64,000 nucleotides of DNA from [Ruminococcus] lactaris ATCC 29176 (GTDB taxonomy: Bacteria > Bacillota > Clostridia > Lachnospirales > Lachnospiraceae): NCBI RefSeq assembly GCF_025152405.1, contig NZ_CP102292.1, positions 2,294,001-2,358,000 on the forward strand, given 5' to 3'. Both the position numbers and the translations under genes were made by a program. Of the stretch, positions 1 through 64,000 are shown piece after piece. Numbering within the stretch: the stretch's first letter is position 1; every line of letters starts with the position of its first letter. The notes below the pieces were generated by a model. The model was not told the origin of the DNA. It saw only the letters and a program-made list of their open reading frames with translations, and did no database searches.

Positions 1-211
1 CCATAAATCCATCATCACCCTCACCATTTTGGAAAGTGATCGTTCCATTTGCCCCATCTTTTACCCAGCCGCCCTGACTGTTCTCGTCGGTAAAATCGAT
101 CATCTCCTGCGTCACCGCTGCCTTTGCTACATTCCCCGGTATCGGTACCGCATTTGCAATCATACAAGCAGATAAAGTTGCAATGGTAACTCGCTTTAAT
201 TTGTTTTTCAT
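1..211 (-). CDS. Secreted protein, N-terminus only (cut by window edge)
   Basis: A reading frame starts at ATG 211-209 and stays open to base 1, giving 70 codons of a longer protein. The first ~30 residues form a signal peptide: a Lys/Arg-rich start (MKNKLKR), a hydrophobic core with a Cys, then a likely cleavage after NVAKA-A. A strong GGAGGGG ribosome binding site lies about 9 bases upstream, and a promoter is visible at 282-310. What follows (FTDENSQGGW, TITFQNGEGDDGF) looks like the start of an extracellular beta-sandwich or carbohydrate-active domain. Too little is present to name the family. A longer-looking overlapping frame (21-227) is a shadow. Confidence 0.75.
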   Translation of the reverse strand, partial: MKNKLKRVTIATLSACMIANAVPIPGNVAKAAVTQEMIDFTDENSQGGWVKDGANGTITFQNGEGDDGFM

Positions 212-281
212 AAACTCGCCCCTCCATGCCATTAGATATTTTGCCTATTTTTTATCTCTGTGCCATTTTCATTTTGCATAT

Positions 282-310
282 ATTATATCTTTTTTCTTCT
301 TTTTTTTCAA
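282..310 (-). promoter_or_regulatory. Sigma-A-type promoter for the secreted protein
   Basis: On the minus strand, TTGAAA (310-305), a 17-base spacer and TATAAT (287-282). It lies about 70 bases before the ATG at 211. The insertion sequence begins only a few bases upstream of the -35 box, so any upstream activator site has been displaced. Confidence 0.6.
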
Positions 311-315
311 TATCG

Positions 316-326
316 GCGTTTCTTTT
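316..326. repeat. Probable target-site duplication, copy 1
   Basis: GCGTTTCTTTT, repeated exactly at 2202-2212 on the other side of the insertion sequence. Confidence 0.55.
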
Positions 327-330
327 GATT

Positions 331-357
331 GCGTAAATTTACCTTCGGAAATAATGG
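331..357. repeat. Terminal inverted repeat of the insertion sequence, transposase-distal end
   Basis: It begins GCGTAAATTT and ends GGAAATAATGG, and matches the reverse complement of 2175-2199 with a few mismatches and a small gap. Confidence 0.6.
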
Positions 358-494
358 TGTAGAGTCCACCCACGATGCTCTGATAAAATATCAGGCAATG
401 ACTTTTGGATTTAATATAACTCTTTTTTGTATTCGAAGCAAGCCCAGTTTTTCTTCTGGGCAGACTCCGGCTTATTCCTCTTGGCTGTGCTTTT

Positions 495-570
495 GACCAG
501 ATACTTTCATCTGTCAAGGATGCCCTGCACCACTTGTGGCTTCGTCCTTGACAGATGAAAGTATCTGGTC
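495..570. repeat. Perfect 26-bp inverted repeat inside the IS
   Basis: Arms 495-520 and 545-570 are exact reverse complements around a 24-base loop. Outer segments TTCCTCTTG (475-483) and CAAGAGGAA (582-590) can also pair, so the structure may be longer. No T tract follows on either strand, so it is not an ordinary terminator. Confidence 0.8.
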
Positions 571-576
571 TTCTTT

Positions 577-606
577 GTAATCAAGAGGAACAAACCTCTT
601 GATTAC
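577..606. repeat. 12-bp inverted repeat after the transposase gene
   Basis: GTAATCAAGAGG (577-588) and its exact complement CCTCTTGATTAC (595-606), with a 6-base loop. It lies between the transposase stop codon and the larger 495-570 hairpin. Confidence 0.8.
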
Positions 607-622
607 ATTCCATGTGCACTGT

Positions 623-2092
623 CTATAATCCCCATATATGTGCATTAAAGTTCACGATCTTTTTATTTTGTAGCGACATGCTATGACTAATGTACTCTGT
701 ATATTTCCCAAGTTCTCCATGTCTGTTTTTTTCTGACTGGATCATCTGAGCGCTGCTCAGAACATCATATTCGGCTCCTGCAGCTTTCTGTAAATCTCTT
801 TTTTGATATCTTACCAGTTCTAGCATATCTCCTCCATTGAGCTCATATGCTCTAAGTTTTGCCATTTTTGTTGCGCCTGTAATACTCCAGCCCATTGGTC
901 TTGAACTCATTCTGTTGGATAATACATGACTCACATGCCCTTCGGTGCTGCTTCCTTTTACCCTGTTCTGATGTCTCAAACGTAGCTTAGCAGCTGTCCA
1001 GTTCGACAGAATATATTCCCTGCCAGTAGCAATTCGTTTTAATCCTGTTTCATCAACCAGACAATCTTCCAATCGATCAACGATTTCCTCAAAGTCCTGT
1101 TTTGTTTTACTTCTAATCGCTGCACGAAGTTCATCTAGTGCATCTTCCTTGCTGTCCTTCATGTGACTGGTCAACTTGATCAGATACTTCTCAAGATGAA
1201 ATTCATCTAGTACATATGTGATTCCTGCTATCCGTTTCATTCCAGATTTAATCCAGCTTCCACCATCTGAACTCAGATATACTTTTTTGACTTTATCCAG
1301 GTCATAATGGTTGTTGATATATTCATAAACTTCATCCCAGAATTCCGCATTTTCTTCACCATAACTAGTTCCACAGAAGTAATACGGATTCACGAGTTTA
1401 TGTCTTTTGCTCTGAGGTGCTTCGTTTTCAATTCCTTCGTGAACATAGACAAGCTTTGTGATCAGACAGTTGTTCTTCCGGTGATTCTCGTTTTCAATCA
1501 AATCACCTTTTTTCTCTCTGAACTGAAGTGACGCATGATCCTCATCCGCCTCGATATAGAGGTATTCCACCTCTTTTTTCTTTTCTGGCTTCTCCTTGTT
1601 TTTAGGAAATTCAAGCGCATGGATCTTATTTTTTACAGTCTGTTTTTTCACATCTGTTGTCAGGCTTGTTTCTTCTCCGCCACGTCTGTACGAGGTCTGA
1701 ACAGACTCCTTAAGCATTCTGGCTAGCGCGTCTTCTGTGATACGTTCATGTTTCTCTAACCCCATTATTCGATCAAGAAGATACTCGCTTTCACCTGTTT
1801 CCTTATTCGTGAATAACGTTTTTTCAAATGTAACTGCCCCCAGTGATGTAATCAGCTGCTTGGTATCATGAGATTCAACCACCCAGTGTTGCAAACGTTT
1901 TGGGCTCTTTCTGAGCATCTGATTCATTTCTTCCAGGGATTCCTGTATCATTTTCAGTCCGAGGTTATGCAATTCTTCTGTGAGCCCCAGAACGTACTCA
2001 GCAAGCTTTTTCGGATTTTTTATGAAATCATCCTCAAGTTTTTCAAATCTTTTAATGCATTCTTCTTCAAAATATTTTATACTGTTGTACAT
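623..2092 (-). CDS. ISLre2-family transposase (UPF0236)
   Basis: A 489-residue protein with the ISLre2/UPF0236 layout. It has an N-terminal helical region, then a central part with acidic blocks (YIEADEDH, YLSSDGGSW, VLDEFH) typical of DDE-type transposases of this family, and a basic C-terminal half containing the conserved RHQNRVKGSSTEGHVSH stretch. The length is normal for the family and there is no frameshift, so the enzyme may be active. The ATG at 2092 is preferred over the GTG at 2101 because AAAGG lies 8 bases before the ATG. It should catalyse movement of the surrounding element. Confidence 0.88.
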   Translation of the reverse strand: MYNSIKYFEEECIKRFEKLEDDFIKNPKKLAEYVLGLTEELHNLGLKMIQESLEEMNQMLRKSPKRLQHWVVESHDTKQLITSLGAVTFEKTLFTNKETGESEYLLDRIMGLEKHERITEDALARMLKESVQTSYRRGGEETSLTTDVKKQTVKNKIHALEFPKNKEKPEKKKEVEYLYIEADEDHASLQFREKKGDLIENENHRKNNCLITKLVYVHEGIENEAPQSKRHKLVNPYYFCGTSYGEENAEFWDEVYEYINNHYDLDKVKKVYLSSDGGSWIKSGMKRIAGITYVLDEFHLEKYLIKLTSHMKDSKEDALDELRAAIRSKTKQDFEEIVDRLEDCLVDETGLKRIATGREYILSNWTAAKLRLRHQNRVKGSSTEGHVSHVLSNRMSSRPMGWSITGATKMAKLRAYELNGGDMLELVRYQKRDLQKAAGAEYDVLSSAQMIQSEKNRHGELGKYTEYISHSMSLQNKKIVNFNAHIWGL

Positions 2093-2160
2093 AGAGAACA
2101 CCTTTCTTTGCTTTAGTATTTTGGTCGTGCTTAATACTTTATCACAAAGTGGTGTTCTCT
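2093..2160. repeat. Inverted repeat in the IS leader before the transposase
   Basis: AGAGAACACC (2093-2102) and GGTGTTCTCT (2151-2160) are perfect complements, and the inner CTTTG/CAAAG can also pair. The left arm overlaps the transposase ribosome binding site, so folding could hide it and limit transposase translation, a common way for insertion sequences to avoid read-through expression (inference). Confidence 0.65.
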
Positions 2161-2174
2161 TTTTATCTATTTTC

Positions 2175-2199
2175 CATTATCCGAGAAAAATTTTACGCT
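2175..2199. repeat. Terminal inverted repeat of the insertion sequence, transposase-proximal end
   Basis: It begins CCATTATCCGAG and ends TTTTACGC. Its reverse complement matches 331-357 imperfectly. Confidence 0.6.
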
Positions 2200-2201
2200 A
2201 G

Positions 2202-2212
2202 CGTTTCTTTTT
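2202..2212. repeat. Probable target-site duplication, copy 2
   Basis: GCGTTTCTTTT, identical to 316-326. Confidence 0.55.
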
Positions 2213-2289
2213 ATTTATTTTTGTTATTTTATACAATTTTATCGTGCTTGTTCCATCACTTTGCTTGTTCCCCTTGCTTTTTATATAAG

Positions 2290-2330
2290 AAGGCTGCAAA
2301 AACATTTCTTTCAAATGCTTTTGCAGCCTT
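2290..2330. terminator. Terminator after the HD-domain gene
   Basis: Perfect 12-bp stem: AAGGCTGCAAAA (2290-2301) pairs with TTTTGCAGCCTT (2319-2330). It follows the HD-domain gene on the minus strand and could act in both directions. The run of T is weak. Confidence 0.65.
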
Positions 2331-2391
2331 CTTTACCTCTCCAATCATTTTCTTTATCAGGTGGAATTCTGTTCAATTCCTATGTGCTTCC

Positions 2392-2997
2392 CTATTCCTG
2401 TTCTTCTTCCATCTCAGCCCGGATCGTATCTTCAGATGCTGCCATTGCCTGCAGGGTCATGGTAAGAAGCTTTTCAAGTTCCCAGCCCAGTTGCTTTGCA
2501 CCTCTTTCAATGACTTCTCTTGAACATCCCGCAGCAAATCCTTTGCTTTTATATTTTTTCTTCAGAGATTTTAATTCCATATCTTTTGTACTTTTTGACG
2601 GACGCATCAACGCAGCCGCCCAGATCAGACCTGTCAGTTCGTCTGCCGCAAATAGTACTTTTTCCATCTCATGAACGGGTTCTACATCAATCATCTTTCC
2701 ACATCCTACTGTGATTCCGTATCCATGAGAACATACTGCATGGATCAGATCTTCTGTAATTCCAGCTTCTCTTAAAAGCTCCGGTGCTTTCAAACAATGC
2801 TCTTCCGGGTACAATTCAAAATCAATATCATGAAGCAGTCCTGCGATGCCCCAGTATTCTGCATCTTCTGCGTATCCCAGTTCATTTGCATACCACTTCA
2901 TAACAGTCTCTACAGTCAGAGCATGCTGAATGTGAAACGGATCTTTATTATATTTTTTAAGTAACTCAAAAGCATCTTTTCTAGCAATATGTTCCAT
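2392..2997 (-). CDS. HD-domain metal-dependent phosphohydrolase
   Basis: A 201-residue soluble protein of the HD/HDIG superfamily. Metal-binding residues fit H25 (HIQHA), H56-D57 (GLLHDIDFE), H91 and H97 region residues, and D118 (FAADELTG). Family members hydrolyse phosphoester bonds, often in nucleotides; the substrate cannot be read from the sequence. The start is supported by GGGAGG a few bases upstream, and a consensus promoter lies at 3049-3077. The gene appears to be monocistronic, with its own terminator at 2290-2330. Close relatives are common and uncharacterised in Lachnospiraceae. Confidence 0.82.
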   Translation of the reverse strand: MEHIARKDAFELLKKYNKDPFHIQHALTVETVMKWYANELGYAEDAEYWGIAGLLHDIDFELYPEEHCLKAPELLREAGITEDLIHAVCSHGYGITVGCGKMIDVEPVHEMEKVLFAADELTGLIWAAALMRPSKSTKDMELKSLKKKYKSKGFAAGCSREVIERGAKQLGWELEKLLTMTLQAMAASEDTIRAEMEEEQE

Positions 2998-3048
2998 GTT
3001 GCTTCCTCCCTTTTATCCGCAGTCTTTCCTACTATTCAGATAGGTTAT

Positions 3049-3077
3049 ATTTTACTTTGATCTTTACTGCTTGTCAA
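3049..3077 (-). promoter_or_regulatory. Sigma-A promoter for the HD-domain gene
   Basis: Minus strand: TTGACA (3077-3072), 17-base spacer, TAAAAT (3054-3049), about 50 bases before the ATG at 2997. Confidence 0.7.
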
Positions 3078-3388
3078 GGCGGGAAGCATTTTTACTTTTT
3101 TGCCGCAAGTAACTTCTGACTGGCACATAGTCTATGCGATTTCTTTCGATGTTGACTGTATAAAATTGTAGTTACAGCTGTGCCGGCTGTGAAGATTGCC
3201 GTCAGTATGTAGATTATTTGAGGTAAACGTGACTTCATTTTCATCATGCCTCACTTTCAATACTTCTTGCGTTCCCTGCAGCACTATCCTATCACATTTC
3301 TTCGCTACCCCATCCACGTCCAAAAGCGGTGGCATATCTAAACTATATCTTTTTATTCAGTATATATTTTTTTCCGAACAGTCAGTTT
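3078..3388. other. Intergenic stretch without a supported gene
   Basis: There is a 67-codon open frame on the minus strand (3132-3335), but it has no ribosome binding site, no recognisable domain and Cys/His/Asn-rich composition unlike its neighbours. I see no structure beyond short AT-rich runs. Confidence 0.5.
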
Positions 3389-3613
3389 CTATTCGCTTTT
3401 AACTGAATAATCAATGATAACTTTCCTGCAGACAGGGCAATGATACGCAATACAGGTTGGTTTCGACCAATTATGAGAACTTAATACTATTTCATCTTTT
3501 TTTGCCAGTGCCGGTATAAGCCAAGTTCTGTCAGCTCTCGTTGTGAAGAAAATTTCGCGTTGACTCTGAACCGCGCCACATATCATTTCCTCGTTACAAT
3601 ATGGACATCTCAT
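3389..3613 (-). CDS. Small zinc-ribbon protein (DUF6487-like)
   Basis: A 74-residue protein with two CxxC knuckles: C3/C6 (CPYC) and C59/C62 (CPVC), followed by the conserved ending KVIIDY. This layout matches small Firmicute zinc-ribbon proteins grouped as DUF6487. Zinc binding is likely, but the role is unknown. A GGGAGGGAG ribosome binding site precedes the ATG. It lies just outside the restriction island. Confidence 0.75.
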   Translation of the reverse strand: MRCPYCNEEMICGAVQSQREIFFTTRADRTWLIPALAKKDEIVLSSHNWSKPTCIAYHCPVCRKVIIDYSVKSE

Positions 3614-3635
3614 TATTCTCCCTCCCTTTGTAAAT

Positions 3636-3698
3636 CTACTTTTGGTATATTATTCCTTTCAAAATTCCTGATCCTGCAGTACGTCCATCTTCACGATA
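3636..3698 (-). pseudogene. Fragment resembling the EF-Tu C-terminus
   Basis: On the minus strand, about 20 codons read YREDGRTAGSGILKG and then a stop. The motif [10 protein letters not shown] is the conserved C-terminal end of EF-Tu, present intact in the tuf gene at 10777. The DNA is also similar (CCTGATCCT, GTACGTCCA shared). A stop codon directly upstream (3699-3701) means it is not an extension of a working gene. It is either a relic of a tuf-like gene or a displaced end of one. Confidence 0.45.
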
Positions 3699-3793
3699 TC
3701 AGACCGGTGTATTGCGGTGTGCAAATGGTGATTTTCCATGTGCTTTGTGTGGGGAAATCCGGATTTTCCGTTTTGCCCGTATGATTTTTGAGA

Positions 3794-3816
3794 ATTTTGT
3801 TATCATGGTGTTATCA
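3794..3816. repeat. Direct repeat flanking the accessory island, left copy (possible attL)
   Basis: ATTTTGTTATCAT, two variable bases (GG), then TGTTATCA. It is repeated at 10578-10600 with only the two middle bases changed to TC (21 of 23 identical). The pair encloses the ATPase, restriction and TnpV/integrase-relic genes, as expected for attachment sites or recombination scars. Confidence 0.5.
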
Positions 3817-3819
3817 TGA

Positions 3820-5373
3820 TTATGGCTCAACAATTCCGGCTGCACTCTGCTGTTCGATAAACGTTCGCATTAAGTCTATGGATTGCTTTAATTCTTCTCT
3901 TGTATACCTTGGATTATTTTTATTTTCCGGATGATGTATCTGATGTCGTATATATTCTGTCAAAACTTTCTGTTCATCTATAATAGAATTATTCCTACCT
4001 ATGCGTTTGTATAATCTCGTTGGCTTTCCTTGAATATACGAGTTTTTCCATCCCTGAAATTCTATAAATGAATATAATTCATCATGATATTCCTCTGTAA
4101 CTTCATTAAATGCTATATAATTTACTTCATTTAATGACGGATATTGAAGTTGTCCCGGAAGAACACCTAATATTTCTTTATTTCCTTCTTCATTTTCTTT
4201 AATAAGGCGTAAATCTGTAAACTGTAATTGCTTAACAATGTAAGAACTATGTGTTGTCAATATAACCTGCGTATTTGCGACTGAAGCTAATGTCTTAAAG
4301 GCTTCTATTAATATCCGCTGATTATCTGAATGTTGTGAAGTTTCTGGCTCTTCTATCGCATATATTACACCCGTATTACCTTGTTCTTGGCAGTGCCTCT
4401 CCGCCTCAGCCCTGAAAAAATTTAACAATACAAGTCTTTTTACTCCGCTTCCTCGTTTATTAATTGGAATATCTTCATCGCCTGATATTGATACATTTTT
4501 AAAGACATCCTGCCACTTAAGACTGTCTGCTGATGGGATTATCGGATTCAAACTTGCTGCAATTGCTGGATCCATTTCTCGAAGTTTAGTTAATGTTCTA
4601 TCTGCTACTTCTTTTAATTTGTTTTCAACCTCAGTTGCAACCTCTGCCAATGTTGCCTGTAATTCTGTATCACTCAAAATTTGTTTTACAGCTGTTTTCA
4701 ATGGATCTTGTATTTCGTCATCTCCATCGCTATTTTTTCTATCTGATTGAAATAATGAATATGTCGGTAAATAATTCGATAATTTTTCCCAGATCTTCTT
4801 CGCATCTTCTTTTGATGCATCAATCTCTATGACATCCTGTTGCAAATCATCGGAAAATTTATTCCAAATTGCTTTCCTCATTTCAGCATTTACAGTTTGA
4901 TTTTCACATTCAATATTTTCACTTTTTATTATCTTTTTTAAATCACTATTCTTTTTTAATAATAATTCTGCACATTTACCATTCGTTGGATGCTTAGCTT
5001 TAATAAATACCTTGGCTGCTCCACCATTTTTATATCTCTTTATGACTTCCAACTGTCCATCAGCATTAAGCATAAATTCATCTTGCAACGAAGTTTCAAC
5101 TGTCGAATCTATAATTATCTTTTCTGGTAACTCCGAGAAACATACAGAAATTTCTATATCTAAATCTTCTTCCTTTTTGCCCCTCACATTAACATCCGTT
5201 TTATCTAATTTTATTACACCTTTTCCATCATTAAAAAATATATCTAAGGCTTCTAAAATCGTAGATTTTCCAATATCATTCTTTCCAACAAAGACTGTTA
5301 AATCATTTAATTCTATTTTTGTTTCGTCTTTGTATCCTCGAAAATTCTTGATTTTTATAGAATCTATTTTCAC
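3820..5373 (-). CDS. AAA/OLD-like ATPase with HEPN-like C-terminal motif
   Basis: A 517-residue protein. The ATPase has the SMC/OLD layout: Walker A GKNDIGKST (30-38), a signature-like RGSG (~307), Walker B VIYAIEEPE (336-344) and a TTHSS switch (373-377). No TOPRIM nuclease domain of the OLD type follows. Instead the last ~110 residues are mostly helical and hold IRHQIHHPEN, with R476-H477 and H481 matching the R-(N/D/H)-xxx-H motif of HEPN ribonucleases. ATPase-HEPN proteins such as RloC/PrrC are anti-phage tRNA nucleases linked to restriction loci, so a defence role is plausible (inference). GTG start after GGAGGAG. It is its own transcription unit, with a consensus promoter and CIRCE operator. 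Confidence 0.75.
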   Translation of the reverse strand: MKIDSIKIKNFRGYKDETKIELNDLTVFVGKNDIGKSTILEALDIFFNDGKGVIKLDKTDVNVRGKKEEDLDIEISVCFSELPEKIIIDSTVETSLQDEFMLNADGQLEVIKRYKNGGAAKVFIKAKHPTNGKCAELLLKKNSDLKKIIKSENIECENQTVNAEMRKAIWNKFSDDLQQDVIEIDASKEDAKKIWEKLSNYLPTYSLFQSDRKNSDGDDEIQDPLKTAVKQILSDTELQATLAEVATEVENKLKEVADRTLTKLREMDPAIAASLNPIIPSADSLKWQDVFKNVSISGDEDIPINKRGSGVKRLVLLNFFRAEAERHCQEQGNTGVIYAIEEPETSQHSDNQRILIEAFKTLASVANTQVILTTHSSYIVKQLQFTDLRLIKENEEGNKEILGVLPGQLQYPSLNEVNYIAFNEVTEEYHDELYSFIEFQGWKNSYIQGKPTRLYKRIGRNNSIIDEQKVLTEYIRHQIHHPENKNNPRYTREELKQSIDLMRTFIEQQSAAGIVEP

Positions 5374-5409
5374 CTAATCTCCTCCATTTCTATATTTTTC
5401 CGCCAATTG

Positions 5410-5436
5410 TTAGCACTCCTATTCAGCGAGTGCTAT
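5410..5436. promoter_or_regulatory. CIRCE-type HrcA operator
   Basis: TTAGCACTC (5410-5418), nine bases, GAGTGCTAT (5428-5436). The consensus is TTAGCACTC-N9-GAGTGCTAA, so 17 of 18 arm bases match with exact spacing. It starts right after the -10 box of the ATPase promoter and ends 36 bases before its GTG codon, the usual CIRCE position. This predicts repression by HrcA and release on heat or protein-folding stress. Confidence 0.85.
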
Positions 5437-5444
5437 TTTAATTT

Positions 5445-5473
5445 ATTATAAACTGTTCGTATATTCTTGTCAA
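5445..5473 (-). promoter_or_regulatory. Consensus sigma-A promoter of the ATPase gene
   Basis: Minus strand: TTGACA (5473-5468), exactly 17 bases, TATAAT (5450-5445), a perfect consensus. Transcription would begin at about 5438, at the edge of the CIRCE element. Confidence 0.85.
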
Positions 5474-5477
5474 TTCT

Positions 5478-5510
5478 AAAAAATGGACAATCCATCTTAG
5501 ACTGTCCATT
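5478..5510 (-). terminator. Terminator of the C-R operon
   Basis: On the minus strand AATGGACA (5510... stem arm at 5503-5510) pairs with TGTCCATT (arm 5482-5489) and is followed by T residues. It separates the restriction operon from the CIRCE-controlled ATPase. Confidence 0.75.
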
Positions 5511-5519
5511 CTTTCTATC

Positions 5520-5882
5520 TTACCCTTCCAATTCATCAATTTTAGCTTGTGCTTTATTTATTTTTTCTTTAGCCTTTTCCGCATTCTTTTTTTGCTTTTC
5601 TATATCATCCTGTATTTTACCAACTTTACCCACATTATTTTTTTCTTGCTCTGCATGCAATTTTTGATGATACAGTTGTATTCTCTCTTTAATTTTCTCA
5701 TACTGATCTGTTGCCTTTGCCAAATCACTTTTTGCTTTTTCTAACTTCCTAACAGATTTTAAATCATATTTATCTTTTATCTCAGACCATCTCGGAATAC
5801 TAAGATCAATCCCCGTTTCCTGTTTATAACTTCTCAAAAAAGCAGATTTCCAAGTTCCAGCGTTATTATGTGTCTTCTTCAA
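5520..5882 (-). CDS. Coiled-coil protein of the restriction operon, unknown function
   Basis: About 120 residues if translation starts at TTG 5882, 14 bases after the nuclease stop. An ATG at 5930 would instead overlap the nuclease gene by 34 bases and lacks a ribosome binding site; an AGGA lies before the TTG, at a somewhat long distance. The N-terminal ~40 residues (NNAGTWKSAFLRSYKQETG) form a small domain of unknown type. The rest is a highly charged Lys/Glu coiled coil (KAKSDLAKATDQYEKIKER and repeated KIQ/KIN heptads). It is the last gene of the C-R operon, before a terminator. It may be a nuclease partner or oligomerisation subunit; nothing in the sequence proves this. Confidence 0.6.
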   Translation of the reverse strand: MKKTHNNAGTWKSAFLRSYKQETGIDLSIPRWSEIKDKYDLKSVRKLEKAKSDLAKATDQYEKIKERIQLYHQKLHAEQEKNNVGKVGKIQDDIEKQKKNAEKAKEKINKAQAKIDELEG

Positions 5883-5896
5883 TATTGTAACCAATC

Positions 5897-6700
5897 CTAT
5901 TTTGCAAACTCTGCAAGAACTTCTCTCCATCTTGTCAGAACTTCTTTTCCGACAATAAGTTCATCTATAAGCCCCATATTAAGTGTATCAATAAATCTGC
6001 ACAAATAGGATTTCCCTTGTCCCCAGAAAGTATAATGGCTGTCAATAAACATCACATGATATACTTGCTGTCCGGTTCTATCGTATATTTCGTTAAATTC
6101 ATATCCATCAAGTTCTGCTTCATATACAGCATCTGCAACTCTACTCCCAAATGACTTTGAATAATAATACTCTTTTATTTCCCACACTATCTTCGGATTA
6201 TAAATCGAAGGATATGCTCCATCAAATCTTCTTGAAGATGCTCCAATAATCTTTCTATTATTCAACAGATACACAAGCCCTCTTGGATCTGGATTAAATT
6301 CCTCATCTCCACCAAGCATTTCTTCTGCTATCATAGTAATAATTGCGGTAAAATAATTTACTTTTTTGATCTCTTTACGTTGTTTGTTCATAATCAGCTT
6401 ACATTTATATTTTCCGCTATTTCTCATTTCTTCAAATATCTGTTTAGCCTCATCAACATCCATCAAATTTTTCTCAATTGTATTATTTAACAAATCCGCT
6501 CTCATATTACAATATAAAACAGCTTTATTAATTCTATCTGGGGAAACTTCAATATTCTCTTTTTCACACAATTTTTCTATTTGCTCTACTGTATAAGTTA
6601 AAACGATTCCATTTCTAGAATACCCCAATTTTTCGCTAATAAATCGTATAAAAAACCAAAACGATTTATCTTCTCTTCTAAATTCCTTAAATGCCTTCAT
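5897..6700 (-). CDS. Predicted PD-(D/E)XK restriction endonuclease
   Basis: 267 residues from ATG 6700, chosen because AGGTGG lies about 8 bases upstream. It overlaps the controller gene by 14 bases. A nuclease signature is visible: D160 (RRFDG), then E174-I-K176 (VWEIKEYYY), followed by a conserved SRVADAVYEAELDGYE helix. This spacing fits the D-Xn-E-X-K active site. Position settles the assignment: the gene follows a C protein and is divergent from a DNA adenine methylase. Family relatives annotated as hypothetical share the PSI-NP-WEIKEYY motif. The recognition site is unknown; a Dam-family partner makes a GATC-like or related site possible. Confidence 0.72.
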   Translation of the reverse strand: MKAFKEFRREDKSFWFFIRFISEKLGYSRNGIVLTYTVEQIEKLCEKENIEVSPDRINKAVLYCNMRADLLNNTIEKNLMDVDEAKQIFEEMRNSGKYKCKLIMNKQRKEIKKVNYFTAIITMIAEEMLGGDEEFNPDPRGLVYLLNNRKIIGASSRRFDGAYPSIYNPKIVWEIKEYYYSKSFGSRVADAVYEAELDGYEFNEIYDRTGQQVYHVMFIDSHYTFWGQGKSYLCRFIDTLNMGLIDELIVGKEVLTRWREVLAEFAK

Positions 6701-6920
6701 ATTGCTCCACCTCAATAAATAATTCCGACTTCTTCATTTGCAATGCATGCGCAATTTTGTCTATATTTTCCAGAGAAACATTACGTTTACCAAGTTCTAT
6801 GTCACTTATATATGTCCTATGCAATCCGCATAAATCACCTAGCTCTTCTTGTGATATTTTCTTATCTTGTCGTATTGCTCTTACTGCTTTTCCATAAGCG
6901 ACACGTATTTCTTCCTGCAT
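6687..6920 (-). CDS. Controller (C) protein of the restriction-modification system, XRE family
   Basis: A 77-residue protein that is a single helix-turn-helix domain (ISQEELGDLCGLHRTYISD-IE), the normal size of C proteins such as C.AhdI. C proteins delay nuclease production until methylation is complete: they activate their own C-R operon and repress at high dose. The ATG follows AGGTG at good spacing. The gene lies first in the C-R operon, and tandem C-boxes sit upstream at 6962-6987, between it and the divergent methylase gene. Confidence 0.88.
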   Translation of the reverse strand: MQEEIRVAYGKAVRAIRQDKKISQEELGDLCGLHRTYISDIELGKRNVSLENIDKIAHALQMKKSELFIEVEQYEGI

Positions 6921-6961
6921 TGCTTGACACCTCCAATTAGTTAAATTATAATAGCACTGTA

Positions 6962-6987
6962 GACTTTGAGTCTACAGACTATAAGTT
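6962..6987. promoter_or_regulatory. Tandem C-boxes (controller operator)
   Basis: GACT-TTG-AGTC (6962-6972), the 4-base spacer TACA, then GACT-ATA-AGTT (6977-6987). This is the classic C-protein operator pattern GACTnnnAGTC repeated with a 4-base gap; the second copy has one mismatch. The first box sits in a longer perfect palindrome (GTAGACT-TTG-AGTCTAC, 6959-6975). The site lies between the C gene and the methylase gene and can control both. Confidence 0.85.
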
Positions 6988-7005
6988 ACATGTGAGGTTT
7001 GAGCA

Positions 7006-7869
7006 ATGTCCAAAGTACCAGCATTATTAAAGTGGATCGGAAATAAGCAACGCTTTGCCGAAACCATTATTTCATATATGCCTGAACAATTTAATAACTA
7101 CTATGAACCATTTTTGGGGAGCGGTGCTGTAATGGCACAATTACTATACCAAAACAGTACAACCAGCACCCCTATGTTTACTCATTCATATGCCAGCGAT
7201 ATCTTACCATTTTTAATTGATATTTTTAATATCATCAAATATGATCCGCAGCAAATAAAAAATTATTATTCAAAGGAAATTGAAGATTATTATAAAGATC
7301 CTAGTAACAAATACAATGAAATTAGAGATAGATTTAATAGCAATCATAATGCCCTTGATTTCTGTCTTCTATCACGTACATGCTACTCCGGAATAATTCG
7401 TTTTCGAAAAGCAGATGGGTATATGTCCACTCCCAAAGGTCCACATAACCCTATCAAGCCAGAAACCTTTTCAAAAAGAGTAGATTTATGGCATGATCTT
7501 ATAAAAAACTCGACTTTTTCAACTATGTCATTTGAAGAATGTATGGATAAAGCACAACCTGGTGACGTAGTTTATTGTGATCCACCATATACTCATAGCC
7601 AAAGCATTATTTATGGTGCTCAAACTTTCAATATAGAAACATTATTCAATAAAATAGCTGAATGCAAGGCTAGAGGTGTTTATGTAATGTTATCAATCAA
7701 TGGTACACGTGAATCCAACAAAAAAGATATTTCTATCACACCACCTATAGGTTTATTTGAAAGAGAAATTTTTGTTAATTGTGGTACCTCTATGATTGAT
7801 CGATTGCAAAATGCTGGTCAAACCATGCAAAACGAAGTTGTTCATGATAAACTGCTTCTTACTTGGTAA
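7006..7869 (+). CDS. DNA adenine N6-methyltransferase (D12/Dam class)
   Basis: 287 residues with the alpha-class (Dam, M.DpnII, M.EcoRV) layout: the N-terminal KWIGNK (9-14), S-adenosylmethionine motif EPFLGSG (34-40), target-recognition region, then catalytic DPPY (192-195). It transfers methyl from SAM to adenine N6 and protects host DNA from the nuclease encoded divergently upstream. GAGG lies about 9 bases before the ATG. Codon use is AT-rich relative to housekeeping genes here, consistent with acquisition. It converges with the second methyltransferase at a shared terminator (7882-7917). Confidence 0.9.
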   Translation: MSKVPALLKWIGNKQRFAETIISYMPEQFNNYYEPFLGSGAVMAQLLYQNSTTSTPMFTHSYASDILPFLIDIFNIIKYDPQQIKNYYSKEIEDYYKDPSNKYNEIRDRFNSNHNALDFCLLSRTCYSGIIRFRKADGYMSTPKGPHNPIKPETFSKRVDLWHDLIKNSTFSTMSFEECMDKAQPGDVVYCDPPYTHSQSIIYGAQTFNIETLFNKIAECKARGVYVMLSINGTRESNKKDISITPPIGLFEREIFVNCGTSMIDRLQNAGQTMQNEVVHDKLLLTW

Positions 7870-7881
7870 ATAATTTTTCAC

Positions 7882-7917
7882 AAAGGAGATACTCGACACT
7901 GGTCCCGTATCTCCTTT
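7882..7917. terminator. Shared terminator between convergent methyltransferase genes
   Basis: AAAGGAGATAC (7882-7892) and GTATCTCCTTT (7907-7917), a perfect 11-bp stem with T or A tracts on both sides, suited to both directions. Confidence 0.8.
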
Positions 7918-7927
7918 TACAATATTG

Positions 7928-8650
7928 CTATTTTTCCAACACGAATATGTATTCATGTGCCAACATTAAAAATGTTTTTTCTATATTATCCCAATATTCT
8001 GTGGTCTTGCAATTATGCTGTTCTTTTATAATAATTTCTTTAAGTTTAAATCCTGCATCAACAAATTTTTGCATAGAGTTCATTCCCAGTGGCAGCACAT
8101 AGCCTTTCTTCCGTATATCTCCAATCATAAATGTACATATTCCTTGTTTTTTCAGTACTCTATATGATTCTTTTGCAACCTTTTCCAGTTCCTTCAAAAA
8201 ATCCTCATATTTTAAATGAGAAATATCTCCTGGTATTTCTTTACTATACCGTATAATGTCTGCATATGGTGGATGTGTACAGATAAGATCTATACTTTCA
8301 TCTTTTATAAATGATAAATTGTTTGCGTTTCCTTGTTTGGTGAATATTTTTGATTTTTCTTGACAAGTAAAATTTAGATTTGTGTTAGATAATTTGACAG
8401 CTTCAGAATTTATATCAACACCGATTGCATTTCTTCCCAATAACTTGGCTTCAATCAATGTTGTACCACTGCCTAAGAATTGATCTAGTATCCAATCTTT
8501 TTTCTTTGAGTATCGTAAAATAATATTTCTAGGAATATACGGAGACCAGTTTCCTCTGTATTTTCCTGAATGCGTAGCCCAATTTCCTCTTTCAGGAAAA
8601 GACCATATTGTCGTATCTTCTAATTTAAATTTTTCTGGTGCTTCTCTTAT
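7928..8650 (-). CDS. Second DNA methyltransferase (THPPY class) with non-standard start codon
   Basis: The frame continues upstream of any ATG/GTG: WSFPERGNWATH, RGNWSPYIPRN, then SAM motif DQFLGSGTT (56-64) and catalytic THPPY (125-129). A TAG stop lies 7 codons above. The only good ribosome binding site (AAAGGGGAG, 8665-8657) is 6 bases before ATA (8650) and abuts ATT (8656). Translation therefore seems to begin at ATA, or at ATT with poor spacing, giving ~240 residues. The first in-frame TTG (8458) would delete the SAM-binding motif. Motif order I then IV matches N6-adenine/N4-cytosine methylases. It may methylate a second strand or site beside the Dam-type enzyme, or be a solitary defence-related methylase. 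Confidence 0.75.
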   Translation of the reverse strand: MREAPEKFKLEDTTIWSFPERGNWATHSGKYRGNWSPYIPRNIILRYSKKKDWILDQFLGSGTTLIEAKLLGRNAIGVDINSEAVKLSNTNLNFTCQEKSKIFTKQGNANNLSFIKDESIDLICTHPPYADIIRYSKEIPGDISHLKYEDFLKELEKVAKESYRVLKKQGICTFMIGDIRKKGYVLPLGMNSMQKFVDAGFKLKEIIIKEQHNCKTTEYWDNIEKTFLMLAHEYIFVLEK

Positions 8651-8767
8651 AAGAATCTCCCCTTTCTTTTTCTACTCATTATACTTCTATGGTATTTACT
8701 TGTCCATAAAAAATCCCCCTTCAAATATTAAATATCAATAAACATTTGAATAGAGATTTCTTATGCA

Positions 8768-9143
8768 TTACAAGTATATGTTTTCTTTCAATACTACTTC
8801 TTCAGCATTTGCTTTGATATTATTCATCCTCCTCACCCATTCCATCTGATCTTGCATCTTCAGTTCTTCTGTCACTCCCCACTGTTCAGCCATCTGCTCA
8901 ATCAGCATTTCAACTTTTTCCTTTACCTCTTTATCAGCCTGATTCAGATGCTCCGTCAGTTTCCCGGTCAGTACCAGATATTGATACTTCGCACTCCGGT
9001 GCTCTATCAAAAATTGTTTTCGCATTATTCCATATTTCCCATACGTAGGTTCTTCCTCATTGATTTCTAAATCCGGCAGATAATAATCTCCATGCAATGT
9101 GTAACTGAGTCCGTTTTTTTTCATCAAAAATATTTTTCTCCAT
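8768..9143 (-). pseudogene. TnpV transposon protein, frameshifted
   Basis: The intact part (from ATG 9124) reads YTLHGDYYLPDLEI, KYGIMRKQFLIEHR and EWVRRMNNIKANAEEVVL, clearly TnpV, a small protein of unknown function found on Clostridial transposons. The usual N-terminus (ME-K-IF-E) is present upstream from ATG 9143 as MEKNIFDE, in a different frame. The two join across a run of eight A (minus strand; T at 9114-9121). Losing one A restores a single ~124-residue protein. GGAG lies ~10 bases before ATG 9143, while ATG 9124 has no usable site. Either a frameshift mutation or slippage at the A8 run. Confidence 0.75.
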
Positions 9144-9185
9144 ATTCTTACAACTCCATTCCTCTGTACTTTGCTTTGTTCTTAT

Positions 9186-9326
9186 TTATCTGTGCATTGT
9201 GTTCTTCACTTCGTTCTCTTGCCCATTGAACCCTCTTTTCAGCTTCTGCGTTTTCTTTCCTGTCCAGTCAATATAACGGAAGCTCACATACCAGATTCCC
9301 TGTGTTTTGTCTTTGTAAGCTGACAT
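9186..9326 (-). pseudogene. Truncated tyrosine recombinase (integrase N-terminus)
   Basis: 46 codons from ATG 9326, preceded by AGGAG. The first 33 residues (MSAYKDKTQGIWYVSFRY, WTGKKTQKLKRGF) are the AP2-like N-terminal arm-binding domain of Tn916/ICE-type integrases. The frame then leaves the family and stops at TAA 9188-9186. All catalytic parts are missing. In a second frame, 9148-9250 encodes a tail (AEKRVQWARERSEEHNAQ...) resembling the end of another mobile-element protein, so a deletion has fused two genes. Confidence 0.75.
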
Positions 9327-9340
9327 CTAAAAAATCTCCT

Positions 9341-9532
9341 TCATACTGCTCTCTGAGAGCATCCATAAAATTTTGTTTCCCAGTAGGGACGTGGAATCTT
9401 TCCACGAACTGCCACATATCCTTCTTTTGCCAGTTCATCGTTGAGTTGCTTTAGAATAGAATATGCTTTACTGCGTTTCACTCCTAATTCTTCCATGACA
9501 TCATCAACAGTCATCATATAATTAGTTCTCAT
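9341..9532 (-). CDS. Excisionase-like small helix-turn-helix protein
   Basis: 63 residues from ATG 9532, chosen for AAGGAGG 4-8 bases upstream. The sequence MMTVDDVMEELGVKRSKAYS, then LNDEL, GKIPRPYWETKFYG, matches the MerR-like winged helix of small ICE/transposon Xis-type proteins. Directly downstream lies the integrase relic, the normal xis-int order. These proteins bind att DNA and promote excision; with the integrase gone the gene is probably orphaned. Confidence 0.7.
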   Translation of the reverse strand: MRTNYMMTVDDVMEELGVKRSKAYSILKQLNDELAKEGYVAVRGKIPRPYWETKFYGCSQRAV

Positions 9533-9582
9533 AGTTTCCTCCTTTCCAGTCACTTTTGTGACTCTTTCGCTGTTTTCTTATA

Positions 9583-9618
9583 ATAATATTTGTGCTAGAA
9601 TAGAATCACAAATATTAT
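9583..9618. promoter_or_regulatory. Inverted-repeat operator between divergent xis-like and XRE genes
   Basis: ATAATATTTGTG (9583-9594) and CACAAATATTAT (9607-9618), a perfect 12-bp inverted repeat with a 12-base spacer. A TATAAT (9579-9584) and a TAGAAT (9596-9601) overlap it. Likely operator for the XRE regulator that used to be encoded to its right. Confidence 0.6.
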
Positions 9619-9633
9619 CAAGGAGGCAGCACA

Positions 9634-10167
9634 TTATGGTAGGTAAAAAATCCGGGCATTCCGGGAATTTAGAGATACAGTTAGATACAGTTAGCCGAGC
9701 TGTCCGGCATTAATGTAGGTACAATCAGAAAATATAAACTTGGAATCCGGAATCCAAAACCGGATCAGTTAGAAAAGATAGCAACTGCACTGGGATTAAA
9801 TGTTAGTGTTTTTCTGGATTTTAATATTGAAACAGTCGGAGACGTACTCTCTCTGTTGTTTTCTATTGATGATTCAGTGAACCTCTCACTTGCTGAGATG
9901 CCTGAGCAGAAGATTTCACTGACGTTCGATAATCCTACAATGCAGGACTTTTTCAGGAAATGGTGTCAATTTAAAAATGTCTATGAAAAGGGAAAAGCTG
10001 AAATATTAGCTATTAAAGAGGAAGATAAAAGACAGGAAGAACTGGATAAGCTCAACGCTCCCCAGGAAGAATGGAAGCTGCGTGCTATGGGAACTACGAT
10101 AGGTTGTCATACTATCGTCAAAAAAGGCACTGAGGACAATACTGTCAGGGTTTATGATCTAACTTAA
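9634..10167 (+). pseudogene. XRE-family regulator with broken N-terminus
   Basis: An ATG at 9634 after AAGGAGG reads MVGKK and then leaves frame. The remaining helix-turn-helix (IRAFREFR in one frame; QLAELSGINVGTIRKY...GIRNPKPDQLEKIATALG in another) and a ~130-residue C-terminal region with a coiled-coil segment (KAEILAIKEEDKRQEEL) are intact. Disruption lies at 9643-9700, where a 10-bp tandem duplication (GATACAGTTA twice, ~9671-9690) and a frame change near the A6 run are visible. A TTG at 9856 could start a truncated protein lacking the DNA-binding domain. Confidence 0.7.
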
Positions 10168-10195
10168 TTTTTGCATTTATAGAAAGTGTGACGAA

Positions 10196-10561
10196 ATGGT
10201 TACTTTTAGATTAATGGAAGAAACTGATCAATATCTTATTTATTGGTATTTTCCAAATGGTGATGAAGATGAGATGCATGGAATTATACTAATTGACAAA
10301 TTAAATGAAACTGTAGAAATCCAGAAAATGGCACATAATGATTTTTCTCATATTGTTACTGTAGCCGAACAAAATGAACTCAGAGATTCTGTTAATGACA
10401 TGAGAAGAGAAGAAGAGCTTCCACTTTTAACGGAAGAAGAATGGCCTTCAGCAACAACTGAATTTACAAAAACTTTTTTTGCAGATCATGCAATCAGCAA
10501 AATCATAGAAGGCTACAATTCTAGGGAAATTTTAAAAGAAGGAATGTCTGCCTGGTATTAA
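10196..10561 (+). CDS. Small acidic protein of unknown function
   Basis: 121 residues, acidic, no signal peptide and no membrane segment. It has a beta-rich first half (FRLMEETDQYLIYWYFP, GIILIDKL) and a helical second half (ELRDSVNDMRREEELP, AISKIIEGYNSREIL). I do not recognise the family; the size and acidity resemble immunity or anti-toxin type proteins, but there is no direct evidence. The ribosome binding site is weak (GAAAGTG). It follows the XRE pseudogene by 28 bases and may share its transcript. A terminator lies at 10603-10639. Confidence 0.6.
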   Translation: MVTFRLMEETDQYLIYWYFPNGDEDEMHGIILIDKLNETVEIQKMAHNDFSHIVTVAEQNELRDSVNDMRREEELPLLTEEEWPSATTEFTKTFFADHAISKIIEGYNSREILKEGMSAWY

Positions 10562-10577
10562 AAAGCGAAAATTATAT

Positions 10578-10600
10578 ATTTTGTTATCATTCTGTTATCA
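10578..10600. repeat. Direct repeat flanking the accessory island, right copy (possible attR)
   Basis: ATTTTGTTATCAT, then TC, then TGTTATCA; 21 of 23 bases match 3794-3816 in the same orientation. It lies 176 bases past the end of tuf. Confidence 0.5.
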
Positions 10601-10602
10601 CA

Positions 10603-10639
10603 AACGGTTGTCAGGATACTCTCCCGGCAACCGTTTTTC
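10603..10639 (+). terminator. Terminator after the small acidic protein gene
   Basis: AACGGTTG (10603-10610) pairs with CAACCGTT (10628-10635), followed by TTT-C-T. Confidence 0.75.
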
Positions 10640-10690
10640 TATACTGTTCGTTATTCTCTTTTCCACTCTTTTATATATTTCCACACAACA

Positions 10691-10721
10691 GAAAAACCCG
10701 TAGAACCAAAGTTCTACGGGT
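10691..10721 (-). terminator. Terminator of tuf (end of str operon)
   Basis: Minus strand: ACCCGTAGAAC (10721-10711) and GTTCTACGGGT (10706-10696), a 4-base loop, then five T. Confidence 0.88.
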
Positions 10722-10776
10722 ATCTTACGTTTGGACACAGCGTTATCTTGCGATAACAAATCTATCTGGATATTAA

Positions 10777-11970
10777 TTACTCGATGATAGAAGCTACAGT
10801 TCCTGATCCTACTGTACGTCCACCCTCACGGATAGCGAAACGAAGACCTTCCTCCATAGCTACTGGATGAATCAGTTCAACTGTCATCTCTACGTTATCT
10901 CCAGGCATACACATCTCTACGCCTTCCGGAAGATCGCAAACACCTGTTACGTCTGTTGTTCTGAAGTAGAACTGTGGACGGTAGTTGTTGAAGAATGGAG
11001 TATGACGTCCACCCTCGTCTTTTGTCAGTACGTAAACCTGGCATGTGAATTTCTTATGGCAGTTTACTGTACCTGGTTTAATAAGAACCTGTCCTCTTTC
11101 GATCTCTGTTCTCTGGATACCACGAAGAAGTGCTCCGATGTTATCTCCAGCCTGAGCCTCGTCAAGAAGCTTACGGAACATCTCGATACCTGTTACAACA
11201 GTTTTCTTAACGTCATCGTGGATACCGATGATTTCAACTTCGTCAGATACGTGAAGTGTACCACGCTCTACTCTACCAGTTGCAACTGTTCCACGTCCTG
11301 TGATAGAGAATACGTCCTCTACTGGCATCAGGAACGGTTTGTCTGTAGCACGCTCTGGTGTTGGGATCCATGTGTCAACAGCGTCCATGAGTTCCATGAT
11401 CTTGTCTCCCCACTCTCCGTCTGGATCTTCAAGAGCTTTAAGAGCTGATCCCTGGATGATCGGTGTGTCATCGCCTGGGAAGTCATACTCGCTAAGTACT
11501 TCACGGATCTCCATCTCTACGAGTTCAAGAAGCTCTTCGTCATCAACCATATCACATTTGTTCATGAATACAACGATGTATGGTACGTTAACCTGACGGG
11601 ACAGAAGGATATGCTCTTTAGTCTGAGCCATAACTCCGTCAGTAGCAGCTACAACAAGGATAGCTCCGTCCATCTGAGCAGCTCCTGTGATCATGTTCTT
11701 AACGTAGTCAGCATGTCCTGGGCAGTCAACGTGTGCGTAGTGACGGTTAGCTGTCTCATACTCAACGTGAGCTGTAGAAATTGTGATACCACGCTCTCTC
11801 TCTTCCGGAGCTTTATCAATGTTCTCGAAATCTACAGATGCGTTACCTTCTACTCTGTGAGAAAGTACTTTTGTGATAGCAGCTGTAAGAGTTGTCTTAC
11901 CGTGGTCAACGTGACCGATAGTACCGATATTACAATGCGGTTTGTTTCTTTCAAATTTAGCCTTTGCCAT
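10777..11970 (-). CDS. tuf: Translation elongation factor Tu
   Basis: 397 residues, full length. The GTPase delivers aminoacyl-tRNA to the ribosome. Visible motifs: GHVDHGKT (G1, 19-26), the effector region RGITI, DCPGH (G3), NKCD (G4) and the C-terminal [12 protein letters not shown]. Last gene of the rpsL-rpsG-fusA-tuf operon, 123 bases after fusA, with its own ribosome binding site (AAGGAGG) and a strong terminator at 10691-10721. Confidence 0.98.
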
Positions 11971-12038
11971 TTTGAATATCCTCCTTAAAAATATAGCCCG
12001 ATATGGGGCAACCTAGTTTTGGTTTCGATTTTAAACCT

Positions 12039-12069
12039 GGCTAAGTTTGATTATATTTCAAACTTAGCC
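12039..12069. other. Intercistronic hairpin between fusA and tuf
   Basis: GGCTAAGTTTGA (12039-12050) and TCAAACTTAGCC (12058-12069), a perfect 12-bp stem with a 7-base loop. No T tract follows on the minus strand, so it probably acts as an mRNA stability or processing element rather than a terminator. Confidence 0.65.
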
Positions 12070-12093
12070 GATTTTCAAGCCTTTTATAATATT

Positions 12094-14211
12094 TTAGGCA
12101 TTTTTATTGGATAATACCTTCTCCTGTACAGACTTCGGTACTGGCTCGTATTTCTCGAAGAACATTGAGTAGTTACCACGTCCCTGAGTTCTGGAACGAA
12201 GGTCTGTAGAGTATCCGAACATTTCTGACAGCGGAACATACGCACGTACGATCTTTCCACCACCGAGATCATCCATACCTTCGATACGTCCACGACGTGA
12301 GTTCAGGTCTCCGATGATATCTCCCATATATTCTTCAGGCATTGTAACCTCTACCTTCATGATAGGCTCAAGAAGTACAGGTGATCCCTGCTTCATTGCA
12401 TCCTTGAATGCAAGAGAACCAGCGATGTGGAATGCCATCTCACTGGAATCGACTTCATGGTAAGATCCGTCGTATACGTTAGCATGAACACCAACTACCG
12501 GGAATCCTCCAAGGATACCAGATTTCATAGCTTCCTCAATACCTTCACCTACTGCCGGGATGTATTCCTTCGGAATAGCTCCTCCGACTACAGTAGACTC
12601 GAACTTGTATGTCTCCTCACCGTTGACATCCATTGGCTCGAATTTAACTTTACAGTGTCCGTACTGTCCACGTCCACCTGACTGTTTCGCATACTTGCTG
12701 TCAACATCAACCGGTTTTGTGATGGACTCTTTGTAAGCAACCTGAGGTGCACCTACGTTAGCCTCAACTTTGAACTCACGAAGAAGTCTGTCAACGATGA
12801 TCTCAAGGTGAAGCTCACCCATACCAGCGATGATTGTCTGTCCAGTTTCCTGGTTTGTATGAGCACGGAATGTCGGGTCTTCTTCTGCAAGTTTTGCAAG
12901 AGATTCTCCAAGTTTTCCCTGAGAAGCCTTTGTCTTAGGCTCGATAGCAAGCTCGATAACCGGCTCCGGGAATTCCATGGACTCAAGAATTACAGGATGC
13001 TGCTCATCACAGATTGTATCTCCTGTTGTAGAGAACTTGAATCCGATTGCTGCAGCGATATCTCCTGAATATACTTTATCCAGCTCTTCACGCTTGTTGG
13101 CATGCATCTGAAGGATACGTCCAACACGCTCTTTTTTCTGCTTTGTAGCATTCAGTACATAAGAACCGGAGTTCATAACACCTGAATATACACGGAAGTA
13201 AGCAAGCTTACCTACGAATGGGTCTGTCATAATCTTAAATACGAGAGCAGAGAACGGCTCTTCATCAGAAGAGTGTCTTACTACTTCGTTTCCGTCTTCA
13301 TCAACACCCTCGATTGCCGGGATGTCTGTTGGAGCCGGCATAAACTCGATGATTGCATCAAGGAGTTTCTGAACACCTTTATTTCTGTATGCAGTACCGC
13401 AGCATACCGGAACAGCTGTACACTCACATGTAGCTTTTCTCAGAACTGCTTTCATTGCATCGATTGAAGGCTCTTCACCTTCAAGGTATTCCATCATAAG
13501 GTCATCATCCAGCTCGCAGATCTTCTCAACGAGCTCTGTATGATAAAGCTCTGCTTCATCCTTCATTTCTTCCGGAATGTCTGTTACAGAGATGTCATCA
13601 CCCTTTTCATCATTGTAGATGTAGGCCTGCATCTCGAACAGGTCGATGATTCCCTTGAATTCGTCTTCTTTTCCAATTGGAAGCTGAAGACAGATTGCGT
13701 TCTTTCCAAGTCTTGTCTTGATCTGCTCTACAGCGTTGTAGAAATCAGCACCAAGGATGTCCATCTTATTGATGAATGCCATACGCGGTACGTTGTATGT
13801 GTCTGCCTGACGCCATACGTTTTCTGACTGAGGCTCAACACCACCCTTAGCACAGAATACGCCGACAGCTCCATCAAGTACACGGAGTGAACGCTCAACC
13901 TCTACAGTGAAGTCAACGTGTCCCGGAGTATCAATGATATTGATACGATGCTCTAACGCACCCGGTTTCACTTTTGTCTTCTCTTCCAATGTCCAGTGAC
14001 ATGTTGTAGCGGCTGAAGTAATTGTGATACCTCTTTCCTGCTCCTGTTCCATCCAGTCCATGGTAGCAGTACCTTCATGAGTATCACCAATCTTATAGTT
14101 AACACCGGTATAGTAAAGAATACGCTCTGTCAGTGTAGTCTTACCAGCATCAATATGAGCCATAATACCGATATTTCTGGTTCTCTCTAATGGATATTCT
14201 CTTCCAGCCAA
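12094..14211 (-). CDS. fusA: Translation elongation factor G
   Basis: 705 residues, complete. The GTPase drives ribosome translocation and recycling. G-domain motifs: AHIDAGKT (18-25), [17 protein letters not shown]. Domain II-V features follow, including GHCKVKFEP and the C-terminal RGRIEGM. Located 21 bases after rpsG. No sign of a resistance-type (tet-like) variant; it is the housekeeping copy. Confidence 0.98.
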
Positions 14212-14232
14212 GATTTTTTCCTCCTAAAATAA

Positions 14233-14703
14233 TTAGAAACGATAGTGAGCAAACGCTTTGTTTGCTTCTGCCATCTTGTGCATATCTTCTTTTCTCTTTA
14301 CAGCTCCACCTGTATTGTTAGCTGCATCAAGAATTTCATTTGCCAGTCTTTCTTCCTGTGTCTTCTCGCCTCTCTGACGTGAATACATAGTCAACCAGCG
14401 AAGTGCAAGTGCCTGTCTTCTGTCAGCTCTTACTTCGATCGGTACCTGGTATGTTGCTCCACCGATACGTCTTGCTTTAACTTCAAGAACTGGCATCATG
14501 TTGTTCATAGCCTCTTCAAACACTTCAATAGCCGGCTTCTCAGCCTTAGCTTCTACTCTTTCAAATGCTCCGTATACAATCTTCTGTGCTACGCCTTTCT
14601 TACCATCCAGCATGATGTTGTTGATAAGTTTGGTAACAACTTTATTGTTGTATATTGGATCCGCTAATACATCTCTCTTCTGAGTATGTCCTTTACGTGG
14701 CAC
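14233..14703 (-). CDS. rpsG: 30S ribosomal protein S7
   Basis: 156 residues from GTG 14703 ([20 protein letters not shown]), the family's normal N-terminus. AAGGAGG lies 8 bases upstream. An in-frame ATG 20 codons earlier would add a non-conserved tail. S7 nucleates assembly of the 30S head by binding 16S rRNA, and in many bacteria represses its own operon. A 209-base gap separates it from rpsL, long for this operon; I see no clear structure in it. Confidence 0.96.
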
Positions 14704-14912
14704 GGTCCTTCCCTCCTTAATCATATTTTCCGGTTTCACCGGGATTAATTCATCGGTACTCACATGTGTCTTTCTATGAGATCACATTCCATGTGCTCGC
14801 AGCCGCGAAATCTATATAGCATCCGCAACCTACGACTAATCATAGTTCTGTTTGTGATACGATTTAACTATTAGTTACACTTAATCTGAAATACTATACT
14901 GCGATCCGCGAC

Positions 14913-15335
14913 TTATTTCTTAGCGTCTTTCGGTCTCTTAGCACCGTATTTAGAACGAGCCTGTCTTCTCTTAGCAACACCTGCTGTATCAAGTGTTCCA
15001 CGGATGATGTGGTATCTTGTACCTGGCAGGTCCTTAACTCTTCCTCCACGGATCATAACTACGCTATGCTCCTGAAGGTTGTGTCCTTCTCCTGGGATGT
15101 AGCTTGTTACTTCGATTCCGTTTGACAGACGAACTCTGGCGATCTTTCTCAGAGCTGAGTTAGGCTTCTTAGGTGTAGCTGTCTTAACTGCTGTACACAC
15201 ACCTCTCTTCTGTGGTGCAGATACATTAGTTGCACGCTTCTTCAGTGAGTTATATCCTTTCTGAAGTGCCGGTGCTGTAGATTTCTTCTCAGAAGTCTGA
15301 CGTCCTTTTCTAACTAACTGGTTAAATGTTGGCAT
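14913..15335 (-). CDS. rpsL: 30S ribosomal protein S12
   Basis: 140 residues from ATG 15335 ([12 protein letters not shown]) preceded by GGAGGTG. S12 sits at the decoding centre. The segments [11 protein letters not shown] and [10 protein letters not shown] have the wild-type lysines and proline whose changes cause streptomycin resistance, so this allele looks streptomycin-sensitive. First gene of the str operon. Confidence 0.97.
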
Positions 15336-15510
15336 TCTTTTCACCTCCTATGAATTATTCGTTACCTTGGGCTTATGCCTCAAGGGGCTGCGGATAATCA
15401 AATCATTATCCTTTTTTGTGCATCAAAAGAACATTGCCTTTTTTCGCACGCTCGTTCAGTTTATTACGTTTATCGCCGAAAGTCAAGGCTTTTTCGCATT
15501 TTTGGCATAA
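15336..15510. other. Leader region of the str operon
   Basis: It holds the promoter at 15458-15486 and a short hairpin, GGATAAT (15392-15398) with ATTATCC (15405-15411), which has a T run only on the plus strand. Nothing else is recognisable. Confidence 0.5.
15458..15486 (-). promoter_or_regulatory. Promoter of the str operon
   Basis: Minus strand: TTGACT (15486-15481), 17 bases, TAAACT (15463-15458), about 120 bases before rpsL. Confidence 0.65.
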
Positions 15511-15561
15511 AAAATAACAGAGTACACTCTCTTCTCTTCAGAAAATGTCCTCTGTTATTTT
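15511..15561 (-). terminator. Terminator after proS
   Basis: AAAATAACAGAG (15511-15522) is the exact complement of CTCTGTTATTTT (15550-15561). It separates proS from the str operon promoter. Confidence 0.8.
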
Positions 15562-15653
15562 CCTGAGCAAAATCCACTTTCCGTCATGTCCTTCTGACAA
15601 TCCTTTTCCGGCAGAAATAATTTCCACTCTTTTCTGCCTCAAGCGATTTTATT

Positions 15654-17090
15654 TTAATATGCTTTGCCCCAGTATACCATGTGCTTTGCAGGCTTGCCAC
15701 AGCAGATACATACATCGGAAAGCTGTTCTTCTTCCTCCGGGATACATCTGGAAGTTGCTCCGCCTGTCTGTGCTTTGATCTCTTCTTCACACGCTTCATC
15801 ACCGCACCACATTGCCTTGATAAATCCAAGATTTTCATTGAATTTCTCGTTCATCTCGTCCATGGTAGTCGCTGTATTGATATGTGCCTCAAGGAATGTC
15901 TTTGCTTTCTCGAACATGTCCTTCTGCATCGTCTCAAGAACCTCTGCCAGCTTTGTTGTAATCTCATCGAGAGAAACTACGATCTTTTCTCTTGTATCAC
16001 GACGAACGATAACCGCCTGATTATTCTCAATATCCTTCGGTCCGATCTCAATACGTGTCGGGATTCCGAGAATCTCCTGTCCGCTGAACTTCCATCCCGG
16101 TGCTTTGTCTGAATCATCGATCTTCGCTTTGTATCCTGCTGCCTTCAATGTATCAAGAAGTTCATTTGCCTTATCAAGTACGCCTTCCTTATGCTGGGCG
16201 ATCGGGATCACCATCGTCTGAACCGGTGCAACTCTCGGTGGAATCACAAGACCGCTGTCATCTCCGTGTACCATGATCAATGCTCCGATTACTCTTGTGG
16301 ACATTCCCCAGGATGTCTCGTAAACTTCATGCAGTTCATTATTTTTATCTGAATACTGGATACCGAATGCGTTCGGGAATGCACTTCCGAAGAAATGGCT
16401 GGTTCCTGACTGAAGAGCTTTTCCGTCATGCATCAGTGCTTCGATCGTGTAAGTATCCTGAGCTCCCGCAAATTTTTCACTCTCTGTCTTGCGTCCTGAT
16501 ACTACCGGGATTGCAAGTACATCCTGTACGAAGTCTCTGTAGACTCTCCACATCTGCTTTGTACGCTCTTCTGCCTCCTCATATGTGGCATGGATCGTAT
16601 GTCCTTCCTGCCATAAAAATTCTCTGGAACGCAGGAACGGTCTTGTTGTCTTCTCCCAACGCAGAACAGAACACCACTGATTCCATACTTTTGGCAGATC
16701 ACGGTAAGACTGTACCGTCTTGCTCCACACATCGCAGAACAGTGTCTCAGATGTCGGGCGGATACAGAATCTTTCCTGTAACGGTTCTGTTCCTCCATGA
16801 GTCACCCATGCAACTTCCGGTGCAAATCCTTCAATATGATCCTTTTCTTTCTGAAGAAGACTTTCCGGGATCATAACCGGAAGATATACATTTTCTACAC
16901 CTGTCTCTTTAAAACGTGCATCCAGTTCCTTCTGGATATTCTCCCATAATGCATACCCATTCGGGAGATAATTCATGCAACCTTTTACGCCTGAATAATC
17001 ACATAATTTTGCCTCACGCACTACATCTGTATACCACTGTGCGAAATCTTCTTCCCTGGCAGTGATATTCTGTACTAATTTCTTTGCCAT
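15654..17090 (-). CDS. proS: Prolyl-tRNA synthetase, eukaryote/archaea-type (ProS type 3)
   Basis: 478 residues. Class II synthetase that charges tRNA-Pro. Motif 2 region [21 protein letters not shown] and RPTSET are visible, then the anticodon-binding domain and a C-terminal zinc-binding part with C residues ([17 protein letters not shown]) ending in KAY, all typical of the short ProS type 3. The INS editing domain of bacterial-type ProRS is absent. ATG follows a good ribosome binding site. Expression is controlled by an upstream T-box (17136-17370). Confidence 0.96.
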
Positions 17091-17135
17091 CGTACTTCTC
17101 CTTCTCTGTCCTTTTTACTCATTACTCACGTAAAC

Positions 17136-17370
17136 GAAAAACGCCGGGACACGCAGCCCCACGATAGGGACCGAATGTCTCGGCGGTACCACCCTAATTA
17201 ATAATGTATCTGTCATACATCATCCACTCACTTCGCCTTTAACGCAGGCTCTACGCTGTATTTTCATACAGCAGCTCCCGGGCCGGTTCTATAGATTCCT
17301 GCGGAGACTCACACCAACCGTCTCCTCTCTGAAGCACTCATTCTATCTACTAATCCCGTTCTTCGCTTTC
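17136..17370 (-). promoter_or_regulatory. T-box riboswitch upstream of proS
   Basis: On the minus strand the conserved T-box core GGGTGGTACC lies at 17194-17185. It is followed by the terminator stem (GCCGAGACA...TGTCCCGGC, 17184-17142) and five T (17141-17137). Upstream lies a long Stem I region with an AGTAGA/GAGAGGAGAC-type 5' part. The specifier is probably CCG or CCC in GAACCGGCCC (~17290-17280), fitting proline. Uncharged tRNA-Pro would favour the antiterminator and turn proS on. Confidence 0.88.
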
Positions 17371-17486
17371 TGTCATTGATGATTCTAACTGATAAATCCG
17401 AACGTGTCAAGAATCTTATCTTTTCCATCATGAAATTGCTGATCCTGCCAACTGCGGATCCGAAGCGTGTCTCCAATGTTCCGTCA

Positions 17487-18620
17487 TCAACTGTGGATCT
17501 CAAGCAGCTTTGTCTTCAGATCCTGCTCCATCACTTTCAGTTCAGCCTCTGCTGCCTGACGTTTCTCTCTTCCCTCTTTCTGGATTGCCATCACTTCATC
17601 CAAAGTAGAGATCAGAGTTTCATTTGTTGCCTTCAGTGTCTCAATATCAACAATACCACGTTCTGATTCTTTCGCCGTTTCTGTGGTTGCTATTTTCAGT
17701 TTCTCTGCGTTCTTCCTGAGCAGTTCGTTCGTCATATCCGTCACCTGACGCTGTGCTGCGGCTGCCTGCGTGGAATGTTCCACTCCAAGAGCAAGCACCA
17801 TCTGACTCTTCCAGAGCGGAATCGTATTTACAATCGTAGACTGAATCTTTTCAACCATCAGTGTATCATTATTCTGAACAAGACGGATCTGCGGTGCTGT
17901 CTGAATCGAGATCATACGGGTCAGCTCAAGGTCATGCAGTTTCTTTTCAAAGCGATTGCACATTGCGTCAAAATCTTTTGCAGCCTGGGCATCTTCGGGC
18001 AGTCCGGTCTGCTCTGCCTTCGCCATCAGTTCTGCCAGTTGGGTACTTCTCGCCTCTTCCAGTTTCTTCTTTCCGGCCAGGATATACATGGATAATTCTT
18101 TAAAATAGGTCAGATTCAGTTCATACATCTTATCCAGCAGAGCAACATCCTTCAGCATCTGCACCTGATGGGATTCAAGTACTTTCACGATCTCGTTGAC
18201 ATTCGTCTCTGCCTTGGCATATTTCACCTTCATGGATTCGATCTTGTTGGAAGCTTTTTTAAAGATTCCAAAGAACCCTTTTTCTTCCTCTTCATCAAAG
18301 GATTTCAGTTCTTTTACAACACCGGATAAAAGTTCTCCCACCTCACCGAGATCTTTTGATTTTACATTTTCCAGTGCTGACTCTGAGAAATCTGCCATCT
18401 TCTTCTGCGTACCAGCTCCATATTGAAGTACCAGACCCGAATTGGTCAGATCGATCTGCTTTGCAAATTCATCCACCATCTTCCGTTCTTCTTCGGTCAG
18501 GATCGTCTCATCCATCGGCGGTTCCTCTGTCTTTACAACAGCCTGCTTTTCCGCTTCCGGCTGGAACGGCTCCAGCGTCAGAGTTGGAACTGTGCTCACA
18601 TCCTTAAACTCATCACTCAT
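17487..18620 (-). CDS. TelA/toxic-anion-resistance family protein
   Basis: 377 residues from ATG 18620, chosen for GGAGG 8 bases upstream (an in-frame ATG lies 15 bases earlier, over that site). It is largely helical: a Pro/Glu-rich N-terminus, the conserved GFFGIFKKA, long coiled coils, the QTAPQIRLVQNND motif and IPLWKSQMVLALG, all typical of the TelA family (PF05816). These proteins were named for tellurite resistance, but their true role is likely a cell-envelope or phage/antibiotic stress response. It lies 22 bases after xpaC, forming the conserved XpaC-TelA pair. Confidence 0.9.
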   Translation of the reverse strand: MSDEFKDVSTVPTLTLEPFQPEAEKQAVVKTEEPPMDETILTEEERKMVDEFAKQIDLTNSGLVLQYGAGTQKKMADFSESALENVKSKDLGEVGELLSGVVKELKSFDEEEEKGFFGIFKKASNKIESMKVKYAKAETNVNEIVKVLESHQVQMLKDVALLDKMYELNLTYFKELSMYILAGKKKLEEARSTQLAELMAKAEQTGLPEDAQAAKDFDAMCNRFEKKLHDLELTRMISIQTAPQIRLVQNNDTLMVEKIQSTIVNTIPLWKSQMVLALGVEHSTQAAAAQRQVTDMTNELLRKNAEKLKIATTETAKESERGIVDIETLKATNETLISTLDEVMAIQKEGREKRQAAEAELKVMEQDLKTKLLEIHS

Positions 18621-18642
18621 CTTTTCGTCCTCCATCTGCTCT

Positions 18643-19908
18643 TTATTTTTTCAGACCATCCTCTGTCAGTCCTTCTTGTGCCAACATGGTATGCAGTACG
18701 GAAATATCCGTAGATACATCCCATGCAGTTTCCTGAAATAAATCATCCAGTAATTTTTCAAATGCCCTGTTCAGAGTATCCAGCGTCTTCTCAATCTCCT
18801 TTTTAGAAGAAATGATATTTTCCCCCTGCACCGGCTGTGCATCCAGATCCTGATATGCCTGGAGTAATTTGATCGTAGTCGGAAGATAATACTCCATCAG
18901 CTTTCTGATATCTCCCACTGATGCCGGATTCTGCTCTACACGGTCAAAAATCTTATCCACCAGCATTTCCATATGAGAAATCTTTGCTGAAATCTCTTCA
19001 CCGGGGATCGCTTTATTTGCCTCCCGGATCTGCTTTACAAATTCGTCTCCTGTCTGGATTACTTTTTTTATTTCCGGCGTCAGGCTGTCATATTCCTGCC
19101 TCATTCTTTCTTCGGCCGCTTCTTTTTCTGCCTGCTGCCTGTGAATATTTTCCATCGTGCTGCGGTACTGATTCCATGCATCCTCACTGACGATGAGACA
19201 CTTCTCATTTTCATCCAGATGCCCTTGCCTGAACCATCCTTTGCCAATCATTTTTTTCACATCTTTGAGGATCTTTTTCAAATCCCGTCCGGTTCTTGTT
19301 GCCAGTTCTCCCAGATCACAGAACTCCCGTTCACCGATCACTTTCACATAACTTCTGAAACGGCTCACCAGGCTTACCATCCCGATTCCCTTCCCGAACA
19401 TTCCTGCAAAGATCAGAAAGAAAAATACGCAGATCAGCGTACCGGCAATCGTTGCTGCCTCGGCAGTGGTAACCGCCAGCATTACGAGCATGATGATCGT
19501 TGCTGCAAGTGTCACGGTTCCAAAGACTCCACCTGTCACCGCAAGGAAGACGCCTCCGATCTTTTCTGATGTTCCTTTCAGATAACGCACCTGACTTTGT
19601 GCCGGATACTGTGGTCTGACATTCTGCTGTCCGCCTCTGTTCCATGGGGCATCTGCCCTGTTCCTGCTGCCTGCCATTCCGGGATCTGGATTCCGGCCGC
19701 TATTCATTTTTGGATCTGGATTCCGGCCACCATTGGCTTTTGGATCACGATACCAGCCCCCATTTTTCATTCCCCGTGAGATTGCATCTGCCGCTCTGCT
19801 CACAGAGTCATTTACCGTCTGATTCAGCCGGCTGAAATCGCCGCGTTCCACTGCATCCTGAACTGATTGCTTTATTTCGTCCCCAAATTGTTCCCATTTA
19901 TAATCCAT
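18643..19908 (-). CDS. xpaC: XpaC-family membrane protein
   Basis: 421 residues from ATG 19908 (MDYKWEQFGDEIKQSV). AAGGAGG lies about 12 bases upstream. A cytosolic N-terminus with a low-complexity Asn-Pro-Asp-Pro-Arg repeat (three GRNPDP-like units) is followed by two membrane segments (~130-155, ~165-190), then a long helical cytosolic region. XpaC was named for hydrolysis of an indolyl phosphate dye; its biochemical role is not settled. Paired with telA downstream, as in many Firmicutes. Confidence 0.85.
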   Translation of the reverse strand: MDYKWEQFGDEIKQSVQDAVERGDFSRLNQTVNDSVSRAADAISRGMKNGGWYRDPKANGGRNPDPKMNSGRNPDPGMAGSRNRADAPWNRGGQQNVRPQYPAQSQVRYLKGTSEKIGGVFLAVTGGVFGTVTLAATIIMLVMLAVTTAEAATIAGTLICVFFFLIFAGMFGKGIGMVSLVSRFRSYVKVIGEREFCDLGELATRTGRDLKKILKDVKKMIGKGWFRQGHLDENEKCLIVSEDAWNQYRSTMENIHRQQAEKEAAEERMRQEYDSLTPEIKKVIQTGDEFVKQIREANKAIPGEEISAKISHMEMLVDKIFDRVEQNPASVGDIRKLMEYYLPTTIKLLQAYQDLDAQPVQGENIISSKKEIEKTLDTLNRAFEKLLDDLFQETAWDVSTDISVLHTMLAQEGLTEDGLKK

Positions 19909-20020
19909 AATAGGGTATTTCCTCCTTAAAGGCTTGACCTGTTCTTTCATTTATATCATAATTCAGTTTAGACGCTGCCACGAAAATTGTCAAGAAACAA
20001 CAAAGAAAGGACGTATTTCT

Positions 20021-20713
20021 ATGTCATTATCTAAAATTCCCCGGATTCTTTTTGAAGATCAGGAAATTCTGGTCTGCCATAAGCCTTCCGGTGTTCCTGC
20101 ACAGACGAACCGAATCGGAACGCCTGACCTGGTCAGTATTTTAAAAAATCATCTCAGGAAAGAATCCCGTTCACCTTATCTCGCCCTGATTCACCGGCTG
20201 GATCAGCCTGTAGAGGGACTGATGGTTTTTGCCAAGACTCCCCGGTCCGCCAAAGAGCTTTCCCGACAGTTGACAACTTCCGGTTTCGGCAAATATTACC
20301 TTGCAGTGGCAGAGGGAGTTCCTTCTGAAGCAGAAGCGGATCTGACCGATTATCTTGTAAAAGATGCACGCTCAAATACCTCTCACATCTGCTCCAAAGA
20401 TACACCGCAGGCAAAGATTGCAAAACTTCATTATAAGGTACTTGCAGCCGGAACGACTGCTGACGGCAGTTCCTGTTCCTTGCTTAAAATTCATCTGGAT
20501 ACCGGCAGGCATCATCAGATCCGTGTTCAAATGGCACATATGGGACATCCGTTGATCGGTGACCGGAAATATAACCTGACAGGAACTTCCTCCCCGAAGC
20601 TGCTCCTCTGTGCATTCCGGCTCAGTTTCCGCCATCCTGTAACAGGTAAAAAAATGGAATTTACACTGCCGGTTCCGGAAGAATATCCGCTGTCTGCGGG
20701 GAAAGTCCTTTAA
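20021..20713 (+). CDS. RluA-family pseudouridine synthase
   Basis: 230 residues from ATG 20021, preceded by AAAGGA. It has the catalytic motif HRLDQPVEG (Asp nucleophile), the second motif LDTGRHHQIRVQMAHMGHPLIGD and the KPSGV motif near the N-terminus. It isomerises uridine to pseudouridine in rRNA or tRNA; the S4 domain found in RluD is absent, so it resembles the short RluA-type enzymes. The exact target base is unknown. Divergent from xpaC and followed by a bidirectional terminator. Confidence 0.88.
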   Translation: MSLSKIPRILFEDQEILVCHKPSGVPAQTNRIGTPDLVSILKNHLRKESRSPYLALIHRLDQPVEGLMVFAKTPRSAKELSRQLTTSGFGKYYLAVAEGVPSEAEADLTDYLVKDARSNTSHICSKDTPQAKIAKLHYKVLAAGTTADGSSCSLLKIHLDTGRHHQIRVQMAHMGHPLIGDRKYNLTGTSSPKLLLCAFRLSFRHPVTGKKMEFTLPVPEEYPLSAGKVL

Positions 20714-20773
20714 AATCAGTACCATATTTTCAGCCCAAATAGTCCGTATTAAACTTCTATTAACATAAAGATA

Positions 20774-20811
20774 AAAGCCGGAGAACCTGACTGCTTCTGT
20801 TCTCCGGCTTT
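20774..20811. terminator. Bidirectional terminator between the pseudouridine synthase gene and spoVG
   Basis: AAAGCCGGAGAAC (20774-20786) pairs exactly with GTTCTCCGGCTTT (20799-20811). Confidence 0.85.
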
Positions 20812-20864
20812 CACTTCATTTACACACCACATTTATTTCCGTTCTTCTGATCAACCGTTATGCA

Positions 20865-21152
20865 TTATGCCTCTTGTACTTCCTCTTCAGGTTCCTTTTC
20901 CAGAGCTTCTTCATATCTTCCGAGGATCGTTGACTGGATTTTTTCCCTTGTTCCCGAATTGATCGGGTGTGCAATATCCCGGTACTCTCCATCCATTGCC
21001 TTCTTACTCGGCATCGCAATGAACAAGCCCTTTTCACCTTCGATGACCTTGATATCATGAACTACAAATTCATCATCGATCGTAATAGAAACTACAGCTT
21101 TCAGTTTCCCCTCTTTTGCTACTCTCCGCACACGTACATCTGTAATCTGCAT
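20865..21152 (-). CDS. spoVG: Regulator SpoVG
   Basis: 95 residues, complete ([11 protein letters not shown] start, IAMPSKK core, [15 protein letters not shown]). SpoVG is a small site-specific DNA/RNA-binding protein that tunes septation, sporulation and envelope genes. The acidic tail ([15 protein letters not shown]) is normal. It ends near the terminator at 20774-20811 and follows the glgC-glgD unit in the same direction. Confidence 0.95.
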
Positions 21153-21188
21153 AGTTACGTTCTCCTTTTCTCATAAGCATTTTCTGAA

Positions 21189-22307
21189 CTATAATGCATA
21201 TCTCTCATTCTTTTCTACGACAACTTTGACCCCGTTTTCTCCGACGTGCCTTGTATTTGCACGGATCGTATCCCTGCTTTCCACGATGCAGTTCTCAATA
21301 TAGGTATTATCCCCAAGATACACATCATTGAGAATGATCGAATTTTTGATCACACAGTTATTTCCCACAAATACTTTCTTAAATATCACGGAATTTTCCA
21401 CTGTGCCGTTGATGATACTTCCACTTCCGACCAGGCTGTTCTTTACCACAGCACCCGGATTATATTTTGCCGGCGGCTGATCGCTCACTTTTGAATAAAC
21501 TGCCGGTAATTCCTTGAAGAAATACTTTCTTACCTCTGGCTTCAGGAAGTCCATATTCGTCTTATAATAAGCATCTACTGTTGAGATATTACTCCAGTAA
21601 GTTCCCATTTTATAACCATAAATCTTCTTTACATTCCTGTAACGAATCAGGATATCTGTTACAAAATCATGCCGTTCCTCTTCTGCACACTGCTCTACCA
21701 GATCGATCAGCAGTCTTCTGCGAATCACATAAATCCCGGTTGAAACAGTCTGTGATCTTGCAACTACCGGTTTTTCCTCAAATTCTTCGATCCTGCAGGA
21801 CTCATTCATCTTTACGGTTCCGAACCGGGTCGCATCCTCATCCGGTGCAAGTTCTTTGCAGACCACTGTAATATCCGCTTTCTTTGCAATATGATATTCC
21901 AGGACTTTATTATAATCCATCTTATAGACTGCATCCCCTGAAGTGATGATCACGTATGGCTCATGGCATTTCCTGAGGAAATCAAGATTCTGATAAATCG
22001 CGTCTGCCGTTCCGCGGTACCAGTATCCATTATCGTCCGTGATCGTTGGCGTAAATACATACAGGCCTCCCTGCTTTCTGCCAAAATCCCACCACTTGGA
22101 AGAATTGAGATGTTCATTCAGGGATCTTGCATTATACTGAGTAAGCACTGCAACTTTCTGAATATGAGAATTTGTCATATTGCTCAGCGTAAAATCAATG
22201 GCACGATAACTGCCTGCAATCGGCATGGCGGCTGCCGCACGCTTGGAAGTCAGTTCCCGCATCTTCCTGCTATTCCCGCCTGCCAGAATAATTCCTACTG
22301 CTCTCAT
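21189..22307 (-). CDS. glgD: GlgD, regulatory-type glucose-1-phosphate adenylyltransferase subunit
   Basis: 372 residues. Nucleotidyltransferase start ([23 protein letters not shown]), then [14 protein letters not shown], and a C-terminal left-handed beta-helix ([16 protein letters not shown]). GlgD lacks some catalytic features of GlgC and usually works as its partner subunit in making ADP-glucose for glycogen. Its ATG overlaps the glgC stop by 4 bases (ATGA), so the two are translationally coupled. Confidence 0.93.
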
Positions 22308-23578
22308 ACTCTTTCACCTGCCTTTATCAATGTCTCTCCGCTCTCAAGTACTCCGCCAACATAATCCTCCGCTGATGTAACACCGCTGATGGCTGTATTT
22401 TTTCCGATCTGCACACCGGATGGTATCACGGATTTCTCACCGATCGTTGCCAGTCCGCCACTGTAAATATTCGGCTTCAGTTTATTCGGTGCTTCACTGC
22501 CGATTCCAATGGAAACTTCGTCTCCGATCACCGTATCCTCTGCTATGATTGCTTTATCGATCACGCAGTTTTCACCGATCGTAACACCCTGCATGATGAT
22601 CGAATCCCGGATCACCGTTCCCTTTCCAATAGTCACACTTCCTCCGACCACACAACTGTGTATTTCACCATAGATTTCAGAACCATTACCAATCAGACAC
22701 TTGTCCACTACCCCCTGTTCTGAAATATACTGTGGCGGCAGGTTCGCACTGTTCGTATAGATTTTCCAGTATTCTTCATAAAGATTAAACTCCGGAATGA
22801 TATCGATCAGTTCCATATTTGCTTCCCAGTAAGAACTTAAGGTTCCCACATCTTTCCAATAGCCGTTATACTCATATGCAAAAAGCCTGTCCCCCTTGCT
22901 GTGGCAATACGGAATCACGTGCTTTCCGAAATCGCAGTTTGGCTGATCCTTCAGCTTGATCAGTGCATCCCGTAAAACCGGCCAACTGAATATGTAGATT
23001 CCCATGGATGCAAGATTACTGCTGGGCTTCTCCGGCTTTTCCTCAAACTCTTTGATCCGGTTCTCTTTATCCGTCACCACGATTCCGAAACGGCTTGCCT
23101 CTTCGATTGGTACCGGCATGGCTGCAATCGTTACATCTGCATGATTTGCCTTGTGGAAATCCAGCATCACTTCATAATCCATCTTATAAATATGGTCACC
23201 TGATAAGATCAGTACATAATCCGGATTATAAGTCTCCATATAGTTCAGATTCTGATAAATTGCATTCGCTGTTCCTGTATACCACTCACTGTTGGAACTC
23301 TTCTCATACGGTGGGAGAATGGATACTCCTCCTACATTCCGGTCCAGATCCCACGGGATTCCGATCCCGATATGCGTATTCAGACGCAGGGGCTGGTACT
23401 GGGTCAGTACTCCGACAGTGTCAATTCCCGAATTAATGCAGTTACTCAACGGGAAATCAATAATACGGTACTTTCCGCCAAAAGCTACAGCAGGTTTTGC
23501 GACCTTCGACGTAAGTACACCAAGCCGACTGCCCTGTCCTCCCGCAAGCAACATGGCAATCATTTCTTTCTTATACAT
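22304..23578 (-). CDS. glgC: Glucose-1-phosphate adenylyltransferase (ADP-glucose pyrophosphorylase)
   Basis: 424 residues. It converts glucose-1-phosphate and ATP to ADP-glucose, the first committed step of glycogen synthesis. Motifs: [49 protein letters not shown], and a hexapeptide-repeat beta-helix at the C-terminus. First gene of the glgC-glgD pair. A weak GAGGTGA precedes the ATG. Confidence 0.96.
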
Positions 23579-23858
23579 TCTGTCACCTCATTTCTAGTAA
23601 GTTATACCTATTATAGCATAATTTCTTGCTACGCAAACATTTTTTACAATTTTTTTCTTTCTTTTTTTCTTTTTTTATCAATTTCCACCAAAAATATCTC
23701 CTTTAATTTTTTTGTATATATAGTATAATATAGAAGACAACGCTATTTTATGACTAAAAAAGGCATTTTTTTGCCTGAATCCGCAAAAGTACCATCTGTT
23801 CTGAGTGCTTTTGCAGAATTTTTTATACTACTAAGTTTATGAAAAGAAGGGAATATCT
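23579..23858. other. glgC-murC divergent region with a possible attenuator
   Basis: It is AT-rich with long T runs (23640-23720), a TATAAT for the plus strand at 23724-23729 (poor -35), and a terminator-like hairpin in the murC leader: GCAAAAG (23783-23789), CTTTTGC (23808-23814), then six T (23820-23825). This sits 20 bases before the murC ribosome binding site, and could act as an attenuator. Confidence 0.5.
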
Positions 23859-25235
23859 ATGTATAAGATCAATTTTCAAAAACCGATCCACATTCATTTT
23901 ATCGGCATTGGCGGTATCAGCATGAGCGGGCTGGCAGAGATTCTTCTTGAAGAAGGCTTCACTGTATCAGGATCCGATGCAAAAGAATCACCTCTGACGA
24001 AAAAGCTGGAATCTGAAGGTGCAGTGATTCATTATGGACAGTGTGCCGAAAATATTACAGATGATATTAATTGCGTCGTTTATACAGCAGCGATCAACAA
24101 GAGTAACCCGGAACTGATGGAAGCTGTCGGCAAGAAGATTCCGATGCTGACCCGTGCGGAGCTTTTAGGGCAGCTTATGAAAAATTATGATACTCCGATT
24201 GCCGTATCCGGTACTCACGGAAAGACCACAACTACTTCCATGATCTCCGAGGTACTTCTTGCAGCAGATATGGACCCGACCATTTCTGTAGGCGGCATCC
24301 TGAAGACGATCGGTGGAAATATCCGGGTAGGAAAGTCCGGGAATTTTATCACAGAAGCCTGCGAATATACGAACAGTTTCCTTCATTTTTATCCGAAGAT
24401 CAGTGTCATCCTTAATATTGAAGAGGATCATCTTGATTTCTTCAAGGATCTGGAGGATATCCGTCATTCGTTCCACCAGTTCAGTGCCTTACTTCCTTCT
24501 GATGGAACTCTGATCATCAACGGAGACATCAAGGATTACCAGGAGATCTATGAAGGACTGGACTGCAATGTTATCACTTACGGTTCTTCTGCAGAATTTG
24601 ATTACAGTGCAACTGAGATCCAGTATGATGAAAAAGGATTTGTTTCCTTTGAGTTATTAAAGCACAATACTTCCTGTGGACGCGTTCAGCTTTCCGTGAC
24701 CGGTGACCATAATGTATCCAATGCCCTGGCTGCCATTGCAACAGCAGAGCTGCTCGGTATTCCGATGGATACGATCAGAAAAGGACTTTTATCCTTCAGC
24801 GGAACAGACCGCAGATTTGAATACAAGGGAACTTTTAACGGTGTGACCGTTGTGGACGATTATGCACATCATCCGACGGAGATTGCTGCTACCCTCAAGG
24901 CTGCACAGCATTATCCACACAACGAAATATGGTGCGTATTCCAGCCGCATACTTACACTCGTACCAAGGCTTTCTTCCATGAATTTGCAGAAGCCCTCTC
25001 TCATACCGACCATCTGGTCCTCGCAGATATCTATGCTGCCCGTGAGACGGATACCCTTGGTATTTCCTCTTCCGACCTTGCCAAAGAAGCCGCAAAACTC
25101 GGAACGGACACACACTACTATCCAAGCTTTGCAGAGATCGAGGCATTTCTGAAAGAGAACTGCAAGTCCGGTGATCTGCTGATCACCATGGGTGCCGGAG
25201 ATGTAGTGAAGATTGGTGAAGACATCTTAAAATAA
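23859..25235 (+). CDS. murC: UDP-N-acetylmuramate--L-alanine ligase
   Basis: 458 residues. It adds L-alanine to UDP-MurNAc in peptidoglycan synthesis. Motifs: HFIGIGGISMSGLAEIL (Rossmann loop), ATP-binding GTHGKTTT (118-125), NIEEDHLDFF and DDYAHHPTEI. GAAAAGAAGGG ribosome binding site. Appears monocistronic, with a terminator after it. Confidence 0.97.
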   Translation: MYKINFQKPIHIHFIGIGGISMSGLAEILLEEGFTVSGSDAKESPLTKKLESEGAVIHYGQCAENITDDINCVVYTAAINKSNPELMEAVGKKIPMLTRAELLGQLMKNYDTPIAVSGTHGKTTTTSMISEVLLAADMDPTISVGGILKTIGGNIRVGKSGNFITEACEYTNSFLHFYPKISVILNIEEDHLDFFKDLEDIRHSFHQFSALLPSDGTLIINGDIKDYQEIYEGLDCNVITYGSSAEFDYSATEIQYDEKGFVSFELLKHNTSCGRVQLSVTGDHNVSNALAAIATAELLGIPMDTIRKGLLSFSGTDRRFEYKGTFNGVTVVDDYAHHPTEIAATLKAAQHYPHNEIWCVFQPHTYTRTKAFFHEFAEALSHTDHLVLADIYAARETDTLGISSSDLAKEAAKLGTDTHYYPSFAEIEAFLKENCKSGDLLITMGAGDVVKIGEDILK

Positions 25236-25255
25236 TCCCGCCCAGGCGGATATTC

Positions 25256-25302
25256 CCCGGCAGAGTACAGGATCTTCGGACTGTAGCTTCTGCCGGGTTT
25301 TG
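25256..25302 (+). terminator. Terminator after murC
   Basis: CCCGGCAGA (25256-25264) with TCTGCCGGG (25289-25297) plus an inner GTACAG/CTGTA pairing, followed by TTTTG. Confidence 0.8.
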
Positions 25303-25546
25303 CTTGTCCCACTGGCTTTCAACCGGAAATGTCCGCATTTTGCACCTGCCACACTGACTTTTGATCAGAGATATTCACATTTTCTACGAGTTTTCCCCCG
25401 GTTTTCCACATAGTTATCTACAAAAAAGGGGGATTTACCCACTTAAAAGTCCTTTTTAACAGTTTCGGAAAATGCTATAATAATCACACCTATAAGATGT
25501 CGGAGCAGTTTGACAAAAGAGATAAAATAGAAAGTGGGATAACGTC
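25303..25546. promoter_or_regulatory. Upstream region of the dnaD-dnaC-prs operon with DnaA-box-like sites
   Basis: TTTTCCACA (25402-25410) and TTATCTACA (25414-25422) each differ by one base from the DnaA box TTATCCACA and lie 3 bases apart. A TATAAT follows at 25476-25481. The operon encodes a DnaD-domain protein and the DnaC loader, so DnaA control would make sense; this is inference. Confidence 0.5.
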
Positions 25547-26665
25547 ATGAAGAGATTGAAGTTAAAGAATCGGTTTCAGGCAAATGCAACCATCTTGCCG
25601 AATGAATTTATAGATCATTATATGGTCAGTGCCAACGGGGAATTTGTAAAAGTATATTTGCTGCTTCTTCGTTATCTGAACGAGCCGGGTTCTGTCCTGA
25701 CGGTTTCCATGATCGCTGACTGCCTGAACAATACGGAGAATGACGTCCTTCGTGCTTTCCGTTACTGGGAGTCCACCGGACTGCTCCGTCTCACGAAAGA
25801 TGCGGATGGAAGTATTTCAGGAATCGAGCTTTTGTCCTCTGATACAGAAGATGCATCAGCGTTTTCTCCGGGTTCCTCTTCACAGGAACTGACAGACAGT
25901 ATGGAAGAGCCTGCTTCTGTTATGAACGTTTTCGGAACAGTACCTGATGAATCTTCCGGAACTTTCGAGTCTTCCCCGGATTCTTCTTTCTCCGGTACTT
26001 CCTCTGAACCGATCGCCATGGATGCGTTCCGTTCACAGAAAGAATTAAAATCTCTGTTCTTTATTGCAGAGCAATACCTCGGAAAGACGCTTTCGCATAC
26101 GGATGTCGATATGATTACATATTTTTACAATGAACTTCATATGTCCTCTTCCCTGATTGAATATCTGCTTGAGACGTGCGTGGAAAGCGGGCATAAAAGT
26201 ATGCACTATATACAGAAGGTTGCCATTGCATGGGCAAAGGACGGGATCAGCACGGTCTCACAGGCAAAGGAACAGTCTGCCGTTTATAACCGCAACTGCT
26301 ATACTGTCCTGAATGCCTTCGGAATCAAGAACCGCGGACCGGCAACTTCTGAGCTTGCTTTCATTAATAAATGGGCAGAGCAGTACTGCTTTGAAGCCGA
26401 CATCATCCAGGAGGCCTGCCGCCGGACGATTTCTGCAACGCATCAGCCAAGTTTTGAATATGCAGACCGTATCCTGACCCGCTGGTATGAGCAGGGTGTC
26501 CGCCATCTTCAGGATATTGCCGCTTTGGACGAGCAGTATCAGAAGGAACGCAGCAGCCGCAGAGCTGCTGCCCCAAGGCAGCCAAATACAAAGAACCTGA
26601 ATAACTTTGAACGCCGGAGTTATGATATGGACTCTTTAGAAGCCCAGTTGCTGAAAAGTAATTAA
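25547..26665 (+). CDS. DnaD-domain replication protein
   Basis: 372 residues. The N-terminal winged helix (about 1-100: LPNEFIDHYM, GEFVKVYLLLLRY) matches DnaD/DnaB-type primosome proteins. A Ser/Asp/Glu-rich linker (~100-160) follows, then two DnaD-like helical domains (~170-240 and ~255-310: YFYNELHMSSSLIEYLLETC, FINKWAEQYCFEADIIQEAC) with a YxxxIxxW-like end (YADRILTRWYEQGV). Directly upstream of dnaC, so it probably helps load helicase at origins or restart sites. Confidence 0.9.
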   Translation: MKRLKLKNRFQANATILPNEFIDHYMVSANGEFVKVYLLLLRYLNEPGSVLTVSMIADCLNNTENDVLRAFRYWESTGLLRLTKDADGSISGIELLSSDTEDASAFSPGSSSQELTDSMEEPASVMNVFGTVPDESSGTFESSPDSSFSGTSSEPIAMDAFRSQKELKSLFFIAEQYLGKTLSHTDVDMITYFYNELHMSSSLIEYLLETCVESGHKSMHYIQKVAIAWAKDGISTVSQAKEQSAVYNRNCYTVLNAFGIKNRGPATSELAFINKWAEQYCFEADIIQEACRRTISATHQPSFEYADRILTRWYEQGVRHLQDIAALDEQYQKERSSRRAAAPRQPNTKNLNNFERRSYDMDSLEAQLLKSN

Positions 26666-26742
26666 AGATTGGAAATACCACCTGGTTTTGAAACCTTCAA
26701 CCCGGTACCAGGAACCAAAAGCAATTTAAAAGGAGACATCCC

Positions 26743-27729
26743 ATGGGATTAAGAAATGCACAGTATCATGCCATCATGCGTGAATATGAAAAAAGACAGT
26801 TGAAGAGCCACGACATCCAGACTGCACGCTATGAGGAAGTCTATACAAAGCTTCCTGAGTTCAAGTCACTGGATGACTCTATTTCCATTCTTTCTGTCCA
26901 GTACGGAAAGAAGCTCCTCAACGGAGATCCCACTGCCCTTTCTTCCCTGAAAGAAGAACTTGCCCTTCTTCGTGCAAGTAAAAAAAAGCTTCTGACATCT
27001 GCCGGCTATCCGGAAAATTACCTTGAACCGGTTTATGAATGTCCCGACTGCAAGGATACCGGTTATATCGGTAATGAAAAATGTCATTGCTTTAAAAAAG
27101 CCATCATAGAACTGCTTTATGAGCAGTCGAACATAAAAAAAATCCCTGAAGATGCAGATTTTTCAAATTTCAGGCTTGACTATTACTCTCGTTCACATTA
27201 CGATAAAAAAACCGGACGTTCTGCCCGGGAGGCGATGGAAAATACTTTAGAGATCTGTCGTCATTTTGTTGACAGCTTTGGAACAGAATTTCACAATCTC
27301 TTCCTTTATGGGGATGTAGGTGTCGGAAAGACTTATCTTTCCACCTGCATTGCCAAAGAGATCATCAACCGTGAATTTTCAGTGATCTATTTTTCTGCTC
27401 CGCAGTTGTTCAATACGCTGGCTCAGAATACCTTCGATAAAAAAGATGTGGATGCCCGCAATATGAGTGAATACATCTTTGAGTGTGATCTGCTGATCAT
27501 CGACGATCTGGGCACAGAATATACAAATTCTTTCATTGCATCCCAGTTTTTTACCTGTATCAATGAAAGACTGTTACACAGGAAATCAACGATCATCTCA
27601 ACAAACCTTTCTCTGGAATCTCTTGCGGATCTGTATACAGAACGCTCTTTTTCCAGGATTACAAGCAGTTACAGTCTGTTGAAGATCATCGGTGATGATA
27701 TACGAATCAAAAAGAAGTTAGAACATTAG
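26743..27729 (+). CDS. dnaC: Helicase loader DnaC/DnaI-type ATPase
   Basis: 328 residues. A zinc-binding region CPDC-x10-CHC (C100, C103, C114, C116) is followed by an AAA+ domain with Walker A GDVGVGKT (190-197), Walker B LLIIDDLG and sensor IISTNLS. It loads the replicative helicase. AAGGAGA ribosome binding site; stands between the DnaD-domain gene and prs. Confidence 0.93.
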   Translation: MGLRNAQYHAIMREYEKRQLKSHDIQTARYEEVYTKLPEFKSLDDSISILSVQYGKKLLNGDPTALSSLKEELALLRASKKKLLTSAGYPENYLEPVYECPDCKDTGYIGNEKCHCFKKAIIELLYEQSNIKKIPEDADFSNFRLDYYSRSHYDKKTGRSAREAMENTLEICRHFVDSFGTEFHNLFLYGDVGVGKTYLSTCIAKEIINREFSVIYFSAPQLFNTLAQNTFDKKDVDARNMSEYIFECDLLIIDDLGTEYTNSFIASQFFTCINERLLHRKSTIISTNLSLESLADLYTERSFSRITSSYSLLKIIGDDIRIKKKLEH

Positions 27730-27739
27730 GAGGATACTC

Positions 27740-28924
27740 ATGTTAACTCGATCAGAAAGAACCTTAGAAAATATCCCTGTTGGAAGTCTTGGAATTATTT
27801 CCCTTAGAGGCTGTGAAGAGCTGGGACAGAAAGTGGATGATTATCTCGTAAAATGGCGTCATGAAAGTGCTCATCAGTTTAAAGGTGATGCTGCCTTTTC
27901 CGGCTATGAGAAAGATACTTTCCTTGTCGGAGCCAGTGTTCCGCGTTTTGGATCCGGTGAAGCTAAGGGCATCATCGAAGAATCTGTACGTGGTAAGGAT
28001 CTGTACCTGATGGTGGATGTCTGCAACTACAACGTCACGTATTCTCTTACCGGCAATACAAACCATATGTCACCGGACGATCATTATCAGAACCTGAAGC
28101 GTATCATTGCTGCAATCGGAGGAAAAGGACGCCGTATCAACGTAATCATGCCGTTCCTCTATGAGAGCCGCCAGCATAAGAGAACTTCCCGTGAGTCTCT
28201 GGACTGTGCCCTTGCACTTCAGGAGCTTGTGCGGATGGGTGTTGACAATATTATTACATTTGATGCTCATGACCCTCGTGTACAGAATGCGATTCCGCTG
28301 AGCGGATTTGAGACAGTTTCCCCTACTTATCAGTTTATCAAGGGACTGCTTCGTACTTATAAAGATCTTCAGATCGACAGTGACCATATGATGGCAATCA
28401 GCCCGGATGAGGGCGGAACAAACCGTGCCGTATACCTTGCAAATGTCCTCGGTCTTGACATGGGTATGTTCTATAAACGCCGTGATTATACACAGGTTGT
28501 AGACGGACGTAATCCAATTGTTGCTCATGAATTTCTCGGTTCTTCCGTAGAAGGAAAAGATGTGATCATTATTGATGATATGATTTCTTCAGGAGAAAGT
28601 ATCATTGAAGTTGCAACCGAACTGAAACGCCGAAAAGCGAACCGCATTTTTGCCGCTGCTACATTCGGACTCTTCACAAATGGACTTGAGAAGTTTGATA
28701 AGGCTTATGAAGAGGGTGTTCTGACAGGTGTTCTGACTACAAACCTGATCTATCAGACACCGGAGCTGCTCTCCAAACCATATTATATCAACTGCGATAT
28801 GAGCAAGTATATTGCACTGATTATCGACACTCTGAACCATGACGGTTCTTTGAGTCAGATTTTAAGTCCGAATGAAAGAATCCAGAATGTTCTTCGCAAA
28901 TACAAAAATGGAGAGAAGATCTGA
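27740..28924 (+). CDS. prs: Ribose-phosphate pyrophosphokinase, long form
   Basis: 394 residues, longer than the usual ~315 because of an N-terminal extension and an insertion. It makes PRPP from ribose-5-phosphate and ATP. Motifs: FDAHDPRVQNAI, and the PRPP loop VIIIDDMISSGESI. ATG with AGGAGG, 11 bases after dnaC, so the two are coupled. A terminator follows at 28978-29006. Clostridia often carry both a short and this long form. Confidence 0.92.
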   Translation: MLTRSERTLENIPVGSLGIISLRGCEELGQKVDDYLVKWRHESAHQFKGDAAFSGYEKDTFLVGASVPRFGSGEAKGIIEESVRGKDLYLMVDVCNYNVTYSLTGNTNHMSPDDHYQNLKRIIAAIGGKGRRINVIMPFLYESRQHKRTSRESLDCALALQELVRMGVDNIITFDAHDPRVQNAIPLSGFETVSPTYQFIKGLLRTYKDLQIDSDHMMAISPDEGGTNRAVYLANVLGLDMGMFYKRRDYTQVVDGRNPIVAHEFLGSSVEGKDVIIIDDMISSGESIIEVATELKRRKANRIFAAATFGLFTNGLEKFDKAYEEGVLTGVLTTNLIYQTPELLSKPYYINCDMSKYIALIIDTLNHDGSLSQILSPNERIQNVLRKYKNGEKI

Positions 28925-28977
28925 TCTTCTGATTGATCTGATCTTCTGATTCCCGCAGGATCTCTGAAAGATTATTT

Positions 28978-29006
28978 TAGCACAGCCTATGGCTGTGCTA
29001 ATTTTT
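28978..29006 (+). terminator. Terminator after prs
   Basis: TAGCACAGCC (28978-28987), 3-base loop, GGCTGTGCTA (28991-29000), then ATTTTT. Confidence 0.88.
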
Positions 29007-29044
29007 CAATCAGGATGATTCATTTTTAAGAGGAGTGATTCTTT

Positions 29045-30121
29045 ATGAAAAAAATACGATGGAACCTGGCAATCACGGTCCTGCTTCTGGCTGTAACGAC
29101 CATTATTTCTTTTTGCTTCTTTCATTTTGGAAATAAATATACTGCCAATATCACAGTCCTCTATACACTGGCACTGATCCTGATCGCATTAAAGACAAGT
29201 GGTTATATTTATGGGATCATCGCTTCGATTTTCTGTGTATTCGCAGTAAATTACTTTTTTTCATACCCTTATTTCCGATTAAATTTTACATTGGACGGAT
29301 ATCCTGTCACTTTTGCCGGAATGCTTACGATTGCACTGATCACCGGTGCAGTAACCACCTCACTCAAGCAACAGCAGCAGGCTATCTCCGAACGTGAAAA
29401 GCAGCTTGCTGAAGCAGATAAGGAAAAACTGCGTGCCAACCTCCTCCGAGCCGTCTCCCATGACCTCAGGACACCTCTTACCAGCATTATCGGTTCCGCC
29501 GACTCCTACCTTGAGAACCGGGAAGAGCTTTCCGAAACCGAATGTACAGAGCTGGTTTCCAATATCCGGGAGGATTCAGAATGGCTTTTAAATATGGTGG
29601 AAAATCTGTTGACCGTTACCCGTATTAACAGCAGTTCTGCTGACAAGGTAAAGAAATCTGCCGAGGTTGTAGAAGAAGTGGTCTCTGAGGCGATCCTGAG
29701 GCTTCAGAAACGAATCCCTGATGCTGTGATCCATGTATCAATGCCAAATAATTTTCTCATGATCCCTATGGATCCTACCCTGATCGAACAAGTGCTGATC
29801 AATCTGATGGAAAATGCCCTGATTCATTCAGGAAGCACAGAACCAGTGGATCTGATCATCCGAGAACTGGATGATGCCATTTCATTTTCAGTCCGGGATT
29901 ACGGCCGTGGACTTTCCGAGGATCTTCTGCCTCATATTTTTGAAGGCGGACAAGTTTCGTCCGGCTCCAGTGACAGCCACAGAGGGATGGGAATCGGACT
30001 TTCCATCTGCCAGACGATCATACAGGCACACGGCGGGCAGATTACCGCTGCCAACCATACCGGTGATCATACAAAGGGGGCTGAATTTACTTTTACACTT
30101 CCAAAAGAAAAGGAGAGCTGA
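29045..30121 (+). CDS. Short KdpD-type sensor histidine kinase
   Basis: 358 residues. It has 3-4 membrane segments in the first ~105 residues (DUF4118-like), a HisKA domain with H139 (AVSHDLRTPLTSIIG) and an ATPase domain with N, G1 and G2 boxes (NLMENALIHSG, RDYGRGLS, GMGIGLSIC). The N-terminal KdpD and Usp domains of full KdpD are missing. It would autophosphorylate and pass phosphate to the regulator 2 bases downstream. No kdpFABC genes are nearby, so potassium control is not established. Confidence 0.9.
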   Translation: MKKIRWNLAITVLLLAVTTIISFCFFHFGNKYTANITVLYTLALILIALKTSGYIYGIIASIFCVFAVNYFFSYPYFRLNFTLDGYPVTFAGMLTIALITGAVTTSLKQQQQAISEREKQLAEADKEKLRANLLRAVSHDLRTPLTSIIGSADSYLENREELSETECTELVSNIREDSEWLLNMVENLLTVTRINSSSADKVKKSAEVVEEVVSEAILRLQKRIPDAVIHVSMPNNFLMIPMDPTLIEQVLINLMENALIHSGSTEPVDLIIRELDDAISFSVRDYGRGLSEDLLPHIFEGGQVSSGSSDSHRGMGIGLSICQTIIQAHGGQITAANHTGDHTKGAEFTFTLPKEKES

Positions 30122-30123
30122 CA

Positions 30124-30834
30124 ATGCCTAAATTTTCGATACTGATTATTGAAGATGAAAAAAATATCCAGACTTTTATGCGTAAAATCCTGATCCGTCA
30201 TGACTACCGGGTCCTTTGTGCCGATACCGGTACGGAAGGGTTAAGTCTCATCCGTTCTCAATGTCCTGATCTTGTCCTTCTTGATCTCGGACTTCCCGAT
30301 ATGAACGGAAATCAGATCATCCGGGATGTGCGGACATGGTCGAGTATCCCCATCATCGTGATCTCCGCCAGAAGTGCGGAACGCGAAAAGGTGCAGGCTC
30401 TTGACCTTGGTGCTGATGATTACATAACCAAACCTTTCGGTACTTCCGAACTGCTTGCCAGGATCCGTACCTCCCTGCGGCACAGCAACCGGATGCATAC
30501 TGATCAGGAGTTATATATCAAAGCCTACAGACATGACAAAATGACACTGGATTTTTCCAAAAGGCTGCTCACCCTGGAGGATGAACCCGTTCATCTGACA
30601 CCTGTTGAGTATAAGATTGTTGCCTATCTGGCACAAAATTCTGGAAAGGTTGTTACTTATGCCTCGATCCTTTCCAATGTCTGGGGACCTTATGCAGATG
30701 ATGACAATAAAATCCTGCGTGTAAATATGGCGAATATCCGTCGCAAAATTGAGCTTGATCCTGCCCAGCCACATTATATCTTTACAGAAGTCGGTGTCGG
30801 CTACCGCATGGCAGAAGATGACGGGCAGGTCTGA
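30124..30834 (+). CDS. KdpE-type response regulator (OmpR family)
   Basis: 236 residues. Receiver domain with D54 (LVLLDLGLPDMNG), acidic pair E10-D11 and K103-like lysine in YITKPFGTSELLAR, then an OmpR/PhoB winged helix (LTPVEYKIVAYLAQNSGKVVTY...VNMANIRRKIE). GGAGAG just before the ATG, coupled to the kinase gene. Target genes are unknown; the 47-residue membrane protein downstream is a candidate. Confidence 0.93.
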   Translation: MPKFSILIIEDEKNIQTFMRKILIRHDYRVLCADTGTEGLSLIRSQCPDLVLLDLGLPDMNGNQIIRDVRTWSSIPIIVISARSAEREKVQALDLGADDYITKPFGTSELLARIRTSLRHSNRMHTDQELYIKAYRHDKMTLDFSKRLLTLEDEPVHLTPVEYKIVAYLAQNSGKVVTYASILSNVWGPYADDDNKILRVNMANIRRKIELDPAQPHYIFTEVGVGYRMAEDDGQV

Positions 30835-30943
30835 TATCAGGCCTGCTAAAATTATGCTAAAAAGACTTTCTTTTTATTCCTTTTCACATTCTTTTTTTCT
30901 AAAATAGACACTGTTCAGAATACAAAAAGGAGTGTGCAACATT

Positions 30944-31087
30944 ATGAATATCGGCTTAATTTTACTTATGATTATCGGTGGGGCTGTCGGTGTCTTCTCT
31001 ACACTTTACATCCTGGTTTCTTTACCTGCGACCATCATCTTTAAGATAATCCGCAAGGTGAGTCATGGTACGCCACTGATGATGTAA
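30944..31087 (+). CDS. 47-residue membrane microprotein
   Basis: ATG 30944 to TAA 31085-31087. AAAAAGGAG lies 11 bases upstream. The sequence is one long hydrophobic span (NIGLILLMIIGGAVGVFSTL, LVSLPATIIFKII) and then a basic tail ending in SHGTPLMM. Size, position after kdpDE and composition resemble small membrane subunits such as KdpF, but the sequence is longer and no KdpA/B/C follows. Possibly a small regulator of the kinase. Confidence 0.6.
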   Translation: MNIGLILLMIIGGAVGVFSTLYILVSLPATIIFKIIRKVSHGTPLMM

Positions 31088-31227
31088 ACAGCTTATATTA
31101 ATTAACAATACCAGATACCTCTTTCCTATTTCCCCGGAGCAATTCATTTTCACGAGAAAAACGGTTTCATAATGGACTTGGGTTCATAAATAACTTTATT
31201 TCGCAAGAAACTCATTTCCATGACGGA

Positions 31228-31950
31228 TTATTTTTTCAGAAAATGTTCTCTCTGGGGATATTCCTGTCTGAAGGCAGCAAGAGCTGCTTTTTGAAGCAGT
31301 TCAAACTCCTTATCCATATGCAGCATATGTGGAGCGGCAAATGCGATCATACTGATCTGATCGGCAATTTTCTTTGCCACACTTTCTTCTGATAACTGTC
31401 CCATTCCAAATACGATTGAAGTGAATCCTCTTCCTTTCCGGCTTACATCAATCAGCTTTAGAAAAGCATTTTTCAGTTCCTGCAGTAACAGTTCCTGTTC
31501 CCATACATTTCGCTTCTCTGCATCAAATAAGCAAAGCTTCGTAATAATTTCTATTGCAAGCTTTCTCTTTTGCCCGCCAAGATCTACAGAGCCTCCTTCT
31601 GCAATATATTTTAATTCCATAAGACTTCCTACAAATGCATCTTTTTTTGGTCTTCTCTTCCCGTATCTTGCAATCCACAGCTTTTCCATAAACCGGATTT
31701 CCGCGGTAGTTCTATCTGCATTTTCACCAATGTTTCTTACTTCTTCCCTCTCTTTGAGCATCTGCTGCCTTTTTACTGCATCCAGCTCCTGATAAAATGC
31801 CTCTCTCCACAATTTCTCTTCTCGGTCTTCCTGTCTGTCAGTTTCCAGTCCGGTTCTTCTTTCCAGACCATTTCTTCCTTCCTGCCCATTTCTTCCTTCC
31901 TGCCCGATATTCTTTTCTCTGTGTTCTTCTTTCTTTTCTCTGTCCTGCAT
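31228..31950 (-). CDS. Charged helical protein (DUF6553-like)
   Basis: 240 residues. The first ~50 residues are highly charged with a repeat (GQEGRNGQEGRNGLERRTGLE). The rest is helical with conserved FMEKLWIARYGKRRPKKDAF, VDVSRKGRGFTSIVFGMG-type pieces and a hydrophobic C-terminal half. It resembles DUF6553 proteins of Clostridia, whose function is unknown. There is no signal peptide or membrane span. It lies 46 bases after the galactose-binding lipoprotein gene and may be transcribed with it. Confidence 0.6.
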   Translation of the reverse strand: MQDREKKEEHREKNIGQEGRNGQEGRNGLERRTGLETDRQEDREEKLWREAFYQELDAVKRQQMLKEREEVRNIGENADRTTAEIRFMEKLWIARYGKRRPKKDAFVGSLMELKYIAEGGSVDLGGQKRKLAIEIITKLCLFDAEKRNVWEQELLLQELKNAFLKLIDVSRKGRGFTSIVFGMGQLSEESVAKKIADQISMIAFAAPHMLHMDKEFELLQKAALAAFRQEYPQREHFLKK

Positions 31951-31995
31951 TTTCTTCTCCGTCTTCTACTTATATTTCTGTTTTCCTAAAAAGAT

Positions 31996-33036
31996 CTATT
32001 TCTCTAAAAATTCATCTACATTCCCGGTTTCTACTTTCTGATATAAAGACATATAGTATCTTCCATCTTTCAGTTTATGCTTACTGATATCATTTCCTTT
32101 AAAAAGATCAACAGCAAGCCGGGCTATCTCTCCTGCCTGGTCTACATTATCGTTGTATACTGTTCCCTGCATTGTTCCTTCTTTTACTGCCTCCAGTGCA
32201 TCCTCCAGTCCGTCTATTCCGAAAATAACCGGTCTTTGTTCCTGACTGTATCCTGCATTTTTATATGCCTCTACTGCACCAAGTGCCATCTCATCGTTAT
32301 TGGATATAACCAATTCGATCTCGGTCCCATAATGGTCGATCAACTGGCTCATACGATTCTCTGCCTGCCCCCTGTTCCAGTCTGCGAACTGATAACTTAA
32401 TTTTTCAAGCTCTATGCCATTCTCAATCAGCGTTTTTACCGAGCAGTCCGTCCGGCTGATAGCATCCTGGTGTCCCGCTTCTCCCTCTAAGAGTACATAC
32501 TGGATCTTGCCATCCTGATTCTTATCTGCTCCCGGATGAGCTTTCAGATAATCTGCTGCAATTTCTCCCTGCATTTCTCCCGACTGCTTTGCATCGCACC
32601 CTACATAGTACAGTTGATCCCACTGCATCAGATCTTCTTTTACAGGTTCTCTGTTAAAAAAGATCACCGGAATCTTTTCCTGTCTTGCTGCTTTGATGAT
32701 ATCTGACGGTGCGGTTCTGTCAACTAGATTCACGCACAGCACATCACACCCTGCTGCAATCATTTCTTCCACCAGTTCATCTTGGTCTCTCTGATCATTA
32801 TCACCATTCTTTACAGAAACAAGAATCTTCATATCTTTTGACTCTTTTAATTTGAGATCCTCCCGGATCTGCTCTGTCATGGTATTGATAAAAGGATCGT
32901 CCTGTGTATACGTCACAATGCCTACCCTCAGTGTCCGGTCTGAGGTATTTTCTTTTTTTCCACACCCCGGAAATGACAGAGCAAGAACGGACACCGTCAG
33001 AAATATCATTGCTTTTCTTCTCTTTTTTCTACTCAT
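31996..33036 (-). CDS. Galactose/glucose-binding lipoprotein, standard domain order
   Basis: 346 residues. Lipoprotein signal with lipobox LSFPGC (C25). The mature part is a type I periplasmic-binding protein in normal order: VGIVTYTQDDPFIN, VLCVNLVDRTAP, VIFFNREPV, YVGCDAKQSGEMQGEI, calcium loop DKNQDGKIQY, ISNNDEMALGAVEAY and FGIDGLEDAL. The match to MglB-type galactose-binding proteins is good. The gene overlaps the upstream binding-protein gene by 8 bases and belongs to the sensing operon, so it likely feeds sugar information to the kinase rather than, or in addition to, the transporter. Confidence 0.9.
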   Translation of the reverse strand: MSRKKRRKAMIFLTVSVLALSFPGCGKKENTSDRTLRVGIVTYTQDDPFINTMTEQIREDLKLKESKDMKILVSVKNGDNDQRDQDELVEEMIAAGCDVLCVNLVDRTAPSDIIKAARQEKIPVIFFNREPVKEDLMQWDQLYYVGCDAKQSGEMQGEIAADYLKAHPGADKNQDGKIQYVLLEGEAGHQDAISRTDCSVKTLIENGIELEKLSYQFADWNRGQAENRMSQLIDHYGTEIELVISNNDEMALGAVEAYKNAGYSQEQRPVIFGIDGLEDALEAVKEGTMQGTVYNDNVDQAGEIARLAVDLFKGNDISKHKLKDGRYYMSLYQKVETGNVDEFLEK

Positions 33037-34003
33037 AAGAATACAAAAACCTTTCTATATCTTCCGAAAATAAATCTTTTTTGTAAACTACCTGTATTTC
33101 TGTTTCATGACTTTCCATCTGATACCAGGAATTTTTTAACTTACTGGCAATCTCATTCATGCTTTCATATCCGACCTCATACAGATCCGGCACGATCAGG
33201 CATTGTATCTTTCCTGCATCCAACAGCGAAAAGGCTTTGATACTTGTCCCAATCCCGTAAATTTCTGCTCCGCTATAGAACCCATTTTCTGCCTTTTCTC
33301 CTACTTCATCCAGAATATATGGATCGAGGACTGCCAGATAATCTACTTTTTCTTTCGCTTTCAATATTTCACCGGCATCTTCCTTGCTCTCCTGATTATA
33401 CTTCCATATGATCCTGCCACCTCCGGCTTCCATCACCTCACAGAATCCTCTGACACGGTTCCTGCTTTCTTCAGTCCTTGCATTTCCTGCTACAACTCCG
33501 ATTCGCTTTCCATTCATAAGACCGGATGTATTTTTCAACATCTGCTCTGCCAGTTCCTGCCCCATTTTATAGTTATCCGGCTTGACTGTTACAAATGAAG
33601 AGGCGGCATCCGCTTCATAACTGTAAATATCCTGCGTGATCAGCACAAACGGTTTCGTTCCCTGCAACTGCTCTAAAACCTGCTTCGTATCCTGTCCCGG
33701 AGCAGGGTTGATAATAAATGCATCTACGTCATTCTCCAACTGCTCCCGGATCATCTCCTGCTCATCCTCAGAGCTTTCCTGTTCGTCCGTATTACAGATA
33801 ATCAGCGACAGATTCTGGACTTTGGCCGCCTGCTTCATTCCGTTAAGCAGGCTGTCCCATCTCTTGTCTCCTGAATTTTCTACGATCACCGCCACTTTTT
33901 TAGGTGGCACATCTCCATGAAAGATACTGTAGAAAAAATAGGCTGCAAGAACCGCAAGCAACGCTTCTGCTATCAGGAAAGTTATTTTATTTCTTTTCGT
34001 CAT
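33029..34003 (-). CDS. Membrane-anchored sugar-binding protein of the sensor operon
   Basis: 324 residues. One N-terminal membrane span (ITFLIAEALLAVLAAYFFYS) with no lipobox Cys, then a substrate-binding fold (KKVAVIVENSGDKRWDSLLNGM, INPAPGQD, MNGKRIGVVAGN, GIGTSIKAFSLLDAG). It overlaps the kinase gene end by 17 bases and the next gene by 8, so translation is coupled. Such proteins commonly serve as extracellular ligand sensors for YesM-type kinases. The ligand is probably a sugar, but this is inferred from context. Confidence 0.8.
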   Translation of the reverse strand: MTKRNKITFLIAEALLAVLAAYFFYSIFHGDVPPKKVAVIVENSGDKRWDSLLNGMKQAAKVQNLSLIICNTDEQESSEDEQEMIREQLENDVDAFIINPAPGQDTKQVLEQLQGTKPFVLITQDIYSYEADAASSFVTVKPDNYKMGQELAEQMLKNTSGLMNGKRIGVVAGNARTEESRNRVRGFCEVMEAGGGRIIWKYNQESKEDAGEILKAKEKVDYLAVLDPYILDEVGEKAENGFYSGAEIYGIGTSIKAFSLLDAGKIQCLIVPDLYEVGYESMNEIASKLKNSWYQMESHETEIQVVYKKDLFSEDIERFLYSYE

Positions 34004-35879
34004 ATGCTTCTCCTTTCCTGTAAGTCTGTTCCTCCAGTTTTTTTCTGTTCTCTTCTGAAAATGGGATTGCAGGAATATGGATTACAACTTCCGTTCCCTC
34101 GTCTGGCTCACTGTATATTTTCAAACCATATTCTTTTCCATACATAAGCTGGATTCTTGTATGTACATTGATCAGTCCCACGCCCGAACCATGCTTTGGT
34201 ACCTTTCCATTATCCAAAAGAAGATTCTCTACAATCTCCTCACTCATTCCCATTCCATTATCAATAACAGAAATATAAATATCATTTCCGTCCTTTTTTC
34301 CTTTGACTGTGATCTTTCCGCCGTCATCTTCGTCCATATTTCCTACTCCGTAATAAATGGCATTTTCCAGAATTGGCTGGATGATCAGCTTAATCGTACA
34401 ATATTCTTTTATCTCTTCCTCTATAAGGAACTCTGTCTCAAAACGGTCTTTGTAACGAACTTTCTGAATATTCATGTAACTTGTGCTATGTTGCAGCTCA
34501 TCTGCGATTCTGATGACGGTTCTTCCCTTCGACAGACTAATCCTGAGCAGCTTCGCAAGCTCTGATATCATAAAGACTGCTTCTTCATTTTTGTTAGCCT
34601 CTACCATCCATGTGATTGATTCCAGCGTATTATACAGGAAATGTGGATTGATCTGACTCTGCAGGGCATCCATCTCACTTTTCCGCTTTTCATTCTGCTG
34701 CCGGATGATTTCTTCCATCAGGACTTCTATCTGCTCATAGGATTTTTTCACAGAATACCCAAGGTGTCTGATCTCAGAGAATCCTCCAATATAAATATCT
34801 TTTGTCTTTCCCGTCTCGTAAGCTTTTACAGATTCATTCAGTTTAAAAATCGGATTTGATATTTTCCTTGCTACAATGCGGTTCACTCCCAGAAGCATCA
34901 TGAAGAAAATGAGAGTCGTCACGACAATATAATACCGGAACTGCTGAATTTTGGATGTCTGAACACTGTCAGGAACTACTCCTACCAGTCGCCAGCCCGT
35001 ATAAGAAATACTTCCAACTACAACCGAGCCATTCCGCCCATTGACCGGCAGTTCATACGTCCCATCCTCATATTCTTTGATCTGTCCACTTTCCTCTGTC
35101 AGAAGTCCTCTGTCAATTTCTGCCTGTCTTGGATGATAAATCATTTCGCCATCCCGGTTGCAGAGATAATAATAGACTTCATCCGAAGACTGGTTGATAC
35201 GTTCCAGAATTTCACGGATCATGGAATATTTCATATCCACCAGTAACACACCGCTTACCGGCTTCTCCCTATCGTTAATATCCACCGATCTGCTCAGAGA
35301 AATGACCCAGTAATACCGATACGTTCCATCCTCGAACAGATTCTGGATATGTGGGGAGGAAAAATGAATATTTTCAATCTCATCCGCTGCATTCCGATAC
35401 CAGTCCTGCTGTGCTGCCCCGGCATCCGCTTTCTCGTTGACAAGTGGTTCTGCCGCCACCAGATTGCCTTCATTATCATACAGTGCCATGCTCTGGATCT
35501 TGTCTGTATTAATCTCATAAAGCAGACTGAACTGACGTTCAAATTCCTGACTGGATATATCATATTCCTGAATGATATTATAATTGACTGCATTGGAAAT
35601 CTGTCTGACGTTCAATAAATCTGCCTCCAGCCTGTCCACCGCACTCTCCACAACACTTTCCGTGTTCGCAACCGCTGTCTGCCGGATTGCCATTTTAAAT
35701 CTGCTGTAGATCAGGAATCCCATCAGAACCGTGGTTACGATCGTCAGTGCAGTAAGTACAGCCATAATAATTGACTGAATATCCCAACTGATAAACCTTC
35801 CCCGACAAAACCATCTCTGCATCCGCAATTTTATTGAATATCCATAATTTTCCTTTCTCTTCGTATCGTTTCTCTTCAC
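33987..35879 (-). CDS. YesM-type sensor histidine kinase
   Basis: 630 residues. Membrane spans at ~35-58 and ~317-335 enclose an extracellular dCache-like region of ~260 residues, followed by HAMP and a His_kinase domain with H413 (INPHFLYNTLES). The ATPase has ENAIYYGVGN (N box), DNGMGMS (G1) and GSGVGLINV. Works with the YesN-type regulator encoded 79 bases upstream. The operon continues with two sugar-binding proteins, so it likely senses galactose or another sugar and controls mglBAC. Confidence 0.92.
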   Translation of the reverse strand: MKRNDTKRKENYGYSIKLRMQRWFCRGRFISWDIQSIIMAVLTALTIVTTVLMGFLIYSRFKMAIRQTAVANTESVVESAVDRLEADLLNVRQISNAVNYNIIQEYDISSQEFERQFSLLYEINTDKIQSMALYDNEGNLVAAEPLVNEKADAGAAQQDWYRNAADEIENIHFSSPHIQNLFEDGTYRYYWVISLSRSVDINDREKPVSGVLLVDMKYSMIREILERINQSSDEVYYYLCNRDGEMIYHPRQAEIDRGLLTEESGQIKEYEDGTYELPVNGRNGSVVVGSISYTGWRLVGVVPDSVQTSKIQQFRYYIVVTTLIFFMMLLGVNRIVARKISNPIFKLNESVKAYETGKTKDIYIGGFSEIRHLGYSVKKSYEQIEVLMEEIIRQQNEKRKSEMDALQSQINPHFLYNTLESITWMVEANKNEEAVFMISELAKLLRISLSKGRTVIRIADELQHSTSYMNIQKVRYKDRFETEFLIEEEIKEYCTIKLIIQPILENAIYYGVGNMDEDDGGKITVKGKKDGNDIYISVIDNGMGMSEEIVENLLLDNGKVPKHGSGVGLINVHTRIQLMYGKEYGLKIYSEPDEGTEVVIHIPAIPFSEENRKKLEEQTYRKGEAYDEKK

Positions 35880-35958
35880 TTCGATCCCCTTTTACCACTT
35901 CATTCTGCTTTTTCTTATCTCATTTCTTATGTGATGTCGGGGTCAAAAGCCCCCGACT

Positions 35959-37554
35959 TTAATGCTCCGTCCGATACTTGGATGGTGACATCCCAAACCG
36001 TTTCTTAAAGACATAACTGAAATAGTTTGCATCCTGATATCCCACACGTTCCGCAATTTTATAGCTCTTCTCATTGGTTTCAAGCATAAGATCTGCTGCA
36101 TGATCCATTCTGTAATCTGTCAGCCAGGAAATAAATGTCTTTCCCGTTTCCTTTTTAAAAAGTGATGAAAAATACGAATTTGATACTCCCAGCTCCGAAC
36201 ATACTGTATCCAGGGAAAGATCTGGCTGCATATACCGGTCTCTCACAATTCCTTTTGCCTCTTCCACGATACGTCTTGAAGTCGTATTTCTTGCATTTTT
36301 CAGTTCTTCACTGATCGCCACTGCTGAATTTACAAGCCAGCCCTTTAGGGTACTTTCATCCATCTCCGGCACTTTTTCATAAGGATTTTCTACCTCTGCA
36401 CAATAATCTTTAAAGTCAATAAAATTATTTGCACAGAAACGATAAAATGCCCCAACCATCTCCATCGTTGCCAGCTTGTACTGGCTCACTGTCTTCGCAT
36501 TCCGGTGCAGCTTTTCGATCTCACTCTGAGCTGCCTTCTCGATCTCTTCCCTGCTTCCAAGGTTGATCGTCTTGAATAAAGCATGCATCTTGGTATCCTC
36601 GGACTGAACCGAGATCTCCTGCTCTGTCGGAGCGATCTCACCAATGTTGATCGCCCTCTGTGTCCCGTACAGCACCCGGTAAGACACCGCTTCTCTCGCT
36701 CCTGCATACGACTGGTTGATCGTAAACAAACTGTCGCAGGCTCTTCCGATCCCGGCTGTCACAACCGCTCCCATCACTCTGTACGCCCATCTGCAAAATC
36801 TGTCGCAATCATCCGTAAACGCAACCGCTTCCTCTTCTGAATTTAATTCCATCACAAGCACTGTATTTCCAAGATAAGTAAACATCTGGCTTTTCCATTT
36901 CTCTGCGATCCTTTCCCGGATCTCCTGCTCTACCGACATGGATAACAGCAATGCATTCATCCCTTCCGGCACATGATGTTCGGAAGTATGAAAGACAGCA
37001 CATCCAAAAAGTGGCCCTGTCATATGGATCTGATATGCTGCAAGAAATTTTTCACAATCTGCCTCCGTAATCCGTCCTTCGATCAATGAGATAAATAAAT
37101 TGGTCTGAAACATCGGCAGTGATGCATTAAAATAATGCTCCAGCTTTTTTACATTCAACTTTTCTTCCCGTTCATTATCCAGCGTCTTTTTCAGCCTTTT
37201 CAGGCACTCCGACAATTCCTGGGAATTGATCGGCTTGAGCATATACTCTTCAATCTCCAGATGAACGGCTTCTTTGGCATATTCAAATTCATCAAATCCG
37301 GTAAAAATAATAATATGAATATTCTGATAGTCCTCATTCAGGGCTCTCGCCAGTTCCAGTCCGTCCATATAAGGCATTTTTATATCTGTGATCACTACAT
37401 CCGGCTGTAGCCGCTCCACAAGTTCCAGTGCTTTTACCCCGTTATTCGCACTGCCGATCACTTCAAATCCAAGCGTTTCCCATTCCAGTTTGAGTCTGAT
37501 CGCCTCTATTGCTTCTTCTTCATCATCAACAAGAAGTACTTTATACTTATCCAT
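35959..37554 (-). CDS. YesN-type AraC-family response regulator
   Basis: 531 residues. Receiver domain with D10-D11 and phosphoacceptor D57 (VVITDIKMPYMDG), a ~280-residue middle region and two C-terminal AraC helix-turn-helix units (SLDTVCSELGVSNSYFSSLF, KIAERVGYQDANYFSYVFKK). First gene of the sensing operon, 200 bases after mglC's end. Probably activates mglBAC. Confidence 0.93.
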   Translation of the reverse strand: MDKYKVLLVDDEEEAIEAIRLKLEWETLGFEVIGSANNGVKALELVERLQPDVVITDIKMPYMDGLELARALNEDYQNIHIIIFTGFDEFEYAKEAVHLEIEEYMLKPINSQELSECLKRLKKTLDNEREEKLNVKKLEHYFNASLPMFQTNLFISLIEGRITEADCEKFLAAYQIHMTGPLFGCAVFHTSEHHVPEGMNALLLSMSVEQEIRERIAEKWKSQMFTYLGNTVLVMELNSEEEAVAFTDDCDRFCRWAYRVMGAVVTAGIGRACDSLFTINQSYAGAREAVSYRVLYGTQRAINIGEIAPTEQEISVQSEDTKMHALFKTINLGSREEIEKAAQSEIEKLHRNAKTVSQYKLATMEMVGAFYRFCANNFIDFKDYCAEVENPYEKVPEMDESTLKGWLVNSAVAISEELKNARNTTSRRIVEEAKGIVRDRYMQPDLSLDTVCSELGVSNSYFSSLFKKETGKTFISWLTDYRMDHAADLMLETNEKSYKIAERVGYQDANYFSYVFKKRFGMSPSKYRTEH

Positions 37555-37661
37555 TTTCAGTTCCTTTCTTCCTTTCCCTAACTGCCTCTTATTATAGCAA
37601 AGAACCGTTCCATACTGAATCCCCTGATTAAAAAGAATTTATCCCTGCCCGTTCCGGGATT

Positions 37662-37702
37662 AAAAAAGCCGCCCCGGTCAATTTTCATCTGACCGGAACG
37701 GC
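37662..37702 (-). terminator. Terminator after mglC
   Basis: Minus strand: GCCGTTCCGGTCA and TGACCGGGGCGGC (arms 37690-37702 and 37668-37680; one G-G type mismatch), then six T. It separates mglBAC from the sensing operon. Confidence 0.85.
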
Positions 37703-37765
37703 TCACTGGTCAGATATTCTCTGCCAGTTTCATTTTTACATGATCGTCCTCTCTGCTACCGTTGC

Positions 37766-39418
37766 TTATTTCTTCTGTACATATTTCAGACAGTCAAGAG
37801 TTACAGCGGCAAGAATGATGATACCTTCAAAGATGAACTGAAGGTTTGTATCAATACCAAGAATTGTAAGAGAGTATGTAAGGGATGTAAAGATCAATAC
37901 ACCGGTTACAACACCTGAGATCTTACCAATACCACCTGTAAATGATACACCACCAACTACGCAGGCTGCAATGGCATCCATATCCCAGCCCTGTCCATAA
38001 GCAGCACTACCAGAACCAACCATTCTGTTACACTCAAGCCATGAACCAAATCCATAAAGGATACCAGCAAGGATAAATGCTCCAAGAGTTACTTTAAATA
38101 CTGAAATACCTGAAACTGCTGCTGCCTCCGGGTTTCCACCTACAGCGTACAGATTCTTACCAAATGTTGTCTTGTTCCAGATAAACCATACAACTACAAT
38201 TGCTACAACTGCCCAAAGAATGATCGTCGGGAAACTACCAATCTGTGGAATAAACATATTCGGGATCGCTGCATCGATCGCACCGAAAGATACACCCTTT
38301 GTTGCATAAGTTACAAGACCGAAGATGATCAGCATGTTCGCCATTGTGGAGATGAACGGATGCATCTTAAATCTTGCCATGAAAAATCCTGCGATACAGG
38401 AGAATACAGTCGTAAATAAAATACATACAAGCAAAGCAAGAATTGCTCTGGTTGCTGCCGGCATATTAGAGAAATCAAAAATATGTCCGAACACACTACC
38501 TGTATTAATTCCATTGTGCATGATAATCGTTGCTGTAACCATACCCATACCAACCATACGTCCTACGGAAAGGTCAGTACCAGTTAAGAGGATCAGACCT
38601 GCAACACCAAGTGCCAGGAACATTCGAGGTGAAGCCTGCTGCAGGATGTTCAGGATATTCGTGTATGTGAACAGCTGCGTATTCTTAACGATTGGTGTAA
38701 TGATACATAATGCAATAAAGATCAGGATAATTACAATATACAGACCATTCTTATACAGGAACTGTGCTGTATTGAATGTGTATTTGTAGTTCTCAAATCT
38801 CTGTGCCATTTTCTGTCCGAATGTATATTTTGACATACGGAGCAGATCGATCAGGTGATATTTATGAGCAAATGCATCATGTCTTCTGTCCTTGATCTCC
38901 TGCAGTTTTGACTCGTGAGCCATCTCAGCATCGAAAAGCTTGTTCTTATATACATACTTTTCATCTTTGATATCTTCAGCAGCAGAAAGCTTTTTCAGGT
39001 TCTGCTCATGCTCTGTCTTGATCGTGGCACGTACCTTTTCGTACTCTTCATTTTCAATCGCTTTTTCTGCCGCACAGCTTGCAGCTACTTTGTCATAGTA
39101 ATCTTTATCATAATGCTGTGCGAGATAATCTTCTGCCTCTTTTACTAATTTGGCAACTTTATCTTTATTTGATGCTTCTACGGCTTTTGCCTTTTCAAGG
39201 TCTGCCTTATCCTTTGCAATCATTCTGTCTCTTTCGTCTTTTGACAGATTTTTGTCTTCTTTTGCGATGGCAATATGATTTTTCAGGCTGCGGACTTTGT
39301 CAGATCCTTCTACACGAAGTTCATCAATCTGTGCCTGTATCTTTCCAACATATTCTTCAATCGGCTGTAAAAGCTTTTCTTCTGCATCAGCCGAAAGGAT
39401 AGTACTTCTGTCTGCCAT
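37766..39418 (-). CDS. mglC: Galactose ABC transporter permease with N-terminal coiled-coil extension
   Basis: 550 residues from ATG 39418 (AGGAG 8 bases upstream). The last ~325 residues are a normal MglC/RbsC permease with ~8-10 membrane segments, GVAGLILLTGTDLSVG and GRMVGSGSAAYGQGWDMDAIAACVVGG. Residues 1-~215 are an added cytosolic part, very rich in Lys, Glu and Asp and predicted coiled coil (KDKADLEKAKAVEASNKDK). Standard MglC is ~336 residues. The extension is in the same frame and intact, so it is a real domain. It may dock a cytosolic partner or brace the ATPase. Third gene of mglBAC. Confidence 0.9.
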   Translation of the reverse strand: MADRSTILSADAEEKLLQPIEEYVGKIQAQIDELRVEGSDKVRSLKNHIAIAKEDKNLSKDERDRMIAKDKADLEKAKAVEASNKDKVAKLVKEAEDYLAQHYDKDYYDKVAASCAAEKAIENEEYEKVRATIKTEHEQNLKKLSAAEDIKDEKYVYKNKLFDAEMAHESKLQEIKDRRHDAFAHKYHLIDLLRMSKYTFGQKMAQRFENYKYTFNTAQFLYKNGLYIVIILIFIALCIITPIVKNTQLFTYTNILNILQQASPRMFLALGVAGLILLTGTDLSVGRMVGMGMVTATIIMHNGINTGSVFGHIFDFSNMPAATRAILALLVCILFTTVFSCIAGFFMARFKMHPFISTMANMLIIFGLVTYATKGVSFGAIDAAIPNMFIPQIGSFPTIILWAVVAIVVVWFIWNKTTFGKNLYAVGGNPEAAAVSGISVFKVTLGAFILAGILYGFGSWLECNRMVGSGSAAYGQGWDMDAIAACVVGGVSFTGGIGKISGVVTGVLIFTSLTYSLTILGIDTNLQFIFEGIIILAAVTLDCLKYVQKK

Positions 39419-39436
39419 ATCCAATGCTCCTCTCTC

Positions 39437-40945
39437 TTACAAATATTTCGCACTAAGTCTCAATAATTCTTCCTGATTCGTTTCTTTTGTATTTACAATT
39501 CCCGCAAGGTGTCCATTCGACATAACACCGATACGGTTTGTAATTCCAAGGATCTCAGGCATCTCAGATGAAACTACGATGATCGTCTTTCCCTGCTTTG
39601 CCATATTGATGATCAGTTCGTAAATCTCATATTTTGCACCTACGTCGATACCTCGGGTAGGATCATCCATCATGAAGATATTTGGAGAACGTTCCAGCCA
39701 TTTTCCAAAAATTGCTTTCTGCTGGTTACCACCTGACAGGCTCGAGATCATATCATCCGGTCCCATACATTTTGTATGCATGACCTTGATCTCCTCAGCA
39801 GTTGCACGAACCATACTGTCATGAGACAGAGCAATTCCACTTTTATAATGATTCATATTTGCGATTGTCGTATTAAATGTAATATCTGCCTTGAGGAACA
39901 GTCCATTCGCTTTTCGTTCCTCAGTGATCAATGCAAATCCATGATCCATGGCATCTTTTGGTGACGAGAAATTCATCGTCTTTCCATTATAGATTACATT
40001 TCCTGCCGCTCTTGTACGCATTCCGAAGATCGTCTCAAGCAGCTCGGTACGTCCTGCACCAACCAGACCATACAGTCCGAAAATTTCACCTTTTCTGATA
40101 TCAAAGGAAATATTCTGTAATTTCGGTGCATATTTTGTAGAAAGGTTCTGTACGGAAAGAACCGTCTCTCCAGGTGTATTGTCTACCGGAGGGAACCGGT
40201 TATCAAGAGAACGACCAACCATGGCTGAAATCAACTCATTCATATTGGTGTCTTTACTTTCCTTCGTCATAACCAGACTACCATCACGGAGAACTGAGAT
40301 CTCATCACAGATCTCAAAAATCTCGTCCATCTTATGTGAGATATAGATCAGGGAAATACCCTGTGCCTTCAGTTGTCTCATCATCTTGAAAAGCTTGGCA
40401 ACTTCCGGTGCTGTCAGTGATGAGGTTGGCTCATCCAGTACAATGATCTTGGAATTATAAGAGATTGCTTTTGCGATCTCACACATCTGACGCTTTGATA
40501 CTGACATTCTCTTCATTGGCTGCGTCAGGTTGACAGTAATTCCAAGCTTTCTGAATAAGTCAGATGCTTCCTTTTTCATTCTTCCTTCATCGACAACCCC
40601 CAGTGAATTTTTCGGGTAACGACCAAGGAACAAATTGTCTATAACACTTCTTTCCAGACACTGGTTCAGCTCCTGATGAACCATTGCAACACCATTTTCA
40701 AGTGCTTCCTTAGGGCCAGAGAAATTTACCTCTTTGCCGTCTAATATTATAACCCCTTCGTCTTTCTGATACGTTCCGAAGAGACATTTCATCATCGTCG
40801 ATTTTCCGGCACCATTCTCACCCATCAGTCCCATGATCGTTCCGGGCTTCACATTCAGGTCGATATGCTTCAGCACCTTATTTCTACCGAAGGATTTGCT
40901 CATGCCATTGATCGATAAGATATATTTGTTCTTATCCTCTGCCAT
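39437..40945 (-). CDS. mglA: Galactose/methylgalactoside ABC transporter ATPase
   Basis: 502 residues from ATG 40945 (AGGAAG upstream). Two fused ATPase domains as in all sugar CUT2 systems: Walker A GENGAGKST (42-50), signature MSVSKRQMCEIAKA, Walker B IIVLDEPTSSL, and a second half with GLVGAGRTE, LSGGNQQKAI and FMMDDPTRGID. Powers galactose import through MglC. Between mglB and mglC; gap to mglC is 18 bases. Confidence 0.96.
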   Translation of the reverse strand: MAEDKNKYILSINGMSKSFGRNKVLKHIDLNVKPGTIMGLMGENGAGKSTMMKCLFGTYQKDEGVIILDGKEVNFSGPKEALENGVAMVHQELNQCLERSVIDNLFLGRYPKNSLGVVDEGRMKKEASDLFRKLGITVNLTQPMKRMSVSKRQMCEIAKAISYNSKIIVLDEPTSSLTAPEVAKLFKMMRQLKAQGISLIYISHKMDEIFEICDEISVLRDGSLVMTKESKDTNMNELISAMVGRSLDNRFPPVDNTPGETVLSVQNLSTKYAPKLQNISFDIRKGEIFGLYGLVGAGRTELLETIFGMRTRAAGNVIYNGKTMNFSSPKDAMDHGFALITEERKANGLFLKADITFNTTIANMNHYKSGIALSHDSMVRATAEEIKVMHTKCMGPDDMISSLSGGNQQKAIFGKWLERSPNIFMMDDPTRGIDVGAKYEIYELIINMAKQGKTIIVVSSEMPEILGITNRIGVMSNGHLAGIVNTKETNQEELLRLSAKYL

Positions 40946-41034
40946 ATCTCTACTTCCTTTTCTTAGTAAAAGAAGGGTATCATTTTTATCTGACACCCCT
41001 CTGAGTTAAATCATTTTACTTTAAAACAATTAGT

Positions 41035-42306
41035 TTACTTTGAGAGAATTGATGTGTAAGATGATGCGTTATCTGTCTTAACCATGTTGATTGCAAATGC
41101 ATCATACTCTCCTGGGTTTCCAAGACGATTTGTAATGTTGGACTCTGTCTGTCCATCACCACCGATGTAATCTACTTTCAGGTTCAGGAGGTCATCATAG
41201 TTCTGCAGCAGTGGCTGATATGTAGAACTTAAGAAGTTATCTGAAGCATTGTAGATATCAAGCCATACTTTCTTAGATGGACTCTTGCTCTCATCCAACT
41301 GGTTAGAAACTTTGTCGTAAACCTTTGTGGAATCTGTGAAGTCCTGATAGTTATCTGCTGTTACAGCTACGTTCAATGCGTAGTAGGATCTCTCTTCCTC
41401 ACTGTATCTGTAATCTTCACCCTCTGTCAGGCAGTTTCCTGCATCATCAGGAGTTCCGATACCTGTATCAACATCTACACCATCCAGTGCATTACGAAGT
41501 ACTCTCAGTGTCAGGTAAGCCTGTACGTCTGCATGCTGGGAAATTGTTCCGCCGTATCCTTCTGCGATTGCTGCAACTGCATCACTATTTGCATCATATC
41601 CGAATGTAGGAACTTTGTTGTCTTTTGCCCATGCATTGAACATTGACATTCCCATACCATCATTATTAGAAACAACTACATCAATCTGATCTCCAAAGGA
41701 AGCTGTCCATGTTCCGATTGCGTTACCTGCTGTAGCAGCATCCCATGTAGCTCCTGCGGAGTTCTTCATCTCCTGAGAAGCAAGCTCACGGATTGTATAT
41801 TTCTTTCCGTCAACTTCGATCGTTGCATCCTGTACAACCTTGGATGATCCATCTACGTTTGTTCCTGCCGGTGTAGAATCAACAGTTCCGCTTGCCTCTA
41901 CGCCTGTTCCAAGAGCGGAACGGACACCACGTGTACGTGCGATAGAATCGTTATGTCCGATATCTCCAATTGCAAGAACGTATCCGATCACACCGTCTCC
42001 GTTACGGTCCATCTTAGCTGCGTTCTCTTTGATATAATCAAGTACCATCTCGCCCTGAAGTTCAGCACCCTGATTAGCATCGAATCCTACATAATATGTA
42101 TCATCGTTGAAGCTGAGTGCTTCTTTGTCAAGCTCTCCTGTTGAGCTGTTGGATGGCTGACGGTTGAACCAGCAAAGCGGCTTGTCTTTATTTGCTACGC
42201 CACTGTCTGATCCTTTTGAATCTCCACCACCTGATGAACCACATCCGACCATTGAGAAAGCAAGTGTTGCCACAGCTAATGCAGCTAAAAATCTTTTCTT
42301 ATTCAT
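41035..42306 (-). CDS. mglB: Galactose-binding lipoprotein, circularly permuted
   Basis: 423 residues from ATG 42306 (GGAGG 10 bases upstream). Lipobox MVGC (C22). The order differs from normal MglB. After the linker comes the middle segment (CWFNRQPS; YYVGFDANQGAELQGEM; calcium loop DRNGDG 100-105; SNNDGMGMSMFNAW; FGYDANSDA). The segment that should be first (VWLDIYNASDNFL, VDYIGGDGQTESNITN, YDAFAINMV) stands last, at ~345-423. The lipoprotein at 31996 has the normal order, so the comparison is within the window. It feeds MglA-MglC. Probably a true permutation, since all elements of both lobes are present once. Confidence 0.9.
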   Translation of the reverse strand: MNKKRFLAALAVATLAFSMVGCGSSGGGDSKGSDSGVANKDKPLCWFNRQPSNSSTGELDKEALSFNDDTYYVGFDANQGAELQGEMVLDYIKENAAKMDRNGDGVIGYVLAIGDIGHNDSIARTRGVRSALGTGVEASGTVDSTPAGTNVDGSSKVVQDATIEVDGKKYTIRELASQEMKNSAGATWDAATAGNAIGTWTASFGDQIDVVVSNNDGMGMSMFNAWAKDNKVPTFGYDANSDAVAAIAEGYGGTISQHADVQAYLTLRVLRNALDGVDVDTGIGTPDDAGNCLTEGEDYRYSEEERSYYALNVAVTADNYQDFTDSTKVYDKVSNQLDESKSPSKKVWLDIYNASDNFLSSTYQPLLQNYDDLLNLKVDYIGGDGQTESNITNRLGNPGEYDAFAINMVKTDNASSYTSILSK

Positions 42307-42603
42307 AATTACATGTCCTCCTATTTTTAGATTTTCGTCTTGCTTCATTGACTAAGCTTATTATAAGCATCTCTTTCCTTTGAAAGAATAGAATATTTTT
42401 GGATTTTTTATTAAAATTTTTATGATTCATTGATTTTTTATATATATATTTAACAGTATTATTAATATTTTTTAGATTCAGGAAGTGGTTTTATGTATCT
42501 TTCCGATATTTTCTTTCTGATATTCGACATTTTTCTGCCAATTTTGCACATTTCCCTTCCAGCGATTCACCTGTCAGAAAAACACTTCGTATTCCCCTCA
42601 ACG
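42307..42603. other. Upstream region of mglBAC
   Basis: Minus-strand -10 box TATAAT at 42365-42360 inside a 13-bp palindrome (GCTTAT-T-ATAAGC, 42356-42368). The -35 region is poor (TTCTTT, ~42388), as expected for an activator-dependent promoter; YesN is the candidate. Upstream to 42600 is AT-rich, with no gene. Confidence 0.55.
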
Positions 42604-42649
42604 AAAAAACCTGCTGCTCCTCTGCCCGAAAGCAGGGGAACAACAGGTT
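42604..42649 (-). terminator. Terminator after rpoC
   Basis: Minus strand: AACCTGTTGTTCCCCTGC and GCAGAGGAGCAGCAGGTT form a long stem with few mismatches, followed by T residues. Confidence 0.85.
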
Positions 42650-42685
42650 CCTTATAATTTTTATTCAGAGAGTTTCCTGTAATGC

Positions 42686-45600
42686 TTATTCTTCAGTCGT
42701 ATCTGCTTTTTCTGATACTTCCTCTGCGGCATCACTTTCTCCGGCTGTCTCTTCTGTATTTTCAAGATCAATCTCTTCGTTCAGATCCAGATCTGCATCT
42801 AAATCTTCCAGGCTGATCTCATCATCAAGATCCAGTTCATCTTCCATCTGAAGATCTGTATTTAATTTTACATCACGGTACTTCTTCATACCTGTTCCGG
42901 CAGGAATATGCTTACCGATGATAACGTTCTCCTTCAGACCTACAAGGTGGTCAACTTTACCCTTGATTGCTGCCTCTGTCAGAACCTTTGTTGTCTCCTG
43001 GAAAGAAGCGGCTGAAAGGAAGGATTCTGTAGCAAGAGATGCCTTGGTGATACCAAGCATGATCTGCTCACCGGTAGCCGGCTCTTTTCCTTCTGCAACA
43101 AGCTGCTCGTTGACTTCCTCGAATTCAAGGACGTCTACCATTGTTCCCGGCAGGAACTCTGTATCACCCTTCTCCTCGATTCGGATCTTCTTCAGCATCT
43201 GACGAACGATGACCTCGATATGCTTATCATTGATCTCAACACCCTGCAGACGGTATACACGCTGTACTTCCTGAAGCATGTAGTCCTGTGCTGCACGAAG
43301 GCCTTTGATCTTCAGGATGTCATGTGGATTTACACTACCTTCTGTAAGCTCATCTCCGGCACCGAGCATTGCTCCGTCCTGGATCTTAATACGAGATCCA
43401 TAAGGGATAAGGTAAGCTTTTGATTCGCCTGTCTCTTCATTTGTAACAATAACTTCACGCTTTTTCTTTGTATCACTGATCGTTGCACGTCCGGCAAACT
43501 CTGTGATGATTGCAAGTCCCTTCGGCTTTCTTGCCTCAAAAAGCTCCTCGACACGAGGAAGACCCTGAGTGATATCGTCTCCGGCAACTCCACCGTTATG
43601 GAATGTACGCATGGTAAGCTGTGTACCTGGCTCTCCGATGGACTGTGCTGCCATAATTCCGACTGCCTCACCAACCTGTACGGCTTCTCCTGTTGCCATG
43701 TTCGCACCATAACATCTGGAGCATACACCACTCTTACACTTACAGGTAAGGATTGTACGGATCTTAACCTGCTCAAGTGCATTTCCGTTCTCGTCAACGC
43801 CCTTCTTCATCACACGCTCAGCACGGCGTGGAGTAATCATATGGTTTGCCTTTACAATGACATTACCATCTTTATCTTTAATGTCTTCTGCAGAGAAACG
43901 TCCTGTAATACGTTCCTGAAGACTTTCGATCTCTTCATTTCCATCCATGAATGCAGATACATACATTCCCGGAATCGGCTGACCCGGTTTTACGCAGTCT
44001 GTATCGTGAATGATCAGTTCCTGTGATACGTCTACAAGACGTCTTGTCAGGTATCCTGAATCGGCTGTACGAAGAGCAGTATCTGCCATTCCCTTTCTGG
44101 CTCCGTGGGCAGACATGAAATACTCCAGTACGTCAAGACCTTCACGGAAGTTTGACTTGATAGGCAGCTCGATCGTACGACCGGTTGTATCAGCCATCAG
44201 TCCACGCATACCGGCAAGCTGCTTGATCTGCTTATCAGATCCACGGGCTCCTGAGTCTGCCATCATGAAGATATTATTATACTTATCAAGACCTGTCAGC
44301 AGTGCCTCTGTCAGCATATCATCGGTTGCTTTCCATGTCTCAACAACTTCTTTATAACGCTCTTCCTCTGTGATAAGACCACGCTTGTAGTTCTTTGTAA
44401 TACGGTCTACAGTTTCCTGAGCTTTTGCGATCATCTCAGGCTTCTGCGGTGGTACAGTCATATCGGAAATCGATACAGTCATTGCCGCTCTTGTAGAGAA
44501 CTTATATCCGATGGCTTTTACATCATCCAGTACTTCTGCAGTTGCTGTAGCCCCATGTGTATTGATTACTTTCTCAAGGATCTGCTTGAGCTGCTTCTTA
44601 CCAACATGGAAGTCGATCTCCATCTTCAGTTCATTTCCCTCAACCTCACGGTCTACGAAACCAAGATCCTGAGGAATGATCTCATTAAAGAGAAGACGTC
44701 CCAGTGTTGCATCAATAATTCCGGTCATCTCTTCTCCATTTGGAAGAGTCTTTGCCACACGCACCTTGATCTGTGAGTGCAGTGTGATATATCCATTCTC
44801 ATAAGCAAGAATTGCCTCGTTCACGCTCTTGAAGAACATGCCCTCGCCCTTTGATCCCGGTCTTAACTGAGTCAGATAGTAAATACCAAGTACCATATCC
44901 TGTGAAGGAACAGCTACCGGACCACCATCAGACGGCTTCAGCAGGTTGTTCGGTGAAAGGAGCAGGAAACGGCACTCTGCCTGTGCTTCCTGTGACAGTG
45001 GTACATGGACAGCCATCTGGTCTCCATCGAAGTCGGCATTGTAAGCCGTACATACCAGCGGATGAAGCTTGATCGCCTTACCTTCTACAAGGATCGGCTC
45101 AAATGCCTGGATACCAAGTCTGTGCAGTGTGGGGGCACGGTTCAGCATAACCGGATGCTCCTTGATCACATCTTCAAGCACATCCCATACCTCCGGCTGA
45201 AGTCTCTCAACCATCTTCTTTGCATTTTTAATATTATGTGCTGTTCCGTTTGCTACAAGTTCTTTCATAACAAATGGTTTGAACAGCTCGATTGCCATCT
45301 CTTTCGGCAGACCACACTGATAGATCTTCAGTTCCGGTCCAACGACGATAACAGAACGTCCTGAATAGTCAACACGCTTACCAAGCAGGTTCTGACGGAA
45401 ACGTCCGGACTTACCTTTCAGCATATCAGACAGAGACTTCAATGCTCTGTTACCAGGTCCTGTTACCGGGCGTCCACGACGGCCGTTGTCGATCAGTGCG
45501 TCAACAGCTTCCTGAAGCATACGCTTCTCGTTTCTTACGATAATGTCCGGTGCTCCCAGCTCAAGGAGTCTCTTCAGACGGTTATTTCTGTTGATGATCC

Positions 45601-46402
45601 TTCTGTACAGATCATTCAGGTCAGATGTAGCGAAACGTCCACCATCAAGCTGTACCATAGGACGCAGATCCGGTGGGATAACCGGGATTGCTGTAAGGAT
45701 CATCCACTCCGGTCTGTTGCCGGACTCGCGGAATGCTTCTACAACTTCCAGACGCTTTACGATTCTCGCACGTTTCTGTCCTGTCGCATTCTCCAGTCCT
45801 GCCTGAAGTTCTGCATATTCCTTCTCAAGGTCGATGGACTCAAGAAGTTCCTTAATGGATTCTGCACCCATCCCTACACGGAATGCATTTCTTCCATATT
45901 TTTCTTTTGCTTCCTGGTATTCTGCTTCAGAAAGCACCTGCTTGTAGGCAAGATTTGTCTCGCCTTTGTCAAGCACAATATAAGAAGCGAAATACAGGAC
46001 TCTCTCCAGAGTTCTCGGAGAGATATCAAGGATCAGACCCATACGGCTCGGGATGCCCTTGAAATACCAGATATGCGATACCGGTGCCGCCAGAGCGATA
46101 TGACCCATACGCTCACGGCGGACACTTGCCTTTGTTACCTCAACACCACAGCGGTCGCACACGACACCTTTATAACGGATCTTTTTGTACTTTCCACAGT
46201 GGCACTCCCAGTCTTTACTTGGTCCGAAGATTCTCTCACAGAAAAGTCCGTCTTTTTCCGGTTTCAGTGTTCTGTAGTTGATTGTCTCCGGCTTCGTAAC
46301 CTCACCTTTTGACCATTCCATGATCTTTTCAGGTGAAGCCAGGCCGATCTTTATCGCATCAAATGTTAACGGTTCGTATTGTTGTTCATTGTTATTTGGC
46401 AT
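42686..46402 (-). CDS. rpoC: RNA polymerase beta' subunit
   Basis: 1238 residues, complete. It forms the active centre with RpoB. N-terminal zinc knuckle ([20 protein letters not shown]), catalytic [12 protein letters not shown], the second zinc-binding [11 protein letters not shown] and the trigger-loop region [25 protein letters not shown]. The C-terminus is a long acidic tail (Glu/Asp-rich, last ~70 residues), unusual in length but normal in Clostridia. It follows rpoB by 18 bases. Confidence 0.98.
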
Positions 46403-46420
46403 AAAAACGGCTCCTCCTTA

Positions 46421-49400
46421 TTATTCCTCACCCAGGTAGTCATCATCAAAACTTAAGTTCTCAAGATCGCTGTCGTCCGGGTCTTCCTCTTCCGGCTCTA
46501 CGTTCTCAAGTTCCTCACCAACAAATTCCTGCTCCGTAAATCCATGATCTCTGAACGATTCATTTTCATCACGGTATCTTCTGTCTCCCTCGATGATATG
46601 ACGCAGATCTGTCTCGCCATAATCAACACTCTCCATGATCTTGACCTCTGTATTGTCATCACGTAATACGCGGACATCCAGTGCAAGAGACTGAAGTTCT
46701 TTCAGGAGAACCTTGAAGGATTCAGGAACACCCGGTTCAGGAATATTTTCTCCTTTGATGATTGCCTCGTAAGTCTTCACACGTCCTACAACGTCGTCCG
46801 ACTTCACTGTCAGGATCTCCTGCAGTGTATAAGATGCACCATAAGCCTCCAATGCCCATACCTCCATCTCTCCGAAACGCTGTCCACCGAACTGGGCTTT
46901 TCCTCCCAGCGGCTGCTGCGTTACAAGAGAGTAAGGACCTGTAGAACGTGCATGGATCTTATCATCTACCAGGTGATGCAGCTTCAGGTAATGCATATGT
47001 CCAATCGTTACCGGACTGTCGAAGTACTCTCCGGTACGTCCGTCACGCAGACGAACCTTTCCGTCTCTTGAAAGCGGCACACCTTTCCAAAGCTCTCTGT
47101 GGGCTCTATTCTCTGAAAGGAACTGCAGTACTTCCGGACGAAGCTCCTCACCATGCTTCTTTTCAAACTCTTCCCATTCAAGGTTTACATAATCATTTGC
47201 CAGATCCAGTGTATCCATGATGTCATTCTCGTTCGCACCTGCGAATACAGGAGTTGATACATTGAATCCCAGTGCTTTTGCTGCAAGACTTAAGTGGATC
47301 TCCAGCACCTGTCCGATGTTCATACGTGAAGGCACACCCAGCGGGTTCAGCACGATGTCCAGCGGGCGTCCGTTCGGAAGGAACGGCATATCTTCTACAG
47401 GAAGGACACGGGAAACGACACCCTTGTTACCATGTCGTCCGGCCATCTTATCACCAACAGAAATCTTTCTCTTCTGTGCAATATAGATACGGACTGCCTG
47501 ATTTACTCCCGGAGACAGCTCATCACCATTCTCTCTGGTAAATACTTTGGCATCCACTACAATACCATATTCTCCATGAGGTACTTTCAGAGATGTATCT
47601 CTTACCTCACGTGCTTTCTCACCGAAGATTGCACGAAGCAGTCTCTCCTCGGCAGTCAGCTCTGTCTCTCCCTTTGGAGTTACCTTTCCGACAAGGATAT
47701 CTCCGGCACGTACCTCTGCACCGATACGGATAATTCCTCTTTCATCCAGATCTTTCAGTGCATCATCACCGACACCCGGAATATCTCTCGTGATCTCTTC
47801 AGGTCCGAGCTTTGTATCTCTTGCTTCTGCTTCATACTCTTCAATATGAACGGATGTATAAACATCTTCCTGAACCAGTCTTTCACTTAAAAGAACGGCA
47901 TCCTCGTAGTTATAACCTTCCCAGGTCATGAATCCGATCAACGGGTTCTTACCAAGAGCCATCTCTCCGCCGGATGTTGACGGTCCGTCAGCGATAACCT
48001 GTCCTGCTTCCACACGCTCACCCTTATCGACGATCGGTCTCTGGTTGTAGCAGTTACTCTGGTTACTTCTCTGGAATTTTGTCAGTTTGTATGTCTTCTT
48101 TGTTCCGTCATCATGGCGGATCGTGATGCTTGTGGATGTAGAACTTTCAACGACACCGGCCTGCTCTGCAACTTCAGCAACACCTGAGTCAACCGCAGAT
48201 TTCACTTCCATACCTGTTCCGACTACCGGAGCTTCTGTCGTAAGAAGCGGTACTGCCTGACGCTGCATGTTGGATCCCATCAATGCACGGTTCGCATCGT
48301 CATTCTGAAGGAACGGAATCAGTGCAGTAGCCACGGAGAACACCTGCTTAGGTGATACGTCCATATAATCAAATTTATTTCTTTCGTAATCCTGTGTCTC
48401 CTCACGGTAACGACCGGATACGTTCTTATTAATGAAATGGCCTTCTTCATCAAGAGGAGTATTTGCCTGTGCTACATGGTAATTATCCTCTTCATCAGCA
48501 GTCATGTATACAACTTCATCTGTAACGACCGGATTCATCGGGTCAGACTTGTCAACCTTACGGTATGGAGCCTCAATAAATCCATATTCATTGATTCTTG
48601 CGTAACATGCAAGAGAGTTGATCAGACCGATGTTAGGACCCTCAGGAGTCTCGATCGGACACATTCTTCCATAATGGGAGTAGTGAACGTCACGAACCTC
48701 GAATCCGGCACGGTCTCTGGAAAGTCCTCCAGGACCAAGTGCTGACAGACGTCTCTTATGAGTCAGCTCACCAAGCGGGTTGTTCTGATCCATGAACTGG
48801 GACAACTGGGAAGATCCAAAGAACTCTTTCACCGCTGCAGTTACCGGCTTGATATTGATCAGGGACTGTGGTGAAATACCATCCTGATCCTGCGTTGTCA
48901 TTCTTTCGCGGACAACTCTCTCCATTCTGGAAAGACCGATTCTGTACTGGTTCTGAAGAAGCTCTCCTACCGCACGGATACGTCTGTTACCCAGATGGTC
49001 GATATCATCATCATTACCCATGCCATACTCAAGATGCATATTGTAATTGATGGATGCAAGAATATCTTCTTTTGTAATGTGCTTCGGGATCAGGTCATGG
49101 AGATCTCTCTTGATCATCCTTTTCATCTCATCCACATCTCCTGCGGACTCTTCGATGATACCTGCAAGTACCGGGTAATAAACCTGCTCTGTCACTCCAA
49201 CCTCTGCCGGATCAATATCGACAACAGACTGAAGATCTACCATCAGATTTGATAATACTTTAATATTTCTGGATTCGTCTTCTCCCTCTACCCAGATATA
49301 CGGAGCTGCACTGTTCTGAATCATACCGGCAAGCTCACGGGTGATCTTTGTGCCTTTTTCCGCAACTACTTCACCTGTCACGGCACTGACCACATCTTCA

Positions 49401-50284
49401 GCGAGTACCTGACCTGTTACACGGTTCTTCAGGTTCAGTTTTTTATTGAATTTATAACGTCCGACCTTTGCGAGATCATAACGTCTCGGATCAAAGAACA
49501 TACTCGTGATCAGGCTCTCTGCACTGTCCACTGCAAGCGGCTCACCCGGACGGATCTTCTTATACAGCTCTAACAGACCTTCCTGATAACTCTCGGAAGT
49601 ATCCTTTGTGAAACTGGCAAGGATCTTTGGCTCTTCACCGAATAAATCGATGATCTCTGCATTGGTACCGATTCCAAGTGCACGGATCAGAACTGTGATC
49701 GGCACTTTTCTCGTACGGTCAACACGTACATAGAACACGTCATTGGAGTCTGTCTCATACTCAAGCCATGCACCACGGTTCGGAATCACGGTTGCGGAAT
49801 AAAGCTTTTTACCAAACTTATCATGTGCGATTCCATAGTAGATACCAGGGGAACGCACGAGCTGGCTGACGATAACTCGCTCTGCACCATTGATAACAAA
49901 TGTACCTGTCTTTGTCATCAGCGGAAGATCTCCCATAAAGATCTCATGCTCGTTGATCTCATCATTTTCCTTATTATAAAGCCTTACTCTGACCTTCAGA
50001 GGTGCCGCATAAGTTGCATCTCTCTCCTTACACTCATCGATCGTGTACTTTACATCATCTTCGCAGAGTGTAAAATCCACAAACTCCAGACTCAGATGAC
50101 CACTGTAGTCAGCGATCGGGGAAATATCGTCGAATACCTCTTTGAGGCCTTCATCCAGAAACCACTTGTAGGAATCCTTCTGAACTTCAATGAGGTTGGG
50201 CATCTCCAATACTTCTTCCTGCCTGGAATAGCTCATGCGGAAGCTTTTTCCGGTTTTGATGGGACGAATTCTGTTTTTCTCCAT
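46421..50284 (-). CDS. rpoB: RNA polymerase beta subunit
   Basis: 1287 residues from ATG 50284 ([20 protein letters not shown]); an upstream ATG at 50302 is less likely because GGAG stands between them. The rifampicin region reads [32 protein letters not shown], which is the wild-type, sensitive sequence. C-terminal acidic tail. A consensus-like promoter lies at 50429-50458 after the rplL terminator. Confidence 0.98.
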
Positions 50285-50557
50285 TGACGTTTCACTCCTC
50301 ATACATATATTGATTTTGCAGGCAATTATCTGCCTTTGTCGAGTTCCAGTATTTTATAAGCAGAAAGAGCCATGCGACAGTAAAAACCTGTACTATATGG
50401 CATACCTTTCCACAATAGCGCATTTTCTACTATATCACACAGCTCTTTTCATTGTCAACAAGATATTCATACTTTTTTACACTTTTTCTTGACTTTTTTC
50501 GACAGATATGATATCATGCCGATCTTTTTCAAATGATGAAAAGTATGGTTTTTAATC
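50285..50557. promoter_or_regulatory. rpoB upstream region with its own promoter
   Basis: Minus strand: TTGACA (50458-50453), 18-base spacer, TATAGT (50434-50429), 145 bases before rpoB. The rest (50459-50557) is AT-rich with no gene. Confidence 0.7.
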
Positions 50558-50592
50558 TAAAAGACCGCAGAAGCATTTTATCTTCTGCGGTC
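50558..50592 (-). terminator. Terminator between rplL and rpoB
   Basis: Minus strand: GACCGCAGAAG and CTTCTGCGGTC (arms 50582-50592 and 50563-50573), 8-base loop, followed by TTTT. It may be partial, as in E. coli, where it sets the ratio of ribosomal protein to polymerase. Confidence 0.82.
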
Positions 50593-50616
50593 CACTGCAT
50601 TCAGTTCCCGAAATAA

Positions 50617-50988
50617 TTATTTCAGAGTAACTTCTGCTCCCTGCTCCTCAAGTTTAGCCTTAAGTTCCTCAGCCTCTGCCTTAGAAACAGCTTCCTTGAT
50701 TACCTTCGGTGCTCCGTCAACAAGCTCTTTTGCTTCTTTCAGTCCAAGACCTGTTACTTCACGAACAACCTTGATAACTTTAACCTTAGAAGCTCCTGCA
50801 GATGTAAGCTCTACGTCGAACTCATCTTTCTCTGCTGCTCCAGCTCCGTCTGCTGCTGCTGCAACTACAACGCCTGCTGCTGCAGATACGCCGAATTCTT
50901 CTTCACATGCTTTTACAAGCTCGTTTAACTCTAATACTGATAACTCTTTGATCGCTTCGATCATTTCAGCTGTTGTCAATTTAGCCAT
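50617..50988 (-). CDS. rplL: 50S ribosomal protein L7/L12
   Basis: 123 residues, complete: helical N-domain ([13 protein letters not shown]-type), Ala-rich hinge ([17 protein letters not shown]) and the C-terminal domain [19 protein letters not shown] that recruits translation factors. 97 bases after rplJ. Confidence 0.97.
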
Positions 50989-51085
50989 TTTAAATATCCT
51001 CCATATTTTCTTAATTTAATCTTTTTGATCTTAGTGAGCTTCCGCTCATCCTGCTGCCTGTCTCCAGTGCAGCTTTCCATGCAGA

Positions 51086-51628
51086 TTACTCTGCAGGTGT
51101 CTCTGCTGTCTCCTCGGCTGCTGCTTCCTCTGCAGGAGCGGCTTCTCCACCCTGCTCTGCGATCTGATTGATAACACGAGCAAAGTTTGTAATAGGTGAC
51201 TGCAGGCTTCCAAGCAACTTGGAAAGGAGTTCGTCTCTTGAAGGGATCTTAGCAAGTTCAGAGATTCCTGCAACATCATATGCTGTTCCTTCAACTACAC
51301 CGCCTTTAAGTTCAAGTGCCGGAGCATCCTGAGCAAATTTGTAAAGGATTCTTGCCGGTGCTGTAGCGTCATCTTTTGAGATTGCGATAGCACTAGGTCC
51401 TTCCAAACATCCATCAAGGGCTGCAAAATCAGTTCCCTCGAAAGCTCTCTTCATCATTGTATTCTTGTATACTTTATAAACTACACCTGCTTCTCTGAGC
51501 TGCTTACGAAGCTCTGTATCCTGAGCAACTGTAAGTCCACGGTGGTCAACAAGAACTACTGACTGGGCGTCTTTGATTTCTTCTGCGATCTGATCTACGA
51601 TCGGCTGCTTTAATTCAACTTTTGCCAC
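51086..51628 (-). CDS. rplJ: 50S ribosomal protein L10
   Basis: 180 residues from GTG 51628 (MAKVELKQPIVDQI, the family start); AAGGAGG lies ~11 bases upstream. L10 anchors L7/L12 on the stalk and binds its own leader (51660-51818) to repress translation. The C-terminal Ala/Glu tail is typical of Clostridia. Confidence 0.96.
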   Translation of the reverse strand: MAKVELKQPIVDQIAEEIKDAQSVVLVDHRGLTVAQDTELRKQLREAGVVYKVYKNTMMKRAFEGTDFAALDGCLEGPSAIAISKDDATAPARILYKFAQDAPALELKGGVVEGTAYDVAGISELAKIPSRDELLSKLLGSLQSPITNFARVINQIAEQGGEAAPAEEAAAEETAETPAE

Positions 51629-51659
51629 TTTTGGGTACACCTCCTTATTTTATTCGTGT

Positions 51660-51818
51660 ACTGCCAAAGTTCTCAGCAGAAATTCTGCTGAAACTTAAAA
51701 AGCTTTCGTATCCAAAGACACGAAAGCACATAAATTCATACAGATGTAAAAATTCATTCTTCCTCGGTAGGCGTTCACTACTTACGCTTTTCAGCACCTA
51801 CTGTCTTCGGCAGTTGCT
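51660..51818 (-). ncRNA. Ribosomal protein L10 leader
   Basis: Minus-strand RNA upstream of rplJ with the conserved GCCGAAGACAGTAGGTGC and CCTACCGAGGAAGAATG blocks that pair (GTAGG/CCTAC), then a second stem (GCTTTCGTGTC with ATACGAAAGC) and a third (CAGCAGAATTTCTGCTG). This matches the L10 leader family (RF00557), in which L10-L12 binding lowers expression. Confidence 0.85.
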
Positions 51819-51823
51819 AGTGT

Positions 51824-51852
51824 ATATTAACACATGGTTCCCTGGCTGTCAA
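51824..51852 (-). promoter_or_regulatory. Promoter of rplJ-rplL
   Basis: Minus strand: TTGACA (51852-51847), 17 bases, TAATAT (51829-51824), just before the L10 leader. Confidence 0.75.
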
Positions 51853-52089
51853 GCATTTTTTCTTGTTTTCTGTTATTTTTTGTTGTTTTCTTTTTGTTTT
51901 TCATGATGTTCCGCTATATTGTCCTTCCGTACAATATAGCAGGAGACAAGGATTCAGTGGAATATTCATTCTTCCATTTACCGGATAAGGAAACTATCTT
52001 TATCCGGGAGCAAAAAAGAGACTGTACGTCGGAGAATCTCCGGCATACAGCCTCTTTCTTATAAACTGTCTTTGAAGACCGTTATTTTA
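51853..52089. other. rplA-rplJ intergenic region with terminators
   Basis: It holds the rplA terminator (52014-52058) and a second hairpin, CCGGATAA with TTATCCGG (51981-52006). The rest is T-rich, with no gene. Confidence 0.65.
52014..52058 (-). terminator. Terminator after rplA
   Basis: Minus strand: AAAGAGGCTGTATGCCGGAG and CTCCGACGTACAGTCTCTTT pair over ~18 bp with mismatches, followed by TTTTTT. Confidence 0.82.
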
Positions 52090-52782
52090 TTATGCAAGCT
52101 TCATTGGATTAACCTTTACGCCAGGTCCCATTGTAGATGTAAGAGTTACACTCTTCAGGTACTGACCTTTAACGGCTGCAGGTCTTACTTTGTTGATTGC
52201 ATCGATAAGCGTCTGGAAGTTGTCCGCTAACTGCTCCTCTGTAAAGGATGCTTTTCCAACCGGAACGTGGATAATATTTGTCTTGTCCAATCTGTACTCA
52301 ATCTTACCAGCCTTGATATCGTTGATTGCTTTTGTAACGTCCATTGTTACTGTACCAGCCTTCGGGTTTGGCATAAGGCCCTTAGGTCCGAGTACACGTC
52401 CGAGACGTCCAACAACACCCATCATGTCCGGTGTAGCAACTACAACATCAAAGTCAAGCCATCCTTCATTCTGGATCTTCGGGATAAGCTCGTCTCCGCC
52501 TACAAAATCAGCTCCTGCTGCTTTTGCTTCTTCTGCCTTTGCATCCTTTGCGAATACAAGGATACGAACTTTCTTTCCTGTTCCGTGCGGAAGAACTACA
52601 GCACCACGGATCTGCTGATCTGCGTGACGTCCGTCACAACCTGTTCTGATATGAGCTTCGATTGTCTCATCAAATTTTGCTGTTGCTGATTTTTTAACTA
52701 ATGCTACTGCTTCTGCAGGATCATAGAGATTTCCTCTTTCGATCAGTTTCGCAGCTTCGATATATTTTTTTCCTCGTTTCAT
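52090..52782 (-). CDS. rplA: 50S ribosomal protein L1
   Basis: 230 residues, complete ([17 protein letters not shown] start; [47 protein letters not shown]). L1 forms the mobile ribosome stalk and in many bacteria represses its own rplK-rplA mRNA. It follows rplK by 181 bases, a spacer with notable structure (52792-52908). Confidence 0.97.
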
Positions 52783-52791
52783 TTTATAATA

Positions 52792-52814
52792 ACCTCCTTG
52801 TGGTATTGGCGGGA
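52792..52814. repeat. 23-bp repeat at the rplA ribosome binding site, copy 1
   Basis: ACCTCCTTGTGGTATTGGCG (20 bases) plus GGA, identical to 53398-53420 before rplK. It includes the Shine-Dalgarno site of each gene and can pair with the nearby GTGGGAGGGG/CCTCCCAC stretch. Confidence 0.75.
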
Positions 52815-52853
52815 ACTTGCCCCTCCCACTTTACATGAATTTACTAAACAATC

Positions 52854-52908
52854 GATTCTTCAGCACTCTCTCCCCCGAGGACACCGGAAAAGGTCGGCTG
52901 GAAGAATC
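52854..52908. other. Long inverted repeat in the rplK-rplA spacer
   Basis: GATTCTTCAGC (52854-52864) pairs with GCTGGAAGAATC (52897-52908) with one bulge. The loop holds GGGGGAG-type sequence. A possible L1 binding or mRNA processing site. Confidence 0.5.
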
Positions 52909-52963
52909 CTGCAATAAGGTAGTTACATCTGATTCAATGCCCGCAGGCATCTTCTCCTGTATT

Positions 52964-53389
52964 CTACTCCTCTACAACTACACCCATGGAACGGCATGTT
53001 CCTGCGATCATGCTCTCAGCAGTCTCAAGAGATGCTGCGTTCAGGTCTGGCATCTTCAGTTCAGCGATTTCTTTAACCTGAGCTTTTGTGATTGTAGCTA
53101 CTTTTGTCTTGTTCGGTACACCTGAACCGGACTGGATCTTGCAGGCCTTCTTAATAAGAACTGCTGCCGGTGGTGTCTTTGTGATGAAGCTGAAGCTTCT
53201 GTCATTATAAACAGTGATCACTACAGGAATGATAAGATCTCCCTGATCTGCTGTTCTAGCATTAAACTGCTTTGTAAATTCAACGATATTTACACCGTGC
53301 TGTCCAAGTGCAGGACCAACCGGTGGTGCCGGAGTTGCCTTTCCAGCAGGAATCTGTAATTTGATATATCCTTCTACTTTTTTTGCCAT
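52964..53389 (-). CDS. rplK: 50S ribosomal protein L11
   Basis: 141 residues ([35 protein letters not shown]), complete. L11 forms the GTPase-associated centre base with 23S rRNA and is needed for stringent response sensing; [11 protein letters not shown] is conserved. Between nusG and rplA. Confidence 0.97.
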
Positions 53390-53397
53390 TTTAAATT

Positions 53398-53420
53398 ACC
53401 TCCTTGTGGTATTGGCGGGA
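53398..53420. repeat. 23-bp repeat at the rplK ribosome binding site, copy 2
   Basis: Identical to 52792-52814. The following CTTCC-ATCCCTCCCACG also resembles the sequence after copy 1. Confidence 0.75.
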
Positions 53421-53442
53421 CTTCCATCCCTCCCACGCAATT

Positions 53443-53961
53443 TTAATCCATTTTCTTCACTTCTGAAAATCCAAGTTCAACCGGAGTCTCTCGGCCAAAC
53501 AGTTCGACATTGATTGTCAGACTCTTCTTCTGTTCATTGATTGTCTGAACAGCTCCGACAGTCCCTTCCCATGCTCCGCTGAGAACGGTAACAACATCTC
53601 CGACTGCCAGATCCATGATCACATCTTCTTTGTTGATTCCAAGATTCTCCATCTCGCTCTCATCAAGCGGAACCGGCTTGGATCCAGGTCCGACAAAACC
53701 GGTAACACCTCTTGTATTTCTTACGACATACCAGGTGTCATCGTTCATGATCATATGGATCATCACATATCCCGGAAACATCTTTCTCTGCACTGCCTTT
53801 TCAACTCCGTTGCGGAGTTCTGTGACTTCCTCGAGAGGAACTCTGACTTCCAGAATCTGATCTTCCAGGTGACGATTCTCAATCGTCTTATCAATGTTCG
53901 CTTTTACTTTGTTCTCATACCCTGAATAGGTATGAACGACATACCATTTTGCCTCTGACAT
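53443..53961 (-). CDS. nusG: Transcription antitermination/pausing factor NusG
   Basis: 172 residues. N-terminal NGN domain (AKWYVVHTYSGYENKVKANI, RKMFPGYVMIHM, WYVVRNTRGVTGFVGP) and C-terminal KOW domain (GDVVTVLSGAWEGTVG). It links polymerase to ribosomes and Rho. 25 bases after secE, in the rpmG-secE-nusG-rplK-rplA operon. Confidence 0.97.
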   Translation of the reverse strand: MSEAKWYVVHTYSGYENKVKANIDKTIENRHLEDQILEVRVPLEEVTELRNGVEKAVQRKMFPGYVMIHMIMNDDTWYVVRNTRGVTGFVGPGSKPVPLDESEMENLGINKEDVIMDLAVGDVVTVLSGAWEGTVGAVQTINEQKKSLTINVELFGRETPVELGFSEVKKMD

Positions 53962-53986
53962 AAAATCACCTTTCTGCTGCGGTCAA

Positions 53987-54184
53987 CTATTTTACTAAAA
54001 AGTCAATTCCGTATTTCAGTGCTGCGTCGATTACTGCGATCAACGCTCCCAAAATTACGGAAACAGCAACAACTGCCGTCGTCTGCTTTGTAAGAGTGTT
54101 CTTGTCTGGCCAGATAACCTTCTTGAACTCCGCCTGAAGCCCTTTAAACCAGCTCTTTTTCTGAGTCTTCGTATTCTCACTCAT
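53987..54184 (-). CDS. secE: Preprotein translocase subunit SecE
   Basis: 65 residues from ATG 54184 (SENTKTQKKSWFKGLQAEFK), with AAAGGATG upstream. The amphipathic stretch FKKVIWPDK and the single membrane span TAVVAVSVILGALIAVIDAAL are typical. It clamps SecY in the membrane. 24 bases after rpmG. Confidence 0.94.
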   Translation of the reverse strand: MSENTKTQKKSWFKGLQAEFKKVIWPDKNTLTKQTTAVVAVSVILGALIAVIDAALKYGIDFLVK

Positions 54185-54208
54185 ATGTCCACATCCTTTC
54201 GACAACGA

Positions 54209-54358
54209 CTATTTTGTCTCTTTGTGCAGTGTGTGTGATTTGCAGAATCTGCAATACTTCTTGGTTTCCATACGATCCGGATGAGTCTTCTTATCCTTCG
54301 TCATGTTGTAGTTACGGTTCTTGCATTCCGTACACTCCAGAGTAATTCTTGTGCGCAC
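54209..54358 (-). CDS. rpmG: 50S ribosomal protein L33
   Basis: 49 residues, GTG start at 54358 (GAGGTGG upstream), stop 54209-54211. Sequence [20 protein letters not shown], then [20 protein letters not shown]. It has the two CxxC pairs (CTEC, CRFC) of zinc-binding L33. First gene of the secE-nusG operon. Confidence 0.95.
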
Positions 54359-54714
54359 AACTTCCACCTCGCTTTTAATATATTCACCTACGTGTTACTG
54401 ATGGTTGCGAACCATCTGATTTTAGGCATAAAAAAAAGGCCTACTTCCATTCGCCATGACATTGTATCATAACGCACTACAGGAAGTCAAGCCTCTTTTC
54501 TTTTTACAATGTATTTTACTATTTTCCGCCGCACCGCTCATTCAGGATCCTGCATACTTCCTCCAGTGAACAGCAGATCGTATGCAGGCATCGGTTCAGT
54601 CTCCTGTGACAATAAAACGTACAGCAGCATCTTCTCCTGAATCCACATCTTTTCACTCTGCACACATCCATTCTTTTTAATCATTCTTCTTATAATAATG
54701 TATGCTTTCTTTTT
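54359..54714. other. rpmG upstream region
   Basis: Promoter at 54461-54490. A short hairpin GATGGTT-GCG-AACCATC (54400-54416) lies in the rpmG leader. On the minus strand GACTTCC and GGAAGT plus AGGC/GCCT can pair ahead of eight T (54438-54431), giving a possible attenuator that overlaps the promoter. Farther up, CCTGCATAC/GTATGCAGG (~54551-54587) is an inverted repeat with no evident role. No tRNA gene, unlike many genomes with tRNA-Trp here. Confidence 0.5.
54461..54490 (-). promoter_or_regulatory. Promoter of the rpmG-secE-nusG operon
   Basis: Minus strand: TTGACT (54490-54485), 18-base spacer, TACAAT (54466-54461). Confidence 0.6.
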
Positions 54715-55368
54715 TCAGTCTTTCCTTCTCGCGATCAGTTTATTGATCGGATTTCCTTTCAGGGAAAACTTTTCTTCATATTCTGTCATGATATTTCCTG
54801 CATTCATCTCTTCCTGGTGATGCAGGTCATACGTGTATTTCTCCAGATACCAGCCGGCCTCTTTCACCTGCTCCAGTGAAAAGTTAAACAACTCGGTATT
54901 ATCCGTCTTAAACTCAACCCTTCCGCCCTGCGCCAGGATCTTTTCATACCGTTCTAAAAATTCCGTTGAAGTCAGTCTTCTCTTTGCATGGCGTGCTTTC
55001 GGCCACGGATCTGAAAAATTCAGGAAAATCTTATCCACTTCCTCCGGTGCGAACACCTCTTCCACATTTCTTGCGTCCATGCAGACAAACCGGATATTGG
55101 TCAGAGCTTCATATTCCTCTGTATCAAACTTTTCCAACGCTCTCAAAAGCACACTGGAATAACGCTCGATTCCGATAAAGTTCACATCGGGATGAGCCTT
55201 TGCCATATTCAGAATAAACTGCCCCTTACCCATTCCGATTTCTATATAGATAGGATGCCGGTCTCCAAACACCTGATGCCAGCATCCTCGCTGATCTTCC
55301 GGTCTTTTAATCACTGTACGGTGCATCTGGATCACGCCCTCTGCATGCGGGATATTTCTAAGTCTCAT
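54715..55368 (-). CDS. trmB: tRNA (guanine-N7)-methyltransferase
   Basis: 217 residues. Rossmann methyltransferase with the SAM motif PIYIEIGMGKGQFILNMA and NFSDPWPKARHAKRRLTS, the TrmB hallmark. It methylates G46 in the tRNA variable loop. Monocistronic; divergent from the V-ATPase operon. Confidence 0.96.
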   Translation of the reverse strand: MRLRNIPHAEGVIQMHRTVIKRPEDQRGCWHQVFGDRHPIYIEIGMGKGQFILNMAKAHPDVNFIGIERYSSVLLRALEKFDTEEYEALTNIRFVCMDARNVEEVFAPEEVDKIFLNFSDPWPKARHAKRRLTSTEFLERYEKILAQGGRVEFKTDNTELFNFSLEQVKEAGWYLEKYTYDLHHQEEMNAGNIMTEYEEKFSLKGNPINKLIARRKD

Positions 55369-55437
55369 GTATGATTCCTCCTCAGAGATTCTCTATACAT
55401 CATAACACGCAACCACTTTCCGGTCAAAGCTGACGGG

Positions 55438-55468
55438 TTGATTTTTTTGTGAAAAGGTGTATTATAGT
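55438..55468 (+). promoter_or_regulatory. Possible promoter of the V-ATPase operon
   Basis: TTGATT (55438-55443), 19-base spacer, TATAGT (55463-55468). The spacer is long, so this is tentative. Confidence 0.4.
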
Positions 55469-55504
55469 AGATATTATAATTTTCTCACAAAAAGGAGGCT
55501 TATT

Positions 55505-55816
55505 ATGGACTCTATTCTAAACAAATTGACGGAAATAGAATCTGCTGCCGTCAGCATTGTGCAGCATGCAGAAGCTGAAAAGTCCATTCTCGATGAGAAA
55601 TATGACGAGAAACGCAGGCAATTCGACCTGGAGCTTGAGGCAGAGACCAAAAAGCAGATTCAGGCGATACAGGATGATCTGCAAAAAAAGACTTCTCAGA
55701 TCCTTTCATCTCAAAGCGATGAAAGTCTGGCACAGATCAACGCACTGCAAAAAGAATATGAAGAGAATCATACTCTGTATGCACAGAAGATTCTCCGAAA
55801 GATCACAGAGGTGTAG
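55505..55816 (+). CDS. V-type ATPase stalk subunit G/H-like
   Basis: 103 residues from ATG 55505, with AAAGGAGG upstream. Entirely helical and charged (AAVSIVQHAEAEKSILDEK, KKQIQAIQDDLQKKTSQIL), like the coiled-coil stator subunit that pairs with subunit E in the peripheral stalk. First gene of the operon, 3 bases before subunit C. Confidence 0.8.
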   Translation: MDSILNKLTEIESAAVSIVQHAEAEKSILDEKYDEKRRQFDLELEAETKKQIQAIQDDLQKKTSQILSSQSDESLAQINALQKEYEENHTLYAQKILRKITEV

Positions 55817-55819
55817 CCT

Positions 55820-56866
55820 ATGGGACATCTGCTTGAATACAGCGGGATCGTAACAAAGACGCGTGCCATGGAATCCAGACTTCTCAGCCCCGGACAGTTT
55901 CAGGAGCTTGCATCCCTGCATACCATACCGGAGGCAGTGGAATATCTGAAAAAGAATACTGCTTATGCAGAAACCCTTGAATCCCTTGAGCCGACGCAGC
56001 TTCACCGTGGAAATATCGAAAAGCTGCTGACTCAGTCACTTTACCGGGATTATACCAAGCTCTACCGTTTCTGCGGACAAAAGCAGCGGAAGTTCATGGA
56101 ACTGCGGCTCAAATCCTACGAGATTGACCTGATTGATTATTGTCTGAGGATCGTCATCAATCATTATAAGAGACCTTTTGATCTTCATTATAAAAAGGAG
56201 TTCTTTGACCGTCATTCCCAGCTTTCCATCGACCGGCTCATCACTTCCAGAACGACAGATGAACTGGTGGACAATCTCAAAGGGACAGAATACTATGATC
56301 CGCTGAAGAAATTGCAGGATGCACAGAAAGTCACCCTGTATGATTATGACCTTGCACTGGAACTTTACTTTTTCACTACTTTGTGGAAAGCCCGTAAAAA
56401 AATGTTAAAAAAAGAGGATCTGGAACTCTACGAAAGGAATTGTGGTTCGCAGATCGATCTGCTCAATATGCAGTGGATCTTACGTGCAAAGAAATATTAT
56501 AATATGAAGCCCGCGGATATTTATCTTCTGATCATTCCGATCCACTATAAATTATCAACCGCTCAGATCAAGGAAATGGTTGAGGCTGCGGGGATCGAAG
56601 AACTACAGACACTGGTGAGCCGGACCCGCTACGGAAGACAGTATCATTTTCAGAAAAATCCGGACATGGAACAGATGTATTCCGAGTGTCTGCATCACCT
56701 TTATCTGATCGACAGAAGACGGAATCCCTATTCGATCGCTGCTGTCAACACCTATCTCTTCCTCAAGGAAGAAGAAATCAAAAAGCTCACCACCACCCTT
56801 GAGTGTATCCGTTACGGACTCTCACCGGGTGAGACGATGACTTACGTTGGAGGTAGAACCCAATGA
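55820..56866 (+). CDS. ntpC: V-type ATPase subunit C
   Basis: 348 residues, mostly helical (AC39/V0-d family: GHLLEYSGIVTKTRAMESRLL, LLNMQWILRAKKYYNM). It forms the socket between the rotor shaft and membrane ring. It overlaps subunit I by 4 bases (ATGA). Confidence 0.9.
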   Translation: MGHLLEYSGIVTKTRAMESRLLSPGQFQELASLHTIPEAVEYLKKNTAYAETLESLEPTQLHRGNIEKLLTQSLYRDYTKLYRFCGQKQRKFMELRLKSYEIDLIDYCLRIVINHYKRPFDLHYKKEFFDRHSQLSIDRLITSRTTDELVDNLKGTEYYDPLKKLQDAQKVTLYDYDLALELYFFTTLWKARKKMLKKEDLELYERNCGSQIDLLNMQWILRAKKYYNMKPADIYLLIIPIHYKLSTAQIKEMVEAAGIEELQTLVSRTRYGRQYHFQKNPDMEQMYSECLHHLYLIDRRRNPYSIAAVNTYLFLKEEEIKKLTTTLECIRYGLSPGETMTYVGGRTQ

Positions 56867-58806
56867 TTGTAAAAATGAAATTTATCAACATATCCGGCCC
56901 GAGAAACGATATCGACCGGGTCACTGACCAGTATCTCTCACGCTATGAGATCCAGTTGGAATCCGCTCTCTCCGAGCTGAAGACAGTCGAGAACCTCCGT
57001 CCTTTTGTTGAGATCAATCCATACCGGGATGTTCTTGCAAAGGCGACTCAGTTCGTCAGTTACCTTCCAAATGCGGATACGGTCACTCCCGATTCATCTC
57101 TCGGTCTGGACGATATGTTTGAACTTGTGCGAAATGCAAGTGCAGATTATGAAGATCTGCAACAGAAAAAGGAAAAATGCAAAAATAAGATTGAACAGCT
57201 CCGTACAAAGCAACAGATCATTGCACCGTTCCGCCCACTGGAATGTGATCTGCATCAGGTACTCAGCTACCGGTTCATCACTTACCGCTTCGGACGGATC
57301 GCAGTAGAGCATTATCATAAAATGCTGAAATATCTCATGGATGACCTGGGTGCGATCTTTGTAGAGGGCGAACGGGATGAAAGCTTTGTCTATGGTGCTT
57401 ATTTTGTTTCTCCGGGAGAAGCGAAAAAAGTAGATGCCGTCTTCCGCTCTCTTCATTTTGAACGGATCGAGCTGAAAGATGAATTTGAGGGAACTCCGGC
57501 TTATGCTTATCAGGAACTGGAGAGGGAGATTGCCCGGGTAAATGTGGAGATGAACGACCTCGACAAAGAAGCCGGGGAAATGCTCTCCGACCGTGCCGCA
57601 CAACTGGTTGCCGCAAAGAACCGTTTAGAAGAATTGTCCAATAATTTTGATGTCCGCAAAATGGCGGCCCGTATGGATGAGAATCAGGAAGATTACTATA
57701 TTCTCTGCGGCTGGATGGCAGAGGATGATGTGGATCGTTTTCTTGAAGAGATCAAAGATGATGACAAAGTCTTCGTTGTCGTTGAAGATGACCATGATGC
57801 TTACTTCGGTGAGCCTCCGACCAAGCTTGAGAATCCAAAGCTTTTCAAGCCTTTTGAAATGTTCATTCAGATGTATGGACTTCCCGCCCACAATGAGATG
57901 GACCCGACTGTATTTGTCGGACTGACCTACTCCTTTATTTTCGGAGTCATGTTCGGAGATGTCGGACAGGGACTTCTCCTTCTCATCGGTGGGGCATTGA
58001 TCTATCACTTTAAGAAGATCCCTCTGGCGGGGATTATCTCCACAGCCGGATTCTTCTCCACAATCTTCGGATTTATGTTCGGAAGTATCTTCGGATTTGA
58101 AGATGTGCTGAAGCCTTTGTGGATACGGCCCATCGACCATATGACCACATTACCGTTCCTGGGGAAACTGAATACCGTCTTTATCGTAGCAGTTGCCTTT
58201 GGTATGTTCCTTATCATCGTGGCCATGATCCTGCATATTATTAATGCAGCAAAAAGCAAAGATGTCGAGGGAACCTGGTTTGATGCAAATGGTGTGGCAG
58301 GACTGGTTTTCTATCTCGCAGTGGTTGTCACCATTGTACTCTTCATGACCGGCAATCCGCTTCCGGGCGGAATCGTCATGGGCGTGATGTTCGGAGTACC
58401 GCTTCTTCTTATTTTCCTGAAAGAGCCGCTCGCCCGCAGGATTGAAAAGCGTGCTGACAAGATGGAGACCGGACCGGGAATGTACGTGGTTCAGGGATTT
58501 TTTGAGATGTTTGAAACTTTATTGAGTTATTTTTCCAATACGATTTCCTTTATCCGTATCGGAGCATTTGCCGTCAGCCATGCAGCCATCATGGAAGTGG
58601 TACTGCAGCTGGCAGGTGCAGAGAGCGGACATCCGAACTGGATCGGTGTTATTTTCGGCAATCTGTTCGTCTGCGGATTTGAAGGACTGATCGTCGGCAT
58701 CCAGGTACTCCGTCTGGAATATTATGAAATGTTCAGCCGTTTCTACAGTGGCAGCGGCCGTGCATTTAACCCGTACACAAAAAAGAAAAAGAACAAACAG
58801 GCATAA
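56863..58806 (+). CDS. ntpI: V-type ATPase subunit I
   Basis: 647 residues. The cytosolic N-terminal half (~1-330) has coiled coils. The C-terminal half has about 7-8 membrane spans (FVGLTYSFIFGVMFGDVGQG, NTISFIRIGAFAVSHAAIME) with an Arg in FIRIGAFA that serves ion exchange with the c-ring. It is the stator membrane subunit that defines ion half-channels. Confidence 0.94.
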   Translation: MIVKMKFINISGPRNDIDRVTDQYLSRYEIQLESALSELKTVENLRPFVEINPYRDVLAKATQFVSYLPNADTVTPDSSLGLDDMFELVRNASADYEDLQQKKEKCKNKIEQLRTKQQIIAPFRPLECDLHQVLSYRFITYRFGRIAVEHYHKMLKYLMDDLGAIFVEGERDESFVYGAYFVSPGEAKKVDAVFRSLHFERIELKDEFEGTPAYAYQELEREIARVNVEMNDLDKEAGEMLSDRAAQLVAAKNRLEELSNNFDVRKMAARMDENQEDYYILCGWMAEDDVDRFLEEIKDDDKVFVVVEDDHDAYFGEPPTKLENPKLFKPFEMFIQMYGLPAHNEMDPTVFVGLTYSFIFGVMFGDVGQGLLLLIGGALIYHFKKIPLAGIISTAGFFSTIFGFMFGSIFGFEDVLKPLWIRPIDHMTTLPFLGKLNTVFIVAVAFGMFLIIVAMILHIINAAKSKDVEGTWFDANGVAGLVFYLAVVVTIVLFMTGNPLPGGIVMGVMFGVPLLLIFLKEPLARRIEKRADKMETGPGMYVVQGFFEMFETLLSYFSNTISFIRIGAFAVSHAAIMEVVLQLAGAESGHPNWIGVIFGNLFVCGFEGLIVGIQVLRLEYYEMFSRFYSGSGRAFNPYTKKKKNKQA

Positions 58807-59283
<477 letters not shown>

Positions 59284-59295
59284 GGAGCGGTTTTT

Positions 59296-59604
59296 ATGAA
59301 AATGTATCTCATCAGTGATAACGTTGACACGTATACCGGAATGCGGCTGGCAGGTGTGGACGGCATCGTCATCCATGAAAGGGAAGAGCTCCGTACGGCA
59401 CTGGAAGATGTCCTTGCAGACAAGACCGTTGGCATCGTACTTCTGACTGAAAAGCTGGGGCGGGAATTTCCTGATCTGATCGACACATTCCGCTTAGAGC
59501 GGAAGATGCCGCTTCTGGTAGAAATCCCCGACCGTCACGGAACAGGGCGGAAAAAAGATTTTATCACTTCCTATATCACCGAAGCCATTGGCTTAAAACT
59601 TTAG
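59296..59604 (+). CDS. ntpG: V-type ATPase subunit F
   Basis: 102 residues, Rossmann-like (KMYLISDNVDTYTGMRLAGV; VGIVLLTEKL; EIPDRHG). Part of the central rotor shaft with subunit D. Between K and E. Confidence 0.88.
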   Translation: MKMYLISDNVDTYTGMRLAGVDGIVIHEREELRTALEDVLADKTVGIVLLTEKLGREFPDLIDTFRLERKMPLLVEIPDRHGTGRKKDFITSYITEAIGLKL

Positions 59605-59655
59605 TTACGGCCGGTATCCGTACAATATCAACAAATACAGAAGGAGGGATTCCTC

Positions 59656-60243
59656 TTGACTTTAGAAGAAAAGATCACGCATTTAAAGACGACTTCCATG
59701 GAGCAGGCCCGGGCTGAAGGGAATGCGATCATCGACTCTCACCGGGAAGCTCTTGACAAAGTCTTTGAAGACCATAAAGCAGAGGCATTACGCCAGTCCG
59801 AAACCCGGATCAAGGCAGAAACCACGAATGCAAAACTGGCTCTGAACCAGGCTCTTGCGAAATCCCAGCTTGAGATCAAAAGAAAGCAGGGTAAGATCCA
59901 GCAGGAGCTGAAAGATAAAATTTTTGAAGAAGCACAGGATCTGATCCATGCCTTTATGAAGACAGAAGCGTATGACGACTTTCTTATACGCTGCATCCGC
60001 AGTGCCGTCCGTTTTGCAGGAACTGACCCGGTTACAGTCTATATCAACCTGTCTGATGAAAAGAAAAAGACAGCGCTGGAAGATGCAACCCAGGTTCATC
60101 TGAGTGTCAGTGCAGAAGATTTTATCGGTGGTGTCCGCTCGGTCATCCGGTCACGCAACATCCTGATCGATAATTCTTTTCAGACTCAGTTAAAGGATCA
60201 GTATGATAAATTTATATTTGAAGGAGGAGACGGCATTGGTTAA
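59656..60243 (+). CDS. ntpE: V-type ATPase subunit E
   Basis: 195 residues: a long helical N-terminus (ITHLKTTSMEQARAEGNAI, KQGKIQQELKDKIFEEAQDL) and a globular end (GTDPVTVYINLSDE; GGVRSVIRSRNILIDNSF). Peripheral-stalk partner of the first gene. Its end overlaps the subunit A start by 8 bases. Confidence 0.9.
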   Translation: MTLEEKITHLKTTSMEQARAEGNAIIDSHREALDKVFEDHKAEALRQSETRIKAETTNAKLALNQALAKSQLEIKRKQGKIQQELKDKIFEEAQDLIHAFMKTEAYDDFLIRCIRSAVRFAGTDPVTVYINLSDEKKKTALEDATQVHLSVSAEDFIGGVRSVIRSRNILIDNSFQTQLKDQYDKFIFEGGDGIG

Positions 60244-62002
60244 GACAGCAACTATTTACGGAATCAACGGTCCCGTCATTTACCTCAAAGGAAATACCGG
60301 TTTCTGTATGTCAGAAATGGTTTATGTCGGAAAGCAGAAGCTGGTTGGAGAAGTCATTGCACTGGACAAAGACCTGACCACGGTTCAGGTTTATGAAGAA
60401 ACCACCGGACTGTATCCCGGAGAGGAGGTCATTGCCACCGGCAATCCGGTATCTGTGACCCTTGCTCCCGGTATCCTGAATAATATTTTCGATGGAATCG
60501 AGCGTCCGCTGGAACGGATCGCAGAATCTGCAGGTGCATTCATCACCCGTGGAGTAAGCGTGGATTCACTGGATCGTACAAAAAAATGGCCCACCCACAT
60601 TACTGTAAAGCAGGGAGATTATCTCCATGCCGGGGATATCATCGCAGAGGTTCCCGAAACCCATGCGATCACCCATAAATGTATGGTTCCTCCGGGGATC
60701 GAAGGAACCGTTCTTGTCACGGTGGCAGACGGAGCGTATACCATTGATGATCTTCTTGTCCGTCTGCAGCTCCCTGACGGGGATACAAAAGACCTTACCA
60801 TGACCCAGCACTGGCCGATCCGCACACCGCGTCCGACGCACCACCGGTTTCCGGCATCCGTTCCGCTTGTCACCGGACAGCGGATCATCGACACGATGTT
60901 TCCGATCGCCAAAGGCGGTACTGCCGCAATCCCGGGTGGATTCGGAACCGGAAAGACCATGACCCAGCATCAGATCGCCAAGTGGGCGGATGCGGATATC
61001 ATCATTTATATCGGCTGTGGTGAACGTGGAAATGAAATGACGCAGGTGCTTGAGGAATTTAGTGAACTGACTGATCCACGTACCGGAAAACCACTGATGG
61101 ATCGTACTACTCTGATCGCCAATACTTCTAACATGCCAGTGGCTGCCCGCGAGGCCAGTATTTATACAGGACTGACACTTGCCGAGTATTACCGGGACAT
61201 GGGCTATGACGTAGCGATCATGGCAGATTCCACCTCCCGTTGGGCTGAAGCCCTCCGAGAACTTTCAGGACGACTGGAAGAAATGCCGGCAGAAGAAGGA
61301 TTCCCGGCTTACCTTGCATCCCGCCTTTCCGCTTTTTACGAGCGTGCCGGCATGATGCATAATTTAAACGGAACAGATGGTTCCGTCACCATTATCGGAG
61401 CAGTTTCCCCACAGGGCGGTGACTTTTCCGAACCGGTCACCCAGAACACCAAACGTTTTGTACGCTGCTTCTGGGGACTGGATAAGAGTCTTGCCTATGC
61501 AAGACATTTCCCTGCCATCCACTGGCTGACCAGTTACAGTGAATATCTCACTGACTTAAGCCCCTGGTACCAGGACAACGTTTCCCCGAAATTCGTTGAC
61601 TACCGCAACCGTCTGATGGCTCTTTTAAATCAGGAAAGCAGCCTGCTTGAAATTGTCAAGCTGATCGGAAGTGATGTTCTTCCCGACGATCAGAAGCTCG
61701 TCCTGGAAATTGCCCGCGTGATCCGGCTTGGATTTCTTCAGCAGAATGCATTCCATAAAGATGATACCTGCGTTTCCATGGAAAAGCAGTTTCTGATGAT
61801 GGATACGATCCTTTACCTTTATAAGCAGGCACGTACGCTTGTCACCATGGGACATCCGATGTCCGTCCTGAAATCGGAAAATATTTTTGACCGCATTATT
61901 TCCATCAAATACGATGTTCCGAATGACCGGCTGGAGCTTTTTGCCCAGTACCATCGCGACATTGATGCCTTTTATCAGCGTGTCATTGAAAAGAATGCAT
62001 AA
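60236..62002 (+). CDS. ntpA: V-type ATPase catalytic subunit A
   Basis: 588 residues. Start TTG 60236 (VKTATIYGINGPVIYLKG follows), chosen because GGAGGAGA lies 8 bases upstream and conservation begins here; a further in-frame ATG at 60203 lies inside ntpE. P-loop GGFGTGKT (234-241), GERGNEM, and the non-homologous region typical of subunit A. Hydrolyses or makes ATP, coupled to ion transport. Confidence 0.95.
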   Translation: MVKTATIYGINGPVIYLKGNTGFCMSEMVYVGKQKLVGEVIALDKDLTTVQVYEETTGLYPGEEVIATGNPVSVTLAPGILNNIFDGIERPLERIAESAGAFITRGVSVDSLDRTKKWPTHITVKQGDYLHAGDIIAEVPETHAITHKCMVPPGIEGTVLVTVADGAYTIDDLLVRLQLPDGDTKDLTMTQHWPIRTPRPTHHRFPASVPLVTGQRIIDTMFPIAKGGTAAIPGGFGTGKTMTQHQIAKWADADIIIYIGCGERGNEMTQVLEEFSELTDPRTGKPLMDRTTLIANTSNMPVAAREASIYTGLTLAEYYRDMGYDVAIMADSTSRWAEALRELSGRLEEMPAEEGFPAYLASRLSAFYERAGMMHNLNGTDGSVTIIGAVSPQGGDFSEPVTQNTKRFVRCFWGLDKSLAYARHFPAIHWLTSYSEYLTDLSPWYQDNVSPKFVDYRNRLMALLNQESSLLEIVKLIGSDVLPDDQKLVLEIARVIRLGFLQQNAFHKDDTCVSMEKQFLMMDTILYLYKQARTLVTMGHPMSVLKSENIFDRIISIKYDVPNDRLELFAQYHRDIDAFYQRVIEKNA

Positions 62003-62017
62003 GGAGGGACAGCAGAA

Positions 62018-63403
62018 ATGTCAATAGAATATTTAGGATTAAGCAGTATCAACGGCCCTCTGATCGCACTGGAGGGCGTACAGGATGCTTTTTATGATGA
62101 GATCGTAGAATTTGTCGTAAACGGAGAAGAACGCAAGCTTGGACGTATTGTAGAGGTCTACGAAGATAAAGCAGTCATCCAGGTCTTTGAAGGCTCTGAA
62201 AATATGTCTTTGAAAAATACGCATACCAAACTGACCGGACACCCGATGGAGATTGCACTTTCACCGGATATGCTCGGTCGTACGTTCAACGGAATCGGAC
62301 AGCCCATTGATGATCTCGGACCACTGGTCTCAAACCTGAAACGGGATGTCAACGGTCTTCCGCTGAACCCGATCCGCAGGGAATACCCCCGGAACTATAT
62401 CCACACCGGTATCTCCGCCATCGACGGACTGACCACACTGATCCGCGGACAGAAACTTCCGATTTTCTCAGGAAACGGACTCCCGCATGACCAGCTTGCG
62501 GCACAGATCGTAAAGCAGGCCTCTCTGGGGGATGATTCCGATGAACAGTTTGCTATTGTATTTGCCGCTATGGGCGTCAAGCATGATGTCGCTGATTTCT
62601 TCCGGAATACTTTTGAAGAAAGCGGTGTTGCCGACCATGTTGCCATGTTCCTGAACCTTGCAAATGATCCGGTCGTAGAACGACTCATCACTCCGAAGGT
62701 TGCCCTGACTGTCGCGGAATATCTGGCTTTTGAACGGCATATGCACATTCTTGTCATCCTGACGGATATGACTTCTTTTGCCGAAGCGATGCGTGAGGTT
62801 TCCTCCTCCAAAGGAGAGATTCCAAGCCGAAAGGGATTTCCGGGATACCTCTACAGTGAACTCGCCACGATCTACGAACGTGCAGGAATCGTCCGCGGTG
62901 TAGATGGCTCTGTGACTCAACTGCCGATCCTCACCATGCCAAATGATGATATCACACATCCGATCCCGGATCTGACCGGTTATATTACAGAAGGACAGAT
63001 TGTACTTGACCGCCCGTTACACGGACAGTCCATTTATCCGCCGATTAATATCCTTCCTTCCCTTTCCCGTCTGATGAAGGACGGAATCGGAGCAGGCTAT
63101 ACACGAGAAGACCACCAGGATCTTGCCAATCAGCTTTTCTCCGCCTACGCCAAAGTAGGAGATGCAAGAAACCTCGCTTCTGTTATCGGTGAAGATGAAC
63201 TCTCTCCGATTGATAAAAAGTATCTTGCATTCGGAAAAGAATTTGAAGAGCGTTATATCGGACAGCGGCCGGATGAAAACCGCAGTATGGAAGAGACACT
63301 GGATCTCGGCTGGGAACTGTTAGGAAAACTTCCAAGAGAGGAACTGGATCGTGTAGATACAAAGATCCTCGACAAATACTACAAACCTGCACCGGAAGAA
63401 TAG
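62018..63403 (+). CDS. ntpB: V-type ATPase subunit B
   Basis: 461 residues. Alternates with A in the hexamer. It lacks a true P-loop ([15 protein letters not shown] replaces it) as normal for B. Conserved [11 protein letters not shown]-type and [20 protein letters not shown] segments. 16 bases after A. Confidence 0.96.
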
Positions 63404-63458
63404 ACCGGAACCTTTATTCAGAAATACTCTGTAAATGGATCTGAAAGGAGGGAAATTT

Positions 63459-64000
63459 ATGGATCCTCGTACCTTCCCCACCAAGGGAAACCTGATGCTT
63501 GCCAAAAATTCACTGTCCCTGGCCCGTCAGGGATACGACCTGATGGATAAAAAAAGAAATATCCTCATCCGGGAACTGATGGATCTGATCGAAGAGGCCC
63601 GGACGATCCAGGAGGACATTGATTCGACTTTCATGTATGCTTATCAATGCCTTCAGCGTGCCAATATCGAGAACGGAATCAGCACAGTCGAGCTTCTCGC
63701 CTATACGGTTCCGATCGAAAATTCCATCACGATCCAGACACGCAGTATCATGGGAACTGAAATTCCTCATGTGAAATATGTTCCCGATCCCGGGCAGCCG
63801 ACTTATTCTTTCAGCACAACCAGGGAATCCATCGACAAGGCCCGTGAGGCCTTCCGGAAAGTAAAAGAACTGACGATCCGGCTTTCCATGATCGAAAATG
63901 CCGCTTACCGGCTGGCAAGTAATATTAAAAAGACGCAGAAGCGTGCCAATGCACTGCAAAATATTACGATCCCGATGTATGAAAATCTGGTCTATACAAT
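63459..64000 (+). CDS. ntpD: V-type ATPase subunit D, 3' end beyond window
   Basis: Starts at ATG 63459 after AGGAGGG and stays open to the end of the window (180 codons). MDPRTFPTKGNLMLAKNSL is the standard D start (PTK-NL), followed by long helices (LIRELMDLIEEARTIQEDI; KTQKRANALQNITIPMYENL). It forms the rotor shaft with F. Confidence 0.93.
   Translation, partial: MDPRTFPTKGNLMLAKNSLSLARQGYDLMDKKRNILIRELMDLIEEARTIQEDIDSTFMYAYQCLQRANIENGISTVELLAYTVPIENSITIQTRSIMGTEIPHVKYVPDPGQPTYSFSTTRESIDKAREAFRKVKELTIRLSMIENAAYRLASNIKKTQKRANALQNITIPMYENLVYT

Follow-up and report, generated by a model that had tools for sequence, protein, structure and literature searches.

A circularly permuted MglB-type lipoprotein of the TpMglB-2 kind in an mgl operon of [Ruminococcus] lactaris

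The locus and its genes

The window, a 64,000-nucleotide stretch of the [Ruminococcus] lactaris ATCC 29176 genome (NZ_CP102292.1, positions 2,294,001 to 2,358,000), carries a putative sugar-importer operon and a neighbouring sensor cassette. The gene at 41035–42306 (−) encodes P0001, a permuted MglB-type lipoprotein of 423 aa belonging to the Type Ic or TpMglB-2 kind, as judged from its open reading frame, a full-length match to PDB 5jx2 and Pfam. The coordinates and residue numbers of the initial annotation for this protein were correct. A ribosome-binding site, AGGAGG, can be read from the sequence at 42317–42322 (−), 10 nt 5′ of the ATG at 42306. An alternative in-frame ATG at 42348, 42 nt upstream, would give 437 aa; we favour the 423-aa start because AGGAGG precedes the ATG at 42306.

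Residues 1–22 of P0001 (42241–42306 (−)) comprise a signal peptide and lipobox. The latter, LAFSMVGC, ends in Cys22 and marks P0001 as a lipoprotein by what we take to be the lipobox motif; a loose form of this pattern occurs within the first 120 residues of 90 of the 100 distinct permuted proteins compared in this study. The body of the protein (approximately residues 39–330; 41317–42192 (−)) corresponds to the second half of the canonical N-lobe followed by the C-lobe, as delimited by Pfam, HMM rotation, contact residues and alignment. By alignment, an approximate linker (residues 331–343; 41278–41316 (−)) joins the canonical C-end to the canonical N-end. It is followed by the moved N-terminal block (approximately residues 345–421, with PF18610 at 345–414; 41044–41274 (−)), defined by Pfam, HMMs and predicted structure.

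The operon continues with mglA, the importer ATPase (39437–40996 (−); Pfam ABC_tran), and mglC, a permease of 552 aa (37766–39424 (−)) in which Pfam BPD_transp_2 matches residues 255–539 only. The first 219 aa of MglC (38768–39424 (−)) form a long N-terminal extension that is charged, looks coiled-coil-like by eye and has no Pfam match at E 0.001. The sensor cassette consists of an AraC-type response regulator (35959–37554 (−); Pfam and gene order), a sensor kinase with dCache_1, His_kinase and HATPase_c domains (33987–35879 (−); Pfam), a second sugar-binding protein (33029–34003 (−); Pfam Peripla_BP_4) with an apparent N-terminal hydrophobic anchor judged by eye, and, as its last gene, P0002 (31996–33036 (−)), an MglB-like lipoprotein of 346 aa in canonical order by Pfam, structural model and PDB match. 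Cassettes of this type (31996–37554 (−) in the window) lie upstream or downstream of mgl operons in canonical and permuted genomes alike.

This gene order recurs among the best 80 of 361 candidates confirmed in a genome scan. The gene mglA directly follows the permuted gene in 77 of these 80 loci, the other three of which end within 420 nt of it. Downstream sequence of 3.6 kb or more is available for 70 loci, and 69 of these contain mglC; it encodes 508–563 aa in 68, and in L069 a frameshift or sequencing error divides it into ORFs of 175 and 385 aa. In L021 mglA is truncated and mglC absent. A matching response regulator lies downstream in 50 of the 64 loci (again among the best 80 of 361) with at least 5.9 kb; in two of the remaining 14, L067 and L070, the complete cassette lies upstream. 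Nine of ten longer stretches contain the regulator, the kinase, the second binding protein and the canonical MglB, all of which are missing from L149; in L152 the kinase is spread over two ORFs. In L067 and L070 a canonical mglB immediately precedes the permuted gene. It was considered as a relic of a tandem pair and rejected as such: it is the sensor-cassette copy, placed as in canonical operons.

Order of parts in P0001

P0001 is a circularly permuted MglB. The initial annotation had given the order of its parts as middle, C-terminal lobe and N-terminal segment, and both Pfam and HMM rotation bear this out: they run from the second half of the N-lobe through the C-lobe to the N-terminal β-α units (approximately residues 345–421). 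Peripla_BP_4 aligns residues 68–276 with profile positions 94–256, the front of the profile being absent, and PF18610 (Peripla_BP_7) matches residues 345–414 at 137.7 bits against a gathering cut-off of 36.8. The paralogue P0002 is in the usual order, as had also been stated, with a Peripla_BP_4 match over profile positions 1–257. The further claim of a one-to-one alignment between the segments of the two paralogues is borne out by their order and position more than by their letters, identity in the block being 14%.

Rotations of P0001 were scored against an HMM built from 12 canonical MglBs; the ribose-type protein L111 was excluded from the canonical set. From residue 37 in native order, P0001 reaches 120.4 bits, divided among three pieces that end with the block on HMM positions 29–108. 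The 12 best of 78 rotations score 137.9–139.2 bits and all place the block directly before residue 37; the top one (139.2 bits) produces a single continuous N-lobe match over HMM positions 29–196. With a shuffled block placed first, 200 controls average 117.8 bits (s.d. 1.2) and reach at most 125.1. Native and rotated scores against this HMM also agree with the earlier statement that each part is present once. The NCBIfam model NF011924 behaves similarly, rising from 90.3 bits for the native to 100.1 bits for the rotated sequence, where its best stretch becomes profile 27–188. Both values lie below the 420-bit threshold of this canonical MglB equivalog, as does that of P0002 (248.1 bits).

The annotation had named a full second N-terminal segment encoded upstream as evidence that would count against a permutation. 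We looked for one in 101 regions, made up of the 100 distinct permuted genes, P0001 among them, and the window stretch again, with up to 1.5 kb per side; the only such segment was the separate canonical sensor gene of L067 and L070. Strands 1–3 of the N-lobe stand at the C-terminus of P0001, the arrangement that defines Type Ic or Cluster Bc, as judged from the rotation, the homology of the block and its predicted β-α-β-α-β-α order.

Scores against P0001 fall into two peaks. Among ORFs of all loci (E 1e-5), 113 score at least 648 bits, 13 score 80 bits or less and none lies between, so that an intermediate form is absent among the scored ORFs, all from loci chosen by similarity. Thirteen of the 113 permuted ORFs were identical duplicates, and their removal left the 100 distinct proteins.

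Predicted structure, sugar contacts and hinge

An AlphaFold model of P0001 was built from a 46-sequence alignment and is of moderate quality (mean pLDDT 67.5, pTM 0.66), with residues 353–361, 383–390 and 408–423 below pLDDT 50. Within the block it predicts strand 345–352, helix 357–373, strand 376–381, helix 388–394, strand 403–408 and helix 417–421. This modelled β-α-β-α-β-α pattern fits the annotation's reading of residues 345–423 as the N-terminal β-α units, and nothing in this moderate model places them otherwise. In a Foldseek comparison of the model with the PDB, four TpMglB-2 chains rank first (E 3.3e-31 to 6.7e-30, 41–42% identity, TM by target 0.63–0.76). Next come canonical glucose-binding proteins (E 2.1e-8 to 3.2e-7), aligned over just 272–292 columns with TM by target of 0.41–0.45. 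Such canonical proteins rank first for the P0002 model (three sequences, pLDDT 75.8).

Conservation of the binding site was followed at ten positions of E. coli MglB that we take to be its sugar contacts. Nine are identical in all 100 permuted proteins, P0001 included, and the position of N256 is Q in all 100. The block carries the equivalents of D14, F16 and N91, kept in 100 of 100 permuted proteins, and the body those of H152, D154, R158, W183, N211 and D236.

The strands of a type I binding-protein lobe are parallel. From the published N-lobe strand orders (2-1-3-4-5-6 and 5-4-6-1-2-3; PMC4990184), the new N-terminus should start from what is canonically the fourth strand, which lies two positions away from the first in the same sheet. 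If that holds for these strands, the permuted and the canonical N-terminus would both leave from the same edge, and the suggestion that permutation puts the lipid anchor at another surface is overstated. Rewiring of the hinge, also proposed in the annotation, fares better: the linker found by alignment between the canonical C-end and N-end of P0001 (residues 331–343) would correspond to the fourth cross-over described for TpMglB-2 (PMC4990184), and by analogy the hinge of P0001 is probably wired differently from that of canonical proteins.

Distribution and canonical sister operons

The homologue search with the C-terminal block that the annotation had called for is answered by PF18610. One match is present in the window's genome. 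In the family, 32 of 299 genera have it, with one match each and all above 140 bits; in a draw across the phylum it occurs in 2 of 398 genomes, one of them the window's own, and in the window's genus in 16 of 58. A same-genus genome, G408 (83% complete; locus L201), lacks a PF18610 match and has an operon of the canonical sister type.

The best 80 of the 361 confirmed candidates are 72–91% identical to P0001 over their best segments. The nearest permuted protein among these 80 is that of L002 (91%); the protein of [Ruminococcus] torques ATCC 27756 (L047) stands at 78%. In G769, a genome of the window's genus, the PF18610 match has the contig number and coordinates that it has in G732, the genome of L047, and the genus thus probably includes this organism. 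By record title alone, most of the 80 loci belong to Lachnospiraceae or other Clostridia, two to Coriobacteriia (L055 and L059), and single metagenome-assembled genomes bear titles such as Bacteroidales (L063) and Enterococcus (L078). The permuted protein of Tractidigestivibacter has 77% best-segment identity. The patchy spread and this 77% identity together suggest horizontal transfer of the permuted operon.

For comparison, 20 regions, one of them from G408, were picked for canonical MglB matches in genomes without PF18610; they are a chosen set and not a sample. In every one of the 20 a canonical MglB adjoins mglA and the permease has 327–423 aa, and 18 also have a canonical sensor copy beside a second binding protein. 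Three of the canonical operons (L196 8988, L197 10991 and L198 4934) have permeases of 409–423 aa, approximately 80 aa above the usual length; the 219-aa extension is not matched in their genomes.

The distribution of the MglC extension follows that of the permuted receptor. It is matched in 33 of 299 family genera, namely the same 32 that have PF18610 and G643 (weak, E 3.9e-4), and in the phylum draw in the same 2 of 398 genomes. Matches in the 32 genera are nearly full length in 29 and partial in three (G428, G630 and G670). The linkage of extension and permutation reflects the joint inheritance of a single operon, and the 32 genera may represent one event rather than 32.

Origin of the permuted gene

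In a tree of MglA (35 proteins, 510 columns; 13 permuted operons) the permuted operons form a clade (100/100), which joins the canonical operons L183, L187, L192 and L201 at 97/90. The loop between R158 and W183 has 63–64 residues in all 16 permuted proteins aligned. In canonical proteins it has 38 residues in L187 and L201 and 26 in L183 and L192, against 24 in the remaining 39 aligned; the 38-residue loops, in MglBs encoded beside mglA, are thus between the usual 24 and the permuted 63–64. The MglA tree and the long loop together suggest a canonical MglB close to the L183/L187/L192/L201 group as the ancestor of the permuted protein.

Trees of MglB itself, with 16 of the 100 permuted proteins and with one canonical L194 MglB that fitted neither group dropped, bear on a different origin. 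A deletion could have joined tandem mglB-like genes, a sensor copy followed by a transporter copy, in which case body and block would derive from different paralogues. We consider such a chimera unlikely, although several observations speak for it. Head-to-tail mglB pairs occur in canonical operons (L182–L195). The block tree puts the permuted proteins inside 13 other canonical transporter MglBs (96/99), whereas the MglA tree and the loop point to the four operons named above; and the body tree holds the permuted proteins outside the 13, weakly (82/69), leaving the fork between the permuted proteins, the four and the rest unsplit. Against this, approximately unbiased (AU) tests reject none of seven body or block placements (p 0.149 to 0.558), and the placement of the block is unsafe because its branches are very long (3.55 and 5.47 changes per column). 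The HMM-score and tree tests of a chimera are suggestive at most.

A more inclusive scenario seems to us slightly less probable still. The permuted receptor and the MglC extension would constitute one co-evolved importer subtype, born from a single fusion of head-to-tail Lachnospiraceae mglB genes that contributed body and block from different paralogues; a canonical copy would have been kept for sensing and the permuted one for transport, with later spread to other families and phyla. The reading that we prefer is the one suggested by the MglA tree and the long loop, in which the permuted operon split off from Lachnospiraceae-type operons that had a canonical MglB, and the MglC extension was probably acquired within that lineage.

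Homology of the moved block

The 2016 article on TpMglB-2 left open whether its moved part had been taken over from a different gene and had come to resemble the N-terminal units by convergence, and reported 13% identity for it (Brautigam et al. 2016, PMC4990184). For P0001 the corresponding alternative is that the C-terminal block originated in an unrelated gene and grew similar to the missing units convergently, in which case the protein is not a true permutation. Low identity is what such an origin would lead one to expect: the block of P0001 shares 14.1% (11/78 columns) with P0002, 22.1% (17/77) with E. coli MglB and 24.7% with the L194 protein, the corresponding values for the body being 33.6%, 31.6% and 31.2%, and identities to the six canonical N-termini compared range over 14–25%. 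By itself, moreover, the P0001 block scores 8.8 bits against the HMM of 12 canonical proteins and is not separated from shuffles, which reach 11.0 bits (1,299 of 2,000 reported).

Profile comparisons argue for common descent. In hhalign, block positions 5–52 align with canonical positions 37–86 at a score of 25.3, with a probability of just 12.8%; none of 200 column shuffles equals that score (maximum 20.9, mean 13.2, s.d. 2.6). An HMM of the block was built from the 100 distinct permuted proteins, including P0001, and its shuffle control gave at most 7.3 bits (4,200 made, 2,757 reported). This maximum is exceeded in 16 of 42 canonical proteins and not in 26. The best match, 18.4 bits, puts HMM positions 2–78 on residues 72–152 of T_L194, the N-terminus of a transporter-slot MglB, in the right register. 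The best match begins within the first 100 residues in 34 of the 42; the block HMM misses the other eight N-termini, that of P0002 among them, and these exceptions score 1.9 bits or less. In the reverse direction, an HMM built on the N-terminal segments of canonical proteins detects the C-terminal block in 57 of the 101 regions (13.6–17.0 bits), its other matches being confined to the stand-alone sensor genes in L067 and L070.

These matches, together with the equivalents of D14, F16 and N91 in every permuted protein, make a convergent block very improbable. By sequence comparison the moved block looks homologous to the canonical MglB N-terminus, which addresses the question that Brautigam et al. 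left open (PMC4990184). That the order is an artefact of a frameshift, wrong start or misassembly, with a normal N-terminal segment upstream, can practically be dismissed: the in-frame ATG 42 nt upstream would lengthen the product to 437 aa, but AGGAGG precedes the 423-aa start, the sole second N-terminal segment within up to 1.5 kb of the 100 permuted genes is the separate sensor gene of L067 and L070, and the identical order is seen both in 80 loci of other records (the best 80 of 361, 72–91% identity over best segments) and in crystal structures of the relative TpMglB-2.

Function and comparison with known systems

P0001 is very probably the lipid-anchored receptor of an MglBAC (CUT2-type) importer with the TpMglB-2 (Type Ic or Cluster Bc) topology, and its likely ligand is D-glucose, perhaps galactose. 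As the sequence shows, P0001 is a canonical MglB interrupted just before the fourth strand of its N-lobe, with its first β-α units shifted whole to the C-terminus and nothing duplicated; a new linker connects the old C-end with the old N-end, and the sugar-contact residues are retained in body and block. From the structure of TpMglB-2 and its ligand binding, a Venus-flytrap cleft with a fourth hinge crossing would be expected to close on glucose and pass it to MglAC. Gene order suggests that the canonical P0002 serves the sensor kinase and P0001 the importer.

Natural permutations of two-lobe binding proteins deserve notice, but for this one a relative has already been crystallized and the class named. 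The permuted kind is known from TpMglB-2 (PDB 5jx2, 6bgc and 6bgd), and the moved block is PF18610 in Pfam. Brautigam, Deka, Liu and Norgard reported the crystal structure of TpMglB-2 (Tp0684) in 2016, called its topology circularly permuted, described the fourth hinge crossing and showed D-glucose binding with a conformational change (PMC4990184). Besides other treponemes, they traced this topology to Gram-positive bacteria, among them many gut commensals, and introduced Type Ic and Cluster Bc as names for it (PMC4990184). Among the open-licence papers listed in literature searches, no other on this permutation was recognized. Added here are the evidence for homology of the block, the 20 canonical sister operons, the link with the MglC extension and the canonical MglB in the sensor cassette. 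Related gut bacteria carry both operon states, canonical MglB with an unextended permease and permuted MglB with an extended one, often by the same sensor cassette. The pair offers a natural comparison for the effect of permutation on transport and for joint change of permease and receptor.

TpMglB-2 of Treponema pallidum is the closest known system. By the authors' class criterion, more than 90% coverage of TpMglB-2 with matching N-termini (PMC4990184), P0001 belongs to Type Ic: phmmer aligns the two end to end (query 39–420, E 7.7e-90), with 382 of the 401 residues of 23–423 matched to chain residues 19–384 of 387. Both are lipoproteins in the same permuted order, with approximately 42% identity over the aligned chain, and in both D replaces the calcium-site E205 (D209 in P0001, phmmer alignment). 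They differ in organism group, in the insert before W188, which is longer in P0001, and in that the P0001 operon runs on into a sensor cassette.

With E. coli MglB (GGBP) and the other canonical type I glucose/galactose-binding proteins P0001 shares its parts, nine of the ten sugar-contact positions and a calcium-loop-like sequence, DRNGDGVIG; what distinguishes P0001 is the order of the parts, and canonical type I proteins and the permuted kind differ in N-lobe strand order and number of hinge crossings (PMC4990184). P0002 and the Lachnospiraceae-type sensor-cassette copies share with P0001 the MglB family, the lipoprotein character and the gene cluster. Unlike P0001 they are in canonical order and adjoin a kinase, response regulator and second binding protein, not mglA. 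The cassette itself resembles the three-component sugar-sensing system XylFII-LytS-YesN, which we take to comprise a binding protein, a YesM/LytS-type kinase and an AraC-type regulator near a sugar importer. The likeness in gene content lies in a binding protein next to a YesM/LytS-type kinase and an AraC-type regulator with a sugar importer adjacent; the difference is that in the R. lactaris cassette two binding proteins follow the kinase.
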